This document shows positions 1-64,000 of a DNA stretch of 64,000 nt, piece by piece. The position numbers and the translations under genes are program-made. Origin of the DNA: Candidatus Melainabacteria bacterium (GTDB lineage: Bacteria > Cyanobacteriota > Vampirovibrionia > Obscuribacterales > Obscuribacteraceae); assembly GCA_027451745.1 (NCBI GenBank), contig DAIDIP010000012.1, positions 1 through 64,000 of the forward strand, read 5' to 3'. Each line of letters starts with the position of its first letter. Position 1 is the stretch's first letter. Below the pieces are notes generated by a model. That model ran no database searches. It saw only the letters and a program-made list of their open reading frames with translations, and had not been told where the DNA came from.

Positions 1-123
1 GGCAAGAGAGATCAAAAATGAAAATCAAAAGGCAGCCTAAAACTCAGCAGGCGAACTCAATGTAAAATATCAAAATGATTTTTCAGAACCCACTGCCCAA
101 TTACCCGTTTTTAAAAAGCTATT

Positions 124-861
124 TTGCAAGATGGACTACTTACAGATAAAAACTTTGGTCTTGATCCAATGATAGCTTTACCACTTGTTCTTGGAGGCGG
201 AGCAATCGTTGGTTTGATACATGGATTATTGATAACCAAAATGAATTTGCCACCTTTTATGGTTACTCTTTGCGGTTTGTTTATTTATCGGGGCGTGGCT
301 CGAACTATTTCTGGCAATATGTCTAAAGGTATCGGAAATCAATGTATTGATTTGAGACATTTTTTATATGAGAACGACGTTTTTGGTTTGCCCCGCTTTT
401 TGGTGATTTATATTGTTTTGGCTATTATTTTTTCTGTCTTTTTGCATTTTAGTGTTTACGGCAGATATTTATATGCTATCGGTGGTAATGAAAAAGCAGC
501 AGAATATTCAGGTATTTCTGTAGATAAGTATAAAATTCTTTCTTATATATTGTGCTCCACTTTGGCTTCTTTTTTTGGCATTTTATTTCTTGTGAAAAAT
601 AATGCTGTTACCCCTTCATCAGACGGCTTTTTCTTAGAATTATATGCAATAGCTGGGGCGGTTCTTGGTGGCTGTAGCTTGCGTGGCGGAGAAGGTACTG
701 TAATAGGTATTACTATTGGCACAGCTATTATGTGGATACTGCCCAATTTAACCAATATGTGGGGTGTGCCATCCGAGCTTGAATTTATTGTTATAGGTTT
801 AGCGCTTTTACTTGGAGCAATATTAGATGAAAAATTGCGCCCATCCACCAATGCCAGTTGA
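124..861 (+). CDS. Sugar ABC transporter permease (RbsC-like), N-terminally truncated
   Basis: Permease subunit of the simple-sugar ABC transporter family (RbsC/XylH type), which would carry a sugar across the inner membrane with a binding protein and an ATPase, neither of which is in the window. The 245 residues are strongly hydrophobic. They carry the family blocks GLLITKMNLPPFMVTL and GLFIYRGVAR near the start and AGAVLGGCSLRGGEGTVIG before the end. Family members are usually about 310-340 residues. This one lacks roughly the first 80-90, including the usual IDLSVG loop. The frame has a stop at 112-114, the start is a TTG without a clear Shine-Dalgarno site, and no frame of 1-123 encodes the missing membrane segments. 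It may be a broken gene or lie next to an assembly join. The family is clear; function of this copy is doubtful. Confidence 0.75.
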   Translation: MQDGLLTDKNFGLDPMIALPLVLGGGAIVGLIHGLLITKMNLPPFMVTLCGLFIYRGVARTISGNMSKGIGNQCIDLRHFLYENDVFGLPRFLVIYIVLAIIFSVFLHFSVYGRYLYAIGGNEKAAEYSGISVDKYKILSYILCSTLASFFGILFLVKNNAVTPSSDGFFLELYAIAGAVLGGCSLRGGEGTVIGITIGTAIMWILPNLTNMWGVPSELEFIVIGLALLLGAILDEKLRPSTNAS

Positions 862-999
862 ACTATCAACTAGCATATTTAATAAAAACGGATTGTTTTA
901 TATGATCATTGTTACATCATGCACGATTTAAGGATGAAAATGAATCAAAGCTATTCGCAAATGACTATAGTAGTTATACATACTTAAATGAATTGAGTT

Positions 1000-2340
1000 A
1001 TGCGAAATATTGGTCAAAACTTAGCCTCTAATATAAATCAGCGACAATTATTATTGCCGTATATATTAATCATTATCTTTCTATTCATAGTTAATTCTAA
1101 TACCAATCACGCATTCGCACTTGATGCGATGCATACTCCAGAAAGCGATGTTTCTGCTTTGGAGATGAGATTTTTTGCGCACAATTATTCTACAGAAACA
1201 CTAGATAAACGATTAGACCGTTTGGATAATTTTGTTTTTGGCGTAAGAAGAACTGGTTCTGATCAAGAGCGCATTGCTGCCTTAGTAAATACAGTTCCAG
1301 ATCTTCTAGAATCGTCAGTTAAGACGCCTGATCAGAGTACAAGTCAATCAGATAAAACGTCTAATAGTATTGCTGGTGGTGACAATAGTCAGTCCGATGA
1401 AAATAATAAGGCTGACAATGTACCACCAGGGAATTATCCAACAGTAACCTCACTAGAACAGCAGATACTTGGACAAACTTACGAAAATACGCCGGTTCAA
1501 CAAAGGCTTGCTCGTCTTGAAACTAAAGTTTTTGGCAAACCTTCTCAAGCGGACGATCTATCTGGACGGGTAGATTCATTAGAACAATATTTGAACAGTC
1601 AGAATACACAAAGGCAGGCTTACACAACTCCTCAGCAAGTACCAACAAAATGGAATTCTCAGTCATCCGGATTGACACAACCAGTTGGGCTCACTCAACC
1701 ATTGGGGCTTACCCAACAAGTAAGTAATTTGGAAATGCGAATCTTAGGAGAAGTTCACCGCAAAGACAAATTGACCAGTCGACTAAGCAGGCTAGAAAAG
1801 AAAGTATTTCCTCATCAGCCACCAGAAACTTTCGCTCCTATTGCAGCGAGAATAAATAGACTGCAAGCTGCTGTTCCAGAATCTAATCAAAATACAGCTT
1901 CCAAAGATAACAATTTACCAGTGAATAATCACAGTGAAAATATTGGTGAAATTCAGCCGTTTACCTCATCTAGTTCCAGCGCTGCGCCTTATCAACCGTA
2001 TAATCAACAAAGTTCTAATACTGACACTTTTAACACCAGCAACAATCCCCCTAAAAAGCATTCTTTTTTGCATAAATTAGGGCAAGTGGTTGATGGAGCA
2101 GGTTCTATAGCCATCAGAACCCTAGGTTCAATGAGTGTCGGAAGTTATTATGGTAATTATGGCTATGGTGGTTATTCAGGTTATGGATCAGCTTATCCTG
2201 GCTATGGCTACAATTATTCCCCTTATGGATTTGGCTCATCATCAATCTACGGCGGCGGTTACGGTATGTCGCCATTTAGCTCTGGTTATGGTATGTCGCC
2301 ATTTGGCGCTGGCTATGGTTCTAGAGGATTCTATTATTAG
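1000..2340 (+). CDS. Secreted protein with three LE..L..R repeats and a Gly/Tyr-rich tail
   Basis: Not a named family. The N-terminus has a signal-peptide-like hydrophobic stretch (about residues 17-40, LLLPYILIIIFLFIV) ending before ALDAMHTP. Three copies of a roughly 30-residue module follow, around residues 50, 150 and 245. Their pattern is LExxIlGxxYxxxxLxxRLxRLExxVFG (for example RLARLETKVFG and RLSRLEKKVF), separated by Ser/Asn/Gln-rich linkers. One linker holds a short GLTQP tandem repeat. The last 80 residues are extremely Gly/Tyr-rich (GYGGYSGYGS, GYGMSPF twice). This suggests an exported surface or envelope protein whose helical modules might bind a wall or protein partner; that role is inference. 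It is a single gene with flanking gaps of about 140 bp. The ATG start precedes the signal peptide directly. Confidence 0.7.
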   Translation: MRNIGQNLASNINQRQLLLPYILIIIFLFIVNSNTNHAFALDAMHTPESDVSALEMRFFAHNYSTETLDKRLDRLDNFVFGVRRTGSDQERIAALVNTVPDLLESSVKTPDQSTSQSDKTSNSIAGGDNSQSDENNKADNVPPGNYPTVTSLEQQILGQTYENTPVQQRLARLETKVFGKPSQADDLSGRVDSLEQYLNSQNTQRQAYTTPQQVPTKWNSQSSGLTQPVGLTQPLGLTQQVSNLEMRILGEVHRKDKLTSRLSRLEKKVFPHQPPETFAPIAARINRLQAAVPESNQNTASKDNNLPVNNHSENIGEIQPFTSSSSSAAPYQPYNQQSSNTDTFNTSNNPPKKHSFLHKLGQVVDGAGSIAIRTLGSMSVGSYYGNYGYGGYSGYGSAYPGYGYNYSPYGFGSSSIYGGGYGMSPFSSGYGMSPFGAGYGSRGFYY

Positions 2341-2581
2341 TTCTTGCTTGGACCTCACAAATACTCCTTAAGCCCATTCCAGACAAGATTGTGACTCCAA
2401 CTCATAATCCTTTCATTATTGGGTTCTATGATTTAAGACGTTCAAATTAGTTCGGATTGATTAGTTAGTCTTGAATAAATAGACGTTGATTGAGTCATTC
2501 ATTCGGCGTCTATTTGGACAATTATTTAATTCCACAATAGCTTTTGCATATTGCTCATTTGACACCGCGAGGAAAATTACA

Positions 2582-3505
2582 ATGTGGAGAAAGGCACTCA
2601 ATAGATTAGACAAACTGTCAGCAAAAGAGCTGAATAGGCAAAAATACAGCGACAAGAATCGTCGAGTTATTGCGATGATTCCAAAGACTAATGCTTGGAG
2701 CACAACTGATCTTCAAATAAGCCAATTATCTAAATTTAGACAACTACTTCTTTTAATTGAAGCAAATGAACTAAGTTATTGTATAAAAGTCTCTTCTTCT
2801 AAATGCAAATCAAGAGCGGCTGCATTAATATTTAGAGGTCGCATACTGGGCTGTGTGTATGGTAATAAGCGGCTAGCAAAACAAATATTTGGCAAAGAAG
2901 CTTATCAGCTTATGATGACGGACGCCGGTTGTCCCACTGCGACGATCGATGCTGATCAGTTAAAAGAAGATTTTGCCTTAGCTGCGTCGAGTTTGTTTGC
3001 CGGTGGTACATTTGAAGCTGAATCTAATAAAACTTTGCATGAAAACTTTGAAATAGCCTTTTGCAGACTTACCCAATCATGCTTACCTGGTTGCATAGTA
3101 ATAAGCAATGAAGATGAAACTCTAGCAGCCATTGTCTATATGTTTAATGGAAAAATAATTGGCATTTATTCGTATAAAGAAAACGAGGACTGGGTTTCAA
3201 ATTCATATGAGCGAGCTGTGCAGTTTGTTGTGCGAAACCCAAAAGTAAAAATTTCATCCTGTATTCTTACGGCAAGAAATGTTGACGAAGTACGGGCCAT
3301 GTCCTTTGCTATGTCAGATTTGAATAGTCGCAAAGAATCCGGACCGATGAGCGTTACAAAGTTTGAGCTAGCCTATGCTTTGGTATCAAATTACGATAAT
3401 GATGATCTTTTAAAAATGACGTCTAGCTATCTTATCAGCAATCCTTTCATACCAGGCACCGTGAATCCCCGACTTCACACAAGCAATAGTGTTTTGGATC
3501 AATAA
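2582..3505 (+). CDS. Unrecognised protein with an internally duplicated domain
   Basis: Function not recognised. The ATG at 2582 is preferred over the longer TTG frame from 2486, because a good Shine-Dalgarno site (GAGGAAA, about 2568-2574) precedes it; this gives 307 residues. Two halves look related. Residues around 75-95 (AAALIFRGRILGCVYGNK) and around 185-205 (AAIVYMFNGKIIGIYSYKE) share a beta-strand, turn-Gly-Lys/Arg-Ile-x-Gly pattern, each followed by a helix. The pattern loosely recalls the small beta-rich signal-input modules of DUF4388 proteins, but I cannot assign it. No signal peptide or membrane segment is visible, so it is probably cytoplasmic. It lies between a secreted protein and gpx without obvious operon coupling. 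Confidence 0.65.
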   Translation: MWRKALNRLDKLSAKELNRQKYSDKNRRVIAMIPKTNAWSTTDLQISQLSKFRQLLLLIEANELSYCIKVSSSKCKSRAAALIFRGRILGCVYGNKRLAKQIFGKEAYQLMMTDAGCPTATIDADQLKEDFALAASSLFAGGTFEAESNKTLHENFEIAFCRLTQSCLPGCIVISNEDETLAAIVYMFNGKIIGIYSYKENEDWVSNSYERAVQFVVRNPKVKISSCILTARNVDEVRAMSFAMSDLNSRKESGPMSVTKFELAYALVSNYDNDDLLKMTSSYLISNPFIPGTVNPRLHTSNSVLDQ

Positions 3506-3617
3506 AATCATGCCCCTTAAGTCAAAACTTGAGACTTAGCATCACAGTCTAAGTTGTATAGTAAACTTGCCTTGTAATACCAAGCTTGCTTTACGTAAAA
3601 CAGGTTCAATTTTGCAT

Positions 3618-4097
3618 ATGGATGATATTTACAACTTTCGAGTTAAAACAATTGAAGGAAAAGAAATTTCTCTGGATCAATACAAAGACAATGTTCTACT
3701 TATTGTGAATACGGCTAGTCACTGTGGTTTTACTTTTCAGTATCAGCAATTAGAGCAATTGTATAAGCAATATAAATCGCGTGGTCTAATAATATTGGGC
3801 TTTCCCTGCAATCAATTTGGCAATCAAGAACCAGGTGACAATAATGCCATTTCTAATTTTTGCCAGAGAAATTATGGCGTGGATTTTCCAATGTTTGACA
3901 AAATAGAAGTGAATGGAAAAAATAGCCATCCTCTTTTTAAGTATTTAACTAAGAAAGCACCAGGTGTTTTGGGAAGCCAGGACATTAAATGGAATTTCAC
4001 CAAATTTCTTGTTAATCGAAAAGGCAAAGTAGTTAAAAGATATGCTCCTATCGTCGAACCAAACCAAATAGCTCCAGATATTGAAAAAGAGCTCTAA
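3618..4097 (+). CDS. Glutathione peroxidase family (thiol peroxidase)
   Basis: Cytoplasmic Cys-type glutathione/thioredoxin-dependent peroxidase that reduces hydroperoxides. From the ATG at 3618 it is 159 residues, the normal family length. The longer TTG frame from 3567 adds only non-conserved residues. The peroxidatic cysteine lies in NTASHCGFT (Cys36). The catalytic Gln lies in NQFGNQEP and the Trp-Asn pair in KWNFTKF, completing the family tetrad. The cysteine replaces selenocysteine, as is normal in bacteria. It is a monocistronic gene facing a HAD phosphatase, with 13 bp between the convergent ends. A role in peroxide defence fits a respiring organism. Electron donor (thioredoxin or glutathione) cannot be read from the sequence. 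Confidence 0.93.
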   Translation: MDDIYNFRVKTIEGKEISLDQYKDNVLLIVNTASHCGFTFQYQQLEQLYKQYKSRGLIILGFPCNQFGNQEPGDNNAISNFCQRNYGVDFPMFDKIEVNGKNSHPLFKYLTKKAPGVLGSQDIKWNFTKFLVNRKGKVVKRYAPIVEPNQIAPDIEKEL

Positions 4098-4110
4098 TAT
4101 CTATTTATTG

Positions 4111-4746
4111 TTATAGCGCAGCAGCTTGTTCACAAATTTCGATAATATCGCTTGGTGATTTAGCAATATAATCTGGAGAAGCAGTCAGTAATACATCTAG
4201 CGGCTGATATCCCCAGGTGACTGCAATAGTTTTTGCTCCTGCTACTTTCCCTTGATGAATATCACTTTTACTGTCTCCAATCATAATGATTTGGTTGGTT
4301 GGAAAATTGTATTGGCTGCCAGCTCGTATTATTTTTTCTGATTTCGAAGATGGATCGCTGCCATCAAAAATATTCTTGACACTTGAATCTAAGTCGTGTT
4401 CCATAAGAACCTTTTTGACATTATCTTTCAAATTAGACGTGATAAGTACAATTGTGTGTTCGTTTGATAGTGAACGAATTACTTCTGGCATGCCGATAAA
4501 AACTTTTGATTTAGCTAAATTTGCTTGAAGCAAACCCATTATTTGTTTAGAAAAGCGCAAAATGTTATCTTCCGATATGCCTAAAAATCTACCGACGCTT
4601 TCAAAAGTAAGATTCTCAAAATTCTGCAAGTCCTCTTTAGTTACCTGGCGGTTAAAGCCAACCAGGTGCCGAGCTCTATTGGCAAATTTGATGATCTCTT
4701 CCATTGAGTCCACTAAAACGCCATCATAGTCAAAAGCAATTAGCAT
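4111..4746 (-). CDS. HAD-family hydrolase (phosphoglycolate phosphatase-like)
   Basis: Haloacid dehalogenase superfamily phosphatase of about 211 residues, probably cytoplasmic. Motif I is AFDYDGVLVDS (nucleophile and acid/base aspartates at the N-terminus). Motif II is VLITSN, motif III the Lys in SSKSEKI and motif IV MIGDSKSDI. The cap between motifs I and II is helical, as in the Gph/PGMB subgroup. The start is ATG at 4746. The substrate is not determinable: phosphoglycolate is the commonest guess for this subgroup, but the cap residues do not settle it. It is the first gene downstream of metG on the same strand, 45 bp away, so the two may be cotranscribed. Confidence 0.87.
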   Translation of the reverse strand: MLIAFDYDGVLVDSMEEIIKFANRARHLVGFNRQVTKEDLQNFENLTFESVGRFLGISEDNILRFSKQIMGLLQANLAKSKVFIGMPEVIRSLSNEHTIVLITSNLKDNVKKVLMEHDLDSSVKNIFDGSDPSSKSEKIIRAGSQYNFPTNQIIMIGDSKSDIHQGKVAGAKTIAVTWGYQPLDVLLTASPDYIAKSPSDIIEICEQAAAL

Positions 4747-4791
4747 AAATCTATATTGTCTAACCGGAAGTTAACATTGACCCTTAATTAT

Positions 4792-6348
4792 TTAAGATGA
4801 AAGCACTTGTTCTTCAATACGCATAAAAACAGGTCCTTGGCGATTTGTTTTTTGCCCAGGCTTAATGCGATAAGTAGGATCAAGTTGTTTATCCATTTCT
4901 TTAGTAGAAACCAATTCCGTTAAAGACTTATCAAAACCAAGTTGGTTCCATATATCATTAGCGATATTTGGCACAAAAGGTTGAATGAGAATGGCTGATT
5001 GTCGTAAGACTTCTAGTACCGTATACAGCACTATCTGTCCTTCTTGAGTCTTGCCCTTTTTGAAAGAATCCCAAGGTCTCTCGTCATTCAAGTATTTATT
5101 GGTTTTATCAATTAAAGAAATAATTGACTCTAGAGTTCTTGAAAAATCTAAATTAGACATATGCTCTATAACAGCTATTTGAGTTGCTTTGGCTTGGTCT
5201 AGCAAAGTTTCGTTAGTTATGGCTTCTGGCACAAGTCCATCGCAGTTTTTATCTACTAACGTCAATGTACGATTTAATAGATTACCCAAATTATTAGCCA
5301 GATCGGCATTCACTTTGCGTATCATTTCTTCTTTTGAAAAGTCGCCATCTTGATCGAATGATGTGCAAGAAAAAAGAAAAAATCTTACAGCATCTGCCCC
5401 ATACTCATTTGCTAAAGCGAGAGGATCGATTACATTGCCCAATGATTTACTTATTTTTTGTCCTTCAACAGTAATGAAACCATGCCCGTATATATGTTTT
5501 GGCAAAGCTAGTTCGGCGGACATTAGCATGGCAGGCCAATAAATAGAATGAAACTTGGTTATGTCTTTTCCTATTAGATGTAAGTCTGCTGGCCAGTATT
5601 TTTCTAACATGACTTTATCATCAGGAAATCCAACTGCTGTTATGTAATTAGTTAAAGCATCGAGCCACACATATATAACCTGATTGTCATCTCCTGGAAC
5701 CGGTACGCCCCAATTTAGAGATGTGCGCGATCTGGTAACGCTAAAATCACCAAGTTCTGGATCATCTAATTGGTTTAGTACTTGTTTGCGCCGAGATTCA
5801 GGCTGCAATATGTCCTTATTGCTCTGTAACCATTCTTTGATAGCTGATTTGTATTTTGACAATTTAAAGAAATAGTTCTCTTCACTTAAGCTTCTTGGCT
5901 TAGTCTTATGAGTTGGACAATTGCCATTTTCATCTAAATCTCTTTCTCTAATAAAGTCTTCGCATCCTTCGCAATATAAACCGGTATAAGAAGACTTGTA
6001 TATATCTCCTTTTGCCTGTAGGCGAGCAAATATTTCTTGCGAGGCTTTGTAATGCCGTTTTTCAGTGGTACGAATGAAATAATCGTAAGAAATGTCTAAA
6101 GCTTTCCAAGCCTTTTTAAACTCTTCTGCCATTTGATCGCAAAATTTTTGTGGTTCTATACCGGCTTGCTTGGCAGCCTTTTCAATTTTGGAACCATGTT
6201 CATCAAGCCCAGTGACAAAAAAGACATCTTTGCCGAGCAAGCGATGATAGCGGGCAAGAACGTCCGCAGCCATTTTTTCATAAGCATGTCCTATATGTGG
6301 CTTAGCATTAACATAGTCGATAGCGGTAGTGATGTAATACTTTTCCAT
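4792..6348 (-). CDS. metG: Methionyl-tRNA synthetase
   Basis: Class I aminoacyl-tRNA synthetase that charges tRNA-Met in the cytoplasm. The 518 residues include the HIGH motif (KPHIGHAYE, residues 16-24), a zinc-knuckle insertion starting CEGCEDF with a downstream Cys (NCPTHK), and the KMSKS signature as GQKISKSLGN. The helical anticodon-binding domain forms the C-terminal third (NLLNRTL and NKYLNDERPW). The protein ends shortly after, so the C-terminal EMAP-II-like tRNA-binding/dimerisation domain of long MetG types is missing; short MetRS without it is common. The start is ATG at 6348. Divergent coaBC lies 209 bp upstream. Confidence 0.97.
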   Translation of the reverse strand: MEKYYITTAIDYVNAKPHIGHAYEKMAADVLARYHRLLGKDVFFVTGLDEHGSKIEKAAKQAGIEPQKFCDQMAEEFKKAWKALDISYDYFIRTTEKRHYKASQEIFARLQAKGDIYKSSYTGLYCEGCEDFIRERDLDENGNCPTHKTKPRSLSEENYFFKLSKYKSAIKEWLQSNKDILQPESRRKQVLNQLDDPELGDFSVTRSRTSLNWGVPVPGDDNQVIYVWLDALTNYITAVGFPDDKVMLEKYWPADLHLIGKDITKFHSIYWPAMLMSAELALPKHIYGHGFITVEGQKISKSLGNVIDPLALANEYGADAVRFFLFSCTSFDQDGDFSKEEMIRKVNADLANNLGNLLNRTLTLVDKNCDGLVPEAITNETLLDQAKATQIAVIEHMSNLDFSRTLESIISLIDKTNKYLNDERPWDSFKKGKTQEGQIVLYTVLEVLRQSAILIQPFVPNIANDIWNQLGFDKSLTELVSTKEMDKQLDPTYRIKPGQKTNRQGPVFMRIEEQVLSS

Positions 6349-6480
6349 ATCACCTTTGACAAGATTGAGTTAAACTAGGCTTTGTTTAAACGACTGCTTT
6401 AGCGCAGCAGTTCATTGGTAAATAAAAAGGGTAAATTATCCTTAAATCCCCTTGAAAGGCTCATAATAATAACAGAAAGT

Positions 6481-6522
6481 AATGGTTTTCCCACGACTGT
6501 GTTCATGCAGACAACCATTTTT
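6481..6522 (+). terminator. Hairpin followed by a T run in the coaBC leader
   Basis: AATGGTT (6481-6487) is the reverse complement of AACCATT (6513-6519), with a 25-nt loop that holds a weaker CTG/CAG pairing, and a T run follows to 6522. It lies 36 bp before the coaBC start in the 209-bp gap between divergent metG and coaBC. It could be a terminator, an attenuator or the end of a small RNA. A second short inverted repeat (ACTGCT/AGCAGT) lies near 6400. Fold strength is modest, so this is tentative. Confidence 0.3.
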
Positions 6523-6557
6523 TGAAGGGGTTCTTAATAAAGACAAGAAGGTAAACT

Positions 6558-7823
6558 GTGAAAAAAGAGGACAAGCCTGATTTTGGTGAATTTAAAGCTA
6601 ACCCCTTAGCTGATAAAACAATTGTTTTAGGTGTAAGTGGGGGCATTGCTGCCTATAAAGCCTGTGACTTAGCATCATTGATGCGCCATGCAGGGGCTAA
6701 TGTACATACTATCCTTACCCCAGCTGCAACTCAATTTGTTAGTGCTTTAACCTTTCAAACTTTGACTCGCAATCAGGCACATTGCCAGCAATTTGCTGAC
6801 GATATAGATTGGCGTCCAGAGCATATTGATTTAGCCCAAAAAGCGGATTTATTTGTTATTGCTCCTGCTACTGCCAACATAATTGCAAAATTAGCCTCTG
6901 GTATTTGTGATGATTTGTTGACAACGACAGTGCTAGCTACCAAGGCAAAAGTTTTGCTTGCTCCTGCTATGAATCCAAGAATGCTGGAACATCCTGCTAC
7001 TCAAAATAATCTTGCCATCCTTGAGAATCAATTCCGCTATAAAATTGTGCCGCCAGAAACAGGCGAAGTTGCCTGTGGTGATTGGGGCGCAGGCAAGATG
7101 GCTTCTTTAGACTCCATAATGGCTGCCATTCAAGGACAATTATTCTCTCATCAGACTTTAGCTGGAAAAAATATTCTTGTCACCGCAGGTGGCACCAGAG
7201 AGCCCATAGATCCTGTGCGCTTTATAGGAAATAAATCCTCAGGTAAAATGGGGATTGCCATGGCTGATGCAGCCTATGCTCGCGGAGCTGCTGTCAAGCT
7301 GATATCCACAGTTGCAGTTGACCGTCCTTATCCAGTAATAGTGGTCGAAACTGCCCTGGAAATGCAAGAAGTAGTAGAAGGTGAGTTTGATAGTTGTGAT
7401 GCTTTAGTAATGACAGCAGCTGTTGCCGATTTTAGACCGCTTGCTGTTTCGGTGCAAAAAATCAAAAAGAATGTGTCTGAAGACTTTACTTTAGAATTAA
7501 CCAAAAATCCAGATATTCTTGACTTATTAGGACAAATAAAACGTCCAGATCAAGTAATCATCGGCTTTGCTGCTGAGTCAGAAGAATTACTCAGCAATAC
7601 AGCTGAAAAATTACAGCGCAAAAACTTGGATGTCATTGTCGGCAATGACATTAGCGTGCCAGATATTGGTTTTGGCAGCGATGATAATGCTGTTGTCATA
7701 ATGAGCGTTTCTGCTGAGCGAGAAACTCTGCCGCGTATGCCCAAACGTGCCATTGCTGAACACTTATGTGACGTCATTTCACAAGCGCTTCTCGAAAAAC
7801 AAGAATCTGGTTTAACAATTTAA
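6558..7823 (+). CDS. coaBC: Bifunctional phosphopantothenoylcysteine decarboxylase / phosphopantothenate-cysteine ligase
   Basis: Coenzyme A biosynthesis. The N-terminal CoaC half (about 1-190) is an FMN-dependent decarboxylase and the C-terminal CoaB half couples cysteine to 4'-phosphopantothenate. The N-terminal flavoprotein signature is GVSGGIAAYKACDLA. The APAMN motif and the active-site flap Cys (VACGDWGAGKM) are intact. The CoaB half begins ILVTAGGTREPIDPVRFIGN with the SSGKMG nucleotide-binding turn. The 421-residue length is normal. The start is GTG at 6558 after AAGAAGGT. With panB at 44951 it gives two steps of the pantothenate-CoA route in the window, in separate operons. Confidence 0.96.
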   Translation: MKKEDKPDFGEFKANPLADKTIVLGVSGGIAAYKACDLASLMRHAGANVHTILTPAATQFVSALTFQTLTRNQAHCQQFADDIDWRPEHIDLAQKADLFVIAPATANIIAKLASGICDDLLTTTVLATKAKVLLAPAMNPRMLEHPATQNNLAILENQFRYKIVPPETGEVACGDWGAGKMASLDSIMAAIQGQLFSHQTLAGKNILVTAGGTREPIDPVRFIGNKSSGKMGIAMADAAYARGAAVKLISTVAVDRPYPVIVVETALEMQEVVEGEFDSCDALVMTAAVADFRPLAVSVQKIKKNVSEDFTLELTKNPDILDLLGQIKRPDQVIIGFAAESEELLSNTAEKLQRKNLDVIVGNDISVPDIGFGSDDNAVVIMSVSAERETLPRMPKRAIAEHLCDVISQALLEKQESGLTI

Positions 7824-7914
7824 GCAGCGTGGTTAATTAAAGAAACAGGCTTATAGCTGCAGAATCAGCTGCTTGGTGCTATACTCCTATTGACGTTCTA
7901 GATGGAGAAAATTC

Positions 7915-8283
7915 ATGCAACAAAATATGTCAAATTCATCTGGCGCACCACAATCGGGTGGTTCACTTTCAGTTTGGTTTGTTGGATTTCTGGTTGGTAT
8001 TTTTGGTGGCGCAACTCTGGCACTATTAACCACTCCAAAATCTGGTAGTGAAGTTAGAGGTGTTCTTAAGAAATCAGCAAATGACGTGCCTCATAAATTA
8101 AGCGAAGTTCTTGATGATTCGCTAGATCTTTATGCTTCAGCTATTAATTATTTTCAACTAGTTATTGAAGAACAAGCCCAACGTATCAAAAAAGCAGTTG
8201 CCGCAGGAAAGCTTGCTGCTGCTAAAAAGAGAGAAGAGCTTGAGCTCGGCGGCTCCTCAGTATTGCCTTTTCAACATCGCTAA
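7915..8283 (+). CDS. YtxH-domain membrane protein
   Basis: Small protein (122 residues) with one N-terminal membrane segment (about 23-42, VWFVGFLVGIFGGATLALL). The YtxH hallmark follows: small residues in the membrane, then LTTPKSGSEVRGVLKK. A soluble amphipathic helical tail contains KKAVAAGKLAAAKKREE. YtxH proteins are linked to general stress in Firmicutes and are common in Cyanobacteria, without a defined biochemical role. It is the first gene of a tight three-gene set (gap of 2 bp to the next), and the third gene is a second YtxH protein. The ATG is preceded by GATGGAGAAA, a good ribosome-binding site. Confidence 0.82.
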   Translation: MQQNMSNSSGAPQSGGSLSVWFVGFLVGIFGGATLALLTTPKSGSEVRGVLKKSANDVPHKLSEVLDDSLDLYASAINYFQLVIEEQAQRIKKAVAAGKLAAAKKREELELGGSSVLPFQHR

Positions 8284-8285
8284 GT

Positions 8286-8681
8286 ATGGATCAAGTTAAT
8301 TCGGTACTTAATGCGAATTTAAATGTGATTGTTGTATTTAGCCTGCTTTGTCTAAGTATGGCTATACTTGTTTTGCTTGGTGTTGCCCTTAGTTTGGTCC
8401 CGCAAGCGAATCGCACACTAAACGCTTTTGAAAAGCTTGCTAATACAGTTTCTACTGAATTGCAACCGACTCTTTCAGAAGCGAGTAAATTATTGGGCGG
8501 AGTTTTAAAACTGCAAGATTTGGCACAAACGAGTGTCAGTAATGTTTCGGATAAAATGGAAAATATGACAGACAATCTGACACGAGCTGCCGGAGATGCA
8601 AAAAAAGGGGGCAAAGTTATCGGTGCCGGCCTTTTAGCTGGTATACAGGCATATTTAAGTGCCAAAGATGAAAATTCATAA
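8286..8681 (+). CDS. DUF948-like single-pass membrane protein
   Basis: A 131-residue protein with one membrane helix (about 14-38, VIVVFSLLCLSMAILVLLGVAL). A predicted helical or coiled-coil tail of heptad-like repeats follows (LNAFEKLANTVSTELQPTLSE, then VSNVSDKMENMTDNLTRA) and the end is Gly-rich. The layout matches DUF948 proteins, which often sit next to YtxH genes, as here on both sides. The flanking gaps are 2 and 12 bp. The likely place is the cytoplasmic membrane with a coiled-coil domain inside the cell. Function is unknown, and assignment to DUF948 rests on layout and context more than on a diagnostic motif. Confidence 0.7.
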   Translation: MDQVNSVLNANLNVIVVFSLLCLSMAILVLLGVALSLVPQANRTLNAFEKLANTVSTELQPTLSEASKLLGGVLKLQDLAQTSVSNVSDKMENMTDNLTRAAGDAKKGGKVIGAGLLAGIQAYLSAKDENS

Positions 8682-8693
8682 GAGGTAAATGAA

Positions 8694-8969
8694 ATGTCAA
8701 ATTTTAATCGATTCATTGAAGGACTTGCTATTGGTGGAGTGCTCGGTTTCTTCTGTGGAGTACTTTCTGCGCCCAAATCAGGTGCTGAATTACGCAAGCA
8801 ATTAGTGCATGAGTCTGAAGATTTATACAAACAAGCCACTGAGTCTATTACCGAAATAAAGTCTAAAACTAATGAAGCCATAGCTAATTTACAGGCTAAA
8901 GGCGAAGATCTCTTGAAAATGGCTTCTGAAAATATGCCAGGGAAAAAAGAACCTGTTGAACATAGTTAG
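8694..8969 (+). CDS. Second YtxH-domain protein
   Basis: A 91-residue paralogue of the protein at 7915-8283. It has a short Gly-rich membrane segment (FIEGLAIGGVLGFFCGVLS), the LSAPKSGAELRKQL signature and a helical tail (SITEIKSKTNEAIANLQAK). The start is ATG after AAGAGGTAAATGAA. It closes the YtxH-DUF948-YtxH set and precedes the pseudouridine synthase gene by 27 bp, so all may share a transcript. Such sets are thought to belong to envelope or stress functions; that is general association, not shown here. Confidence 0.82.
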   Translation: MSNFNRFIEGLAIGGVLGFFCGVLSAPKSGAELRKQLVHESEDLYKQATESITEIKSKTNEAIANLQAKGEDLLKMASENMPGKKEPVEHS

Positions 8970-8996
8970 TCAAATATCAAAAGCTGACCGAGGGCT

Positions 8997-9764
8997 ATGA
9001 CATATAAAGTTATGCCACTAAAGCGGTCTGCGGCAAATAATAAAGTACGTTTGAATAAAGCCATTGCTGATTGTGGACTTTGTTCACGCCGGGCAGCTGA
9101 TAAGCTTATTTCCGAAGGTAAAGTTAAAGTTAACGGCAGAATAGTTGTTGACTTTAGTGTATTAGTTGATCCTAAAAGTGATCGATTAGTGGTGGCAGGG
9201 AAAAAAATTTCTGCCGTTGAACATCAATACGTTATTCTTCACAAGCCAAAATCTATTGTCAGTACTTGCCAAGATGAATTTCGTCGCAAAAATATTCTTG
9301 ATTTATTACCTCGCGATCTCCGTCATCTCAAACCGGCTGGGCGACTCGACTATGATTCTTCCGGACTGCTCTTGCTTACCAATGACGGTGCTTTAATTAA
9401 TAAACTTACTCACCCTACTCATGGTGTGGAAAAAACTTATCAGGTAACAGTTGCTGGTAAACTTACAGCCCAAGCTATGGATCAGCTTAAGTCGGGCATG
9501 GATTTAAAAGAAGCCAAAACTAAATCAGCACAAGTTCGTCTTATAAAAGATGACGAGAGACAATCGATTATCGAAATAGCTATTAAAGAGGGCAAAAATA
9601 GACAGATTAGAAGAATGTGTGCCCAACTAGGTTTACCTGTAGTGGCATTAGTCAGAACTGCTGTTAGTAAGTTACAATTAGGAGGTCTTGCTGAAGGCAA
9701 GTGGAGACATTTAACCAAAGAAGAATTAATCCGCCTGCAAAAGGAAATAAAAGCTGGTAGTTAG
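8997..9764 (+). CDS. rluB: 16S/23S rRNA pseudouridine synthase, RsuA/RluB family
   Basis: Converts a specific uridine in rRNA to pseudouridine. An N-terminal S4 RNA-binding domain (about 18-75) contains VRLNKAIADCGLCSRRAADK and VKVNGR. The catalytic domain holds GRLDYDSSGLLLLTNDG with the nucleophilic Asp, and KEGKNRQIRRMCAQLG near the C-terminus. The 255-residue length fits the family. RluB (23S) is the commoner member in this type of genome, but RsuA cannot be excluded by motif alone. The ATG has GAGGG 8 bp upstream. It is separated from the RodZ-like gene by 7 bp, so the two are likely one operon. Confidence 0.9.
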   Translation: MTYKVMPLKRSAANNKVRLNKAIADCGLCSRRAADKLISEGKVKVNGRIVVDFSVLVDPKSDRLVVAGKKISAVEHQYVILHKPKSIVSTCQDEFRRKNILDLLPRDLRHLKPAGRLDYDSSGLLLLTNDGALINKLTHPTHGVEKTYQVTVAGKLTAQAMDQLKSGMDLKEAKTKSAQVRLIKDDERQSIIEIAIKEGKNRQIRRMCAQLGLPVVALVRTAVSKLQLGGLAEGKWRHLTKEELIRLQKEIKAGS

Positions 9765-9771
9765 AGAAGCA

Positions 9772-10905
9772 ATGAGTTTAGAAGAAATAGGACAAAAACT
9801 AAAATCAGCGCGTGACGGCTCTGGGTTGTCTCTTTCGCAAATTCAGGAAAAGACAAAAATACCGTTCAGTCATTTATCGGCTATCGACTCTGGCAATTTT
9901 GATGACCTACCAGAACCCGTTTATGTGTCCGGCTTTATCAAAAGATATGCTGAATGTGTTGGTTTAGACGGTCAAGAATTAGCAGATGAATACCGGACTG
10001 AAATAGAAGGCCCATCTACAAAGCCACAAAAGGGTTTTGGTCTTAGAGTTCCCAAAAGAAATAATGGTAACAATGCACCCCCGGCTACATATTATAGCCG
10101 TCCACCCATTGAACATTCAGCACCTAATCTAATTAAACTTATTCCCTTTTATGCTTTGTGGATCATTTTGATTTTAGGCTTGATTATTTATTTGGTTAAT
10201 AGGCAAGGGGCAATTGATTTATCTCAACAAGATTCGGCCTTGCTTACACTCAAACAATCAACTGCAGGAGTCAATCCTGGCAAGAATAACTCAGGACAAA
10301 ATAATCAAGCAGGTAATGATTCTGCAGATAAACAAAGCGACACTGTCTCTTCAGGACAAGAAACCTCATCTGATAATGACACTTCGCATATAATCCTTAA
10401 AGCAAAAAATCACGTCTGGGTTGAAGTAAAGGCTATAAGTAGTGGTGAAGCTTTATTTAATGGATTTATGGAAGCTGGAGATAGTCACGACTTTTCCGAT
10501 AAAGAGGGTTTTCGTATAAGAGCAGGTAACGGTGGTAATGTTCTAATTACTTCTGCTGGTAAAACTGAACCTTTTGGATTAGCTGGAAAAATAACTGAAA
10601 AAACTTTTGCTAGTGGCAAAGCCAATCAAGTTGCTGAAAGTCAAACATCAACCGTGAGTCAATCTACAGAGTCAGCACCTTCGACTGTTCATAAAAAAGC
10701 CACTCCAGACGGTGTCTCTGCACAAATAAAAAAGCCCACTGCTGATTCCATCACCACAGTAGCACCTACCAAAAAGCCAGCTATTGCTAGTACAAATAAA
10801 GCGCATCCAAGCCATGACAATACTGCTCATGAAAATGGCGAAGGCGGCGACAACAACAGCCAAAACGGCAAGGGCATAGATGTTCCTTATCGTTATTCTG
10901 AATAA
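9772..10905 (+). CDS. RodZ-like protein: cytoplasmic helix-turn-helix, one membrane segment, DUF4115
   Basis: Probable cell-shape or division scaffold of the RodZ type. Residues 1-70 form the helix-turn-helix domain typical of RodZ (EIGQKLKSARDGSGLSLSQI, then the PVYVSGFIKRYAE block). A basic/Pro-rich linker precedes one membrane helix at about 120-143 (LIPFYALWIILILGLIIYLV). A Ser/Asn/Gln-rich linker leads to a DUF4115 domain at about 205-275 (VWVEVKAISSGEALFNGFME). The tail of 100 residues is Ser/Thr/Pro/Lys-rich and of low complexity. In RodZ the HTH binds MreB in the cytoplasm; whether this copy does so is inferred. No mreB is in the window. The start is ATG, 7 bp after the preceding gene. 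Confidence 0.85.
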   Translation: MSLEEIGQKLKSARDGSGLSLSQIQEKTKIPFSHLSAIDSGNFDDLPEPVYVSGFIKRYAECVGLDGQELADEYRTEIEGPSTKPQKGFGLRVPKRNNGNNAPPATYYSRPPIEHSAPNLIKLIPFYALWIILILGLIIYLVNRQGAIDLSQQDSALLTLKQSTAGVNPGKNNSGQNNQAGNDSADKQSDTVSSGQETSSDNDTSHIILKAKNHVWVEVKAISSGEALFNGFMEAGDSHDFSDKEGFRIRAGNGGNVLITSAGKTEPFGLAGKITEKTFASGKANQVAESQTSTVSQSTESAPSTVHKKATPDGVSAQIKKPTADSITTVAPTKKPAIASTNKAHPSHDNTAHENGEGGDNNSQNGKGIDVPYRYSE

Positions 10906-10998
10906 TTGCTCATTGTTAAAGACTATAAGCAAAAGGTAAACTCTCTCCATGAGTTGTCAGCAATATAGTACTATTAATGACTTAAGGAGAACGTTACC

Positions 10999-12366
10999 TT
11001 GTATCAACCCAAAATTGGTGTTATCTCATTAGGCTGTCCAAAAAATACAGCTGACACAGAAGTAATGCTGGGTCTTTTAAACGAAGCCGGCTTTCCTGTC
11101 ACTTTTGATGAGCAAGAAGCTGATATTTGTCTCATCAATACTTGTTCATTTATAGGTGAGGCTCGAAAAGAGTCAGTGCGTACTTTGGTTGAATTAGCTG
11201 AAGAAGGAAAAGAATTAGTTATTGCCGGCTGCCTAGCTCAGCACTATAAAGATGATTTGCTTAAAGAAATTCCTGAAGCAAGAGCATTAATTGGTACTGG
11301 TGATATCCATAAAGTGGTTGAAGTTATAACTGCTATTGCCGAGGATAAAAAATTACGGATAAATGCTGTAAGCGACAAGCCTACATATATTACTGAAGAC
11401 TTGTTGCCGCGCATGTCGACAAATCTTGGTCCATTTGCTTATCTAAAAATAGCCGAAGGCTGTAATCATACCTGCAGCTTCTGCATCATTCCGCAATTGC
11501 GCGGTAAATTCCGTTCTCGTTCTATAGAATCATTAGTTGAAGAAGCAAAAGTACTTGTAAAAAATGGCGCTCGTGAAATTATTCTTGTTTCTCAAGATAC
11601 AACTTATTATGGTTTAGATATTTATGAACGCCAAGCTTTACCTGATTTGCTGGAGGCTTTGCATGATATTGAAGATTTGCAGTGGATAAGAATCATGTAT
11701 GCGTATCCTACCGAAGTAAACGAAAAGCTTTTGGAAACAATAGCTAAATTACCAAAAGTAGTTAAATATATTGATATTCCCCTTCAACACAGTCATCCTG
11801 AAGTGCTTTCGCAAATGGCTCGCCCTCTCAATCCAGAAAGGGTTGTAGAAAAGATTCGCAAGCACTTGCCAGGTGTACGTATACGTACAACATTTATTGT
11901 TGGTTTCCCTGGTGAAACAGATGAACACTATGAGCACTTGCTTGAATTCATAAAAACACATCGTTTTGATCGTTTGGGTGTATTTACATATTCACGCGAA
12001 ATGGAAGTACCAAGCGGACATATGGATAATCAAGTTAAAGAATCAGTGAAAAAATCTCGTCGAGCTGAAATTATGAAAGCCCAGCATGAAATAGCTGCTG
12101 AGCTTAATGCAAAACTTGTTGGAATAACTATTCCAGTATTAGTAGAAGAATATGATAGCGAGCGTGAATTATACAAAGGACGCACAGCTTGGGATGCTCC
12201 TCAAATTGACAATCAGGTTTATGTACAAGACCCTGATCAGACTGTCACCGTGGGTGATATCGTCATGGTTAAAATAGACAATGCTGAACCTTACGATCTT
12301 TATGGAAATGTTGCCAACGAACCCTTAATCGTTAGAAAACACAATCGTCAAGTAACAGCAGTATGA
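10999..12366 (+). CDS. rimO: Ribosomal protein uS12 methylthiotransferase
   Basis: Radical-SAM enzyme that adds a methylthio group to an Asp of ribosomal protein S12. The N-terminal MTTase domain carries three cysteines for the second cluster (Cys13 in SLGCPKN, Cys49 in INTCSF, Cys78 in AGCLAQ). The radical-SAM CxxxCxxC is GCNHTCSFCIIP (Cys155, 159, 162). The C-terminal TRAM domain is present (about 385-445). SLGCPKN together with IPLQHSHPEVLSQMARP separates RimO from MiaB. The start is TTG at 10999, supported by AAGGAG at 10984-10989. Length (455) is normal. The end lies 12 bp from a convergent J-domain gene. Confidence 0.96.
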   Translation: MYQPKIGVISLGCPKNTADTEVMLGLLNEAGFPVTFDEQEADICLINTCSFIGEARKESVRTLVELAEEGKELVIAGCLAQHYKDDLLKEIPEARALIGTGDIHKVVEVITAIAEDKKLRINAVSDKPTYITEDLLPRMSTNLGPFAYLKIAEGCNHTCSFCIIPQLRGKFRSRSIESLVEEAKVLVKNGAREIILVSQDTTYYGLDIYERQALPDLLEALHDIEDLQWIRIMYAYPTEVNEKLLETIAKLPKVVKYIDIPLQHSHPEVLSQMARPLNPERVVEKIRKHLPGVRIRTTFIVGFPGETDEHYEHLLEFIKTHRFDRLGVFTYSREMEVPSGHMDNQVKESVKKSRRAEIMKAQHEIAAELNAKLVGITIPVLVEEYDSERELYKGRTAWDAPQIDNQVYVQDPDQTVTVGDIVMVKIDNAEPYDLYGNVANEPLIVRKHNRQVTAV

Positions 12367-12378
12367 TTTCTACCGGTT

Positions 12379-13050
12379 TTAAGACCGTGTCAGGCTGAAT
12401 GCTTGTTTAGATAAATTACTAGACTCTTTAAACAGGTTATCTGCCATTGACAGATGGTTATAATCATAATTGCCGCAAAAATATCGTAATTCTTCCAATC
12501 CGTCAGCTGCTTGGGCAATTGAATATCTCATCATCAATTCAGCTGCTGATAATGAACTTGGGGCTGCTTGTCTCGTCATACTCTGCGAAGCTACAAGTAA
12601 TGTCGACTCGACTTCGTCTATATAGCGTTCAAATTCATCAACCAGATTTTGATCATATATATCTTGAGAGAGTTCAGCTAATTGTTTTTTGTATTTTGAA
12701 AGGATGCGATTTATTCTTTGTCTTGCTGGATAAAAGACTTTAGCTAAATATTGTTCTCTTTGTTCAAGAGAGTTTTCTAATGAAAGCTTAACAACCTTGC
12801 CTTTACCGTTTACACCAATCAAAGAATCATATGCCGCTCTTTTAGACTTGTCTTTGAGTGTTTCATAAGCTTCATTCAGTTTTGCCGTTTGTTGCGTGGC
12901 ATTTTCAATCTGATGTGGTGTCAGTTTCTTATGACCAATATCTGGATGGACACTTTTTACCAAAGTCCGATAAGCAAGCTTTATTTCTAAGCTACTTACT
13001 GCAGGTTCAAGTCCCAGAACTTGATAGTATGTATGTTTGTGTACCGACAT
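12379..13050 (-). CDS. J-domain protein with a helical C-terminal region
   Basis: DnaJ-type co-chaperone of 223 residues. The J domain occupies about residues 5-75 (TYYQVLGLEPAVSSLEIKLA) and has the catalytic HPD in KSVHPDIGHK and the end block LNEAYETLKDKSKRAAYD. It lacks the Gly/Phe region and zinc fingers of true DnaJ. The remaining 140 residues are predicted helical, with no recognised domain (YKKQLAELSQDIYDQNLVDE). It would stimulate a DnaK ATPase towards a particular client through the C-terminal part; the client is unknown. No dnaK is in the window. A second J-domain protein is at 15734-16435. The gene is convergent with rimO. Confidence 0.88.
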   Translation of the reverse strand: MSVHKHTYYQVLGLEPAVSSLEIKLAYRTLVKSVHPDIGHKKLTPHQIENATQQTAKLNEAYETLKDKSKRAAYDSLIGVNGKGKVVKLSLENSLEQREQYLAKVFYPARQRINRILSKYKKQLAELSQDIYDQNLVDEFERYIDEVESTLLVASQSMTRQAAPSSLSAAELMMRYSIAQAADGLEELRYFCGNYDYNHLSMADNLFKESSNLSKQAFSLTRS

Positions 13051-13153
13051 TTTTTAATTCATCACTGATTCGGGGTCTTTTTCTTCTATTTTATCCTCTG
13101 TCCGTATACAATCACAAAACCTCTGCTGTTATTTAGGAAACAAATCTCCCCAT

Positions 13154-13603
13154 ATGAATTGTCCCTTTTGTAATCATCAAGATTCACGCGTATTAGAATC
13201 CAGGCTCAGCCAAGAGAATTCAATTCGCCGACGTCGTGAATGCGAAAACTGTGGCAAACGCTTCACCACATACGAGCGACTTGAAGCAATGCAAACACTT
13301 ATCATAAAACGCTCAGGTAGACGCGAGCCCTACGCTAGAGAAAAGTTCCGCGCTGGTATTGTCAGGGCCGGTATAAAAACTACTATTACAGCCGATCAAA
13401 TTGATGAATTAGTTGATTCTGTAGAGAATGAATTAGCGACATTGAATAAGCAAGAAGTTAAATCTAGTTTTTTAGGCGAATTGGCTCTTGCTCGATTGAA
13501 AAACCTCGATCAAGTGGCTTATGTTCGTTTTGCGTCAGTTTATCGCCAGTTTAAATCAATTAAAGACTTCATCGAAGAATTAAAAGTATTACAAAAGCAG
13601 TGA
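13154..13603 (+). CDS. nrdR: Transcriptional repressor NrdR
   Basis: Zinc-ribbon/ATP-cone repressor of ribonucleotide reductase genes. It is recognised by the start MNCPFCNHQDSRVLESR with Cys3/Cys6 and the second pair in RECENCGKRFTTYERLE. An ATP-cone domain follows from about residue 48 (LIIKRSGRREPYAREKF). The 149-residue length is standard. Regulation in the family responds to ATP/dATP binding in the cone. It lies between a divergent J-domain gene and rplS. A weak inverted repeat (AAGCAAG/CTTGCTT, 13623-13650) lies just after the stop. Confidence 0.97.
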   Translation: MNCPFCNHQDSRVLESRLSQENSIRRRRECENCGKRFTTYERLEAMQTLIIKRSGRREPYAREKFRAGIVRAGIKTTITADQIDELVDSVENELATLNKQEVKSSFLGELALARLKNLDQVAYVRFASVYRQFKSIKDFIEELKVLQKQ

Positions 13604-13706
13604 CAATTTGATGATATTCATTAAGCAAGAATGATCATCTGACCTTGCTTTATAAGCTCTGTGTTATCATTACAAGCCTCTGTAGTATATATTTGGGAAA
13701 TTAGCC

Positions 13707-14114
13707 ATGAATCAAGTCATTGCCGAAATTGAAGCCGGCTTGCTGAAAAAAAACCTGCCATCGCTCGAAGTAGGCGATACAGTCAAAGTATTCGTCAAAA
13801 TTAAAGAGGGCGGAAAAGAACGCACCCAAGGTTATGAAGGGGTTGTCATCAAGCAGCGTGGTTGCGGCTTAGGTAAGACAATCACTGTCCGCCGTGTATT
13901 CCAAGGTGTTGGCATTGAAAGAGTATTTTTGCTTCATTCGCCTCGTGTAGAAAAGATTGCTGTCCAGCGTAAAGGACATGTGCGCCGAGCCAAGCTTTAC
14001 TATTTGCGTAAGCGTTCCGGCAAAGCAACTCGTATTCGCGAAATAGCTCAAGAAAAGCAAGCTGTTGCAACGGCTGCCCCTGAAAATTTCGAAAATCCTC
14101 CAGCCTCAGCCTAA
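13707..14114 (+). CDS. rplS: 50S ribosomal protein L19
   Basis: Large-subunit ribosomal protein bL19 near the 30S-50S interface. The 135 residues contain the family blocks VGDTVKVFVKIKEGGKERTQ, the YEGVVIK region and GVGIERVFLLHSPRVEKI, and a Lys/Arg-rich end (AKLYYLRKRSGKATRI). The last 20 residues are a non-conserved Ala/Pro-rich extension. It is followed by rbgA (31 bp) and rnhB, the same order seen in many Firmicutes and Cyanobacteria. The usual upstream partners (rpsP, rimM, trmD) are replaced here by nrdR. Confidence 0.97.
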   Translation: MNQVIAEIEAGLLKKNLPSLEVGDTVKVFVKIKEGGKERTQGYEGVVIKQRGCGLGKTITVRRVFQGVGIERVFLLHSPRVEKIAVQRKGHVRRAKLYYLRKRSGKATRIREIAQEKQAVATAAPENFENPPASA

Positions 14115-14145
14115 TTTGAATATAGTGAAATCTTAATTTGCTCTC

Positions 14146-14958
14146 ATGGTAATGTCTAATTGGCAAATTATTAGAGGGCAAATCAAATATATTGATTTGC
14201 TTATAGAAGTTTGTGATGCAAGGGCCCCTTATTCAAGCCGGCACCCCAAAGCAAAAGAGATTTTTGGCAGCAAGCCAATATTGCTGCTTTTGAATAAATC
14301 AGATCTTGCTGATAAAAAATATCTGGATAATGAGCTGGAGCAGCTCAATAAATTGCCAAATCAAAAAGCAATAGCCTTATCGCTTAAGTCAAAGCAGCAT
14401 AAGCAAACTATACTCAAAATCATTGAAGATCTCACTAAAGTAAAGCGCGAAGCATCTAAAAGAAAGGGTCTTAGTACAACCACAATTCGCATTTGTGTGG
14501 TGGGTATGCCTAATGTTGGTAAATCGAGCCTTATCAATTGGCTAATCGGTCACAAAAGAGCCAAAGTTGGTAATAAGCCAGGTATTACAAAAGGACCGCA
14601 ATGGATAAAAATTGATAAGGGCCTTGAGCTATTAGACACGCCAGGGGTTTTGCCAAGAGAAAATTTGGACAACAAAACTAGAACTAAGCTAGCCATTTTG
14701 AATTTATTAAAAGCTGCCCCCGATGAAACTGAGACTTTAGCCAATGAGTCTCTGACTTTTCTCAAAATTTATTATCCATTAGCAATAAAACAATATTTGG
14801 ACATATCTGAAGATGAGAATATAAATCTTGAGACACTGGCTCAGAAAAGAGGTTTTTTGAGCCCCGGGGGAAAGTATAATCTCAATAGAGCGGCTCACAC
14901 ATTACTTTTAGATCTTAATGATGGCAAATTAGGCGGAGTATTTTTAGACAGAGTCTGA
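14146..14958 (+). CDS. rbgA: Ribosome biogenesis GTPase YlqF/RbgA
   Basis: Circularly permuted GTPase needed for a late step of 50S subunit assembly. The G motifs occur in permuted order: G4 NKSD (LLLLNKSDLADK), then G1 VGMPNVGKSSLINWL, then G3 DTPGVLPRE. The N-terminal IRGQIKYIDLLIEVCDARAP block is characteristic. The C-terminal helical domain (about 180-270) is the RNA-contacting part in homologues. The start is ATG at 14146; an alternative ATG lies two codons on. The gene is placed between rplS and rnhB, consistent with a ribosome-related operon. Length (270) is typical. Confidence 0.94.
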   Translation: MVMSNWQIIRGQIKYIDLLIEVCDARAPYSSRHPKAKEIFGSKPILLLLNKSDLADKKYLDNELEQLNKLPNQKAIALSLKSKQHKQTILKIIEDLTKVKREASKRKGLSTTTIRICVVGMPNVGKSSLINWLIGHKRAKVGNKPGITKGPQWIKIDKGLELLDTPGVLPRENLDNKTRTKLAILNLLKAAPDETETLANESLTFLKIYYPLAIKQYLDISEDENINLETLAQKRGFLSPGGKYNLNRAAHTLLLDLNDGKLGGVFLDRV

Positions 14959-14990
14959 GTCTAATTAGAAATTTGTCAATTTGAATAAAT

Positions 14991-15731
14991 ATGCCAGTTA
15001 AAACAGTTATTGCCAAAAAAAATACAACAAAGAAGGCTGGTAAAAAAAGCAAGTCTGCTCTCAATTCTTTGCTGTCATTTGATCACACAGTTAGAAATTC
15101 CTATAAAGATGCAGCTGGGCATGTAACTATAATAGGGGTAGACGAAGTAGGTATTGGTTGCTTAGCTGGACCAGTTGTAGCTGCTGCTATTGTTCTTCCA
15201 CTAATTGAAACGAAGAGCAAATTTGCAAAAAGTCTTGCTAAACTCAATGATTCTAAAAAAGTTGATAAAGACACAAGGATAGAATTGGCTCAAACCTTAC
15301 GTGGGAATACTAGCTTTGGCATAGGCTCAGCATCTGTAGAAGAAATTGATCAATACAATATTTTGCAAGCCAGATTTATTGCTATGAAACGGGCAGTAAT
15401 TCAACTAATTGCCCAGATTGAAACTGTAAGTGAAATGCTCCTTCTTGTTGATGGCAATAAAAAAATTCCAGAGTGCAATTACGAACAAATGTGCATCATA
15501 CAGGGAGATTCACAGTCTGCCTCTATTGCTGCAGCTTCTATAATTGCTAAAGTTTTTCGCGATCAGCTTATGGAAGAGTTATCGCAAGGATATCCAGAAT
15601 ATCTTTGGCATCAAAATAAAGGCTATGGCTCTGCTGCTCACAGGCAAGCAATGACCAAGCATGGACTGACTGTCCATCATCGTCGCTCTTTCAATAGCAG
15701 CGCATACGAATTAGATGAGGATGAAGAATAA
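14991..15731 (+). CDS. rnhB: Ribonuclease HII
   Basis: Removes ribonucleotides misincorporated in DNA and RNA from RNA-DNA hybrids. The catalytic block is IIGVDEVGIGCLAGPVVAAA (the Asp-Glu pair), with a third Asp in LLVDGNKKIP and QGDSQSASIAAASIIAKV downstream. A Lys/Ala-rich N-terminal extension of about 30 residues (KKNTTKKAGKKSKS) precedes the domain and is not part of the core enzyme. That explains the 246 residues versus about 200 in E. coli. The stop is only 2 bp from the end of a convergent J-domain gene. Confidence 0.95.
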   Translation: MPVKTVIAKKNTTKKAGKKSKSALNSLLSFDHTVRNSYKDAAGHVTIIGVDEVGIGCLAGPVVAAAIVLPLIETKSKFAKSLAKLNDSKKVDKDTRIELAQTLRGNTSFGIGSASVEEIDQYNILQARFIAMKRAVIQLIAQIETVSEMLLLVDGNKKIPECNYEQMCIIQGDSQSASIAAASIIAKVFRDQLMEELSQGYPEYLWHQNKGYGSAAHRQAMTKHGLTVHHRRSFNSSAYELDEDEE

Positions 15732-15733
15732 AC

Positions 15734-16435
15734 CTATTTAGCAGGATTATTGCTTCCCGAAGCTTCAATTAATGCTCTTGTTTTTTCTTCAGTAGCACTG
15801 CCGCCACCTAACACTTGCGTTTTCGATAACTGTTCAGTCAGATAATCTACACCGCTAGCTGTAATCATGAAATTACGCTCGCCTACTTCTATATATCCCT
15901 TTTCTCGTAAATACCAAAGAGCAAATTCAACAACAGAAACAGTATCTATATTCAGGCAATCCATAAGCATTTTACCGGAGCCGCCCCCAGTTTGAGGTCG
16001 CTTACGACGTGCTTCTAGTAGTACTTGTAATACTGCTATACGCAGTTCTATTTCATCCCAGGTCAAATTAGTTTTGGGATTATGTGGTAATCCATCTTTT
16101 TTAAAGATTGGTGCAGCCGTAGCCTCAGTTTTATTGAGTTCTGACTTACGCTGGTCCATAAGCCCCAAACTAAGGTCATAAGCAGCCCGTTTGCCTTCAT
16201 CAGATAAAGTTCGCCAAGCCTCACTGATAATTCTAAATTTGTCGGCATTTCCGGTTTCACCATTATCAGGGTGATACATAGCTGCTAAAAAGCGATAAGC
16301 ATAACGGATGATTGTTGGATGCGCGTCACGATTTACTTGAAGAAGTTCGTAGAAATCTATATTTTCATCTTTAGGTTTGGGACCTGCTGGCGGAGGCATT
16401 TGTGGTTTGGCTGATGGTGGCGGTTGCCATGACAT
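15734..16435 (-). CDS. J-domain protein with a C-terminal winged-helix-like region
   Basis: Co-chaperone-like protein of 233 residues. A Pro-rich start (SWQPPPSAKPQMPPPAGP) precedes a J domain at about 28-95 (DFYELLQVNRDAHPTIIRYA), which has HPD in AAMYHPDNGETG and the closing SDEGKRAAYDLSLG. The C-terminal half contains MDCLNIDTVSVVEFALWYL and REKGYIEVGERNFMITASG, a pattern like a winged-helix domain. The ATG at 16435 is preferred to the TTG at 16441, since AAGGGGAA lies 6 bp before it. It starts 2 bp after the stop of the acyl-CoA dehydrogenase, so both are cotranscribed. The partnership is unexplained. Confidence 0.85.
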   Translation of the reverse strand: MSWQPPPSAKPQMPPPAGPKPKDENIDFYELLQVNRDAHPTIIRYAYRFLAAMYHPDNGETGNADKFRIISEAWRTLSDEGKRAAYDLSLGLMDQRKSELNKTEATAAPIFKKDGLPHNPKTNLTWDEIELRIAVLQVLLEARRKRPQTGGGSGKMLMDCLNIDTVSVVEFALWYLREKGYIEVGERNFMITASGVDYLTEQLSKTQVLGGGSATEEKTRALIEASGSNNPAK

Positions 16436-16437
16436 AT

Positions 16438-17613
16438 TCAATTCCCCTTCAATAACTGATTAGCAATAACAAGACGTTGGATCTCTGAGGTGCCCTCGTA
16501 TATTTCAGTAATCTTTGCATCTCGCATATATCGTTCGGCTGGATAATCACTTACATACCCATAACCGCCAAAGATTTGTACACATTTTACTGTGCTTCGC
16601 ATAGCTACTTCTGAGGCATAAAGTTTAGCTATGGCAGCTTCTTTAGTAAAGTGTAGCCCATTATCCTGAGCAATACTTGCATGATGCGTTAATAGTCGTG
16701 CTGCATCAATTTCTGTTTGCATTTCGGCAAACATCAATCTTATAGCTTCAAAATCACATATTCTTTGGCCAAAAGCCTCTCGTTCTTTGGCATAAGCCAA
16801 AGCGTGATTCCAGGCACCTTGTGCTATTCCTACTGCCTGAGCTGCAATACCTATTCTGCCACCATCAAGGGTGACCATGGCTACCTTAAAACCGTCACCA
16901 ATATTTCCTAGCATGTTTTCTTTAGGCACCGGTGTATTCTCAAAGATGATTTGACATGTAGATGATCCTTTTATACCTAACTTGTCTTCTAATTTACCGA
17001 ATGAAAAGCCCGCTGAACCTTTCTCCACAATCAATGCCACTAATCCTTTATGCTTTAATGCTCTATCAGTTTGAGCTATTACTAAGTAATAATCAGCCTC
17101 TTTGCCATTTGTTATCCAATTTTTTGCACCATTTAAAATAAAGTTGTCACCTTGTTCTTTCGCCATACAGGTTGCCGCTGCAGAGTCAGATCCAGAGCCA
17201 GGTTCAGATAAAGCAAAAGCCCCCATTTTTTCTCCTAAACAGAGCGGCTTCAATAGACGTTCTTTTTGTTGAGCGGAGCCAAAAATGAATACAGGTGTTG
17301 CGCATAAAGAAACATGAGCTGAGTACATGACTGACGTAGTAGCGCAAGCGGAAGCTAATTCTTCGACGACGATAGCATACGAAACATGGTCAAGCCCTGC
17401 TCCTCCATATTCTTCTGGAAAAGGCAAACCGACTAAACCTGACTGCACAAGAATCTCCCAATTTTCGCGCGGGAAACGATGGTTACGATCAATTTCAGCT
17501 GCTCTGGGTGCAAATTCTTTTTGGGCAATTTCCTTAACAGTAGCCTCTATCAGATTTTGCTCTTCTGAAAGATTAAAGGAAGGAATTTCATTTTTTTGGA
17601 CAGTAGTAGACAT
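16438..17613 (-). CDS. Acyl-CoA dehydrogenase
   Basis: FAD-dependent flavoprotein of the short/medium-chain acyl-CoA dehydrogenase family, catalysing alpha-beta dehydrogenation of an acyl-CoA. Signature blocks are GAFALSEPGSGSDSAA (flavin/substrate loop) and the C-terminal YMRDAKITEIYEGTSEIQRL, with the catalytic Glu in IYEGTSE. A FGGYGYVSDYPAERY block precedes it. The 391 residues are standard. Substrate chain length cannot be read reliably; butyryl-, medium- and branched-chain enzymes look alike here. No other beta-oxidation or electron-transfer flavoprotein gene is nearby. The gene heads a two-gene unit with the J-domain protein. Confidence 0.93.
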   Translation of the reverse strand: MSTTVQKNEIPSFNLSEEQNLIEATVKEIAQKEFAPRAAEIDRNHRFPRENWEILVQSGLVGLPFPEEYGGAGLDHVSYAIVVEELASACATTSVMYSAHVSLCATPVFIFGSAQQKERLLKPLCLGEKMGAFALSEPGSGSDSAAATCMAKEQGDNFILNGAKNWITNGKEADYYLVIAQTDRALKHKGLVALIVEKGSAGFSFGKLEDKLGIKGSSTCQIIFENTPVPKENMLGNIGDGFKVAMVTLDGGRIGIAAQAVGIAQGAWNHALAYAKEREAFGQRICDFEAIRLMFAEMQTEIDAARLLTHHASIAQDNGLHFTKEAAIAKLYASEVAMRSTVKCVQIFGGYGYVSDYPAERYMRDAKITEIYEGTSEIQRLVIANQLLKGN

Positions 17614-17784
17614 ATATTAATTGTGCAATTCAAAAGTTAAAATAGTGAAAATTAAGTTTAATACTTCCAAAAATCATAACATCTATTACTTATTTACCGT
17701 CTTTTAAAGCAAAAAATGCCCAAATGCATAAAAAATGGGTAGACCAAAAAGTAAGAAGCCTGGCTTCCACAACAACAGCCATAA

Positions 17785-17813
17785 TTGGCAAGGCGTAAAA
17801 AAGGTACTAGGAT
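17785..17813 (+). promoter_or_regulatory. Candidate sigma70-type promoter
   Basis: TTGGCA (17785-17790) and TAGGAT (17808-17813) are separated by 17 bp, about 55 bp upstream of the ATG of the GGDEF-family gene. The -35 matches 5 of 6 consensus positions and the -10 matches 4 of 6. It is plausible only as sequence similarity. Confidence 0.3.
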
Positions 17814-17867
17814 GGATAGTATTAGCTCTCTAGCTATTTCAACTAATTACTATAAAAGGGCACGATA

Positions 17868-19313
17868 ATGAACAAGGCACAAATATTGTTTGTTGGTGAC
17901 TTCGACCAAAGTTTTATCAAACAAATAAGTAACGATAATTGGGAAGTTAAACACAAGTCTAATAGTAAGGAGGCAATTACACTTTTAGGAAAAGAAAGGA
18001 TAGATTTAATCATCTCTAGAGATAGAATCGACAAATTGAATGGCTATCAGTTATGTCTTTTTATTAAATCTAATCCTTTTACTTCTAATTTGCCCTTTAT
18101 TATTGTAGGCGAAAAAAAGATCAAAGAAAATGCATTTCAAGCAAGCTGGTTTGCTAAACCGGATCGTGTAGCCGAATTTACTGAGGTGCTAAAGAAGCCC
18201 CAAAGCCTAGCTAAGTTAATTGCCGAAGATCTAAAACAAAATATTAGCAGCAGACCTAAACAAATAGAATTATTGCCAGCAACGAGTTCTTTAAGAATGG
18301 AGACTGATTGGTACGATTCGCTAAACACTGAGCTTTTGTTAGAAAGATCAGTAGCTATGCGTATGCTGGCTCTATTGCATAGGCCAAAAATAAAAACTTA
18401 TTTGAATGAGTGCTTCGCTGCTATTAATGACATTCTTAGAGCCGATCTTTGCGGAATGGGTGTATCAGGCTTGCACAAACCATGGCTAGCCTTTTCTGGT
18501 ATTAAAGGTCTCAATAAAAATTCTTTTGATAATTTGCTAAAAACAGTAAACGATTCACTAGTTGTGTCAGGAGAAATGTCTATAGTCAGTACACCAGCTA
18601 TAACAGAAAAAGGAGGTTCAATAATATCTGATTTTATATCAGTGCCGGTTGTTGGCGAAGGCTCAGCTCCAGGTGTTCTTATTTTTGCAAAGTACGACAA
18701 TGAAAAATTCACAGCCATGGATCGCGCCATCATAAGTTATATAGAGCGCTATGCAAAACCAGTATTTGAATTTCTCTTAGCTGAACAAGAAACAGAAAGC
18801 CTTCGCAGTCGCGAAGCTGTAAGAGCCGCTATAGATCCACTAACCGGTTTGTACAATTTAGAATTTCTAATTGGCTTTCTCCAACAACAACTACTCTTCT
18901 CTTTCCGCAATAAATTGCCTGTTTCTTTATTAATGATCGACATTGATCGTTTTTCGCAAATCAATGAGGTTTTAGGGCAAGCTATTGCCGATACAATTTT
19001 GGTTAAAGTTGCCGAGCGATTGTTATCAATAATCAGGGGCAGCGATCTTATTGCTCGCTATAGCAGTGATAAATTCGTTATTGTTTTACCAAATACACCA
19101 CTCAAAGGAGCAAGAGTGCTTGGCGAGAAAGTGCGTTTAGAAATTGAACAAGCTAATTTCTTTAGTGCTTCACAACAAGGTCCAAGCGTAACCGTAAGCG
19201 TAGGCATAGCAGAATATGATCCTCATGATTTAAATCCCGAAGCTATTTTAAAGGAAGCCAAAACAGCTCTACAGAAAGCTAAAGAGAGCGGTCGTAATAA
19301 AGTAGCTATGTAA
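17868..19313 (+). CDS. Receiver-GAF-GGDEF protein with degenerate catalytic site
   Basis: Signalling protein of 481 residues. Residues 1-120 resemble a response-regulator receiver (IDLIISRDRIDKLNGYQL). The position that normally holds the phospho-accepting Asp is Arg51, so phosphorylation is unlikely. Residues about 155-305 look like a GAF domain. Residues about 318-480 are a GGDEF domain (DPLTGLYNLEFLIGFLQQQL and LMIDIDRFSQINEVLGQ). Its signature is SSDKF (399-403) rather than GGDEF/GGEEF, which should abolish cyclase activity. The inhibitory-site motif RxxD is intact at 390-393 (RGSD), five residues before it, as in c-di-GMP-binding copies. It may therefore be a c-di-GMP sensor or scaffold (inference). 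It is a single gene, convergent with clpS. Confidence 0.88.
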   Translation: MNKAQILFVGDFDQSFIKQISNDNWEVKHKSNSKEAITLLGKERIDLIISRDRIDKLNGYQLCLFIKSNPFTSNLPFIIVGEKKIKENAFQASWFAKPDRVAEFTEVLKKPQSLAKLIAEDLKQNISSRPKQIELLPATSSLRMETDWYDSLNTELLLERSVAMRMLALLHRPKIKTYLNECFAAINDILRADLCGMGVSGLHKPWLAFSGIKGLNKNSFDNLLKTVNDSLVVSGEMSIVSTPAITEKGGSIISDFISVPVVGEGSAPGVLIFAKYDNEKFTAMDRAIISYIERYAKPVFEFLLAEQETESLRSREAVRAAIDPLTGLYNLEFLIGFLQQQLLFSFRNKLPVSLLMIDIDRFSQINEVLGQAIADTILVKVAERLLSIIRGSDLIARYSSDKFVIVLPNTPLKGARVLGEKVRLEIEQANFFSASQQGPSVTVSVGIAEYDPHDLNPEAILKEAKTALQKAKESGRNKVAM

Positions 19314-19375
19314 TAGATATCTTAATATTGAAACTAATGCTACAAAACGAACGGTGACTACAAAGCAGCACTTAT

Positions 19376-19663
19376 TTAAAGATCTGGTTCCAAGCTTACA
19401 GTCAGACCTTCGGACTTAAGCAATTCATGATACATTTCGGCAATTTCTTTGGGTCCAACCCAAACTACTGCCAAACCTTCATTGTGCACTTTTAGCGCTA
19501 TTTGATGTGCTTTATCTTTAGACATTCCTGGAATATGCTTAGTTAAACACATTTCCACATGCTCAAAAGTATTATGATTGTCATTAAGTAAAAGGACGCG
19601 ATAATTAGGATAAGGTTTTGTTTCCCCAGACTTTGGTTTCTTTTCTAAAATTTCCTGTGACAT
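19376..19663 (-). CDS. clpS: ATP-dependent Clp protease adaptor ClpS
   Basis: Adaptor that binds N-end-rule substrates (bulky N-terminal residues) and delivers them to ClpA/ClpC. The conserved core is PNYRVLLLNDNHNTFEHVEM, with LNDN as the substrate-pocket block, then KAHQIALKVHNEGLAVVWVG and EIAEMYHELLKSEGL. The ATG at 19663 is preferred to a TTG nine bases upstream (19672). It gives 95 residues, a usual length. Neither clpA nor clpC is in the window. The aat gene at 26823, which creates N-end-rule substrates, is about 7 kb away. Confidence 0.93.
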   Translation of the reverse strand: MSQEILEKKPKSGETKPYPNYRVLLLNDNHNTFEHVEMCLTKHIPGMSKDKAHQIALKVHNEGLAVVWVGPKEIAEMYHELLKSEGLTVSLEPDL

Positions 19664-19826
19664 AGCTCTCAACCCAATAATGACTTTATGGAGTATAGAT
19701 CAAAGTAAGGCGTATTTTTTTAAACTAAACATCTCAAATTTGATTATTGACATAGCTTAAAAGGTAAAAAGGATGATATAACTCGTCGGAAAGACACTCT
19801 TGGTCTAGTATGCTATTTACCCAAAG

Positions 19827-22532
19827 ATGACGATTGAAAAGCTAGTACAAAATTTTGCTAATGCTTCAGGCATTATTGTTGACCATACCCTTCAGCCACC
19901 TCGCGTTTTAGGGCAAGCTTTTATTGTTTCAAAAAGTCGACTCGTTACTTGTGCCGGCGCTATTTTTAACTATACAGAGGCTCCTTGGGCGCTCTCAGTA
20001 AATTTTTGCCATCCTGGTGTAGTTCTAGGCGTAAAATCTATTGCCTTGCATCCTGAATTTGATCGCAAAGAAGCCAGACAAAACTATCTTGCTCAGACCG
20101 CAATTAGCAAATATAGTTATCCGGTCCAATTTAATGATCTGGCTACTATGGTCATGCAGTCAGAAGTTAAAGAACCTTTGCCCGAAGAAGTTATGCAATT
20201 GCATAAAGCATTGACTATACCCTTTTCAAGAGATGGGGTCGAGGTTTCTGGTCCGGTAAAAGAGGGTGAGCTAATAGAAGTTGTAAAGAAACTCCTTGCT
20301 TCCAAACGCCAGGGGCTGCTTACTCTTTACGATGAACTCAATATACCTTTGGCATATATTCAATTAACAGCTGGAATTATTGAAAGAGTTTATTTTCAAG
20401 GTGTTGTTGGAGAAATGGCTTTTGCCGAGCTGATTTACCGACAATCTGCAAAAGGTTTTGCCTTTCAACCTAATTACAGTTTTGCTTGGGGCGAAATTAG
20501 AAAAATCGAAATGCCAGCACAAGACCTTATGTCTGAGTCCATAAGACGTGCACACGAATTATCAGGAATCCTTAATCAGCTTGGTGGACCAAGGGCTTGT
20601 TATCAAAGGGTAGTAAAGGATTTCTCTGTAGAATCTTTCAATCAAAATGTGCAATGGCTCGTAAGCAATCTCTGGCGCAGTATCGACGGTTATATGACCG
20701 TTGATCAGCTTAGCGAAAGAGTTGGAGCAGATACCTACACTATGGCTCAGGGACTGCGTGAACTCGCAAACCATGGTGTTGTTTCTTTGATTAACAAAAC
20801 CAACCCGTTCCATCTTAGTGGACAACTTGGAACTCCGATAATTTCTCATACGGATTTTGATATCAATCCTGGCGATGCCTTGAAAGCTTTTTATTTAGAT
20901 CCTTTATCAGGTGCTCCTTGCTGGCAGGATGGTGACTTTGGTGGCGTTGCTAGTGTTTTGCAACCCAAGAATCTTTTGCATTCAATCCCTCTCTATTTAC
21001 GTATACCAGGTGCTTTGATTCTAAAAAATTACAGACTTATTGGAGTACACAATGGACCTGTGCAGTTAAAGGCTGGACAGAGTGCTGATAGACAAATTTT
21101 CCAAATGATCTGGATTGGTGCCCTTTTTGATATGGGAACCAAGAAATTGCGTACTACTACAGATAGTGGCGAAGAGGGTGACGAATCGCAGCCAGTAGCA
21201 GGTGCAAAACTTACTGGTTTGCGAGTAAGAGGGGCAGAGGAAGAAGTCAAAGTTGCTACTGAGAAGCTTGAGAAATATGTATGTCCGATTTGTTTTGCCG
21301 CTAATGCACAACTAGGCAATTGTTTTAATTGTGGGGCCGTAATTGAGTATGTGCCTGAAGAAACTAAGCCTGAAGGGTTCTTTATTAACAAAATACCTGT
21401 AAAACTTATCAGCGATCTGCAGACAAAATATAAACTATCTGATCGAAAAGTATTTATCATACTTGGTGCTTTTGCAGTTCTGTTGCTTATTATTATCATT
21501 AGTTCGAGTCAATCACCACCAAAACCTGTACATGTAGCAACGCCGGTAAATAATAAAAACGCTGAGCAAGCTGTAAAATTAGCGGTAAATTCAGTTGGCT
21601 TTAAGGGAATCGTCCCACCTGGTTATTGGTTTGAAGACACCATGAATATTACCAATCCATTGCCATCATTTGGGATTTATTCCGATTCGAGTAATCAGAA
21701 AGTTATTTTTGTGCTCTTCAATGACATGTCTCCAGTACAAGCTTTGGATCGCTTCACCCAAATCCCACCATTTTCTGATGTCGTAGCAACCAGTGAGCCA
21801 GCAAAAAAGGTGTATGAAGGTTCTCAAGTAATCGGTGAAGGCGCATTTCGATATTATGTTTACAATTACACAACTGCAAGTAATACAAGCAAAACAATGC
21901 TTATCGGTTCTTTCCCCGCTAAAGAAAGTGGAAAAGGTATCTTGGTGTTGGGACAAACGTTGAACCCGGGTAATTTTGACTTTAAGTCAACTTTATTTCT
22001 AGTTGATGCTATGGCTGAACCACTCACTAACGCAGCTAATCAAAAGAAACTTGAAGGAGTTAATGGACACATTCCCGGAAGTGCACCAGAGAGCACAAAC
22101 ATAGCACCAAGCACAGCTACAGCACCAACTGAAACTAAATCTCCGACAGAATTAACACCTCCCATACATGTGCCAGGGGTAAACCCATCTGATAATACGT
22201 TGGCGACTGAAGAAGAAGTAAGTAAATACTGTGAAGTTCTGCAAGAAAAATTACAAAAACGCGTTCAACAATCGAGTGAACTGCAAGATGTAATTAAAAA
22301 ACGCAAAACAGAAAAATTGAAAATTGTACTGGATGTAGATCTCAGCAAAGACGGACAATTACGCAAATTGGAAATTGCTGAACCAGATCAAGTTCAGAAA
22401 GTAAATGACACTTTAGTAAAAATAGTTAAGTCCAGCAGTCCTTACGAAAATGTACCGCGCACTGAAGGCAATGTATTGAGCTTACGTATTATTTTGAATA
22501 AGAGCGGACAATTAAAAGTAGAGCTGCAATAA
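19827..22532 (+). CDS. Composite membrane protein: protease-like domain, DUF4388, zinc ribbon, TM, periplasmic tail
   Basis: A 901-residue protein of unusual layout, function unknown. Residues about 20-85 resemble a trypsin-like fold (LGQAFIVSKSRLVTCAGAIF and ALHPEFD), but the catalytic His position reads TCAGA instead of TAAHC, so it is probably not a protease. Residues about 130-310 match DUF4388-type modules (LIEVVKKLLASKRQGLLTLY and AYIQLTAGIIERVYFQGVVG). A four-Cys zinc ribbon follows at about 485-505 (YVCPICFAANAQLGNCFNCG). One membrane helix lies at about 541-562 (VFIILGAFAVLLLIIIISSS). The remaining 340 residues are presumably outside the membrane, with a Ser/Thr/Pro linker and a C-terminal segment of TonB-C-like pattern (KLKIVLDVDLSKDGQLRKLE). 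The start is ATG at 19827. It is a single gene upstream of a convergent lipoprotein. Confidence 0.8.
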   Translation: MTIEKLVQNFANASGIIVDHTLQPPRVLGQAFIVSKSRLVTCAGAIFNYTEAPWALSVNFCHPGVVLGVKSIALHPEFDRKEARQNYLAQTAISKYSYPVQFNDLATMVMQSEVKEPLPEEVMQLHKALTIPFSRDGVEVSGPVKEGELIEVVKKLLASKRQGLLTLYDELNIPLAYIQLTAGIIERVYFQGVVGEMAFAELIYRQSAKGFAFQPNYSFAWGEIRKIEMPAQDLMSESIRRAHELSGILNQLGGPRACYQRVVKDFSVESFNQNVQWLVSNLWRSIDGYMTVDQLSERVGADTYTMAQGLRELANHGVVSLINKTNPFHLSGQLGTPIISHTDFDINPGDALKAFYLDPLSGAPCWQDGDFGGVASVLQPKNLLHSIPLYLRIPGALILKNYRLIGVHNGPVQLKAGQSADRQIFQMIWIGALFDMGTKKLRTTTDSGEEGDESQPVAGAKLTGLRVRGAEEEVKVATEKLEKYVCPICFAANAQLGNCFNCGAVIEYVPEETKPEGFFINKIPVKLISDLQTKYKLSDRKVFIILGAFAVLLLIIIISSSQSPPKPVHVATPVNNKNAEQAVKLAVNSVGFKGIVPPGYWFEDTMNITNPLPSFGIYSDSSNQKVIFVLFNDMSPVQALDRFTQIPPFSDVVATSEPAKKVYEGSQVIGEGAFRYYVYNYTTASNTSKTMLIGSFPAKESGKGILVLGQTLNPGNFDFKSTLFLVDAMAEPLTNAANQKKLEGVNGHIPGSAPESTNIAPSTATAPTETKSPTELTPPIHVPGVNPSDNTLATEEEVSKYCEVLQEKLQKRVQQSSELQDVIKKRKTEKLKIVLDVDLSKDGQLRKLEIAEPDQVQKVNDTLVKIVKSSSPYENVPRTEGNVLSLRIILNKSGQLKVELQ

Positions 22533-22551
22533 TTGCGCTTCCCCCGCCTTA

Positions 22552-22965
22552 TCATTGACTTCCTTTAATTGTGTCAATATTTTGTGTGGATGAATTCGCA
22601 GTCTTTAAAAGGGCTTTTGCTTCGTCTGACTTGAATACTTTAATCAGCACATCTGCTAAAGCATTTCTGACACGTATAGTCTCAGGATCGTTAGGGCTTA
22701 AATTCATTTCGTCCAATTTCAAGGCCTTTTTATAATTAACCTCAGCTTCCCCTAAAAGACCTAGCGAGGCACAATAAGATGCAAGATAGCTGGCACTTGT
22801 AGCTATGCGTAAATCTTTGGGACCGTATTCGGATTGAGCCGTTTCAACTGCTTTGCGATACATAGCAAGCGCTTTTATTGAATCTCCATTGCTTACGGCT
22901 TCATAGGCTGCTGCCATATAATCATCATATGTTTTTGTTGAAATAGGCCATCGCCAGGTGGTCAT
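22552..22965 (-). CDS. TPR lipoprotein with unclear start
   Basis: The ATG at 22965 gives 137 residues of tetratricopeptide helices (AYEAVSNGDSIKALAMYRKA and GEAEVNYKKALKLDE), a protein-protein interaction fold. Upstream of that ATG the frame stays open to a stop at 23107-23109 and encodes a convincing lipoprotein signal ending LGTLCITFLVLTSCAS. The lipobox LTSC has its Cys codon at 22993-22995. No ATG, GTG or TTG occurs in frame upstream of it. Either a rare start is used (an ATC at 23070 lies just after GGGGGA), or one base is wrong or mutated. Removing one A from the AAA after an ATGCAC gives MHKLGTLCITFLVLTSC. The protein is probably an outer or inner membrane lipoprotein, and could extend to 23070. 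Its role is unknown. Confidence 0.62.
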   Translation of the reverse strand: MTTWRWPISTKTYDDYMAAAYEAVSNGDSIKALAMYRKAVETAQSEYGPKDLRIATSASYLASYCASLGLLGEAEVNYKKALKLDEMNLSPNDPETIRVRNALADVLIKVFKSDEAKALLKTANSSTQNIDTIKGSQ

Positions 22966-23228
22966 GTTTAATGGACTAAAATCTTTGGAAGCACAGGAAG
23001 TTAAAACTAAAAAAGTTATGCACAGAGTGCCAAGCTTTGTGCATTGCCATTTTTTACTTTGGTATTTGATAAGTCCCCCAGTTAAGATTAAACGGTTTAT
23101 ATTTGTTTAAGTTCTAAAAGCATAGTACGGTTTAATCAACTAAGTACCCAGAACATTAATATAGAGATTCGACTAGTGAAAAGCTAGCGCAATCATGAAA
23201 GAACTGCTTTGTTGGAAAAGTAACGATG

Positions 23229-24590
23229 CTAGATTTTTGCAATTGAAGTTTCAGTGTAATAGTGAGCCAGGATTTGTGTGTAATTTTTCCCCAATCGAGC
23301 AAATCCTTCAGCCCCAACTTGCTGTAAACCGACCCCATGTCCCCATCCCAAACCATAAATATTCAATTTAATCAGTTGATCATGCTTGTCCCTTATTTGG
23401 TCAAAATAGAATTTAGCGCTTTTAAGTCTTGTAAGCTGAATGTTAGGCATCTGAAACAAATTACGAATAACTAGTTCTTTTGTGAATTTCCAATCACCCT
23501 TTGAAGTTGATATTTTTAGAGTAATAATTGTTCCGCCAACACCCCTTTTTAAAACCTCTAAAGAAAGTATTTCACCGAATACCCCAGAGGATGGTGATAC
23601 TACAAACGGTGTCACATCTTTTTGATTTAAGAGAGACATAACATTATTGTGAATCTGTGATTCTAGTTCTCGATTGGATAAACTAATAGACCAACGAAAC
23701 TGTCTACCCCATGCATCGGCGGTCGGTGGCTTAGTCATATTCCATAATATTTTCAAATCCTTTTCGTCTATTACCTGTTTGATCTGCTTATTGGCTATAT
23801 CTTCACTAACTCCTCTAAGATAAGGAATTGGTGTAGGGGGAAATTGATTGGTTTTCCAGTCCGAAAAACAATCCTCATAGTTTTCTGTATGTCCACCTCC
23901 GCAAGAACTAAACAAAGCTAAAACAGGCTCGTTTTTGTAGACTAATACCTCTCCGCTGGTTGCTTGTGAGGCTACTTTATAAGAAGAATTTGCTTCCTCC
24001 GATAATCCGGCAAAGCATTGACAACATTGATACGAATCACATACATCACAAGAATCACTTGAATGATCAACTCTTGGATATAAGCCATAATTTCTTGCAC
24101 AAACTGCTTGGCATTTTATTGCTTCAATATGATAATCTGCCGGCATTTCTCCATGTAAAACCGACTGGACATATAGTTCTAAGGGACAATATAGAATTGG
24201 GCGTATTTTTTTATCGTTGGCGATAATCATTAACTCGCCGCTATATAATTTTGATGAAGCTGCATGCTCACCTATAAAAATTTTATCTGATTCAGCTTTT
24301 ATCAAAAATACCGGCAGTAATGTTCCTGTATTTTGCAAAACTGAGCGAGGGAACGAAAAAATATCGTTTATGTCTGAGCCAATTGTTAGAACATCATTTT
24401 TCATTTCTGCGACACAAGGGCCGCTGAAAGACTTTGATGCAATAGGTTTGCCAAAACTGCCATCTTGGAGCTGTTTTTTGCTCAACAAAAAAGCTTTTAG
24501 AGATAAGTCTTTGTTGCTGCTCAAATAAATGCTTTTGTGCAGCAGCGAATGTAAGTCGCTGGTAGCCAGCGCAACGCGAATTATTTTCAT
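23229..24590 (-). CDS. SpoIID/LytB-domain protein
   Basis: Relative of the sporulation enzyme SpoIID, a lytic transglycosylase acting on glycan strands lacking stem peptides. Key blocks are SVLHGEMPADYHIEAIKCQA, then ALFSSCGGGHTE, and the C-terminal YGLGWGHGVGLQQVGAEGFA. The domain is interrupted by a Cys-rich loop (SCDVCDSYQCCQCFAGL), common in non-sporulating members. The ATG at 24590 (MKIIRVALATSD) is chosen, giving 453 residues. The frame is open 19 codons further upstream only because it runs into the tRNA-Ser gene. No signal peptide is apparent. A second, exported SpoIID protein is at 47509-49149. The role in this non-spore-former is unknown; wall remodelling is likely. Confidence 0.87.
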   Translation of the reverse strand: MKIIRVALATSDLHSLLHKSIYLSSNKDLSLKAFLLSKKQLQDGSFGKPIASKSFSGPCVAEMKNDVLTIGSDINDIFSFPRSVLQNTGTLLPVFLIKAESDKIFIGEHAASSKLYSGELMIIANDKKIRPILYCPLELYVQSVLHGEMPADYHIEAIKCQAVCARNYGLYPRVDHSSDSCDVCDSYQCCQCFAGLSEEANSSYKVASQATSGEVLVYKNEPVLALFSSCGGGHTENYEDCFSDWKTNQFPPTPIPYLRGVSEDIANKQIKQVIDEKDLKILWNMTKPPTADAWGRQFRWSISLSNRELESQIHNNVMSLLNQKDVTPFVVSPSSGVFGEILSLEVLKRGVGGTIITLKISTSKGDWKFTKELVIRNLFQMPNIQLTRLKSAKFYFDQIRDKHDQLIKLNIYGLGWGHGVGLQQVGAEGFARLGKNYTQILAHYYTETSIAKI

Positions 24591-24617
24591 ATTATAGAAA
24601 TACACATTATTTTCAAA

Positions 24618-24701
24618 TGGCGGAGCAGGAGGGACTCGAACCCCCAACCCTTTCGGGCAGCCGCTTTCAAGGCGGTGTCTTCATCCAGCCAGGTCTGCTC
24701 C
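24618..24701 (-). tRNA. tRNA-Ser (anticodon TGA)
   Basis: The complementary strand folds as a class II tRNA. The acceptor stem is GGAGCAG with CTGCTCC, then G and an encoded CCA. The anticodon loop is CTTGAAA on a CCGC/GCGG stem. A variable arm (CCCGAAAGGG) and a T arm with GGTTCGAGTCC follow. Anticodon TGA and the long variable arm indicate serine. The length is 84 nt including CCA. It lies 27 bp upstream of the SpoIID gene on the same strand. Confidence 0.95.
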
Positions 24702-24900
24702 ATGCCTTTTCTTATTGGACGATACAGGATCGTAAAAGCACTTTACCCTCACTTTATATATTGTATAGTCTGTCAAATGTATAAAATAGAATTTCAATAG
24801 AGATTGATACAACTTTTTGGTGCTAAAGATATCTTTGGTTGCTAAAGAGCACTTTTATTGATTGTAAAGAGATCTAATGTTCATAAAATGGTTGCTAAGT

Positions 24901-24932
24901 AAAAGAGGAAGACTTTTCAGTCTTCCTCTTTT
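24901..24932 (-). terminator. Rho-independent terminator after the histone-like gene
   Basis: A perfect 14-bp inverted repeat (AAAAGAGGAAGACT, 24901-24914, and its complement 24919-24932) with a TTTC loop. It ends in TTTT on the plus strand and in the complementary T run on the minus strand, so it could work in both directions. It lies 50 bp beyond the -1-frame stop of the histone H1-like gene (24982). This supports a transcript that includes the -1-frame extension. The rest of 24702-24981 shows no gene. Confidence 0.8.
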
Positions 24933-24981
24933 GAGCTTTGCTCTTTCATTTTGTCCGTATTCCTTATACTAATATCGTTTA

Positions 24982-25170
24982 TTAGCGTAAGTGCCCAGAG
25001 CCATACTCAGGTAAGTGTATTTTTACTTGATTTGCCTCTAACGGTTGATTAGCAGGCATTATTTTCATACGGCTATTAGCTACGGACTTTTTTGCAGTCA
25101 GCTTAGTGCTTGCCGTTTTATTGGGAGCTTTTTTTGCGACTGCTTTAGTAGCACTGGTTTTTTTAGCTAC
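24982..25170 (-). other. -1-frame extension of the histone H1-like gene
   Basis: From the G at 25170 downwards, the frame one base behind the annotated gene is open for 62 codons to TAA (24982-24984). It encodes VAKKTSATKAVAKKAPNKTA, continuing the same Lys/Ala/Thr composition, then a distinct end (KIMPANQPLEANQVKIHLPE, then YGSGHLR). It has no start of its own in a useful position. The composition continues without a break from the upstream frame, so this is read as the true C-terminus of a 131-residue protein, reached by frameshift, slippage or a sequence error at the A run (25171-25179). Confidence 0.75.
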
Positions 25171-25376
25171 TTTTTTTTTACTGCCGTTTTTCTTTTAACG
25201 GTTTTCTTTTTAGCAGTCGATTTTTTGGTAGCAGCAGGCTTAGGCGAGCGCTTTTTAGCCTTTTTTACTGCTGTTTTTTTAGGAGCAGCTTTTTTTACTG
25301 CTTTTTTAGGAGCAGCTTTTTTTACTGCTTTCTTTGGGGCAGCTTTTTTTACTGCTTTTTTCTTCTTTACGGCCAT
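25167..25376 (-). CDS. Histone H1-like Lys/Ala-rich DNA-binding protein (zero-frame product)
   Basis: The 69-residue zero-frame product is almost wholly Lys, Ala, Pro, Val and Thr. It has a tandem AAPKKAVKK repeat (three times in residues 11-38) and then KRSPKPAATKKSTAKKKT. It resembles bacterial H1-like nucleoid proteins (Hc1-type, or the C-terminal tails of HU-fused proteins), which bind DNA by charge. Translation should be strong: the start is ATG at 25376 after AGGAGGAAAAAA. The frame ends at TAG (25167-25169) directly after nine A and a G. Reading one base back gives a further 62 residues of the same character, see 24982-25170. A leader hairpin (TCACC/GGTGA, 25392-25404) lies just upstream of the ribosome-binding site. 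Role in chromatin is inferred from composition only. Confidence 0.78.
   Translation of the reverse strand: MAVKKKKAVKKAAPKKAVKKAAPKKAVKKAAPKKTAVKKAKKRSPKPAATKKSTAKKKTVKRKTAVKKK
25170..25179 (-). promoter_or_regulatory. Putative -1 frameshift / slippage site
   Basis: On the minus strand nine A (25179-25171) are followed by G (25170) and the zero-frame TAG. In codons this reads GTA AAA AAA AAG TAG, so the last seven bases are A AAA AAG, the slippery heptamer of E. coli dnaX. A -1 slip restores the extension frame. Nine A can also cause transcriptional slippage. A 6-bp stem (AGTAGC with GCTACT, loop 13 nt) begins at the last bases of AAG, too close for a classical stimulator. No upstream Shine-Dalgarno stimulator was seen. 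Confidence 0.55.
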
Positions 25377-25695
25377 TTTTTTCCTCCTAATTCACCATAG
25401 GTGATTCTCTCACTTGAGAGTTTTTAGTTAACTAATTTCCGCCACCATTATTTGATTTAGTATCTCGAACATTTAGCTTTTTATTTTTCAGTCAATTTCT
25501 ACTAGATTTGTAGTTTTTATTTTTGACTGGCTATGTTTGATCAAGTACCCAAATCACACCACGCAAAACTAGAGTACTGGTAATTTAAATAAATTGCAAC
25601 ATATTGGATCAATTTCGGGGGTAAGTAAGTAACTTTTTCTTCTAAATTGCATATGCAATACTGCTCTTTCAAAATATCTTTGCTGGAAAATACAA
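25377..25695. other. Intergenic region with inverted repeats
   Basis: There is no gene in these 319 bp. On the minus strand they contain the leader of the histone-like gene. CTCTC (25407-25411) and GAGAG (25416-25420) form a small hairpin followed by TTTTT on the plus strand. CAGTCAA (25489-25495) pairs with TTGACTG (25523-25529), with an inner CTAC/GTAG pairing. A 14-bp palindrome ATTGCATATGCAAT lies at 25646-25659, just past the end of the deaminase-like gene. No convincing promoter was found. Confidence 0.6.
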
Positions 25696-26685
25696 CTAAC
25701 CTCGAGATGATCCAACAAAACCAAATGCTGATCTAAAAGCCTCGTTTTGAATTTGTTTTAGATCTGAAAATTCAATTACATCGTGATCTATCAGACGTTC
25801 ATATTCGCCTGGAAGCGTGCATGGGGCTGGGTTCCGTCCAGGGTTATCAGTGCACACAGCAATTGCAACCCCTGCTTCTCTGCACCGAGAAAAAACTGAT
25901 CGTAAGTCTCCTAGATCTTTTAAAACTCCAGTTTGTCGATAACTAGTTGGACAAACTTCCAAAGTGATTTGTCTTTTGGCTAACTCGCTTAACATTTCTG
26001 GTTTAAGTAAGGGGATGTGAATTCCATGACCGATACGATCTAAAACAGGAAAATATTGCTCGTGCACATTTGCTAAACTCGTTTCACCTAAATGACAGGT
26101 GGTTTTTAAACCGTTTGCTCTTCCTTTTGCTAATAATTCAACCCACACTTCATATTTACCTGGTTCAATTTCTGGTCCACCAATGTCAATGCCAACCACT
26201 GGTCCTATATGATCTTTTGCTACTTGCAAGATAGCTTCGTTTATTTCCAAAGGCAATCGGCGATCAAGCATAACTATTTGTTTGACGATAATCGGATAAT
26301 CAGCTGGTCTCAAATTAGCTGTAATAGTTTCAACTATGAGCTTCATTTGACCAATACGTTTAGCAGTACTCAAATTTTTATCAGTCCGAAAATACGGATT
26401 ATATCTGAGTTCTAAATACTGTAAATTCTCAAAAGTGTAAGCTCCGCGACAAAGTCTCAAACAAAAATAGGGCAGATGCTCCAGACTTTGTAATTCTTCC
26501 ACTAAGGTGTGAATTTTGACAAATTCTTCCAACGTGCGACATGGACGAGTAAACCATGAATAAAAACCATCGTAATCGGGAAAATAACTTAGAATGTGGT
26601 GATCTTGACGCTGGAGAAACTTATAAATAATGCGAGGATGGAGTGCTCCACCAAGATGTCTGTGTAAGTCTGCGTATAGCGCCAT
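25696..26685 (-). CDS. Adenosine deaminase-family amidohydrolase
   Basis: Metal-dependent deaminase of the adenosine/AMP deaminase family, 329 residues, cytoplasmic. The first metal motif is DLHRHLGGAL (HxH). CHLGET carries the next His and the general-acid Glu. The RIGHGIHIP and LEVCPTSYRQTGV blocks are present, and the last motif is CTDNPGRN, where true adenosine deaminases have TDDP. The replacement of the second Asp by Asn leaves the metal-ligating Asp but makes the exact substrate uncertain; this may be a divergent adenosine deaminase or a related aminohydrolase. The start is ATG at 26685. It stands alone, with aat 137 bp upstream on the same strand. Confidence 0.85.
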   Translation of the reverse strand: MALYADLHRHLGGALHPRIIYKFLQRQDHHILSYFPDYDGFYSWFTRPCRTLEEFVKIHTLVEELQSLEHLPYFCLRLCRGAYTFENLQYLELRYNPYFRTDKNLSTAKRIGQMKLIVETITANLRPADYPIIVKQIVMLDRRLPLEINEAILQVAKDHIGPVVGIDIGGPEIEPGKYEVWVELLAKGRANGLKTTCHLGETSLANVHEQYFPVLDRIGHGIHIPLLKPEMLSELAKRQITLEVCPTSYRQTGVLKDLGDLRSVFSRCREAGVAIAVCTDNPGRNPAPCTLPGEYERLIDHDVIEFSDLKQIQNEAFRSAFGFVGSSRG

Positions 26686-26822
26686 AAAATAATTTTCTCA
26701 ACCCGATTGTTTTAAAAGAACATGTAATGACTGACAAGTATAAGACGTACTTAGAACATATCCTCGATATTTTATTATTCCCTAAAGCGTTAGATACCAA
26801 TTGCAGAAAAATTTAGAAGCCC

Positions 26823-27401
26823 TTAACTTACGAATTGACAATTTGGCTTGATAGCTTGGGCTAATTTTTCTAGATAAACAGCTCTTGATACAAGAATGGC
26901 CCCAAAACGTGCTTTATGAAGACTAAAGTCTTGAGTGTCCAACAATACATAACCACGTTTTTTTAGATGTTCTACCAAAAAAACAAGACAAAATTTGGAA
27001 GCATCTGTCATTAAGTGGAACATCGACTCGGCCATAAATGCTCCACCAATGCTTACACCATATAAACCACCGGCTAATTCATTTCCATAATATGCTTCAA
27101 TACTGTGTGCCATTCCTCTTTCATATAATTCGGTATAAGCTTTTTTCAATTCATCATTAAGCCAAGTTTCTGTTCTATTCCCACAATGGAATAGAACTTC
27201 ATTCCAAGCAGTGTTTATTTTCATTGTGAATTTCCCCTGCCTGTAAGTACGCGCAAAGCGTTTTGGCATATGAAAATGGTCTAAATCAATTATGCAGCGA
27301 GGATCAGGTGAAAACCAACGTATTCCTTCATGGGTATCCATAGGATAAATACCTTGTTTGTAGGCTTCTATAATTAAGTCAGCACTTAGTGTTTGGGTCA
27401 C
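26823..27401 (-). CDS. aat: Leucyl/phenylalanyl-tRNA-protein transferase
   Basis: Transfers Leu or Phe from aminoacyl-tRNA to proteins with N-terminal Lys or Arg, marking them for ClpS-dependent degradation. Family blocks are AYKQGIYPMDTHEGIRWFSP (near the N-terminus), AHSIEAYYGNELAGGLYGVS and GGAFMAESMFHLMTDASKF. The closing LLDTQDFSLHKARFGAI block is slightly divergent (DTQ, as in the usual DxQ). The 192 residues are short but complete. The start is ATG or TTG at 27401. With clpS at 19376 it shows both the marking and recognition arms of the bacterial N-end rule. Confidence 0.93.
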   Translation of the reverse strand: MTQTLSADLIIEAYKQGIYPMDTHEGIRWFSPDPRCIIDLDHFHMPKRFARTYRQGKFTMKINTAWNEVLFHCGNRTETWLNDELKKAYTELYERGMAHSIEAYYGNELAGGLYGVSIGGAFMAESMFHLMTDASKFCLVFLVEHLKKRGYVLLDTQDFSLHKARFGAILVSRAVYLEKLAQAIKPNCQFVS

Positions 27402-27429
27402 ACTAAAATTATCTCCATCAAATCCGTTT

Positions 27430-27984
27430 TTAAATTGGAGTCCTTACATATGTTTTGTGGCAATATTTATACTCACCTTCAGAAATTGTTGGTCCTGATT
27501 GAACTAGACAGAATAGACTTCTATATTCCGGAAAAAATACATCGCAGTCATATTTTCCTTCAATTTCTGTAACATACAAGGTGGAAAAGGCGTCCATATT
27601 AATTGCTTCCTTATAAATAGAAGCACCGCCAATTAAAAAGACTCTACCATGATCAATACCACCAAGTACTTTCATGGCTTCGGTAAGGCTCGCACATCGC
27701 AAAGCTGATGGAAGAATATATTGGGGATTTTTGCTTAAGACCACATTTATTCTGTCTGGTAACGGCTGAAACTTCTTGGGTAATGATTCCCAAGTTTTGC
27801 GCCCCATAATCACAACATTTTTTCCATTCTTGTACTCGCTTATCGGTTTGCAGGTAATCTCTCGAAAAAATTTCATATCCCCTGGAATATGCCAAGGAAG
27901 CTTGTTATTTTTACCTATACCTAAAGATTGATCGTGTGCGACGATCAAAGCAGGACCATTTATCTTAGCTAGAACATTTTCCAT
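27430..27984 (-). CDS. folA: Dihydrofolate reductase
   Basis: Regenerates tetrahydrofolate from the dihydrofolate produced by ThyA, using NADPH. Signature blocks are ALIVAHDQSLGIGKNNKLPW, IPGDMKFFREIT with the catalytic acid, VVIMGRKTWESLP and the INVVLS strand, with FLIGGASIYKEA later. The ATG at 27984 shares its A with the thyA stop (TGATG), so the two genes are translationally coupled; an in-frame TTG lies one codon upstream. From the ATG it has 184 residues. Trimethoprim-target type (chromosomal) is expected. Confidence 0.95.
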   Translation of the reverse strand: MENVLAKINGPALIVAHDQSLGIGKNNKLPWHIPGDMKFFREITCKPISEYKNGKNVVIMGRKTWESLPKKFQPLPDRINVVLSKNPQYILPSALRCASLTEAMKVLGGIDHGRVFLIGGASIYKEAINMDAFSTLYVTEIEGKYDCDVFFPEYRSLFCLVQSGPTISEGEYKYCHKTYVRTPI

Positions 27985-28799
27985 CAAACTGCTATTGGAA
28001 ATTTGATAAAAGGCTGATGTACATAATTCAGCAATTCAAAATCTTCAAAAGCTAAATCAAAGAACGGTTTTTTTACAATCTTAACTGTAGGCAAAGGACC
28101 AGGTATCCTTTCTAATTGCTTTTTTAGTCCTTCAATATGGTTGAGATAGATGTGGGCATCACCTAACGTATGGGTAAAAATACCAGGTGTTAAATTGCAT
28201 TCTTGAGCAAACATCATCATAAGTAATGCATAGCTTGCGATATTAAAAGGTACACCCAATGCAATATCAGCAGAGCGTTGATACAGCTGACAATCGAGTC
28301 TGCCATTACAAACATAAAATTGAAACATCATATGACATGGAGGTAGAGCCATTTTATCAATATCAGAAACATTCCAGGCGTTTACTATAATGCGACGTGA
28401 TTTGGGATTGTGCTTCAACAAATCTATTGCATTAGCAATTTGATCTATGTGTGACACCTCATATTGATCAGTTTTTGGATTAAGAGTGTATTTAGGCCAC
28501 TTTCTCCATTGATAACCATATATGGGTCCAAGTTCGCCATTTTCATTGGCCCATGCATCCCAAATTGGAGTGTGCTGTTTTAAGTCATCATTTATATTGG
28601 TTGAGCCACGCAAAAACCACAATAATTCTCTAAGTACACCTGTGAAATTTACTTTTTTAGTAGTTAAGAGGGGAAATCCATTGCGCAAATCATATTTTGT
28701 TTGTAAGCCAAACAACGAAATCGTGCCTGTGCCGGTTCGATCTTCGCCTTCTTCACCATCTTCTAATATCTTTTTTACCAGTTCTAGATATTGTTTCAT
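27984..28799 (-). CDS. thyA: Thymidylate synthase
   Basis: Folate-dependent conversion of dUMP to dTMP in the cytoplasm. Recognised from [20 protein letters not shown] near the N-terminus, the catalytic Cys in [13 protein letters not shown], and [20 protein letters not shown] in the substrate-binding part. The 271 residues are the normal ThyA length; this is not the flavin-dependent ThyX. It is the first gene of the thyA-folA pair, the usual arrangement. The divergent YlqD-like gene begins 265 bp upstream. The gap holds no gene, but it carries an inverted repeat at 29023-29040. Confidence 0.97.
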
Positions 28800-29022
28800 T
28801 GCAAAATCGCTATGCCCCGGCTGGAGAGCGGAAAACTAATAAATTCTATGGCAAGAATAACATGAAGGGGTTTATTCCCGTTTTTATTCTCCATTTGTCT
28901 ACTATAATCCTATACTTTGTGTCTGATAATCTAATGACAACCAGGCTGTGGACATACATTTATATGATCTACATTGGATATTTAAGATTTCGACTAAAAT
29001 AAGAAGCGCAAAACTGAAGCGA

Positions 29023-29040
29023 TGACGTCAGAAGACGTCA
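29023..29040 (+). promoter_or_regulatory. Palindromic double GACGTC element upstream of the YlqD-like gene
   Basis: TGACGTC (29023-29029) and GACGTCA (29034-29040) form a perfect 7-bp inverted repeat around AGAA. The same bases give two direct GACGTCAG copies, each holding the palindrome GACGTC. It lies 25 bp before the YlqD-like start, so it could be an operator or a leader hairpin. A short AAAAAGG ribosome-binding stretch follows. No function is known. Confidence 0.4.
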
Positions 29041-29064
29041 GCCGCGCATATAAAAAGGTAAGAA

Positions 29065-29502
29065 ATGGCTGATTCTATTCAATTAACAAGACAAATTGCT
29101 GTGAGAACTATAGTTACTGAAAATTTTAAAAAGCAAGTAAGTGATGAAATAGCTCGCAACTTGCAGCAAATAGAAACAGAAATGCAACAAATGGAATTTA
29201 GAGTAAAACGCTCGATTGCTGATTTAGAAAAACGGGCTGGCAATATGGCTTCGCCTGATGACCGTACTCAAATTGGTAATTTGCGCGCTCAATTAGAAGC
29301 AGAAAAAATTCGCCTCAATCAATTAAAAGAAGACATGCAAGGTCAAAGTAAAGCATTAGTAGAATTACCTATTGGTTCAGTAGTTACACAATTTACTTTG
29401 GAAAGCCCGGTTGAAATAAAAGTTGGCGAAAACTTATTTCAAAAATTAGAAGGCGGCGAGGTCTTAGTTAAAGACGGAATTATTCAAGAAATAAAGCTTT
29501 AA
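29065..29502 (+). CDS. YlqD-family protein
   Basis: A 145-residue protein of the YlqD family, function unknown. The N-terminus (IQLTRQIAVRTIVTENFKKQ) leads to a predicted coiled coil at about 25-105 (QMEFRVKRSIADLEKRAG and EKIRLNQLKEDMQGQ). A small beta-rich end follows (LPIGSVVTQFTLESPVEIKV and GEVLVKDGIIQEI). It is probably cytoplasmic. In Firmicutes ylqD lies in the rpsP-rimM-trmD-rplS cluster. Here it stands alone, between thyA and a lipoprotein gene, so the ribosome-related context is not conserved. The start is ATG at 29065 after AAAAAGGTAAGA. Confidence 0.8.
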   Translation: MADSIQLTRQIAVRTIVTENFKKQVSDEIARNLQQIETEMQQMEFRVKRSIADLEKRAGNMASPDDRTQIGNLRAQLEAEKIRLNQLKEDMQGQSKALVELPIGSVVTQFTLESPVEIKVGENLFQKLEGGEVLVKDGIIQEIKL

Positions 29503-29512
29503 TTATCTCGTC

Positions 29513-30151
29513 TCATAACGTATGCGATCCCATAATAGTGAGCTTGTAGTCATCTGGAATTTGGAAAGCGCTGGCTGGCATACTGGTGGGCGAATATTTA
29601 GTTAGACGTTGTATGCCGGATTTTCCGCTTGACTCATAATTTGATAAAACTAAACAGCCAGTTTCTTTATCAAAATAAGATTTAGTGCGTGTCTTTGATC
29701 GATCATTTTCGAAAAGCCAAACATTGCATCTACGTCCATCAACCGTTTGTTCTTCAATTTGTTTGCCAACAAAAGGAGATGCTTTATATAGCCCCTCATC
29801 ATACATCCAAGGAGTGGCAACATATTGCAGCGGCCAACTCTCCACGCTTTTATTGACCAGGTTGAAGAAATACATTTTTTTATCGACATTATCAAAAATG
29901 GAACAAGTATCTTTATCACCTTTTGAAATTTGCAACATATAACCATTTCCATTAGAAGACACAGTAACATAGCTGATTTTATCTGTATCCGATTTTTGTT
30001 CGTATGTACTTGTATAGGGCACTTTAGGAAACGGTATCGAGGAAGACACGAGGCTACTCATTCGTACCAAATTGCAGCCACTCGCACACAGTGTTAGTGG
30101 TGTGCATAACAATAACAAATATTTTTTTAGATGCTTATTTAAAACGTCCAT
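29513..30151 (-). CDS. Hypothetical lipoprotein downstream of ccsA
   Basis: Unrecognised lipoprotein of about 212 residues. The ATG at 30151 (MDVLNKHLKKYLLLLCTP) overlaps the ccsA end by 17 bp. The signal ends LTLCASGCNL, giving a lipobox ASGC. The mature part is beta-rich with no transmembrane segment. Blocks include KISYVTVSSNGNGYMLQISK, SYFDKETGCLVLSNYES and PASAFQIPDDYKL near the end. This layout recalls LolA-like or DUF4412-type proteins in which a substrate-dependent conversion is measured as a carried moiety; that resemblance is weak. It ends the operon polyprenyl synthase-resB-ccsA-lipoprotein, so a link to the cell envelope or respiration is possible. Confidence 0.72.
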   Translation of the reverse strand: MDVLNKHLKKYLLLLCTPLTLCASGCNLVRMSSLVSSSIPFPKVPYTSTYEQKSDTDKISYVTVSSNGNGYMLQISKGDKDTCSIFDNVDKKMYFFNLVNKSVESWPLQYVATPWMYDEGLYKASPFVGKQIEEQTVDGRRCNVWLFENDRSKTRTKSYFDKETGCLVLSNYESSGKSGIQRLTKYSPTSMPASAFQIPDDYKLTIMGSHTL

Positions 30152-31139
30152 AACTATGCAAACCACCAAAACCCAAAGAGTTGAATCCCAAATAAGTTAG
30201 CAATGTAAGTATCAGGCCAATAATACTTACTAGCGAAAGACGTTCTGCTGATAATTCATGATGTACGCGTAAATGAATATAAGCAGCGTAACTAATCCAA
30301 GTTACTAGTGCCATTGATTCTTTTGGATCCCAAGACCAATAAGTTCCCCAAGCATGATTTGCCCAGAGCCCACCGGTAATAATGCCAAAAGTGAGCAGTG
30401 GTAAGCCAACTGATATTGCCTTAGAGCTTATTTCGTCGTAAACATTTGCTTTTGCTTGATCAGCTTTAGCCGTAGCAATATGAGATAAATTACGCCAGGC
30501 TAAAAACATACCCGCAATACTGCTGCCCACAAAAAGTAATTGCAACCAAACGGTATCTATACTTGTATAAGTGCCTAAACATATTGCTGTACCAGCTAGG
30601 ACTATAGTGACAGCAGCCAGAATAAGCGAACGAATATGTCCAGCGTACCAAAGTTCAACTAAAGACGACAGCCCAGATAGACAGAATAGAGCGTATGAAA
30701 TTATAAGCGGTGGCACATGTATTTGTCGCCAATAACTAACTAGTGCCGGAACTAACGGTGTTATAACTTGTTGATTACCAGGCAACCAGCTGCCGTAAAG
30801 AAAAAACATCGTTGCAAACAATGCTGCTAGCCAGCCTAATTGATTTTGTCCAAGGCGCCTTACTAAGAGTAAATAGCCACCCATAATCGCCCAGGCAAAC
30901 CAAAGAGTGGATTCATATAGATTAGCTAATGGAAAGCGATTCGCTTCTATACCGCGAGTAATAATAGCTGCAGTCAAACATACAAAACCTAACAAAATCA
31001 AAATCTCAGCAACACGATAAACTTTTGTTTTCCATTTGCCGATTGCACCTAGAACAAATGCCCAAAATGCGAGAAGGGCAGATATCCCAGAAACATTCGT
31101 AAATGTCATTTGTACTTGCGATATTGTTAATTCAGTCAT
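30135..31139 (-). CDS. ccsA: Cytochrome c biogenesis protein CcsA (System II)
   Basis: Multi-pass membrane protein of the haem-handling WWD family. With ResB (Ccs1) it forms the System II synthase that moves haem outward and attaches it to c-type apocytochromes. About eight membrane helices are visible. The WWD domain is near residue 270 (WGTYWSWDPKESMALVTW), and His residues flank it. The 334 residues are a normal length. It overlaps the resB stop by 8 bp and is followed by a lipoprotein gene with a 17-bp overlap, so the operon is tight. The presence of this system indicates c-type cytochromes. Confidence 0.95.
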   Translation of the reverse strand: MTELTISQVQMTFTNVSGISALLAFWAFVLGAIGKWKTKVYRVAEILILLGFVCLTAAIITRGIEANRFPLANLYESTLWFAWAIMGGYLLLVRRLGQNQLGWLAALFATMFFLYGSWLPGNQQVITPLVPALVSYWRQIHVPPLIISYALFCLSGLSSLVELWYAGHIRSLILAAVTIVLAGTAICLGTYTSIDTVWLQLLFVGSSIAGMFLAWRNLSHIATAKADQAKANVYDEISSKAISVGLPLLTFGIITGGLWANHAWGTYWSWDPKESMALVTWISYAAYIHLRVHHELSAERLSLVSIIGLILTLLTYLGFNSLGFGGLHSYGRFK

Positions 31140-32529
31140 TTTTCAGTTTTTCCATGATATTTTCTATTTGCCGAGCAAAAGATATTTTACCTTTTTTGGT
31201 GGTACCACCAATAGTGACCAATTGATTGTTATTATTTCCTGATGGGGATTCTTTTAGTTGTGCCCATACTTGCCTATGTGGAACTGCTGCTAAACTAATG
31301 CCGCCAATTATAAAGATAAAAGCCAAATAAACGATAGGCAGTCCAGGATCGCATTTGTATTGTAATCCAGTTTGAGCGACCGTTCCTTCATAAATAAGCG
31401 ATACGCCACCTAAATCAGTTTGTCCTCCAAGAGGTACTTGGCTTAGTAATTTAGGGGAAGACCAATCTTCTCGTTTAGCAAAAATACGCAAAGGAGCCTG
31501 GGCATCTCTTATTGAAAAAATAATCACAGCATTCTGGGGCAAGGGCAAAAAGGCGGCAAATAATTTTCCCATTGATTGTAATGATAATTGTTTTGCATCA
31601 TTGTTGAAGCGTATTTTCAATGTTTTCAATCCCCAGCTTGACTGATATACATCTACACCATTGTATGAAAGAGGTTCATTTACAGAAATAGTCTGAGTTT
31701 TTTGTACTTTGCCGTTTCGATCTAGCACAGATAAATTGCTATACCATTGTTTAGCTTCGCCACTTGGATAATCTTCTCTATGTGTTTCATTTACACGCAC
31801 TGTCCAATTAGGCAATTTGCCAAGCCAAAGTTGAGAATGTTCGGCATCCAAAAAGCTAAGAGTTTCTCCTGGGCAAACACCCTTAAATCCAGAAAATCCA
31901 GTCCATGATGATAAAATTACGCCAGCTAGAAGTGTCAATAAGCCAATATGGGTAACAGTGGGAGCTAGCCTACCAAATTTTCCTGATTCAGCAGTTAACT
32001 GACTACCGTTTATACAAACACTGTAGCCAAGTCTTTTTAAGGTGCGTGCAAGATTGTTTTCGCAATCAGCAGGCGATAAACTGGATTCAAATTGATAGTG
32101 AACTGGCATTTTATTAATTTGCTCAGCCCTTAGCCACGGCATAGGTGATTTCAATAATTTTAGTTTTGGAAATACATGTCTGAAACTGCCAAAAATAATA
32201 TTGACGGTGATAAAACTAATTAGCAATAAAAAAGCTAACGAATGAAAAATGTCAGCAATTCCCATCTTTATAAGATAATCTGCCGTTTGCGGACCAAATT
32301 GCTCAACAACTTTGCCTGGTCCACCTTGAGGTATTTGTGGACACCAGGCACCCAAAAGTACCATTACCGCTAATAAAGATAAAAGTACTATAGTCAATTT
32401 GACTGAAGAAAGGCTATTTACTAACCAGGTATTGATTTTATCGATGAAATAAAAAAAGCTTTTATTCTCAGCAATAGCTTTATTGCTTGTTACTACTTCT
32501 CCATTGTGTAGCTGCTGAGTACCGTTCAT
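31132..32529 (-). CDS. resB: Cytochrome c biogenesis protein ResB/Ccs1
   Basis: Partner of CcsA in System II cytochrome c maturation, thought to hold reduced apocytochrome. The 465-residue protein has three N-terminal membrane helices (SVKLTIVLLSLLAVMVLLGA), a large periplasmic domain (about 150-400) and a last helix (IVYLAFIFIIGGISLAAVPH). ResB sequences are weakly conserved, so identification rests on layout plus context with ccsA. The ATG at 32529 lies 2 bp from the polyprenyl synthase stop. The next gene (ccsA) overlaps it by 8 bp. Confidence 0.9.
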   Translation of the reverse strand: MNGTQQLHNGEVVTSNKAIAENKSFFYFIDKINTWLVNSLSSVKLTIVLLSLLAVMVLLGAWCPQIPQGGPGKVVEQFGPQTADYLIKMGIADIFHSLAFLLLISFITVNIIFGSFRHVFPKLKLLKSPMPWLRAEQINKMPVHYQFESSLSPADCENNLARTLKRLGYSVCINGSQLTAESGKFGRLAPTVTHIGLLTLLAGVILSSWTGFSGFKGVCPGETLSFLDAEHSQLWLGKLPNWTVRVNETHREDYPSGEAKQWYSNLSVLDRNGKVQKTQTISVNEPLSYNGVDVYQSSWGLKTLKIRFNNDAKQLSLQSMGKLFAAFLPLPQNAVIIFSIRDAQAPLRIFAKREDWSSPKLLSQVPLGGQTDLGGVSLIYEGTVAQTGLQYKCDPGLPIVYLAFIFIIGGISLAAVPHRQVWAQLKESPSGNNNNQLVTIGGTTKKGKISFARQIENIMEKLKND

Positions 32530-32531
32530 GA

Positions 32532-33560
32532 TTAATTTGCTCTGTATAAAACAAAGTCAGTAAAGCTTGCCAAAGAATCTCTATAGACAGAAGGCGAAAG
32601 CTTTAAAAGATTATCTTTTGCTTTTTGTCCATGCTCATGAGCCAATTTTATGGTGGACTCAATGCCGCCATTGTTTTTAATTAGGTCGAGGGCGGACTTT
32701 AGACCATCCGCTTCACAAATCTGTTTTGTAGATATTAAAGATTCTAATTCACTTGCTGCTTTGTCTTTGCGTTCTAAAACATATAATGCTGGGGCTGTAA
32801 TTATTCCTGATTTGAGATCACTACCGGCTTCTTTTCCTAAACTATCTGCGCTACCGGTATAGTCCAGCAGATCATCAATGATTTGGAAGCAGAGACCTAA
32901 ATGCAAACCATAATTTTTTAAAGCCAAAACAATTTCACTATCTGCATTATTTAAAATAGCCCCACTATGCGTGCCAGCAGCAAATAGCGAAGCTGTTTTT
33001 GCGATCGACTTATTTATATAATCCTGCCAACTTAAATTAATAGCGAATTGTTGTTTCATTTGTTGGATTTCGCCACTACATAAATCGCCCAACACTTGAC
33101 CATAAATTCCAACAATTGGTGGAGACATAATTTTTGCTAAGCAAATAGAGGCTTGAGCAAATAACAAGTCACCCAAAAGGACAGCCAGACGATCACTAAA
33201 ACGCTTATTCATTGTTTGTGAGCCACGACGTATCGAAGCGCTATCTAGAATATCGTCATGAACTAAGCTAGCTGTATGAATCAATTCAGTTAACACAGCC
33301 AGAGTAATATGCAAATTGTTGAATTTACCATTAGCCGGCGTGCTGGCATGAGAACTGTGCAAAACCAATAAAGGTCTTATTCTTTTGCCTCCAGCTTGAA
33401 AAACTAAAGCTAATAGCTCTGTGATTAGTTGGTTGTCATCAATCAGATTACTATTGAGTTGACTTTCAACCAAGGTAAAATCTGCTTCAATCGGTTGAAT
33501 AAAGTCTTTAAGATTAAGTTTGTTATTCGAAGTAGCTGGGAATACTTTTGTGTTAGTCAT
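32532..33560 (-). CDS. Long-chain polyprenyl diphosphate synthase
   Basis: Trans-isoprenyl synthase that elongates farnesyl or geranylgeranyl diphosphate to a long chain, probably for a respiratory quinone side chain. Both Asp-rich motifs are present: SLVHDDILDSASIRRG and FQIIDDLLDYTGSADSLGKE, plus GGKRIRPLLVL. The residue five positions before the first DD is Ala (HTASLVHDD), as in octaprenyl-type long-chain enzymes. In short-chain enzymes an aromatic residue is typical there. The 342 residues are normal. The position upstream of resB-ccsA suggests a quinone-respiration module. The exact chain length cannot be read. Confidence 0.88.
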   Translation of the reverse strand: MTNTKVFPATSNNKLNLKDFIQPIEADFTLVESQLNSNLIDDNQLITELLALVFQAGGKRIRPLLVLHSSHASTPANGKFNNLHITLAVLTELIHTASLVHDDILDSASIRRGSQTMNKRFSDRLAVLLGDLLFAQASICLAKIMSPPIVGIYGQVLGDLCSGEIQQMKQQFAINLSWQDYINKSIAKTASLFAAGTHSGAILNNADSEIVLALKNYGLHLGLCFQIIDDLLDYTGSADSLGKEAGSDLKSGIITAPALYVLERKDKAASELESLISTKQICEADGLKSALDLIKNNGGIESTIKLAHEHGQKAKDNLLKLSPSVYRDSLASFTDFVLYRAN

Positions 33561-33723
33561 ATGCTTAGTGATAATGTGTAATTACTTGAGGAAAGTAAAA
33601 ACGGATAAAATAGCTGCCCGTGGAAAGTAAATTATGACAGAGCTTGTCAGGAAATGTCTCGGGTAAGGCATTTAAACTTATTCGTTCTATACTCATAACT
33701 TAAAGTAAGCGGGGATTTATCAT

Positions 33724-34191
33724 TTGGCCTTAGAAAAATTACGACAAGACATAGAACAGAATAAAATTTCTCTCTCAGACGCCATAGTTAAGGCATTGTC
33801 CGAATTAAAAGAGAAAGAAAATGACAAGACCATGGCTTGGTTAGCCAATGAATTACAAGGCTATAGCAATCCTTTGAATTTTTATTACCAACCAAAGCAT
33901 GATTTTCCTGAATATAGGGTTGTTAATGGTTTCCTTAAATTGATGACCAAAGAAGGAACTCTAGTTAATCTTGAACATTCTCTGGCTAATAGGTCGGATT
34001 ATTTCCTAAGTGTTCCTATCTCCTGGCTTGAAGAAGCCGCAACCCTACCTGGTGAAACAAGATTTACCGAGATGCCTGAGTTTTCTCATGACATCAGTTC
34101 TGGTCAAGGGGTAGTTGTTCAATATTCAGGCAGTCAATTGCAGACCGTTTTGCAAGAAGTAAAAAATAGATTGCTTGCCTTATTAAAGTGA
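33724..34191 (+). CDS. AbiTii-domain protein
   Basis: A 155-residue protein resembling the AbiTii domain, a family assigned by association to abortive-infection defence. It starts with an amphipathic helical region (LSDAIVKALSELKEKEN), then the hallmark AWLANELQGYSNP, a YQPKHDFPEYRVVNG block, and a beta-rich remainder ending LQTVLQEVKNRLLALL. No membrane segment or nuclease motif is visible. The start is TTG at 33724, with GCGGGGA about 9 bp upstream. It is a lone gene in an otherwise housekeeping segment, with no toxin-antitoxin partner, integrase or other defence gene nearby. Its actual function in this genome is unknown. Confidence 0.72.
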   Translation: MALEKLRQDIEQNKISLSDAIVKALSELKEKENDKTMAWLANELQGYSNPLNFYYQPKHDFPEYRVVNGFLKLMTKEGTLVNLEHSLANRSDYFLSVPISWLEEAATLPGETRFTEMPEFSHDISSGQGVVVQYSGSQLQTVLQEVKNRLLALLK

Positions 34192-34199
34192 TTCGTTAT

Positions 34200-35420
34200 C
34201 TATTGCCAATTCCATTGCATGCGTATGGGGGCATAAATATTGCATTTGGCGAAGGCTTCATCCAATTTGATTTTTTCGTCTGTTGCGCATGAAAGAGCTG
34301 CAACCGCTTGTTTAGGCGAGATGATTCCTTCCCTGTAAAGACTTTGAGTACGCAAAGCATTATATAAATTTGTGTCATCAATCAATTTTGCATCTAGTAA
34401 TTGTTTGCCAATACGAACCAAAGTTGTTGTTGGCTGATTGTTCTTCGCCACCTTTTCGACATCATTACGGGACACTATGCCAGCCTCTACTAATAAATCA
34501 CCTAACCTCAATTGAGGTAGAGATACTTGTGGAGGAGGCTTCAATTCTGCAATTGCCTGATAGGCAGGTATTTTTCTAATCCTTATTTGTTTCAAAGCTT
34601 CAGCAGCCTGATACGGTTTTAAATAGCTATCTATCATGTCTACCAAATTAACAGCTGCTTCTAGGATAGTAGACTCGACTATCCTAGAATGCGTAATTAG
34701 TTCTAGATAAGTCTTTTTTTCAAGAAGTTTCCGTTCTTCTATATCCTGAAAATCAGCTTCTGTAATGCAGTCGGCTAATAGAAGTAACTCTAATATTGTT
34801 AGAGAGCCGCCATTCGCATTTGTATAAGCTCCACTTTCAAATAATACTTGAATAACACTATGTCGCTTCTGTATAGCATCATGTAATAAGGCGACGGCTC
34901 TATCTTTTGGTACAAGTTCTTCTTTTGCTAAATTAGCAGCGCTAAGGACTTCTCCCAGAGTCCATCTTGTAATAAAGCGGTTTATCACTAATGTTTTACC
35001 TAAAGGCAAATTCATAGTTTGTGCTTTTTGTGCAGCCTGATTTAATTGATCAGGAGTTACTATTTTGGCGCCTAATAAAAAATCAGCTATAGGGTGTATA
35101 ACCCTGCCACTGCTAAGACGTAGATTTGAATCTTCTTTCTTCGGTAAGGCTTCTTCAAAAGCTATACCATGCTGATTTGCATGTTGGAGAACACGACTAG
35201 CTTCATCAAAAGAAATTCTTCCGGCAGCAACCATTTCTTTTGCTCTAATAGCTGGTTGCAAATTTTCTTCACTTGCAACTTTGAGCATAGTCAGAGCCCG
35301 CTCCAGAGGTATTTCCAAATGTTTGGCGCAATTAATTGCTTCAGTCAGCTCAGAATCATTTACAACATGTGCTGCTTGCAATAGTTTAGTAAATAATTCA
35401 ATTTCGTTGGTTACTGCCAT
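34200..35420 (-). CDS. Protein of MshEN-like (GspE N-terminal) repeats without an ATPase
   Basis: A 406-residue helical protein made of repeated 30-40-residue modules like the N-terminal domain of GspE/PilB ATPases. Clear copies are RLGDLLVEAGIVSRNDVEK (near residue 310), RIGKQLLDAKLIDDTNLYNA, LLGAKIVTPDQLNQAAQKAQ (near residue 130) and AAGRISFDEASRVLQHANQ. Between them lie weaker LL/ITEADF units (LLLLADCITEADFQDI). No Walker motifs or nucleotide-binding domain follow. In MshE/PilB such domains bind c-di-GMP; here that is an inference. The start is ATG at 35420, and the gene lies downstream of msrB on the same strand, with a GC-rich spacer. Confidence 0.78.
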   Translation of the reverse strand: MAVTNEIELFTKLLQAAHVVNDSELTEAINCAKHLEIPLERALTMLKVASEENLQPAIRAKEMVAAGRISFDEASRVLQHANQHGIAFEEALPKKEDSNLRLSSGRVIHPIADFLLGAKIVTPDQLNQAAQKAQTMNLPLGKTLVINRFITRWTLGEVLSAANLAKEELVPKDRAVALLHDAIQKRHSVIQVLFESGAYTNANGGSLTILELLLLADCITEADFQDIEERKLLEKKTYLELITHSRIVESTILEAAVNLVDMIDSYLKPYQAAEALKQIRIRKIPAYQAIAELKPPPQVSLPQLRLGDLLVEAGIVSRNDVEKVAKNNQPTTTLVRIGKQLLDAKLIDDTNLYNALRTQSLYREGIISPKQAVAALSCATDEKIKLDEAFAKCNIYAPIRMQWNWQ

Positions 35421-35429
35421 TGATTTCTA

Positions 35430-35515
35430 CCGCTATAAGCGCTCCACTCGCTTCCTCCTTCGCTCATTCCGCTTGTCGCCGCTTCACTGCTGACTGCTAC
35501 AACGCAGTCATTCGT
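35430..35515. repeat. GC-rich low-complexity spacer with CGCT repeats and a hairpin
   Basis: In an AT-rich surrounding, this spacer has CGCT about every 9-12 bp (six or more times). A 7-bp inverted repeat TGACTGC (35491-35497) pairs with GCAGTCA (35504-35510), loop TACAAC. It separates msrB from the MshEN-like gene. A compositionally similar spacer with a longer hairpin lies at 45812-45934. No known repeat family was recognised. Confidence 0.45.
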
Positions 35516-35521
35516 TCGCTA

Positions 35522-36058
35522 CTACTTCTTTTCTTCGAATTTGAGGGCGGCTGAGTTTATGCAGTAGCGCATATGTGTGGGGTTGGGACCATCAGGGAAA
35601 AGATGTCCTAAATGGGCGCCACAGTGTTTACAAATAACTTCTGTACGTTCCATGCCTAAACTATTATCTGTATGTGTCTCTATATTTTCTTTCTGAGCTG
35701 TATCCCAAAAACTTGGCCAACCAGTGCCTGAATCAAATTTATGAGTAGAATCGAACAATACTGCACCACAACAAACACAATTAAATACGCCTTTACCCTT
35801 CCAATCAGTATATTGACCAGTAAAGGGTCTTTCTGTACAAGACTGTCTTGTTACAGCAAATTGTTCAGGCGTAAGTTGCTTTTTCCACTCATCATTAGTT
35901 TTTTGAACTTTATTCATATCAGTACTTCCACTAGCGGTGATACTTTTATTAATTTGATTATTCGCTATCGCTCCAGTTTGAACAATGCATATGACCATAG
36001 CTGTCGACAGGATTCGTTTTATCTGTCTCAATTGCCTATTTTTCGGCATTGTTTTCAT
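35522..36058 (-). CDS. msrB: Exported peptide-methionine (R)-S-oxide reductase
   Basis: Repairs oxidised methionine (R isomer) in proteins. Structural zinc is held by two CxxC pairs ([12 protein letters not shown] and [12 protein letters not shown]). The catalytic Cys lies in [12 protein letters not shown] and the family block [10 protein letters not shown] is present. An N-terminal hydrophobic stretch ([18 protein letters not shown]) suggests export to the periplasm or membrane anchoring, unlike most cytoplasmic MsrB. The ATG at 36058 overlaps the upstream htrA gene by 23 bp; an alternative start MPKNRQLR follows three codons on. Coupling with the periplasmic protease HtrA suggests joint envelope protein repair and clean-up. 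Confidence 0.93.
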
Positions 36059-37256
36059 TGTTAGGATAACTACCTATTTTTACATTTATGGACTTCATTA
36101 ATCCATCTCTAAAGATGAGCAATGATATTGTTTCCCCAGGCTTATGACTGCGAGTAATTGTTTGCACTTCTTTACCAGTTTTGACAGATTTGCCCTCAAC
36201 TTTCTGTATAATGTCGCCTTGTTGCAAACCCGACTTTTCTGCCGGACCATTAGGTGTCAGTCCAGCTACAACCACTCCCTTTGTGTTACTGGAAACACCT
36301 AATGAACGAGCTAGATTTTCATCCATCTCTTGCATATAAATACCCAAATAAGCCCGCTCTATACTGCCTTTTGTTAAAAGCTGGTCGGCAATATCTTTAG
36401 CTATATCAACAGGAATTGCAAAACCGATGTTTTGAGCGTCCCCTCGTATAGCAGTATTAAGTCCTATTACTTGACCGTGAATATTAAGCAACGGTCCTCC
36501 AGAATTACCTGGATTAATAGCTGCATCTGTTTGTATTAGTTCGACATTATTGTTTAAATCTCGTAAAGAACGTCCTAATGCACTAATAATGCCAAAAGTA
36601 ACTGTGTGATCTAAACCCATTGGATTGCCTATAGCAATCACCCAGTCACCTGGTCTTAAGCTTTTGCTTGTACCTAACCGAGCGACTGGTAAATCTTGAG
36701 CGTTAATTTTTACCAGTGCTAGATCAGTAAAGCTGTCACGTCCCAGTACAGTTCCTTTAAACACCCTTTTATCATTAAGAGTTACTTGAATATCGTCCGC
36801 TTGTCCCACTACATGATTGTTAGTGAGAATATAACCATCAGCTCGGTAAATTAAACCAGAGCCTGCTCCTTTTCTTTGTAGTTTATGCTGATTTGGCTCT
36901 TGCCCATTATGACCATGATTAAAATTAGGACCAAAAAAGAAATCGAAACCACCACCAAAAGGCATAAGTGGCGCAAACGGGCTATCAGCTACAGTGATGC
37001 TGCTACTAATATCTATATTAACTACACTGTCACTGGACTGCTGAGCAATATCAGCTATAGTGTTTTCAGCTAATAAAACTTTTCCAGCTCCGTTGGTCAA
37101 TAATTTGGGTTGGATTATCGCTGTTGAATTGTTTATTCCTTCAATATACTTATTGTTTCGCATAAGTACTATGTAACCGGTCAGGACAAGAATACTTATA
37201 ACGGTACCAATTAGAATACCGCCGATCCAGGGAAGGTATTTTTCTCGATTTCTCAT
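36036..37256 (-). CDS. HtrA/DegP-like serine protease
   Basis: Membrane-anchored periplasmic protease of the HtrA family. A single N-terminal helix ([20 protein letters not shown]) anchors it. The catalytic triad is His148 ([10 protein letters not shown]), Asp178 ([12 protein letters not shown]) and Ser252 ([11 protein letters not shown]). One PDZ domain follows (about 305-395, [20 protein letters not shown]), the layout of DegS/HtrA1-type enzymes in Cyanobacteria. A Gly/Phe/His-rich loop at about 100-122 is poorly conserved. The 406 residues are a typical length. The gene lies between cysK (11-bp gap) and the overlapping msrB. Confidence 0.95.
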
Positions 37257-37267
37257 TCAACTATCCT

Positions 37268-38248
37268 TTATTTATTTGAGACAGCCAGAGCTTGTTCTTC
37301 TTCTGCTTCTTGAAATAATGATGTGGACAAATAACGTTCACCGGTGCTACAGGCAACAGTAATAATGAGCTTGTTCTGATTTTCTGGTCTTTTAGCCACC
37401 GATAAAGCAGCAAAAACATTTGCTCCGGTACTTATGCCGGCAAAAATGCCCTCTGTTTTAGCTAATAAACGAGCTGTGTCAAAAGCATCCTCATTACTGA
37501 CTTTAATTACTTCATCAATTATATTTAAGTCTAATATATCTGGAATAAAACCGGCTCCAATACCCTGTATTTTATGTGGGCCAGGTGTAAGAGGCAAACC
37601 TGCCAGCTTTTGAGAAATTACTGGGCTATCTACAGGCTCTACCGCTATTACTTTTAAGCTTGGTTTTTTACCTTTAATTACTTGTCCAACACCTGTTATT
37701 GTGCCGCCGGTGCCTACTGCTGAGATAAAAATATCGATATTTCCCTCTGTGTCTGACCATACTTCTTCGGCTGTAGTTAAGCGATGTATTTGTGGATTAG
37801 CAGGATTTTTAAACTGTTGCAGCATGTAAGCATTACTATTTTGTGCTAGATATTCTTCAGCTTTGGCTATAGCGCCCCGCATCCCATCAGCACCTGGGGT
37901 TAAGATTAGCTGCGCACCTAATGCTTTTAGTAAACGTCTTCTTTCGACAGACATTGTTTCTGGCATAGTCAATAAGAGCTTATAACCTGATGCTGCTGCT
38001 ACAAACGCTAGAGCAATACCAGTATTACCAGACGTAGGTTCCACTAATAAAGTTTTTTCTGGCGAAATTAAACCTTTTGCTTCAGCATCTTGAACCATTG
38101 CTGCACCGATACGATCTTTTACTGATCCTAAGGGATTTTGGAATTCCAATTTTAAGCCAATGGTAGCTCCCAGCCCTTGGGATAATTTGTTCAACCTCAC
38201 TATCGGAGTTTTGCCAATAACCTTAGTGATATTGGAAGCGATAGGCAT
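37268..38248 (-). CDS. cysK: Cysteine synthase A (O-acetylserine sulfhydrylase)
   Basis: PLP enzyme that makes cysteine from O-acetylserine and sulfide. The PLP lysine is Lys44 in [14 protein letters not shown]. The substrate loop is [17 protein letters not shown] and the phosphate-binding loop [11 protein letters not shown]. The 326 residues are complete. It lacks the C-terminal regulatory domain of cystathionine beta-synthase. The start ATG at 38248 begins a run of cysK-htrA-msrB. Cysteine supply beside two redox/protein-quality genes may be coincidental. Confidence 0.95.
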
Positions 38249-38294
38249 ATAATTCTCCCGTGTTTCTATATATATTTATGAACGCAGTTGCAAA

Positions 38295-38771
38295 TTATTG
38301 TTTTTGGACTGTAAATGGATTATTGGCTTTCAGTTCTGCTAGCCTTTTTTCGCCGATTTCTTTAAAAATTTTGCCTTTTTTATAAACAGAGCTGCTGTGA
38401 TTATTCTCTGAAGACTTCATCATTTGTGCGCCCCTATTTATTAAGCTATTAGCGTGGGCGATATTTGATTTGTACTTCTTTTGCATACGTTTTTCATCGC
38501 CAGTAAAATCAGTACCATTAGGCTTAGGCGTGCCCATAGCTGTATCATTAAGTCCCGGCAATACAGCATTTGGATTACTATCTTCAGGTAGATCCTTAGA
38601 ATAATCAGTGCCGCTGCTACTTGTTCCAGATCCACTGGCGTTAGCGCCAAAATAACTATTGTTATCACTAAATGCACAAACTGTTGTACTCAATATTAGC
38701 GTTGAAGCTACTACCGAATAACTGGTTACCTTTTTAAGATTTTTGCAAATTGTTTGTAATTGAGTTTTCAT
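38295..38771 (-). CDS. Small secreted protein of unknown function
   Basis: Unrecognised protein of 158 residues with a signal peptide (TSYSVVASTLILSTTVCAFS). A Ser/Gly/Asn-rich low-complexity linker (about 30-75) precedes a charged C-terminal half with KKYKSNIAHANSLINRGAQM and GKIFKEIGEKRLAELKAN. The ATG at 38771 is preferred to a GTG three codons upstream (38780), since GAGGTGA lies about 6 bp before it. The gene is 46 bp from cysK. Only export and a helical C-terminus can be supported. Confidence 0.7.
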   Translation of the reverse strand: MKTQLQTICKNLKKVTSYSVVASTLILSTTVCAFSDNNSYFGANASGSGTSSSGTDYSKDLPEDSNPNAVLPGLNDTAMGTPKPNGTDFTGDEKRMQKKYKSNIAHANSLINRGAQMMKSSENNHSSSVYKKGKIFKEIGEKRLAELKANNPFTVQKQ

Positions 38772-38824
38772 TTTAATCACCTCAGAGCTTGGTCATAAAT
38801 AGAACAACTTAGCTTTATGCTCAT

Positions 38825-40336
38825 CTAAGTTTTGGCCGATTCGTACTTCTGTAACATAGGAGAAAACTTAGTATAATCAGTTGCTTTTTCAAAAGCATAG
38901 GCTGCTTCAAGAACTTTTCTATCAGCTAAAGGCGCTGCCATAAATTGAAGTCCTATAGGCATATTATTCTCATCAAATCCGCAAGGGATAGAAATAGCTG
39001 GTAATCCAGCTAAATCTGCAGGAATACTAGCTACATCAGCCATGTACATTTTAAGAGGATCGTCAGTGCGATCGCCAAATTTAAAAGCTGTAGTTGGCGA
39101 GGTGGGACAAATTACCAGGTCGTAAGATTTAAAAATGTCATTAAACTCTTCTGTTAGAAGTCTTCTTACTCTTTGAGCTTTTTTGTAATAAGCGTCGTAG
39201 TAGCCCGAGCTTAATACATAAGTACCAAGCATTATTCTACGTTTAGGCTCAGATCCTATAAAACTTTGTCGTGTTGATAAGTACATAGATAAAAGATCTT
39301 GAGCAGACTTATCTCTTGCACCATACTTAACACCATCGTAACGAGCTAAATTGGAACTAGCTTCAGCAGGATTAAGTATGTAATAAACTGGAAGGGCATA
39401 TTTTACTTTTGGCAAAGATACTTTATCGATTTTTGCTCCCAGTGTTTTTAAAGTTTCAATCGCCAGATCGAGGGCCTTTTGTACGCTCTTTTCATTGCCC
39501 TCGCCGCTCAATTCTTCGATTACGCCAATTTTTACATTTTTAAGATTAGTGATTTTTGGTAAATCGTTTAATAAAGCAACCATGTCACAATTTGCTGTTC
39601 TCATTTTTTGAGGAACAGAAGTTGAATCATGTGTGTCTGGTTTAGCCATTACAGCCAGAGTACGAATAGTGTCTTCAACTGTGCGAGTAAAAGGACCAAC
39701 GTGATCTAGACTAGAAGCTAAAGCAATAAGACCAAAACGAGAGACTAAACCATAAGTTGGTTTCATGCCCACAACACCGCATAATGATGCAGGTTGTCTA
39801 ACTGAACCACCAGTATCTGTGCCTAAAGCTATTGTGGCAAAGCCAGCCGCTACAGATGCTGCCGAGCCGCCTGAACTACCACCAGGAACATAATTGTGAT
39901 TCCACGGATTTGTAACTTTGGCATAAGCAGAATTTTCATTTGATGAACCCATGGCAAACTCGTCACAATTAGTTTTGCCAACGCATATTGCTCCGGCGTC
40001 AAATAATAGATTGACAGAAGTAGCATTATAGATAGGCTTAAAGCCTTCTAGAATTTTGCTGCCACAAGTTGCTGGATAAGATTCAACACAAAGCACATCT
40101 TTTACAGCTAAAGGTATGCCAGCTAAAGGCGGTAATTCTTTTTTTGCAGAAATTAACTTATCAATTTCTGTGGCTTGCTTGAGTGCTAAATCTTTAGTCA
40201 AACAAAGAAAAGCATGAGTTAAATGATCCGATTTTTCAATATAAGACAAATGTGCTTGGGCAAGTTCGGTTGCTGAAGTTTCTTTGCTTGTTAGCAACTT
40301 ATGTATTTCACTAATGCTTTTGCCTAAAAGAGTCAT
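38825..40336 (-). CDS. gatA: Aspartyl/glutamyl-tRNA(Asn/Gln) amidotransferase subunit A
   Basis: Amidase subunit of the GatCAB complex, which turns Glu-tRNA-Gln (and often Asp-tRNA-Asn) into correctly charged tRNA. The Ser-cisSer-Lys triad is visible: Lys in PLAVKDVLCV and the Ser pair in PGGSSGGSAASVAAGFATIA, followed by GTDTGGSVRQPAS. The 503 residues match the family. The ATG at 40336 is chosen; it starts 1 bp after the fabF stop, so an upstream extension in the same frame is inside fabF. gatB and gatC are not in the window. Coupling to fabF is unusual. Confidence 0.95.
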   Translation of the reverse strand: MTLLGKSISEIHKLLTSKETSATELAQAHLSYIEKSDHLTHAFLCLTKDLALKQATEIDKLISAKKELPPLAGIPLAVKDVLCVESYPATCGSKILEGFKPIYNATSVNLLFDAGAICVGKTNCDEFAMGSSNENSAYAKVTNPWNHNYVPGGSSGGSAASVAAGFATIALGTDTGGSVRQPASLCGVVGMKPTYGLVSRFGLIALASSLDHVGPFTRTVEDTIRTLAVMAKPDTHDSTSVPQKMRTANCDMVALLNDLPKITNLKNVKIGVIEELSGEGNEKSVQKALDLAIETLKTLGAKIDKVSLPKVKYALPVYYILNPAEASSNLARYDGVKYGARDKSAQDLLSMYLSTRQSFIGSEPKRRIMLGTYVLSSGYYDAYYKKAQRVRRLLTEEFNDIFKSYDLVICPTSPTTAFKFGDRTDDPLKMYMADVASIPADLAGLPAISIPCGFDENNMPIGLQFMAAPLADRKVLEAAYAFEKATDYTKFSPMLQKYESAKT

Positions 40337-40337
40337 T

Positions 40338-41591
40338 TTAGTTTTTACTGTATTTACGGAACAATAGAGCGCAATTGTGTCCACCAAAACCAAAACTATT
40401 TGATAGAGCGTAATTGATTTCTACATTCTTTCTTGCTTTGTTTGGAACATAATCTAGATCGCAATCTGGATCTGGGTTGTCCAAATTTATGGTTGGTGGA
40501 GCAATAGAGTCTTTAATTGCCATGGCACATACAGCGGCTTCTAAAGCACCAGCTGCGCCTAATAAGTGTCCAGTCATAGATTTAGTTGAACTTACCATAA
40601 GCTTCTTGGCATGTGGTCCAAAAACAGTTTTCATAGCTCTTGTTTCGGCTTTATCACCTAGCCAGGTAGAAGTGCCGTGAGCATTGACATAATTTACTTG
40701 TTCCGGCTTAGCACCAGCTTCTTCCAGGGCAAGCTTGACAGCACGAGCAGCTCCAGCTCCATCTGGTCTTGGTTGCACAATATCAAAAGCATCTGCTGTT
40801 GAACCGTAGCCAACCATTTCAGCATATATAGGTGCACCTCTTTTTAAAGCGTGGCTCAAAGACTCAAGCATTAAAATTGCAGCACCTTCACCAATAATAA
40901 AACCGTCTCTGTCTTGATCAAAAGGACGACTTGCTTTTTCTGGTTCGTCATTGCGCGTTGACAAAGTACGAGCAGAAGCAAACCCTGCCATTACTAAAGA
41001 TGTAATTGGCGCTTCGCTACCGCCAGCAAACATAACATCTACTTCGCCCCTTTGGATAAGACGATAAGCATCTCCCATAGAATGAGCAGAAGTAGCACAG
41101 GCGGTGACTGTACACAAGTTTGGACCCTGAGCATTGTGAAGCATTGAAATCCAGCCTGCAGCCATGTTGACAATCAACATCGGCACAGTCATTGGCGAGC
41201 AACGATCAGGACCTTTATTAGTTAATACACGGAATTGGTCTTCAATAGATTGGAATCCGCCAGCAGCTGATCCTGCCACTACACCGACCCTAAGGGGGTT
41301 AAGCGTGGTCATATCTAATTTGGCATCTTCAATTGCCAAATAACTAGCGGCAATAGCCAGTTGAATAAAGCGATCAGTTCGCTTTACTTGTTTTGGTTCC
41401 ATCCATTTGTTTGGATCAAAATCTGTAATTTCAGCGGCAATTTTGCTTGCCGGTTGCTGGGCTTCTGGAATACGTGTTACACGTTTTACCCCAGATTTTC
41501 CTTGAACAATACCGCGCCAAAATTCGTCTTTGCCGATCCCAACAGAGGAAACAGTACCAATTCCTGTGATTACTACACGTTCTGCTACCAT
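40338..41591 (-). CDS. fabF: 3-oxoacyl-[acyl-carrier-protein] synthase II
   Basis: Condensing enzyme for fatty-acid chain elongation. The catalytic Cys165 lies in TVTACATSAHSMGDA, and the two His in YVNAHGTSTWLGD and SMTGHLLGAAGA. SNSFGFGGHNCALLF forms the C-terminal Gly-rich block. The 417 residues are normal. It lies 82 bp downstream of acpP and upstream of gatA on the same strand, giving the order fabG, acpP, fabF, gatA. No fabD or fabH is in the window. Confidence 0.97.
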   Translation of the reverse strand: MVAERVVITGIGTVSSVGIGKDEFWRGIVQGKSGVKRVTRIPEAQQPASKIAAEITDFDPNKWMEPKQVKRTDRFIQLAIAASYLAIEDAKLDMTTLNPLRVGVVAGSAAGGFQSIEDQFRVLTNKGPDRCSPMTVPMLIVNMAAGWISMLHNAQGPNLCTVTACATSAHSMGDAYRLIQRGEVDVMFAGGSEAPITSLVMAGFASARTLSTRNDEPEKASRPFDQDRDGFIIGEGAAILMLESLSHALKRGAPIYAEMVGYGSTADAFDIVQPRPDGAGAARAVKLALEEAGAKPEQVNYVNAHGTSTWLGDKAETRAMKTVFGPHAKKLMVSSTKSMTGHLLGAAGALEAAVCAMAIKDSIAPPTINLDNPDPDCDLDYVPNKARKNVEINYALSNSFGFGGHNCALLFRKYSKN

Positions 41592-41673
41592 TGATTAAAT
41601 TGCTTCTAAATAAAACATATTCCAAGCCCCTTTAGCTGGTGCGAGCCTTTAGTTTTATTTCTATAAGTAGAGT

Positions 41674-41913
41674 CTATACGTGAGCTGATATGTATTTGAC
41701 AGCTTCGCCTACAGTTGTGATCTTTTCGGCTTCTTCATCTGGAATTTCCATACCAAACTCTTCTTCAAGTGCCATAACTAATTCCACAGTGTCCAGAGAA
41801 TCTGCACCGAGGTCTTTAGTAAAGCTTGCTTCCATCGTCACTTCATCAGCATTTACGTTGAGCTGAGCGACGGCGACCTTCTTCACTCGTTCGAAGGCTT
41901 CCTTTTCTTCCAT
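41674..41913 (-). CDS. acpP: Acyl carrier protein
   Basis: Carrier of growing fatty-acyl chains. It is acidic, helical, 79 residues, with the phosphopantetheine Ser in [20 protein letters not shown]. The C-terminus ([16 protein letters not shown]) is typical. The ATG at 41913 follows GGAGGATTAAGCGTAAT, a good ribosome-binding site. fabG lies 207 bp upstream and fabF 82 bp downstream on the same strand. The unusually long fabG-acpP gap shows no gene and may hold a promoter for the heavily used acpP. Confidence 0.98.
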
Positions 41914-42120
41914 ATTACGCTTAATCCTCCCATTGTAAGAAATGCATGAAAACTTGAGCTGGCCGCTTAGAGCGAGCCACGAAAAACTAGAATATCATGC
42001 TTAACCATTTAGATTAACAGCTTCGATTGATTCGTAACTACTTTACAAATAATAGCTAAGTACATTTGTCTAATTTATTCGTACTCTGCCAATCCTTGCC
42101 CATTAAAGCGAGGCTAAGTT

Positions 42121-42900
42121 TTATGTATATAATCCGCCACTAACTTCCAATACTTGGCCAGTAACATATGAACCTGGGCCAGCAAAGAACAATACTGCCT
42201 GAGCAATGTCTTGTGGACTACCCATCCTGCCAAGAGGAATTTTCTCAACCACCTTCTTAATTTTATCTTCACCAAGTGCTTTGGTCATATCTGTATCAAT
42301 AAAACCAGGTGCTACAGCATTACTAGTGATATTGCGTGAGGCATACTCTAAAGCAACAGTTTTGGTAAAACCAATAAGTCCAGCTTTGGCAGCAGCATAA
42401 TTTACCTGACCTGCATTGCCATGAACACCAGTAGTGCTAGCAATATTTATAATGCGACCTTGTCTTTGTTTTGACATGATTTTAAGAATAGGTTGTGTAA
42501 CTTTAAAAGCTGAAGTTAAATTGGTATCAATAACTGCTTGCCAATGTTCTTCGCTCATACGCATGAATAGATCATCACGAGTAATACCTGCATTATTGAC
42601 AAGGATGTCAATACGTCCAAACTTATTCATTACTGTTTCAACCATTTGAGCAATTTGCTCATTATTAGTGACATTGCATGGTGCGGCAATAGCATCTACA
42701 CCTTGTAATTCGAATTCCTTAGCAGTTGCCATACTCAATTCGCCGTTTATATCGTTGATAACAATTTTGGCGCCAGCAGTAGCTAATACAGTGGCTATTG
42801 CTTTGCCTATACCTCTGCCAGAGCCTGTGACAACTGCGACCATACCTTTTAATAAGTCTGACTTTTCCATTCCCTTTTCCATTACATTCGTTGTGCTCAT
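42121..42900 (-). CDS. fabG: 3-oxoacyl-[acyl-carrier-protein] reductase
   Basis: NADPH-dependent short-chain dehydrogenase of fatty-acid synthesis. The cofactor motif is VVTGSGRGIGKAIA, NNAGITRDDLFMRM is the FabG block, the catalytic Ser is in IINIASTTGVHG and the Tyr-Lys pair in VNYAAAKAGLIG. The 259 residues are slightly longer than usual because of a 15-residue lead (MSTTNVMEKGMEKSD). The ATG at 42900 follows GGAGTAATA and is well placed. It starts the fabG-acpP-fabF-gatA series. Confidence 0.96.
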   Translation of the reverse strand: MSTTNVMEKGMEKSDLLKGMVAVVTGSGRGIGKAIATVLATAGAKIVINDINGELSMATAKEFELQGVDAIAAPCNVTNNEQIAQMVETVMNKFGRIDILVNNAGITRDDLFMRMSEEHWQAVIDTNLTSAFKVTQPILKIMSKQRQGRIINIASTTGVHGNAGQVNYAAAKAGLIGFTKTVALEYASRNITSNAVAPGFIDTDMTKALGEDKIKKVVEKIPLGRMGSPQDIAQAVLFFAGPGSYVTGQVLEVSGGLYT

Positions 42901-43111
42901 TATTACTCCAATCCTTCAATGCATACGCAGATCTTCGATGTCTAGTCACCAGACGGATCTATTGACTACTGATTTGCCTACTAAATAGACATTATCTCAA
43001 AGCTCAGCAGCATTATCGAATCTTGCTTTATGAAAAACCTCTCAGCATGCCGTTTTTAGCGGCTAAAGAGAAGCTAAGCGCATATGCCAAATACAGCAAT
43101 AATAAGCAATA

Positions 43112-43442
43112 CAAAAAATGCTTTAAGTTGAAAGTCTGCACATGCTCTTCACTAGACAATGATTGCATCAACAATGACCTAATATGTTCTTCGTTTTAAT
43201 CTAAACAGGTTACTTGTATTTTGTAGCAAACTGGAATTTCTTCTTCGCTACTATGGTTTTGTTTGTTTATCTTAGAAGCTAAAGGACGCAATATTACATT
43301 GGCGCTCACCATAGCTAATGTAGTAATAAATGGTACTACAAATCCTAAACCAGCCAAAGTGCCAACAGCTGCTGAGCACCATAATGTTGCTGAAACCTCT
43401 AACATTGAGTTCTTCTCTAAGTATAACGCCAGCACCTAGCGC
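43112..43442 (-). pseudogene. mgtC/sapB family relic
   Basis: A decayed member of the MgtC/SapB membrane family. On the minus strand, LGAGVILREELNVRG (about 43442-43396), the usual Gly-rich block, is followed in another frame by SATLWCSAAVGTLAGLGFVV, the next MgtC block, so a one-base frameshift separates them. The latter frame runs to a stop (43196-43198) after YKIQVTCLD. The same frame continues beyond the stop as NEEHIRSLLMQSLSSEEHVQ, which fits the C-terminal ACT-like domain. The N-terminal half is missing: the TPR gene starts immediately beyond. Only the 79-codon open frame (43196-43435) would otherwise be taken for a gene. Confidence 0.75.
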
Positions 43443-43477
43443 TTTATGCTGAATTTCGATTAAAATGATCTACCATT

Positions 43478-44917
43478 ATGATAAACATGAAAAAGCATCT
43501 TTATCTTTTAGTCCTTTCAGTTCTGTTTGTAGGACAGCTATTTTCTATTGCTCTGGCACAAGATGAAGACCCTGTCCTGAAACAACAAGCATTTACTTTT
43601 TATCAGCAAGCAATTCGTGCTTATCAAACAGAAGATTTTCAAAAGGCAGCCGAGTTGGCTAAACAAGCCGCCGATTTAGACAATCAGAATAAACAGTTCT
43701 ATCATTTAGAAGCTTTGTCTTATGCTCAAACTGGTGAAAATGAACTGGCATTCACTGCTTTCCGGGAGGCTTTAGCTCTCGATTTCAACTTTATCCAATG
43801 CCGCAATAATTTAGGACTTTTACAGCTCAAGCTAGGCAAATTGGACGATGCAAAACAAACTTTTCTTGAATGCATAAAAATCCAACCTGATTATCCGGAT
43901 GCTCATTATCATTTAGGAGAAATCTGGCAAAAAAAAGGTGACTTAGATGCGGCTATTGAAGAATATGAAACTGCCACTCGACTCAATCCTAATTATTTTG
44001 AGGCTCAGCGTGACTTGGGACTTGCTATTTATGAAAAAGCAAGCTCAGGTTTAAGTGATATATCAGATTGCGAAGAAAAGCTCAAAGTTGCTGAAAAGCT
44101 TGCCCCAACTAATCCAATGATTCATTATCATCTGGGTAATATTTATTGTTCGGCTGGCAAATATGACGAAGCAGAAAATGAATTCAAAATTGCCTTGAGT
44201 CTTGATCCAAAACTAGCTGCTGCCCATTACGAGCTTGGAAAATTGCGTTACTTCCGCGGCGATCCAAATCGCTCATTAGTGGAAATGAATATTGCTAGCA
44301 AAATCAGTCCCACTTATTCAGAAGGAAAAAAATATCCTGCTATAGACATAGCTGCTCTTAAAACTATCATGGCTAAAAGCTATGAAGTAAAAGAAGACTA
44401 TAAACGAGCAGCAAGCTTTTGGAGTGATGTGTCAGCAATGACAAAAGATAATAAAGCCCTTTTGAAACATATAACTAAACTAGAAAAGCAAAAACCGGAG
44501 CAGGATCGCAAAAAAGTTAGCTGTCAGGATAGTGAGGTGCAGTCAATGCTGGTTAAAGGTATTACTCAATCCGATTCAAAAGAATTTGATGCTGCAAAAT
44601 CAACTTTTGAAAGCATGACTTTGAATTACCCTCATTGTTTTGAGGGATGGCAGAATCTTGGTGCTTTGGAAGAAGCTCAAAGTAACTTGCAATCTGCAAT
44701 GGCTGACTACAAAAAAGCTATGGAATTGTCTCCCACTTATGATGGACTTTATTTTAATATGGCTTATTTACTAGAAAAAATGGGGCTTCTTGCTGAAGCA
44801 GGAAATATGTACCAGCAATTTCACGTTTTATCAGGCAAGTATCCTTATGACTCAAGGCATATTGTAGGTTTAGAACAAGAGTATGCAAGACAGCAAGCGC
44901 GAATGCGTGGTAAATAA
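43478..44917 (+). CDS. Exported TPR protein
   Basis: A 479-residue protein with an N-terminal signal peptide (KKHLYLLVLSVLFVGQLFSI, with cleavage likely after ALA). About ten tetratricopeptide units follow; clear ones read KAAELAKQAADLDNQNKQFY, NLGLLQLKLGKLDDAKQTF, GDLDAAIEEYETATRLNPNY and HLGNIYCSAGKYDEAENEFK. No catalytic domain is present, so it is probably a periplasmic or surface scaffold. The first ATG (43478) lacks a clear ribosome-binding site; a second ATG three codons later (43487) may be the real start. panB follows 33 bp downstream in the same direction, without known functional link. Confidence 0.85.
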   Translation: MINMKKHLYLLVLSVLFVGQLFSIALAQDEDPVLKQQAFTFYQQAIRAYQTEDFQKAAELAKQAADLDNQNKQFYHLEALSYAQTGENELAFTAFREALALDFNFIQCRNNLGLLQLKLGKLDDAKQTFLECIKIQPDYPDAHYHLGEIWQKKGDLDAAIEEYETATRLNPNYFEAQRDLGLAIYEKASSGLSDISDCEEKLKVAEKLAPTNPMIHYHLGNIYCSAGKYDEAENEFKIALSLDPKLAAAHYELGKLRYFRGDPNRSLVEMNIASKISPTYSEGKKYPAIDIAALKTIMAKSYEVKEDYKRAASFWSDVSAMTKDNKALLKHITKLEKQKPEQDRKKVSCQDSEVQSMLVKGITQSDSKEFDAAKSTFESMTLNYPHCFEGWQNLGALEEAQSNLQSAMADYKKAMELSPTYDGLYFNMAYLLEKMGLLAEAGNMYQQFHVLSGKYPYDSRHIVGLEQEYARQQARMRGK

Positions 44918-44950
44918 AATCAAATACGTAAAATAAAAGGCAGGTAAATA

Positions 44951-45811
44951 ATGGCTCAAGTCACTACTCTCACTCTTAAACAATACAAAGAACAAAAGAA
45001 AAAAATAGTTTCTTTGACTGCTTACGATTATTCAACTGCCCAAGTCCTGGACCGCAACGGGGTGGATGTCATTCTTGTTGGCGATAGTCTAGCAATGGTT
45101 GTCCTTGGTCATAAAACAACCCAGCCTGTAACTGTGGATCAAATGATTCATCATACTCAAGCAGTAATGCGTGGTGTTCAGCGAGCCATGGTAATAGCTG
45201 ATATGCCATTTATGAGCTACCAAGAAGACGTAAAAGAAGCAGTAAAAAATGCTGGACGCTTTATTAAAGAAGCTGGCGCTCATGCCGTTAAACTAGAAGG
45301 AGCTAATAGACTCGCTCTTGAAACAATTGAACGTTTAGTAGATATTGGTATACCAGTAATGGGACACTTAGGATTTACACCCCAGTCAGTTCATGCTTTA
45401 GGTGGCTTTAGAGTGCAGGGTAAAACAGCTGAAAAAGCGATGAAATTGATGAACGATGCGCAAGCCCTAGAACGCGTAGGCGTCTTTGGTATGGTATTAG
45501 AAATGGTGCCTTCTACTGTAGCCAAACTTATCACTCAAAATCTTGAAGTGCCAACTATTGGTATTGGTGCTGGCTCAGATTGTGATGGACAAATTTTAGT
45601 TGTAGACGATATGTTGGGCAAATTTACTGATTTTAAACCAACTTTTGTCAGACAATATGCCAACTTAGCTGACATAACTAGCAAAGCTATAACAAGCTAT
45701 GTAGATGATGTGCGCACTAGCAATTATCCAAACGACAAAGAAAGCTTCCGTTTGTCTAGTGAAGAAGAAGCAGCCTTTTTATCTTTAATAGGCAGTAAGG
45801 CCTTTAACTAA
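44951..45811 (+). CDS. panB: 3-methyl-2-oxobutanoate hydroxymethyltransferase
   Basis: First committed step of pantothenate synthesis: adds a hydroxymethyl group from methylene-tetrahydrofolate to alpha-ketoisovalerate. Blocks are IVSLTAYDYSTAQVLDRNGV, ILVGDSLAMVVLGHKTTQPV (metal Asp), GAHAVKLEGA and IPVMGHLGFTPQSVHALGG. The 286 residues are slightly longer than E. coli PanB. Downstream partners panC and panD are not in the window; coaBC is at 6558. The ATG follows AAAAGGCAGGTAAATA, a usable ribosome-binding site. Confidence 0.97.
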   Translation: MAQVTTLTLKQYKEQKKKIVSLTAYDYSTAQVLDRNGVDVILVGDSLAMVVLGHKTTQPVTVDQMIHHTQAVMRGVQRAMVIADMPFMSYQEDVKEAVKNAGRFIKEAGAHAVKLEGANRLALETIERLVDIGIPVMGHLGFTPQSVHALGGFRVQGKTAEKAMKLMNDAQALERVGVFGMVLEMVPSTVAKLITQNLEVPTIGIGAGSDCDGQILVVDDMLGKFTDFKPTFVRQYANLADITSKAITSYVDDVRTSNYPNDKESFRLSSEEEAAFLSLIGSKAFN

Positions 45812-45856
45812 GCACTGCTTCGCCTTCGTTTCACTCGGCTCAACGCAAAGGGGCTT

Positions 45857-45881
45857 CAGCAACGTAACGCATACGTTGCTG
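45857..45881 (+). terminator. Strong hairpin between convergent panB and fmdB-like genes
   Basis: A perfect 10-bp inverted repeat, CAGCAACGTA (45857-45866) and TACGTTGCTG (45872-45881), loop ACGCA, lies in the 123-bp spacer between convergent genes. It is not followed by a T run, so it may act as a Rho-assisted or bidirectional stop, or be part of a repeat. The spacer (45812-45934) is rich in CTTCG/CGCT motifs, like the one at 35430-35515. Confidence 0.45.
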
Positions 45882-45934
45882 TACTTCGGACGCCTAGCAC
45901 CTATCGGCACTCTTCGTTTTACTGAATTTTGTGT

Positions 45935-46171
45935 TTAACCGCAAGGACAACAAGATTTTGGTTTGGCTGGATTGCTAGCACATGCTTCGCCTTGAGCGGC
46001 GGACTTGTTGTTGCCAGCTTTGGCGTTAGCCGTGACAAAATTGACACCCCAAATACGAGCTAGATCAGTGCTATTGCAGTGAGCACAATTAACTGAGGAC
46101 GAATCATTCATTGATCTTTCAACAGCAAAAATTTGCTCGCATTTTTTGCAACGATATTCGTATTCTGGCAT
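45935..46171 (-). CDS. FmdB-type zinc-ribbon protein
   Basis: Small putative regulatory protein of the FmdB/CxxC_CxxC family. It starts MPEYEYRCKKCEQIFAVERS, with the second pair in NCAHCNSTDLARIW. The C-terminal tail is Cys-rich (CASNPAKPKSCCPCG), a feature of the family. The ATG at 46171 is chosen; AGGGAG lies about 9 bp upstream. From it the protein has 78 residues. It is 45 bp from the S2P protease gene on the same strand. Function is unknown; zinc binding is expected. Confidence 0.87.
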   Translation of the reverse strand: MPEYEYRCKKCEQIFAVERSMNDSSSVNCAHCNSTDLARIWGVNFVTANAKAGNNKSAAQGEACASNPAKPKSCCPCG

Positions 46172-46215
46172 GGTCAATTTCTCCCTAATTAACGTGCTTG
46201 CTAATTGTTCGCTAT

Positions 46216-47463
46216 TTAGTGTGTTGTAGCAGGTGCAGTTTGTGTTTTATCACTGTCTGCCTTTTGCTTTAATTCTTCTTGATCTTGTTTTTTAGATTTA
46301 AGATCTAATTTGCCTGTCAGTAAAGCACTAAGATCGTTGACCATAATTAGCGCCATTAGCAATAACAAACTAACAAATCCCCATCTCACTATTTCATTAT
46401 GAACCTTCTCATTCATCGGTTTGCCGCGAACACCTTCTAGCAACATAACTGCTACATGCATGCCGTCAAGAGGTGGTATTGGCAAAATATTTACTATAGC
46501 TAAATCAAGACTAATCAATACTGTAAACAAGAATAATTGAGTCCAATCTTGGCGAGCAATATCAGCCCCGATTTTTATAACTGCTAACACACCATGTATA
46601 TCTTGGAAGCCCGGCACTGCCTGTCCTTGAGCATTCTTTCCACCATGGGTCAGTCCTGCCCAGACACCAGAAACAAGCTGTCCTAAAGCATCAAACATGC
46701 TCATAGACAAAGACCATAGTTTTTTGGCCGCAGACCAAGCAACATTAGCGTTTTCGCCTTCCGCTTTGTGATAAACAACTGGTCCTTTGCCAACTAAAGC
46801 CATACCCACTTTGCCGGCATCATTGGTTTTCATTGCAATAGTTATTGGCTCAGCTTTTTCATCAACTTTGCGCTTAAGCTCAATTTTTACTTCTTCATTT
46901 TTATGTCCAGTCAATATTTTGACAGCATCAGCTGGACTGCCAACAAATTGTCCATTAATGCGAACAATTTCATCCTCTGTGCGAATACCAGCATTAGCAG
47001 CAATAGGATTTTCTTTGACTAAAGCATAAACAACTGTGGCTTGCGAAGGCTCACCAAGCGTTGTGAGCATAGCAATCATGACAAAATAAGCAAAAACGAC
47101 ATTAAAAGCAACACCAGCTGATGCTACTAAAATTCTTTGCCAAATAGGGAATTTTTTGAATGGCTTGAGAGGGACATCAAGATTATTCTGCATGGCAGAC
47201 TCATCACCTAATTCAGGTATAAGAACATAGCCACCTACTAGGCAAGCGTGGACCTTGAACTCAGTGCCCCATTTTTTGCCAATAGTCCAGGTTGGACCAA
47301 AAGGCAGACCAAAACCAAATACAGGTGTTTGGAAGCCAAATAGACGGGCTACAGAAAAATGCCCACATTCATGCACAATGATAAGCACGCTCAATATTAG
47401 AAGCATGACTATCACTGCCAAGAATTGCAGACCGAACTCATGGAGTGAAAAAGCAAAATGCAA
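46216..47463 (-). CDS. rseP: RIP metalloprotease RseP-like (site-2 protease, M50)
   Basis: Intramembrane zinc protease, a likely regulator of membrane-anchored anti-sigma factors. The zinc motif HECGH (residues 31-35) lies in the first helix. A PDZ domain follows (about 150-230, KENPIAANAGIRTEDEIVRI), and the third motif is IVNILPIPPLDGMHVAVML. At 415 residues with one PDZ it has the standard size. A soluble loop (GKKWGTEFKVHACLVGGYVL) matches the family. The ATG at 47463 precedes the first helix. The lytic-transglycosylase-like SpoIID gene lies just upstream on the same strand. No anti-sigma/sigma pair is nearby. Confidence 0.94.
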   Translation of the reverse strand: MHFAFSLHEFGLQFLAVIVMLLILSVLIIVHECGHFSVARLFGFQTPVFGFGLPFGPTWTIGKKWGTEFKVHACLVGGYVLIPELGDESAMQNNLDVPLKPFKKFPIWQRILVASAGVAFNVVFAYFVMIAMLTTLGEPSQATVVYALVKENPIAANAGIRTEDEIVRINGQFVGSPADAVKILTGHKNEEVKIELKRKVDEKAEPITIAMKTNDAGKVGMALVGKGPVVYHKAEGENANVAWSAAKKLWSLSMSMFDALGQLVSGVWAGLTHGGKNAQGQAVPGFQDIHGVLAVIKIGADIARQDWTQLFLFTVLISLDLAIVNILPIPPLDGMHVAVMLLEGVRGKPMNEKVHNEIVRWGFVSLLLLMALIMVNDLSALLTGKLDLKSKKQDQEELKQKADSDKTQTAPATTH

Positions 47464-47508
47464 CCTTAAGTCCTCATTATAGATATAAACTGAATTATAA
47501 CAGGTAAA

Positions 47509-49149
47509 TTAATAGTCAATCGACACGCCATTATAGTAATAGCATAAGATTTGAGCGGCATTATAGCCGTGCTTGGCTAATGCCTTAGCGCCCCACTGAG
47601 ATAATCCTAAACCGTGTCCAAAACCTTTGCCATTAAAAATATAGGCAGTTTCAGCAGGTGTAACATTAAAATTTGAGCTAGGAAGACTAAAGTATTTGCG
47701 AGCTGCTTCGCCCGAGATTATGCGACTATTATTTGAGCCATTAACTAATATATGAGTGGCATGTCCAGAAGGTGATTTTGCCAAAATGGCTATTGAAAGC
47801 ACTTGCCCTATATCTTTTGGTAGTCCACTTTCGGTTTGCAAAATAGTGTAATTTTTAGTCCAACTATATAAAGGTGCTTCTTGGTCAAAGTCGGCCACAG
47901 CTTTTAAATAAGGTACTGGTCTATGCCAGACATTTTCTGCTATTTCTGTGTTGCCTCCGCTGGCACTGTGAAAATAAGCACAAATTGGCTTGCCATCATA
48001 TTTAAGTACTAAACCCTTAGTTGCAAAAACTGCATCATTAGTTTGTTGACTTTCAGATCTAACACCCAGATACATTTGATCTTCTGTATTATCTTTCAAG
48101 TCATACCCTGCACTACCATGCTTACCCCTATTGGCTACAGCATAAGAACGGGCAGCAATTGCCTGTGCTTTTAATGCTTCAGCTGGCCATAAACTTGGCA
48201 TTTCTGATGGCACCACCGAGAGTAAATAATCTTCTAAATCAAGTACATTTATAATGCTGAAATTGCTCGCTGTCTTATCTTCGCCATTAAACTTGTTTGA
48301 GATTGTATTTCGTCTAATTAAAAAGGCGCCTCGATACATACGATCATTTAAAGCCAAAACACCTTGCCCGGTTTCGCTTGATGCTGGTTTTATTGTATAA
48401 GTCAAATTTTCTATTGGTAGAATTAAACTATCAGCCTTTGTCATCCAATCTTGAGGCGTTTTTTTGCTTGCTTTTGGGGCAATACTAGTTGTATAGACAA
48501 CTGCCCTAACTGAATTATCAGTGTTTTCACTACTATATGTTTTTGCTAGTTGTTGCAAGGCTAAATAATGTTCTTTAGCTGGCTGTAAAACCAATTGATC
48601 GTCTTGTGCTTGTAATTTCCATTCGCTTTGAGCCGGTAAATTGGCTAGCACTTCGCCGTTTGAATTATTAATTAATTGAGCGCCGTCAACTATTGCTATT
48701 CTGACATTTTGCATATTTAAGCCAATACCAATTCTAATTTCGGTGCTTGTGTACACAGAAATTGGCTTCACTGGTACTACATTTGTAGTCGAGTCAGGCA
48801 AAGCCTGAGCATCGGCGCGCAGCTGTTTAATTGGACAACCAGCACTAGCTTGATCAGATTGCTTTACATTAGTACGAGGAACTGCTCTTTTGATTGTAAC
48901 TGAGCTGTCTGTTGTGCCAAGTGGCAATAGTCTATGTGTTTGTGCAGAACTATGGGTGGCACTTTTAACCTGGCTATAGAATGGCTCATTAGCAGGATAA
49001 TAATTTTGTTTAGTTACGGGGAATTGACTATTATCTTTCTTATGATGAAAAAACCAAAAAGCTTGTGCCGGTGATACCACCGCTAGTGATTGACACAATG
49101 CAGTAAGTGTAATAATTGCGCTGTATTTAAGCGAATTTCTAGCTATCAA
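47509..49149 (-). CDS. Exported SpoIID/LytB-domain protein
   Basis: Second SpoIID paralogue, 546 residues, with a signal peptide (IITLTALCQSLAVVSPAQA, cleaved before FWFF). A Ser/Thr-rich linker and an N-terminal beta-rich extension (about 130-290) precede the SpoIID domain (about 290-546). Key blocks are VVPSEMPSLWPAEALKAQAI, AARSYAVANRGKHG, AYFHSASGGNTEIAENVWH and the closing GKGFGHGLGLSQWGAKALAK. In contrast to the cytosol-like paralogue at 23229, this one is clearly exported. Likely acts on peptidoglycan; no sporulation genes are present. Confidence 0.9.
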   Translation of the reverse strand: MIARNSLKYSAIITLTALCQSLAVVSPAQAFWFFHHKKDNSQFPVTKQNYYPANEPFYSQVKSATHSSAQTHRLLPLGTTDSSVTIKRAVPRTNVKQSDQASAGCPIKQLRADAQALPDSTTNVVPVKPISVYTSTEIRIGIGLNMQNVRIAIVDGAQLINNSNGEVLANLPAQSEWKLQAQDDQLVLQPAKEHYLALQQLAKTYSSENTDNSVRAVVYTTSIAPKASKKTPQDWMTKADSLILPIENLTYTIKPASSETGQGVLALNDRMYRGAFLIRRNTISNKFNGEDKTASNFSIINVLDLEDYLLSVVPSEMPSLWPAEALKAQAIAARSYAVANRGKHGSAGYDLKDNTEDQMYLGVRSESQQTNDAVFATKGLVLKYDGKPICAYFHSASGGNTEIAENVWHRPVPYLKAVADFDQEAPLYSWTKNYTILQTESGLPKDIGQVLSIAILAKSPSGHATHILVNGSNNSRIISGEAARKYFSLPSSNFNVTPAETAYIFNGKGFGHGLGLSQWGAKALAKHGYNAAQILCYYYNGVSIDY

Positions 49150-49302
49150 ATTATTCTCTGGATTCTAGTTGTAGGCAGCAATCTATATTTTAATTGTCAG
49201 GACTAATTTAGCAAGCAATATTAGTTGTCAGGAGATTAAAAACTTACCCTTTAAGGTATTACCGTAGAGTAAAATTTATTTTGCTAATAAAAAGAAGCGC
49301 AT

Positions 49303-49755
49303 ATGCTCACCCTGAAAAAATCCTGGAAAGACCCACTTGTTATTGCGCTTATTGCGCTCAATTTGTATTTTGTCGGTTATACAGTCCATGCTGGTTGGAA
49401 TTTAGTTTGGCCAACAGTATCTGGCACCGTGACCAGTGCATATGCAAAAGCAATAGCAGAACCTGGGCGAATGAATTATTATGGCAAATACCTGTTATTG
49501 CTAACCTACACATATAACTATGATGCAACCTTGCATGAGAATACAGAGGTTGTAGATCAATTTGAGTCAAAAGAATTATGTGATGCAGTTGCAGCCAGAT
49601 ACCAAGGCAAGACGATCAAAGTGTATATCAATCCATTTAATCATAATATGTCAATCTTAAGCCCTGGCAAAAACTTTTTTGCTGTCTTGATAACTAGTGT
49701 ACTGGCAGCATTTCTATCGGCATCTGTTCTTTTCAAAAAGTCTGATGCTACCTAG
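49303..49755 (+). CDS. DUF3592-like membrane protein
   Basis: A 150-residue protein with two membrane helices, at about 11-30 (PLVIALIALNLYFVGYTVHA) and about 125-145 (FFAVLITSVLAAFLSASVLF). Between them is a beta-rich domain of the DUF3592 type: TVSGTVTSAYAKAI, LTYTYNYDATLHENTEV and YQGKTIKVYINPFNHNMSIL. Function is unknown. Its stop shares the four bases CTAG (49752-49755) with the stop of convergent atpG. The start is ATG at 49303. Confidence 0.78.
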   Translation: MLTLKKSWKDPLVIALIALNLYFVGYTVHAGWNLVWPTVSGTVTSAYAKAIAEPGRMNYYGKYLLLLTYTYNYDATLHENTEVVDQFESKELCDAVAARYQGKTIKVYINPFNHNMSILSPGKNFFAVLITSVLAAFLSASVLFKKSDAT

Positions 49756-50666
49756 CCTCTTAAAGCTTCAGCTCCACCGACAATTTCAAGCAAGTCTTGA
49801 GTGATACCAGTTTGTCTGGCTTTGTTATAGACCAATGTTAATGAGCTGATCAAATCACGAGCATTGTTGGAAGCATTAGTCATGGCATTCATACGCGCTG
49901 CCAATTCAGCTGCTGACGCTTCTAGTAATGCCTGATAAATGACGTTTTCCAAATACTTAGGAATTAATTCTTTGGTCATTACTTCGTAAACGTTTGGCTC
50001 AAATAGTCTTACCGGGCTCATTGGCTCTGAGGCTATTGCGTCGATATGTTCTTCTTGTTCCATTGCTTCCAAATTAGGAATGCTGGCTGGCAAATAAGGA
50101 ATTTGTATAACTCTGGAACGCAACATAGAAATAAATTGTGTGCCGATTAATTCAACAGCGTCTACAACACCATCAGTAAACAGTGCACTTGCATGCTCAG
50201 AGATCAATTTAGATTCTTGCACGCTTGGTATGGCTGGCAACAGAGTATAGCTTTTCAGTTTTTCAACTTTAACTGATTTGAAAAACGCAGCTGCTTTTAA
50301 GCCCACCACAATTAGAGAAACTTCTTTTCCTTCTGCTTGTAGAGCTTGGATTCTGCCTAAAGCTTCACGGAAAACAGTTGTATTATACGAACCGCAAAGC
50401 CCTCTATCAGAAGACAATACAATCAAAGCTATCTTCTTGACTGGGCGAGCATGTAATAAAGGAAGCCCAGACAAGTCAACAGAACTTATTTCTTTAACTG
50501 CTGAAGCAAGCATTTCAATCACAGCTTTTGTGAATGGTCTAGCCGCTTGTACCCTAGCTTGCGCTCGACGTACTTTAGCAGCTGCAACTAAACGCATAGC
50601 GCGAGTAATTTTTTGTGTTGCTTGAACACTCTTAATTCTCTGTCTAATTGCTTTTAGATTTGCCAT
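49752..50666 (-). CDS. atpG: ATP synthase gamma subunit
   Basis: Central rotor shaft of F1. N-terminal helix blocks are MANLKAIRQRIKSVQATQKI and AMRLVAAAKVRRAQA. The C-terminal helix ends with NASNNARDLISSLTLVYNKA and ITQDLLEIVGGAEAL. The 304 residues are longer than E. coli gamma (287). The region after LPASIPNLEA up to VRLFEPNVYEVM is about 14 residues longer than the enterobacterial form. The roughly 35-residue regulatory insertion of photosynthetic Cyanobacteria and plastids is not complete. It is the last gene of the cluster; the beta and epsilon genes do not follow. Confidence 0.95.
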   Translation of the reverse strand: MANLKAIRQRIKSVQATQKITRAMRLVAAAKVRRAQARVQAARPFTKAVIEMLASAVKEISSVDLSGLPLLHARPVKKIALIVLSSDRGLCGSYNTTVFREALGRIQALQAEGKEVSLIVVGLKAAAFFKSVKVEKLKSYTLLPAIPSVQESKLISEHASALFTDGVVDAVELIGTQFISMLRSRVIQIPYLPASIPNLEAMEQEEHIDAIASEPMSPVRLFEPNVYEVMTKELIPKYLENVIYQALLEASAAELAARMNAMTNASNNARDLISSLTLVYNKARQTGITQDLLEIVGGAEALRG

Positions 50667-50697
50667 GATTGTTTATTTCTCTTTGAGATGTAATTAC

Positions 50698-52221
50698 TTA
50701 AGCGTGAAAGAAATTGGTTTTGAAATTAGTGATTTGATCTGCAAGCGCTTTTTCATCGGCTTCAGATAATTTGTCACCACTCATCAGTTTAACTTCGATA
50801 TCTTTGCCTTGGGCAGAGAGATATTTAAACCATTCAGCTTTAAATTTACCAATTTGCTTAGTATCTACATCATCTAATAAACCTTTATTAGCAGCAAAGA
50901 TAATGGATACTTGTTGAGCTAATGATAATGGCTGATACTGAGGTTGTTTCAACACTTCGGTTAGCTTTTGACCCCGACGAATTTGATCTTGAGTGGCTTT
51001 ATCTAGGTCAGAAGCAAATTGAGCAAATGCTTCTAGTTCTCTGAACTGAGCTAGGTCTAGACGCAATTTACCAGCTACCATTTTCATAGCTTTAGTTTGC
51101 GCGGCCCCACCTACACGGCTAACAGAAATACCAGCGTTAATAGCAGGTCTTACGCCAGCATAGAACAAGTCTGTTTCTAAGAAAATCTGGCCGTCTGTAA
51201 TAGAAATGACATTTGTTGGAATGTAGGCAGAAACGTCACCAGCTTGAGTTTCAATAATAGGTAGAGCAGTAAGAGAACCTGCACCCAATTTATCAGACAA
51301 TTTAGCAGCCCGTTCTAACAAACGGCTGTGTAAGTAGAACACGTCACCTGGATAAGCTTCACGACCTGGTGGGCGTCTTAATAACAAACTCATGGCACGA
51401 TACGCTGCAGCATGTTTTGATAAGTCATCATAAACACATAAAGCATGTTGCCCTTTATGCATAAAGTATTCACCAATTGTTGCACCAGCATACGGAGCCA
51501 AGAATTGTAGAGCTGGAGCAGATGTAGCTGAAGCATCAATAATTACCGAATACTCCATAGCGCCTTTTTCTTCAAGAATTTTTTGAATTCTTCCTACATT
51601 GCTTTCTTTTTGTCCGATAGCAACATAGATACAAATCGGTCTATTAGGTTGATGTTTTTGATTGATGATAGCGTCAACAGCAATAGCTGTTTTCCCGGTT
51701 TGTCTATCACCAATGATCAATTCACGCTGACCACGTCCAATTGGAATCATACCGTCGATAGCGCTGATACCAGTCATCAATGGTTCACAAATAGATTGAC
51801 GCTCTACGATACCTGGTGCTTTAACTTCAATCGCGCTGAATTCATCAGTAGTTATTGGTCCTTTACCATCTAGTGGTTGACCAATTGGGTTAATAACACG
51901 ACCAAGTAATGCTGGACCAACTGGAACAGAGGCAATGCGTCCTGTTGTTTTAACGGTCATGCCTTCTTTGATTTTTCTGCCTTCGCCAAGAATAACAACA
52001 CCAACGTTATCTTCTTCAAGGTTCAGTACCATGCCTGCTGTTTTGTCTTCGTCTTCGAATTCAACAAGTTCACCAGCCATAGCTTTTTCTAGGCCGTAAA
52101 CACGCGAAATACCGTCACCAATTTGCATGACTGTACCGACATTTGAAACGCTAAGAGTTGAGCGATAATTCTCTAACTGTGCTTTTAATATAGATGTAAT
52201 TTCGTCCGGTCTAATTGCCAT
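50698..52221 (-). CDS. atpA: ATP synthase alpha subunit
   Basis: Non-catalytic nucleotide-binding subunit of F1. The Walker A motif is GDRQTGKTA (about residues 169-177), with [18 protein letters not shown] downstream and the arginine-finger block [20 protein letters not shown] near residue 370. The 507 residues are complete. The start is ATG at 52221, 25 bp from the delta gene. The sequence is regular and highly conserved, so it offers a good phylogenetic marker. Confidence 0.98.
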
Positions 52222-52246
52222 AATGTATGCCGCTCCTTGTTAGTTT

Positions 52247-52804
52247 TTAAACACTCAGTAAAACTTTTTCTATATTGTTCAGGCGACCTTTAAGACTGCC
52301 GTCAATAACTTGATCACCAATTCTCAAAACAAAACCCGCAATTAAAGACGGATCAACAACTGTTTCTAGACTCAAATTTTTGCCTAAGTATTCATTTAAA
52401 CGAGCTTTAATATCTGCTAGATTGCTTTCAGATAATTCTTCGGACGAAATCAATTGAGCCGTGGCTGTGTTTCGTTTTTCATTTAAAAGTTTAGTGTAGG
52501 CAGTTTCAATAGACGGTAATAACTCTAGTCTTCGCCTGTTAACTAGTAAATCTAAAAGACGTAAAGTAAGTTCTTGCACTTGTCCCATAAAAATTTCTTT
52601 TAGCAAAGCTCTTTTTTGTGTGGCTGAATAAGATGGGTGACTAAGAGCGTGATTTAAATCAGGATTACTTTCGATTGTTTGATTGATAGTATGCAAATCT
52701 GATCCGACTGAATCGGCTAAAGTAAAAACATGCTCAGAAGAAACGACTAACTCAATTAGAGCTCGAGCGTAACGTTCACCGACTAAACTGTGTTGAGATT
52801 TCAC
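52247..52804 (-). CDS. atpH: ATP synthase delta subunit
   Basis: Stator protein linking F1 alpha to the b stalks (OSCP homologue). Blocks are LVGERYARALIELVVSSEH (N-terminus), LLDLLVNRRRLELLPSIETA and DPSLIAGFVLRIGDQVIDGS (C-terminus). The 185 residues are typical. It is placed between b and alpha as usual, 19 bp from b and 25 bp from alpha. The cyanobacterial literature names this gene atpD; the E. coli name is used here. Confidence 0.95.
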   Translation of the reverse strand: MKSQHSLVGERYARALIELVVSSEHVFTLADSVGSDLHTINQTIESNPDLNHALSHPSYSATQKRALLKEIFMGQVQELTLRLLDLLVNRRRLELLPSIETAYTKLLNEKRNTATAQLISSEELSESNLADIKARLNEYLGKNLSLETVVDPSLIAGFVLRIGDQVIDGSLKGRLNNIEKVLLSV

Positions 52805-52823
52805 TCTAATTGACTCCTTAGTC

Positions 52824-53408
52824 CTAACCTACTTTTTGAGGATTCTGAGCTGTATTGCCGCTTACTGTTTCATTGCCGATACTCGAACTGCCGACTTTGC
52901 TTAATTCACCCATAAATTCATTAGCAATTTTGCTTTTATTGTTGGCAGTCAATCCAGACTTAAGATTTTCCTGAGCTAATTTTATGGCAGCTTTAGAAAC
53001 TATATTGCGCATCTCAATAATTGCTGCTTGCCTTTCATTGTGAGCAGCAAGCTCAAATTTTTTGCGCAAATCAGTTATATCTGTTTCAGTTTGTTGTTTT
53101 ATATCTTCAACCATTTGCTTTGCGGCATGTTTGGCTTCCAATACTATTTTTTCTGCTTCTTCTCCAGCCTGTTCAATTCGACGCTTTTGTTCTGCCAATG
53201 CTTCTTCGGCATTTAGGCGAGTCTTTGCTGCTAATTCTAATTCAGCATTAATAGCTTCTTGACGCTGAGCGATAAGTTGAGGGGCATACTTTTTTATTGC
53301 CCAAACTAAAATAACAATCAGTAAAAGCCAATTGATTAGATTCGAGCGAAAATCTAATAAGGAAGTTAAGAAATTTTCGTTTCCTAGCTCAGCAGCGAAA
53401 AAAAACAT
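52824..53408 (-). CDS. atpF: ATP synthase b subunit
   Basis: Peripheral stalk of Fo. One N-terminal membrane helix (NLINWLLLIVILVWAIKKYA, about 24-44) is followed by a long charged helix (RRIEQAGEEAEKIVLEAKHA, KQQTETDITDLRKKFELAA). The C-terminus is a 25-residue Ser/Asn/Thr-rich tail that is not conserved. It is 194 residues, longer than E. coli b (156), as in Cyanobacteria. A second, diverged b-type subunit (b') precedes it on the same strand, 12 bp away. Confidence 0.93.
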   Translation of the reverse strand: MFFFAAELGNENFLTSLLDFRSNLINWLLLIVILVWAIKKYAPQLIAQRQEAINAELELAAKTRLNAEEALAEQKRRIEQAGEEAEKIVLEAKHAAKQMVEDIKQQTETDITDLRKKFELAAHNERQAAIIEMRNIVSKAAIKLAQENLKSGLTANNKSKIANEFMGELSKVGSSSIGNETVSGNTAQNPQKVG

Positions 53409-53420
53409 ACACTAGACTCC

Positions 53421-53897
53421 TTAACGCGTCTGTTTGAGCACTTGAAATACACGCTCTTCATTTGTAACAAGCGCTGGTCTTTCACCCAATAATTTGTTGA
53501 TGATATCGCCAACTAATTCCAATTCTGAATGGATGAGGGACTGCAACAAACTTTCCCTACAAGCTGTAAGTTCAGCTTTTAGTTTGTCTAATTTGTCGCG
53601 TCCTTCGCTTTGAATCGCTTTGAGCTGTTCATCACGTTCTTTTTGAGCTTTTCCCAGCGCTTCTTGAATTATTGATTGGGCTTCGGAGCGACTAGCATGC
53701 AAACTTGTTTGATAATTGTTGAGAACTTTTTCTGCTTCTTGAGTGCAATTAGTCGCCGCATCTAGATTGTCCTGAATACGCCTGCGGCGTTGTTCAATAA
53801 CCTTACCAACGGGCTTTAGCATTATCACATTCAATAATTGAATGAAGATAAGAAAAAGAAAAAGGATTATTACGTATGTACCATTGATTTCAAACAT
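53421..53897 (-). CDS. ATP synthase b' subunit
   Basis: Second peripheral-stalk subunit, homologous to b but diverged, as in Cyanobacteria and photosynthetic bacteria (where it is named atpG or atpX). It has a membrane helix at about 7-28 (TYVIILFLFLIFIQLLNVIM) and the typical LKPVGKVIEQRRRRIQDNL start of the stalk, then coiled coil. The 158 residues are a normal b' length. The pair b'-b implies a heterodimeric stalk. It lies between the c-subunit gene and the b gene. Confidence 0.92.
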   Translation of the reverse strand: MFEINGTYVIILFLFLIFIQLLNVIMLKPVGKVIEQRRRRIQDNLDAATNCTQEAEKVLNNYQTSLHASRSEAQSIIQEALGKAQKERDEQLKAIQSEGRDKLDKLKAELTACRESLLQSLIHSELELVGDIINKLLGERPALVTNEERVFQVLKQTR

Positions 53898-53943
53898 GTT
53901 TATTTGCCAACTCTCACCAACCTAAACATCAGCGTGAAAATTC

Positions 53944-54234
53944 TTAGCTTACGCTAGAGGCAAAATTGTACAGAAGAATAGCTATAACGAAAGCTAGCAA
54001 TCCTAGCGCTTCCATAAGAGCGGCAATAATGATTGTATTTGTCAAAAGTTTGCCTGTCATTTCTGGCTGCCTAGCCATACCTTCTAATGCACCAGCTCCA
54101 GCTAAACCAATACCAATACCAGGACCAATAACACCAACGGCGGCTATGCCTGCGCCAACAAACGCAGCTGACTTTAAAAGAGTGATATTTGATGCAACCG
54201 CAGTGCCTGTTTGAGCTAACACAGTATGATCCAC
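53944..54234 (-). CDS. atpE: ATP synthase c subunit
   Basis: Ring-forming proteolipid of Fo, 96 residues with two membrane helices. The Gly-rich first helix is GIAAVGVIGPGIGIGLAGAG and the ion-carrying Glu75 lies in the second (IIIAALMEALGLLAFVIAIL). The polar loop is EGMARQPEM. Position 76 is Ala, not the Ser/Thr typical of sodium-type rings, and no Gln is seen in the first helix at the sodium-ligand position. It should therefore be a proton-type ring (inference from motif). A 214-bp gap separates it from atpB, with a hairpin at 54335-54351. Confidence 0.96.
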   Translation of the reverse strand: MDHTVLAQTGTAVASNITLLKSAAFVGAGIAAVGVIGPGIGIGLAGAGALEGMARQPEMTGKLLTNTIIIAALMEALGLLAFVIAILLYNFASSVS

Positions 54235-54334
54235 TTTGATTCTCCTTTTAGTAACGTATTTTCCTAATTGATGGAGTCTTCACAGCAAGAACTGGCAAAG
54301 ACGACAACAATGCATATTGCCAAGATCAGCTAAA

Positions 54335-54351
54335 CTGAGCAGATCTCAGTA
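54335..54351 (-). promoter_or_regulatory. Short hairpin in the atpE leader
   Basis: ACTGAG (54335-54340) and CTCAGT (54346-54351) form a 6-bp stem with a CAGAT loop in the 214-bp gap between atpB and atpE. The gap contains no gene. The hairpin could stabilise the downstream part of the transcript or separate expression of atpE, the most highly needed subunit; that is inference. Confidence 0.3.
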
Positions 54352-54448
54352 ACTATCCTCTTGAACGGACTCTATTATAGCAACACACTGTTTCCTACAT
54401 ACTCATCGAACGTTTAAGGCTTTCCTAAGATTGCTTCTTGCGCCGTAC

Positions 54449-55219
54449 TTAGTGATGAGAAACAGTTAGTCCAATGTAAATTGACGTTAATAATGCAAAT
54501 ACAAAAGCTTGGATAATTCCAATAAATAACTCAAAAGCCATTACTCCAGTTGGTAACAAAACTGGAACTAGATTCAATGCCACACTACGTATAATTTCAT
54601 CGGCAGTGATAACACACATAAGTCTTATGGCTAGAGTTGACGGACGAATAACAAAATCGAGCCACTCAATAATCCAATTGATAAAATTCAATGGATTTAA
54701 ATAGAGCAGTAAATATTTATGACCGTGGGTTACTAGCCCTGACCCAATATAGGTAAAGAAGGCAATGCTCGCTAAGGCTGCAGTAACATTGAAGTCTGTT
54801 GTGGCTGCAGCAACTTCAAATGGTTCGTGGTGTACTTTAGGCCAACCCGGAATAGCCTCAAAGGCTTTCCAAGGACCTACGCCAAGAAAGTTATTTACTA
54901 ATACGAAAATAAAAATACCACCAACTAGGGGCATGAATTTTTTATAGCCGCTTCCTATCTGCTCTTTAGTAAGGTTGGCAATAAAATCGTAATAAGTCTC
55001 AAGCAAAATTTGGCCGATACCGCCAGCTTTTTGGGAAGTAAGTCTAGGGGTTATTACTGCTGCACCAAGCAAAATCAATGACATACTGGTAAGACTAAGA
55101 GCAATGGTATCGACGTGAATACTGCCCACTTTGCCAAGAGCTGGTATGCCTAGAAAGAAGGAATTAGATATATTAGGGTCGTTTACGAAATAACTGAGCG
55201 GTAAGTTTTTGCCTAACAT
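54449..55219 (-). CDS. atpB: ATP synthase a subunit
   Basis: Proton-channel subunit of Fo, 256 residues with five or six membrane helices. The essential Arg lies in RPSTLAIRLMCVITADEI; the last helix ends with AFVFALLTSIYIGLTVS. Blocks FIFVLVNNFLGVGPWKAFEA and FDFVIRPST-like residues match the bacterial family. The start ATG at 55219 is used. The small AtpZ/I-like gene lies 161 bp upstream on the same strand, and atpE 214 bp downstream. Confidence 0.95.
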   Translation of the reverse strand: MLGKNLPLSYFVNDPNISNSFFLGIPALGKVGSIHVDTIALSLTSMSLILLGAAVITPRLTSQKAGGIGQILLETYYDFIANLTKEQIGSGYKKFMPLVGGIFIFVLVNNFLGVGPWKAFEAIPGWPKVHHEPFEVAAATTDFNVTAALASIAFFTYIGSGLVTHGHKYLLLYLNPLNFINWIIEWLDFVIRPSTLAIRLMCVITADEIIRSVALNLVPVLLPTGVMAFELFIGIIQAFVFALLTSIYIGLTVSHH

Positions 55220-55380
55220 TTAGTAATTTCTCATTGAATTTTTGGGTTTGCCTATTTTTTTATCATCGAAAAACTGGTCGCCAAGCACCAGAGCGAACAT
55301 CTGTTTATAGGCACAACCTATCAACCATCCTAACTTATACTAGATTATCCGCTGAAAAAGCAGTCTTTTAAAGGAAAGTT

Positions 55381-55608
55381 TTATTCTTCTTCTTTTTCAG
55401 CCTTAATGCTTTTCATGATCATTCTAGCTAATCCTGCTATTACACCAAGGATTGCTAAAGTAATCGTTAACCAAGGAGAAGTCGCGAATTTTTCATCCAA
55501 AAAACGTCCAAGATAAACGCCCAAAGCAGCCATTACCCCAGTTCCTATAACAGCATCGCCACCACTGAGTAATGCACTTGCTACTGAATCATCTTTCTTG
55601 TCTTTCAT
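55381..55608 (-). CDS. AtpZ/AtpI-like small Fo-associated protein
   Basis: A 75-residue protein with two membrane helices, the layout of AtpZ/AtpI-type assembly factors (VIGTGVMAALGVYLGRFLDE and PWLTITLAILGVIAGLARMI). The family is thought to help c-ring assembly or carry Mg2+/Ca2+ ions; a specific role is not shown. It precedes atpB by 161 bp. It is charged at both ends (KDKKDDS and KAEKEEE). It is the first gene of the atp cluster and its promoter region (55609-55741) also serves divergent pspA. Confidence 0.83.
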   Translation of the reverse strand: MKDKKDDSVASALLSGGDAVIGTGVMAALGVYLGRFLDEKFATSPWLTITLAILGVIAGLARMIMKSIKAEKEEE

Positions 55609-55741
55609 GTTTCAACTTATCCTTATCTTCAGTACATTTTAACTTCTATTAACACAAGAGATGCTTTTCTCGGTAGTATTTCATACATTGATGTTAGTTT
55701 TGCCGGGTATACAAAGATAAGATAATTGGAGATGTCATTAA

Positions 55742-56491
55742 ATGTTTGAACGTTTTGTAAATATGATTCGGGCTATCTTTGGTGCCATACTTGGCAAGGT
55801 TGAAGATCCTAGCTTATTGCTAGAACAGTCTTATCAAGACTTAAACACCAATGTTATGCAAGTGCGACAAGCAGTTGCACAAGCACTGGCAACTGAGAAG
55901 CAGATCGAGCAGCAGCGTCAAAAAAATCTCGAACAAATTCAAACTTGGCATAACAGAGCATCAATGGCCGTTCAACAGCAAAAAGATGATTTAGCTAAAC
56001 AAGCTCTTCAACGTAAGCAGCAATACACGCAAGTAGCAGCAGAGCAAGAGATCTTATTGAAGAATCAGCACCAAACTACAGAAGCTTTAAAAGAAAGACT
56101 TGCTGATCTTGAAGGGGAAGTGCAAAAAGCTTATTCAAAAAAACAAGTACTAATAGCTCGCGATAAAGCAGCCCAAGCTACTAGTAAGGCTAACGAATTA
56201 CTATCCAAAACTAATGCCTATGGAACTTTATCTACAATGGATAGAATGGAAGAAAAAGTACAAGAGCGCGAAGCTCGTTCTGCGGCTTTAGCTGAATTGG
56301 CTGGCGATCAAATAGAAAAGCAATTCAAGAATCTTGAAAGCAAAACAGATTTAGATCAAGATCTGGCAGCGTTAAAAAACGAACTTGGTATGGGTCCTAC
56401 AAAAATAGAAATCAAAGAACCAATTCTTCTTGAAGAAAATAACAAAGCAAATGAAACTATAGAAGCGCAAGAAGTTCGCGAGCAAGACTAG
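55742..56491 (+). CDS. pspA: PspA/IM30 (Vipp1-like) membrane-stress protein
   Basis: ESCRT-III-like protein that coats and repairs the inner membrane. Residues 1-20 form the amphipathic membrane-binding helix (FERFVNMIRAIFGAILGK). The rest is coiled coil (QAVAQALATEKQIEQQRQKN and LKERLADLEGEVQKAYSKKQ). The 249 residues fit PspA and Vipp1; it lacks the roughly 30-residue C-terminal extension that distinguishes Vipp1 in many Cyanobacteria, since the last part (IEIKEPILLEENNK) is acidic and not conserved. The start is ATG at 55742. A decayed nfeD gene follows immediately, the usual partner of pspA-type genes. Confidence 0.9.
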   Translation: MFERFVNMIRAIFGAILGKVEDPSLLLEQSYQDLNTNVMQVRQAVAQALATEKQIEQQRQKNLEQIQTWHNRASMAVQQQKDDLAKQALQRKQQYTQVAAEQEILLKNQHQTTEALKERLADLEGEVQKAYSKKQVLIARDKAAQATSKANELLSKTNAYGTLSTMDRMEEKVQEREARSAALAELAGDQIEKQFKNLESKTDLDQDLAALKNELGMGPTKIEIKEPILLEENNKANETIEAQEVREQD

Positions 56492-56593
56492 TACATAGTT
56501 CTAAAACGTTAATGTGTTATGGAGTTTTGCTTTTAGAGCCGCTGGGTACGGATTGGGTAAAAGCTCGACTATTTTTATAGAATACAAAATCGT

Positions 56594-57113
56594 ATGCTGA
56601 ACCTTGATTTGCTTGCCCAAATTTATTTGATAAGTTTTTTTGTTGGTAGTCTTTTGTCGATCAGGATATTTCTGCTCACGGCGATTTGGATAGTTCAAAT
56701 ATCAATTCTTGGCTGAGCAATTATATGTAAATCAACATTCTTGCTAATCTAAGAAGACGCTTTTTATATTTTGTCCAAGGATATGATCTCGCTTCTCGTA
56801 TTGGCATGTTACTCATTGCCTGGCTTAGTCCTATTAGTTGGACAATTAATTCATTACAGTCCCCTGGAGTTTCTAGCCAAGAAGATGTAATTGGTTCAGT
56901 AGCTGAAGTTTGTACGCCAATGAAAGACAATCAAATTGGCGAAATAATTTACAAGTTAGACTCCAGCCGTACTAATTGTGCTGCCAAACCAGCTAAACCA
57001 GGATTGGAAATAAAGCGAGGTACCAAAGTAATGATTGTCGGCATGGAAAATCAATTGCATTAATTGAGCCAATAACAGACCCTGTACTGCTTGAAGACTT
57101 GCAGCAAAAATAA
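56594..57113 (+). pseudogene. NfeD-like membrane protein, decayed
   Basis: Three pieces of an NfeD-type protein lie in order. MLNLDLLAQIYLISFFVGSL (56594 on) is a first membrane helix. The frame then shifts to one reading SFVDQDISAHGDLDSSNINS with an in-frame TAA at 56728-56730, and continues as FLYFVQGYDLASRIGMLLIA. The OB-fold follows: EDVIGSVAEVCTPM, NCAAKPAKPGLEIKRGTKVM. The last part, ALIEPITDPVLLEDLQQK, is in a third frame and ends at TAA 57111. One missing A in the run at 57047-57050 would rejoin it. The 85-codon open frame at 56806-57063 is the largest intact piece. It follows pspA by about 100 bp, as nfeD often does. Confidence 0.75.
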
Positions 57114-57162
57114 GAAATAGACAATAAGGTACAGACGGAACTAACGGTCCTACCCACAAAAA

Positions 57163-58338
<1,176 letters not shown>

Positions 58339-58438
58339 TTAAATCACGTAAATAGTTGTCTTTATAAAGGCATTGACTAACATTTTGTCTTGCCAGGTCA
58401 ATATAATAACTGATGATACCGTATTAGGGTGATAAGTA

Positions 58439-59425
58439 ATGTTTCTTGAATCAATGCGCCAAATAGTAAAAGATAAATCGATGCGCATTGTTTTTCCTGA
58501 TGGCACGGATGAGCGAGCATTAAAATCAGCTATTTTTCTGCAAGAAAACAATTTTGCTCGTCCTATACTATTGGCTAATTTAAGTAAAATTGAGCAATTA
58601 GCACAAGCAAAAAGTCTAGACATTTCAAAGCTAAATATTTGCGATCCACGAAAAGATAGTAACTTTCTCTCCTATGTCGAACAGTATTATGCATTGCGTA
58701 AGCACAAAAATATTTCTCAAGAAGAGGCAACCGAGAAAGTAACGCTGCCTCATTATTTTGGCGCTTTAATGGTAAAAAATGGTAAAGCTGATGGTATGGT
58801 TTCTGGACTAAGCAGTAACACAAAGCCATTTTTACCAGCTTTTGAAATAATAAAACTAAAACCAGGTTTTAAAAGAGCTTCTTCTTTGTTTGTTCTTGAA
58901 TGGCCAGAACGCCTTTTATTCTTTGCTGATTGTGCTGTAAATATAGATCCTGATGCAAAAGCTTTAGCTGAGATTGCTCATGCGACGGCACAATCTGTTC
59001 GTTCGTTTGGTTATGAGCCACGCGTTGCTTTTCTGTCTTTTTCTACTCATGGTAGTGGGCATGGTGAAATAGTTAATAAAGTGGCGCAAGCTACGCGGAT
59101 AGCTCAACAAGAATGTCCTAACATTGTCATTGACGGCGAAGTACAATTTGATACAGCTTTATTGCCAGAAGTGACAAAACGCAAAGCTCCAAATAGTCCT
59201 TTTGCTGAAAAAGGAGCGAATGTTTTTATTTTCCCTGATTTAAATTGTGGCAATATCGCTTATAAAATCACTGAGCGTTTGGCGAAAGCAATTGCCACTG
59301 GTCCTATTTTGCAAGGACTGAACTCGCCAATAAATGACGTATCCCGTGGTTGTTCTTATGAAGACTTTGCTAACGTAGCCATACTTACAGCTGCGCAAGC
59401 ATGTTTAGAAAAAAGCGTTGTCTAA
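58439..59425 (+). CDS. pta: Phosphate acetyltransferase
   Basis: Interconverts acetyl-CoA and acetyl phosphate. The 328 residues correspond to the short, catalytic-domain-only Pta (IVFPDGTDERALKSAIFLQE near the start; the YFGALMVKNGKADGMVSGLS block; VDGEVQFDTALLPEVTKRKA and IFPDLNCGNIAYKITERLA later). It lacks the N-terminal regulatory domain of enterobacterial Pta. ackA is not adjacent. The ATG follows TAGGGTGATAAGTA. The gene may serve either acetate formation or acetyl-phosphate assimilation; direction cannot be read. Confidence 0.94.
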   Translation: MFLESMRQIVKDKSMRIVFPDGTDERALKSAIFLQENNFARPILLANLSKIEQLAQAKSLDISKLNICDPRKDSNFLSYVEQYYALRKHKNISQEEATEKVTLPHYFGALMVKNGKADGMVSGLSSNTKPFLPAFEIIKLKPGFKRASSLFVLEWPERLLFFADCAVNIDPDAKALAEIAHATAQSVRSFGYEPRVAFLSFSTHGSGHGEIVNKVAQATRIAQQECPNIVIDGEVQFDTALLPEVTKRKAPNSPFAEKGANVFIFPDLNCGNIAYKITERLAKAIATGPILQGLNSPINDVSRGCSYEDFANVAILTAAQACLEKSVV

Positions 59426-59447
59426 GCTACGCATTTTAAAAATAGAG

Positions 59448-59497
59448 TTACCTATAGGTTATTAATGTCTGTGCTTTTTGTAACCTATAAGTTATTA
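59448..59497 (+). promoter_or_regulatory. Pair of near-identical palindromic sites upstream of an unknown gene
   Basis: TTACCTATAGGTTATTA (59448-59464) and TAACCTATAAGTTATTA (59481-59497) differ at three positions and are 33 bp apart start to start, about three DNA turns. Each is nearly palindromic (TAACC/GGTTA). They end 33 bp before the ATG at 59530 and 23 bp after the pta stop. This is the layout of a two-site operator, or of a stem at the end of pta. No regulator gene is nearby. Confidence 0.5.
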
Positions 59498-59529
59498 TTA
59501 TGGCCCTGCGCAAAAACTGAGGTTAGATA

Positions 59530-60498
59530 ATGGCACGAGACTCCAAGCAAGAAACCGGTAAAATCGACGTTGTCAGAGGGCGACCGGTAGCCGATTTACC
59601 AATTGAATTTGAATGGCATGCTGGTGATTGGATAGAGCTTTTTGATAGACAGGTCGAACTTATACGTGCGGACCTAAAGCGAGCTCATGTTGAAGGCAGA
59701 ATGATTATATTTCAAAGCTGTCCAATATCTACAGCTGGTGGTGGACATTATTCAACCAATGTTGATATAGCAGGCGCTATCGAGCGAAATCTAATGGCTA
59801 AATGGGGTGAGCGCTTCTTTATACTCAATCCTTCCAAATATCAAATGGAGTCTAAAGAAGGTGTTGGCTTAATGTATCAACACGCCGAAGCAATAAAGCG
59901 CGAGACAGGTAAACGGATAGACTTAGAAAAACTAGTGAGTATTGCTCCACCAAGTGGGGGAGATTATATGCGCATGTGGACCAAAGTGATTGTTGAAGAT
60001 GATTTTTATCGTGGCGCAAAACAAATTATACCTAATACTGGCAATTTATTTGATGCCTTTTATTTTATTGGACCAACTGATGTACAAGAATTTTTTCTCA
60101 GTGAAGCAAAATCTTTATCTCAAGCAGTAGAAATTTATTTTGCCCGCAAGTACTCTCTCGATAACGAATTTAAAAATGATTTTGATTGTGTCAACCGCAA
60201 TGAAGGTTTTTGCGCCCTTCTTGATTTGTCTAAACCGGAAGATCATGCTGTTTGGCAGCAACGCCGCTTAGATTTCTTTCGCTATTATGCAATAAAAGCT
60301 GGCACTAATTTTAGCAGAGGCAGTCATGATGAGTGGAACATTGTTCAGTTGCTCAATGCTAAGCGTCTGGTTCATCCAGATATTTATGGGCCAGAAGATC
60401 AAATTGCTATATTCTTTGATGGCAAACAAATCAGTCCAGGCTCTTACCCAACGCCGGCTTATCCTGGTTATGCTGTAACGGCAATGCCTAAGTCTTGA
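59530..60498 (+). CDS. Conserved-looking protein of unknown function
   Basis: Not recognised. The 322 residues look globular and cytoplasmic, without signal peptide or membrane helix. Blocks likely to be functional are MIIFQSCPISTAGGGHYSTN (about 58-77), WGERFFILNPSKYQMES, SIAPPSGGDYMRMWTKVIVE (about 138-158) and NLFDAFYFIGPTDVQEFF. The mix of a Cys-Pro-Ile strand end, a Gly-rich turn and alternating acidic residues recalls nucleotide- or nucleoside-binding folds such as nucleoside 2-deoxyribosyltransferases, but I cannot confirm this. The last 20 residues are Pro/Tyr-rich (PGSYPTPAYPGYAVTAMP). The gene sits behind two operator-like repeats (59448-59497). Confidence 0.65.
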   Translation: MARDSKQETGKIDVVRGRPVADLPIEFEWHAGDWIELFDRQVELIRADLKRAHVEGRMIIFQSCPISTAGGGHYSTNVDIAGAIERNLMAKWGERFFILNPSKYQMESKEGVGLMYQHAEAIKRETGKRIDLEKLVSIAPPSGGDYMRMWTKVIVEDDFYRGAKQIIPNTGNLFDAFYFIGPTDVQEFFLSEAKSLSQAVEIYFARKYSLDNEFKNDFDCVNRNEGFCALLDLSKPEDHAVWQQRRLDFFRYYAIKAGTNFSRGSHDEWNIVQLLNAKRLVHPDIYGPEDQIAIFFDGKQISPGSYPTPAYPGYAVTAMPKS

Positions 60499-60522
60499 TT
60501 GAAGACTATTTGTAGACAACTG

Positions 60523-62034
60523 TTATTGCTGATTTTTATCGTAGGCAAAGTCAATATAAGCCTTTTCTGGATCGGTAGAAATTAGTCGTACTTTTACTTT
60601 GTCGCCAACGTCCAGTCCTTCTTCGCCTTGAATAATTTTGCCTTCAGCTGGTGGCTTAAACAAGCGAATAAAAGTGCCACCGCCTGTAACGCCGGTAATA
60701 ATCCCTTGGAAAATTTCTCCAATATGCTTGCTTAATAGAACTGCGGCAGCCACTTTACGCATTGTTCGCTCAACTTTATTTGCAGCATCTTCTTGTTCTG
60801 TGCAGTGAGCAGCAATTTTATTTAATTCATCAACTGAATAGGGAGCAGGTTTGCCAGCCAAAGCTGCTTTAATCAACCTTTGCATAATAAGATCTGGATA
60901 GCGTCGATTAGGCGCAGTAGCGTGGGTATATTTATGAACTGCTAGAGCAAAATGACCTTCGTCTTTTTGTCCTGGAATATCAACGGCATATTCTCCTCTG
61001 CCTAATAATTTGACGATGGTCAAAGACAAATCAGGAAAAACATCTGGAGCTGCTTGTTTGCGTTCTAACAAAAATTTTGCTAATGCTTTAACATCTGGCT
61101 TAGATGGTAAGTTTGCTCCATAAGATTTAGCTACCTCAACAATGCGTGACCAACGTTCTGGTTCTTTTACTATACGCCTTATTGATGGAAATTTCTTTTC
61201 TTCCAGAAAGCGTGAAACTGAGACATTTCCGGCAATCATAATATTTTCTATTAAATCACGGGCGGGATTGTCCTCTATAACTTCTAAATCTAAAATTTGA
61301 TCATTGGATATAACAGGTGTAGCTTCTATAGTATGTAAATATAGAGCACCTTGTTCTATACGATTATTGTGTATGCGAGTTTTTATGTCACTTTGAAGCA
61401 ATAATTGTTCTGCTAGCCCTGGAACATTATTCACTTTTTCTGGGGCATCCCCACCTTTTTCCAACCACCCACCTATAGTTATATAATCAAGCTTCGCTTT
61501 ATTTCGTACAATCGCTTCATATGTGGTGCTTTGCTTGGTTGAACCATTTTGAGCAATAATCAAATCTATAACTATTGCTCGTCTATCATGGCCGGCGATT
61601 AGAGAAGTTAAGTCAAAAGACAATTCATCTGGAAGCATGGGATAAGTAACAATGCCTGTGTAAACCGAAGTAGTATTGTTAGAAGCGTGTCCATCAATGG
61701 CTGAGCCTTCTTTGACAAACAAATCTACATCAGCAATGGCAACCATAAGACGTGAATTACCGTCAGAGAGTTTTTCAGCATATTCAAGTTGATCTAAGTC
61801 TTTTGAATCGGGGTTATCGATAGATGACCAAAGTAATGACCGCAAATCCTTGGCTCCATTGTTTTGCGCCCTTACTTCCGGTGGAAGACTCGCTACTTCT
61901 TTCACTACAGCGGGCTCAAAATCAGGTATAAAACCTGCTTTTTCCATCTCTTCATGAGCGCGAGCTTGAAGATCTGTTTTTGAAGAGTTGTTTGTGGTGG
62001 ATGCGGCGAACTTGCTATCAGGTCTCTTTGTCAT
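60523..62034 (-). CDS. RNB-domain ribonuclease (RNase II/R family)
   Basis: Exoribonuclease that degrades RNA 3' to 5'. The 503-residue protein has an RNB catalytic domain (about 60-410) and a C-terminal S1 domain (EIFQGIITGVTGGGTFIRLF). The metal-binding block reads SIDNPDSKDLDQLEYAEKL, with three Asp but Gln where E. coli RNase II has its fourth (DIDDA). The DLDQ form occurs in a separate branch of the family. The RNA-binding end block APNRRYPDLIMQRLIKAAL is intact. N-terminal cold-shock domains are absent (the first 60 residues are unstructured), so it is a shortened type. The start is ATG at 62034. The overlap with other genes is nil. Confidence 0.92.
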   Translation of the reverse strand: MTKRPDSKFAASTTNNSSKTDLQARAHEEMEKAGFIPDFEPAVVKEVASLPPEVRAQNNGAKDLRSLLWSSIDNPDSKDLDQLEYAEKLSDGNSRLMVAIADVDLFVKEGSAIDGHASNNTTSVYTGIVTYPMLPDELSFDLTSLIAGHDRRAIVIDLIIAQNGSTKQSTTYEAIVRNKAKLDYITIGGWLEKGGDAPEKVNNVPGLAEQLLLQSDIKTRIHNNRIEQGALYLHTIEATPVISNDQILDLEVIEDNPARDLIENIMIAGNVSVSRFLEEKKFPSIRRIVKEPERWSRIVEVAKSYGANLPSKPDVKALAKFLLERKQAAPDVFPDLSLTIVKLLGRGEYAVDIPGQKDEGHFALAVHKYTHATAPNRRYPDLIMQRLIKAALAGKPAPYSVDELNKIAAHCTEQEDAANKVERTMRKVAAAVLLSKHIGEIFQGIITGVTGGGTFIRLFKPPAEGKIIQGEEGLDVGDKVKVRLISTDPEKAYIDFAYDKNQQ

Positions 62035-62134
62035 TCCCTTATAATTCCTTATTAACTATAGCGACGATTGAAAGGGTATTGTAATCCAACCCACTATTAG
62101 AGACAGTTAATTTCTATATGACTCTTCTAATAGC

Positions 62135-63040
62135 TTACTGATTTTCGGTTGGCGCATCTATTAACTGATTTAAATCGCCTTTAATAGCAAGCTTAGCTAT
62201 TTTAAGTTGCTCTATTTTGGCTTCTAGTTCAGCACCAGCTGAAAGTGCACTTTCCAGCTTTTTAGATTTTTTTACTATTGTAGAATTCGTCAGACTTTTG
62301 TTTTCTGTCAAAAGAGCTTCACCAAGATCTGATTCAATCACAGTTATATCTGTAGCGGAATCCATATTTTCTGATATATCAGATAGCGAGATCCTCTGTA
62401 ATGACGTATATTCTGTTATAGTAAATCTGGCCGTTTCGATATCCAAACCGCGCTCTCCGCCTAGATCCTGAGACATAGCTTTTAGATATTTAGCAATTTG
62501 TATTGTCATAAATAAGTCTTGTATAGCATCATGAGCGCCGTCTGTATTTAGACCAAAATGATTGGCTACACTCACTAATTTAAAATTGGGCAAACCAATA
62601 TTTGCTAATCTACTCTTCGCTGTAGTGTATATATCTAGCCATGGCACATGATATGGCACAACATCAATATTGTGTCTTTGCCACATTAAAGATAAAAACT
62701 CAAGATCAAATTGACAGTTATAGCCAGCAAAGCGCCCCTTTTCAGCAAATAAATTGGCAAAATTATGTAATGCTGCGGCCACAGTCTTTTCAGGTGGTGC
62801 CTTTTCTAAGTTTTCCCAGGTAAGTTTATTAATTGCTAGAGCCTGTTCGGTCACTTCTAGCTCAGGATGAGGTTTTACATAGCTCATAAAATGACCTTGA
62901 ATATTAAAATCCAGATCAGTAATTACAGCCGCTACCTGCAAAATAGAATGTTTCGTGGGATACAAACCACCTGTTTCGAGATCTACAAACAAATAATTGT
63001 TTGAAACTGGTTTGTTGGCTGGATTACTTTCTGAATTCAT
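62135..63040 (-). CDS. DEDDh 3'-5' exonuclease (DnaQ-like)
   Basis: Exonuclease-fold protein of 301 residues. Motif I is LFVDLETGGLYPTKHSIL (Asp, Glu), motif II is FAGYNCQFDLEFLSLMW (Asp), and motif III is DGAHDAIQDLFMTIQIAKYL with the His-x4-Asp pattern. The fold covers about residues 14-195. The last 100 residues are helical, rich in Ser/Asp/Glu/Lys, with no recognised domain. It could be a proofreading subunit-type or a repair nuclease (ExoX-like); substrate is not determinable. It lies 100 bp from the RNB gene on the same strand. Confidence 0.88.
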   Translation of the reverse strand: MNSESNPANKPVSNNYLFVDLETGGLYPTKHSILQVAAVITDLDFNIQGHFMSYVKPHPELEVTEQALAINKLTWENLEKAPPEKTVAAALHNFANLFAEKGRFAGYNCQFDLEFLSLMWQRHNIDVVPYHVPWLDIYTTAKSRLANIGLPNFKLVSVANHFGLNTDGAHDAIQDLFMTIQIAKYLKAMSQDLGGERGLDIETARFTITEYTSLQRISLSDISENMDSATDITVIESDLGEALLTENKSLTNSTIVKKSKKLESALSAGAELEAKIEQLKIAKLAIKGDLNQLIDAPTENQ

Positions 63041-63250
63041 TAACTGCTCCTGAAGTATGACTGTTTAGTCAAAATTGCCTTGATATTTCCGATTTAGGTG
63101 TCGATATGAGTGGGAAATATACCATTTACTAGTAAGTTATTATCTAATAACTACTCTACATATTAGCTAAATTAGGTACAATTGTTTGTCCGCAATTCAT
63201 TCAACTTTGCCCTGTATGGCTTTATTCCTTGGATTTTTTGCTAAAAGTGA

Positions 63251-63279
63251 TTGACACCAGATTCAGTGTATAGTCTAAT
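63251..63279 (+). promoter_or_regulatory. Candidate sigma70-type promoter for smc
   Basis: TTGACA (63251-63256) and TCTAAT (63274-63279) are 17 bp apart, an exact -35 and a -10 with five of six consensus bases. It lies about 31 bp before the TTG start of smc. GGAG (63294-63297) between them could be the ribosome-binding site. Confidence 0.65.
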
Positions 63280-63309
63280 TCGGGCTGTTGATCGGAGAAA
63301 AAACGCCCC

Positions 63310-64000
63310 TTGCGCATTAAAGAAATTGAACTTGACAACTTCAAATCATTTGGTAAGCACACCGTGGTACCAGTGCTTGGAGGCTTTACCACCATATCAG
63401 GTCCAAATGGCTCTGGTAAGTCAAATATTATTGACAGTTTGCTATTTGCACTAGGACTGTCTTCTACACGTACTATGCGGGCAGAAAGGCTTCCAGACTT
63501 GCTCAATAACCTTAGCGGTCGCAATGACGCTAAAGTAACAGTACGCTTCACTAATGATGCCGGGCAAGAAATAGAAGTTATCCGTCGGATCAAAGTAAAA
63601 GAAAATAGCTATACAAGTACATATGTGCTTAATGGCAAAGTTACCACACTAACAGAGATACATGACACACTCACTAAATATAATGTCAGCCCAACTGGCT
63701 TTAACGTCATCATGCAAGGGGATGTTACTGGCATTGTCACAATGAGTGCTACTGAACGACGTAAAATTATTGATGAATTAGCCGGCGTAGCAGAATTTGA
63801 TAGACGTATTGAACAGGCTCAAAACGAGCTAGATGCTACGGCTACTAGAATCGAAGAGCAACGCATTATTCTAGGCGAAATTGTTGGTCGCTTAGAAGGA
63901 CTGCGTATAGACCGTGACCAGGCTCTTAAATACTTAGAATTAAAAGACGAAAAAGAAGAAAAAGAAAAAGAACTTGTATTCTCGCGCTATCAAGAATTAG
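63310..64000 (+). CDS. smc: Chromosome segregation protein SMC (N-terminal part, runs off the window)
   Basis: Start of the SMC ATPase that organises and segregates the chromosome with ScpA and ScpB. The first 230 residues are visible. The N-terminal ATPase half begins RIKEIELDNFKSFGKHTVV, with Walker A GPNGSGKSNIIDSLLFALG, then NVIMQGDVTGIVTMSATERR and ELAGVAEFDRRIEQAQNEL. A coiled coil begins at about residue 155. The start is TTG at 63310; its upstream GGAG is slightly far (12 nt). The hinge and the C-terminal ATPase half lie beyond the window. Confidence 0.96.
   Translation, partial: MRIKEIELDNFKSFGKHTVVPVLGGFTTISGPNGSGKSNIIDSLLFALGLSSTRTMRAERLPDLLNNLSGRNDAKVTVRFTNDAGQEIEVIRRIKVKENSYTSTYVLNGKVTTLTEIHDTLTKYNVSPTGFNVIMQGDVTGIVTMSATERRKIIDELAGVAEFDRRIEQAQNELDATATRIEEQRIILGEIVGRLEGLRIDRDQALKYLELKDEKEEKEKELVFSRYQEL

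Follow-up and report, generated by a model that had tools for sequence, protein, structure and literature searches.

A histone H1-like gene interrupted beside a run of nine A's

The window, the 64,000-nucleotide stretch of DNA analyzed here, comes from an uncultured soil relative of cyanobacteria, and the genome that carries it (G000) comprises 3.0 Mb in 76 contigs. The sole congener compared, G001 (isolate BWMinControl_Nextera63_MAG3), is a different species and 71% complete; as we read the isolate name, it stems from the Barre Woods mini-metagenomes, which were sequenced by Illumina NextSeq (PMC7065516). On the minus strand, the window contains a lysine- and alanine-rich open reading frame (ORF), read as encoding a histone H1-like nucleoid protein, that begins with ATG at 25376 downstream of an AGGAGG ribosome-binding site and is closed by TAG directly after an A run. 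The run is exactly nine A's long (A9; 25179 to 25171), is followed by G at 25170 in the context GT-A9-G, and belongs to the 22 runs of nine or more A's counted genome-wide in G000. The −1 frame stays open beyond the TAG until a TAA at 24984 to 24982, such that a change of frame would give a total product of 131 amino acids. The features are as follows.

25696 to 26685, minus strand: upstream neighbor encoding an adenosine deaminase-family protein (Pfam PF00962, E = 8.7e-32), the synteny anchor across the family
25388 to 25383, minus strand: ribosome-binding site AGGAGG, found in the congener too
25376 to 25167, minus strand: zero-frame ORF of 69 amino acids, H1-like, with 31 lysines, 0 acidic residues, and TAG as its stop codon; the zero frame is conserved in the congener
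25179 to 25170, minus strand: putative slippage site A9-G, with A_AAA_AAG within it at 25176 to 25170 and TAG next at 25169 to 25167
25170 to 24982, minus strand: −1 frame extension, 62 codons (VAKKTSAT...QVKIHLPEYGSGHLR) plus TAA, 76% identical in the congener
24932 to 24901, minus strand: terminator-like hairpin AAAAGAGGAAGAC/GTCTTCCTCTTTT, 3′ of the second stop; the congener has a similar hairpin after its own second stop

A first-pass annotation had described the coordinates, the heptamer, both frames, and the hairpin after the second stop, all of which hold on rereading of the sequence, and the two products that it had proposed, of 69 and 131 amino acids, are likewise predicted here. The shorter product would be tail-less and, having no acidic residues, wholly basic. 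The 14-kDa full-length product would contain 42 lysines and join the basic repeats to a nonbasic tail of 28 residues, within which both of its 2 acidic residues lie, and it is probably of low complexity and disordered. The predicted frame junction region reads VKKKVAKK, and predicted tryptic peptides of the −1 frame include IMPANQPLEANQVK and IHLPEYGSGHLR. The description of the gene as H1-like stands in that the nearest Pfam family is HC2 (PF07382), a composition-driven match that, at 30.4 bits (E = 5.1e-7), lies below the gathering cutoff of 40 bits; the product is also under the NCBIfam cutoffs.

A tRNA-Ser(UGA)-like gene is present at window positions 24618 to 24701 (minus strand), where it underlies the 5′ end of the listed SpoIID ORF, and it is nearly identical in the congener. 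The gene was missed by ARAGORN and is below the Rfam cutoff (best match, tRNA-Sec at 28.7 bits), and no other tRNA-Ser(UGA) was found among the G000 tRNAs read.

Frame-specific constraint on both sides of the run

In G001, the gene is flanked by the same neighbors, an adenosine deaminase-family gene and a SpoIID-domain gene. The 22 nucleotides around the slip site (GTAAAAAAAAAGTAGCTAAAAA) are identical in the two genomes, and the −1 frame of G001 is open through to a matching ...VKIHLPEYGSGHLR end. The check on a relative that had been proposed for the locus thus found A9-G-TAG with an intact downstream frame, and both species with the split gene have A9-G-TAG. An open −1 frame of 62 codons arises by chance in 0.7% of trials with Markov-1 sequence of matched composition. 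Because chance openings are this rare and the congener keeps both A9-G-TAG and the open frame, we conclude that the open −1 frame exceeds chance expectation.

Substitutions between G000 and G001 indicated which frame is under selection. Upstream of the run, synonymous bias was found in the zero frame only (Fisher p = 3e-9), and downstream of the run it was found in the −1 frame only (Fisher p = 7e-9), with p > 0.5 for every other frame (Fisher, synonymous versus nonsynonymous). The 42 substitutions in the −1 frame, 25 of them at third positions, cause 15 residue changes where 26 are expected, and none of 5,000 random placements reached 15. The dN/dS ratio of the −1 frame was 0.12 overall and 0.02 across the last 32 codons, which encode the tail, with this strongest constraint in the segment ANSR-MKIMPA...GSGHLR. 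Moreover, constraint was found for the 30 lysine-rich −1-frame codons taken alone (p = 0.005). A required change to the −1 frame, as first proposed for this locus, agrees with frame-specific constraint on both sides of the run. From zero-frame constraint before the run and −1-frame constraint after it, we infer that both lineages must change frame at the A run or close to it, with evolution pointing to the protein. We consider it very likely that expression of the gene includes the −1 frame as an extension, and slippage on the A run probably provides the cell with two lengths of the protein.

The split is derived within the family

We located the adenosine deaminase gene in 47 of 50 genomes of the family and read the downstream sequence at 30 loci, judging the ORF where the contig was long enough. 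Readable copies of the syntenic gene in other genera usually consist of one continuous H1-like ORF with lysine- and alanine-rich repeats, mostly of about 160 to 255 amino acids (101 and 42 amino acids in two genomes, and none recognized in one). These ORFs typically end with a short nonbasic tail, and their A runs are of 8 or fewer. Since the readable copies elsewhere in the family usually have a continuous ORF and A runs that do not exceed 8, the split originated within this genus. The long, frame-changed product would thus resemble the ancestral architecture of the family, and the short product would be the new one. The tail itself was sought in 50 family genomes, 53 order genomes, and GTDB 220 contigs, and the congener alone has it. 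The exact site pattern gave 0 matches in viral contigs, and the protein gave 0 matches to plasmids. The split feature is known from two species only.

Runs of nine or ten A's at other genes

The dnaX gene also carries a long A run, A9 in G000 (G000:C2:96846-96854, minus strand) and A10 in G001, at the same late position and in frame. Both shifted frames stop within 3 to 11 codons in both species, and no dnaX run of at least 8 was found in 28 other family loci. The layout is as in Thermus dnaX, and we regard dnaX of this genus as a candidate for Thermus-like production of tau and gamma.

In the tal-pgi gene of G000, the glucose-6-phosphate isomerase part loses its frame at an A9 run (G000:C11:45015-45023), whereas G001 has A10 and a continuous frame of 963 codons. 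The gene was therefore rejected as a second conserved split gene, and the break in G000 is possibly an error or a real change of run length. Two further G000 ORFs break frame at A9, an integrase-like transposase ORF (G000:C3:141130-141138) and an alpha/beta-hydrolase-like ORF (G000:C19:5729-5737); slips in the opposite direction would restore each of them.

Alternative explanations of the split

If the −1 frame were instead expressed alone, as a 28-amino-acid peptide from the ATG of MKIMPA and with no frameshift, the tightest constraint would be expected where it lies, in the segment around that ATG. Such a peptide does not account for the constraint on the 30 lysine-rich codons that precede it, which are open in both species. 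Neither species has a Shine-Dalgarno sequence before that ATG, the stop of the zero frame lies too far upstream to allow coupling, and a split H1-like gene would be expected to carry its lysine- and alanine-rich sequence on past the stop into the −1 frame, as seen here; we find a separate peptide hardly credible. Homopolymers are error prone, and a true run of ten, read wrongly as nine, would turn the gene into one frame, as the tal-pgi comparison illustrates. However, G000 and G001 are different species in which a shared error is unlikely, G000 itself resolves an A10 run, and G001, from Illumina NextSeq, resolves A10 at two other sites yet has A9 here. Ten A's are therefore not systematically collapsed, and with two independent assemblies in agreement, the indel error that had been raised as an alternative becomes highly improbable. 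Replication slippage could also make the run a phase-variable contingency tract, off at A9 and on at A10, that both assemblies caught at A9, and the A9/A10 differences between the species at pgi and dnaX indicate that such runs do change length. Against a contingency tract, A9 is held independently in both species, each of which has A10 runs elsewhere, and the flanking 22 nucleotides are fixed too. To our knowledge, H1-like proteins are not among the usual phase-variable surface antigens, and we consider this explanation very unlikely.

Slippage on the run could occur at the ribosome or at RNA polymerase, and the two routes would yield an identical protein sequence. At the ribosome, a −1 shift on A_AAA_AAG, promoted by the TAG that adjoins it, would make the long form from a uniform mRNA. 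In Escherichia coli, A_AAA_AAG is very slippery because a single tRNA-Lys reads AAG. The heptamer is among the most efficient in that organism (PMC4066793), and at the H1-like gene it is intact, in phase, and followed immediately by the stop in both species. G000, however, has tRNA-Lys with both CUU and UUU anticodons, and the second tRNA-Lys (CUU) should pair firmly with AAG; in the 71%-complete G001, UUU alone was found and CUU was not, such that the argument from tRNAs draws on one genome only. Moreover, comparison of G000 with G001 found no stimulator conserved at canonical spacing (a Shine-Dalgarno-like sequence upstream or a structure 5 to 9 nucleotides downstream), in agreement with the first-pass annotation, and no Shine-Dalgarno-like stimulator was seen at any conserved place. 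A single stem, AGUAGC/GCUACU, is present; it overlaps with the slip site, and the positions of its 3′ arm in the two species are not homologous. A strong three-way fold (z = −6.3; 25120 to 25230, minus strand, 111 nucleotides) encloses the A run in G000 and is not matched in the congener (z = −0.3), for which reason it is not claimed as a stimulator. Ribosomal slippage of the E. coli dnaX type, the mechanism initially preferred, is thus unlikely as the source of the long form given the tRNA-Lys(CUU) in G000, though the heptamer could also act at the ribosome alongside polymerase slippage.

A model of slippage by RNA polymerase

RNA polymerase slippage at A9, which the first-pass annotation had only mentioned, fits better than the ribosomal route, and we think it reasonably likely, from the sequence evidence, that the slip is transcriptional. 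Polymerase is favored over ribosomal slippage because of the tRNA-Lys(CUU), the lack of a conserved stimulator, the small number of A9 runs, and the run in dnaX. The presence of two lysine tRNAs has been put forward as a possible reason why Thermus uses RNA polymerase slippage and not ribosomal frameshifting (PMC5009743), and under-representation of runs has been taken as a sign that they are slippage prone (PMC1088944). Run statistics combined the run-length series of the window with a genome-wide A9 search, and the 22 runs of nine or more A's in the 3.0-Mb genome compare with an approximate 200 extrapolated from the shorter runs of the window. The dnaX run may be a coincidence as support for slippage. 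Counting against slippage as well, A runs arise easily in lysine-rich genes.

In the transcriptional model, RNA polymerase copying A9 would add one A (or drop two) in a fraction of mRNAs. Slipped mRNAs would read GTA AAA AAA AAA GTA GCT... and give the long 131-amino-acid protein, and faithful mRNAs would halt translation at TAG to give the 69-amino-acid basic protein without the tail. Both forms would come from one gene in what is presumably a fixed ratio, and they may bind DNA differently. We raise only as a tentative possibility that the genus uses RNA polymerase slippage at A9 and A10 routinely, making the H1-like protein, DnaX (as tau and gamma), and some metabolic genes in two lengths, with the polymerase setting the tail-bearing fraction.

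Significance and comparison with known systems

Most described cases in which a frame slip gives two products come from insertion sequences, dnaX, prfB, and a small number of secretion genes. The literature searched held no report of a frame slip in a bacterial histone H1-like gene, and the text of the GeneTack survey made no mention of histones. The mechanism is already known, and the gene class is new for it as far as the literature was searched. If the model is true, one gene would provide a chromatin-like protein with and without a tail in a fixed ratio. Moreover, because a second candidate, dnaX, occurs in the same genomes, the lineage would offer a clean natural test of the idea that polymerase slippage takes the place of the ribosomal frameshifting of E. 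coli in organisms that have two lysine tRNAs.

In composition, the H1-like protein shares lysine-, alanine-, proline-, and threonine-rich repeats with HC2/HctB of Chlamydia (which it matches weakly), AlgP of Pseudomonas, and the H1-like proteins of Burkholderia, but the G000 protein is shorter, has a distinct tail and a split frame, and falls below cutoffs. In having an interrupted ORF that is restorable by slippage at A9 and not inactivated, the gene resembles the pseudo-pseudogenes (Baranov et al. 2005), but its interruption is conserved in two species and its downstream frame is under selection. The E. coli dnaX gene has the identical A_AAA_AAG heptamer in the correct phase and likewise differs from the H1-like gene, which lacks an upstream Shine-Dalgarno sequence and a spaced hairpin, occurs with an extra tRNA-Lys (CUU), and would make its long product by the shift, the reverse of its use in E. 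coli. Like the H1-like gene, Citrobacter rodentium tssM1 and Shigella mxiE have a premature stop beside a homopolymer (poly-A or poly-T) and reach full length through slippage, and for tssM1 both lengths are needed at 20 to 25% slippage (PMC4256274). These are secretion genes and do not encode a nucleoid protein, the run in tssM1 is of 11, and their slippage was shown by experiment. Finally, Thermus thermophilus dnaX shares with the H1-like gene nine sense-strand A's, two lysine tRNAs, and two lengths from one gene (PMC1088944, PMC5009743). The genes are unrelated, and in Thermus the long product comes without a slip, whereas here it would need one.
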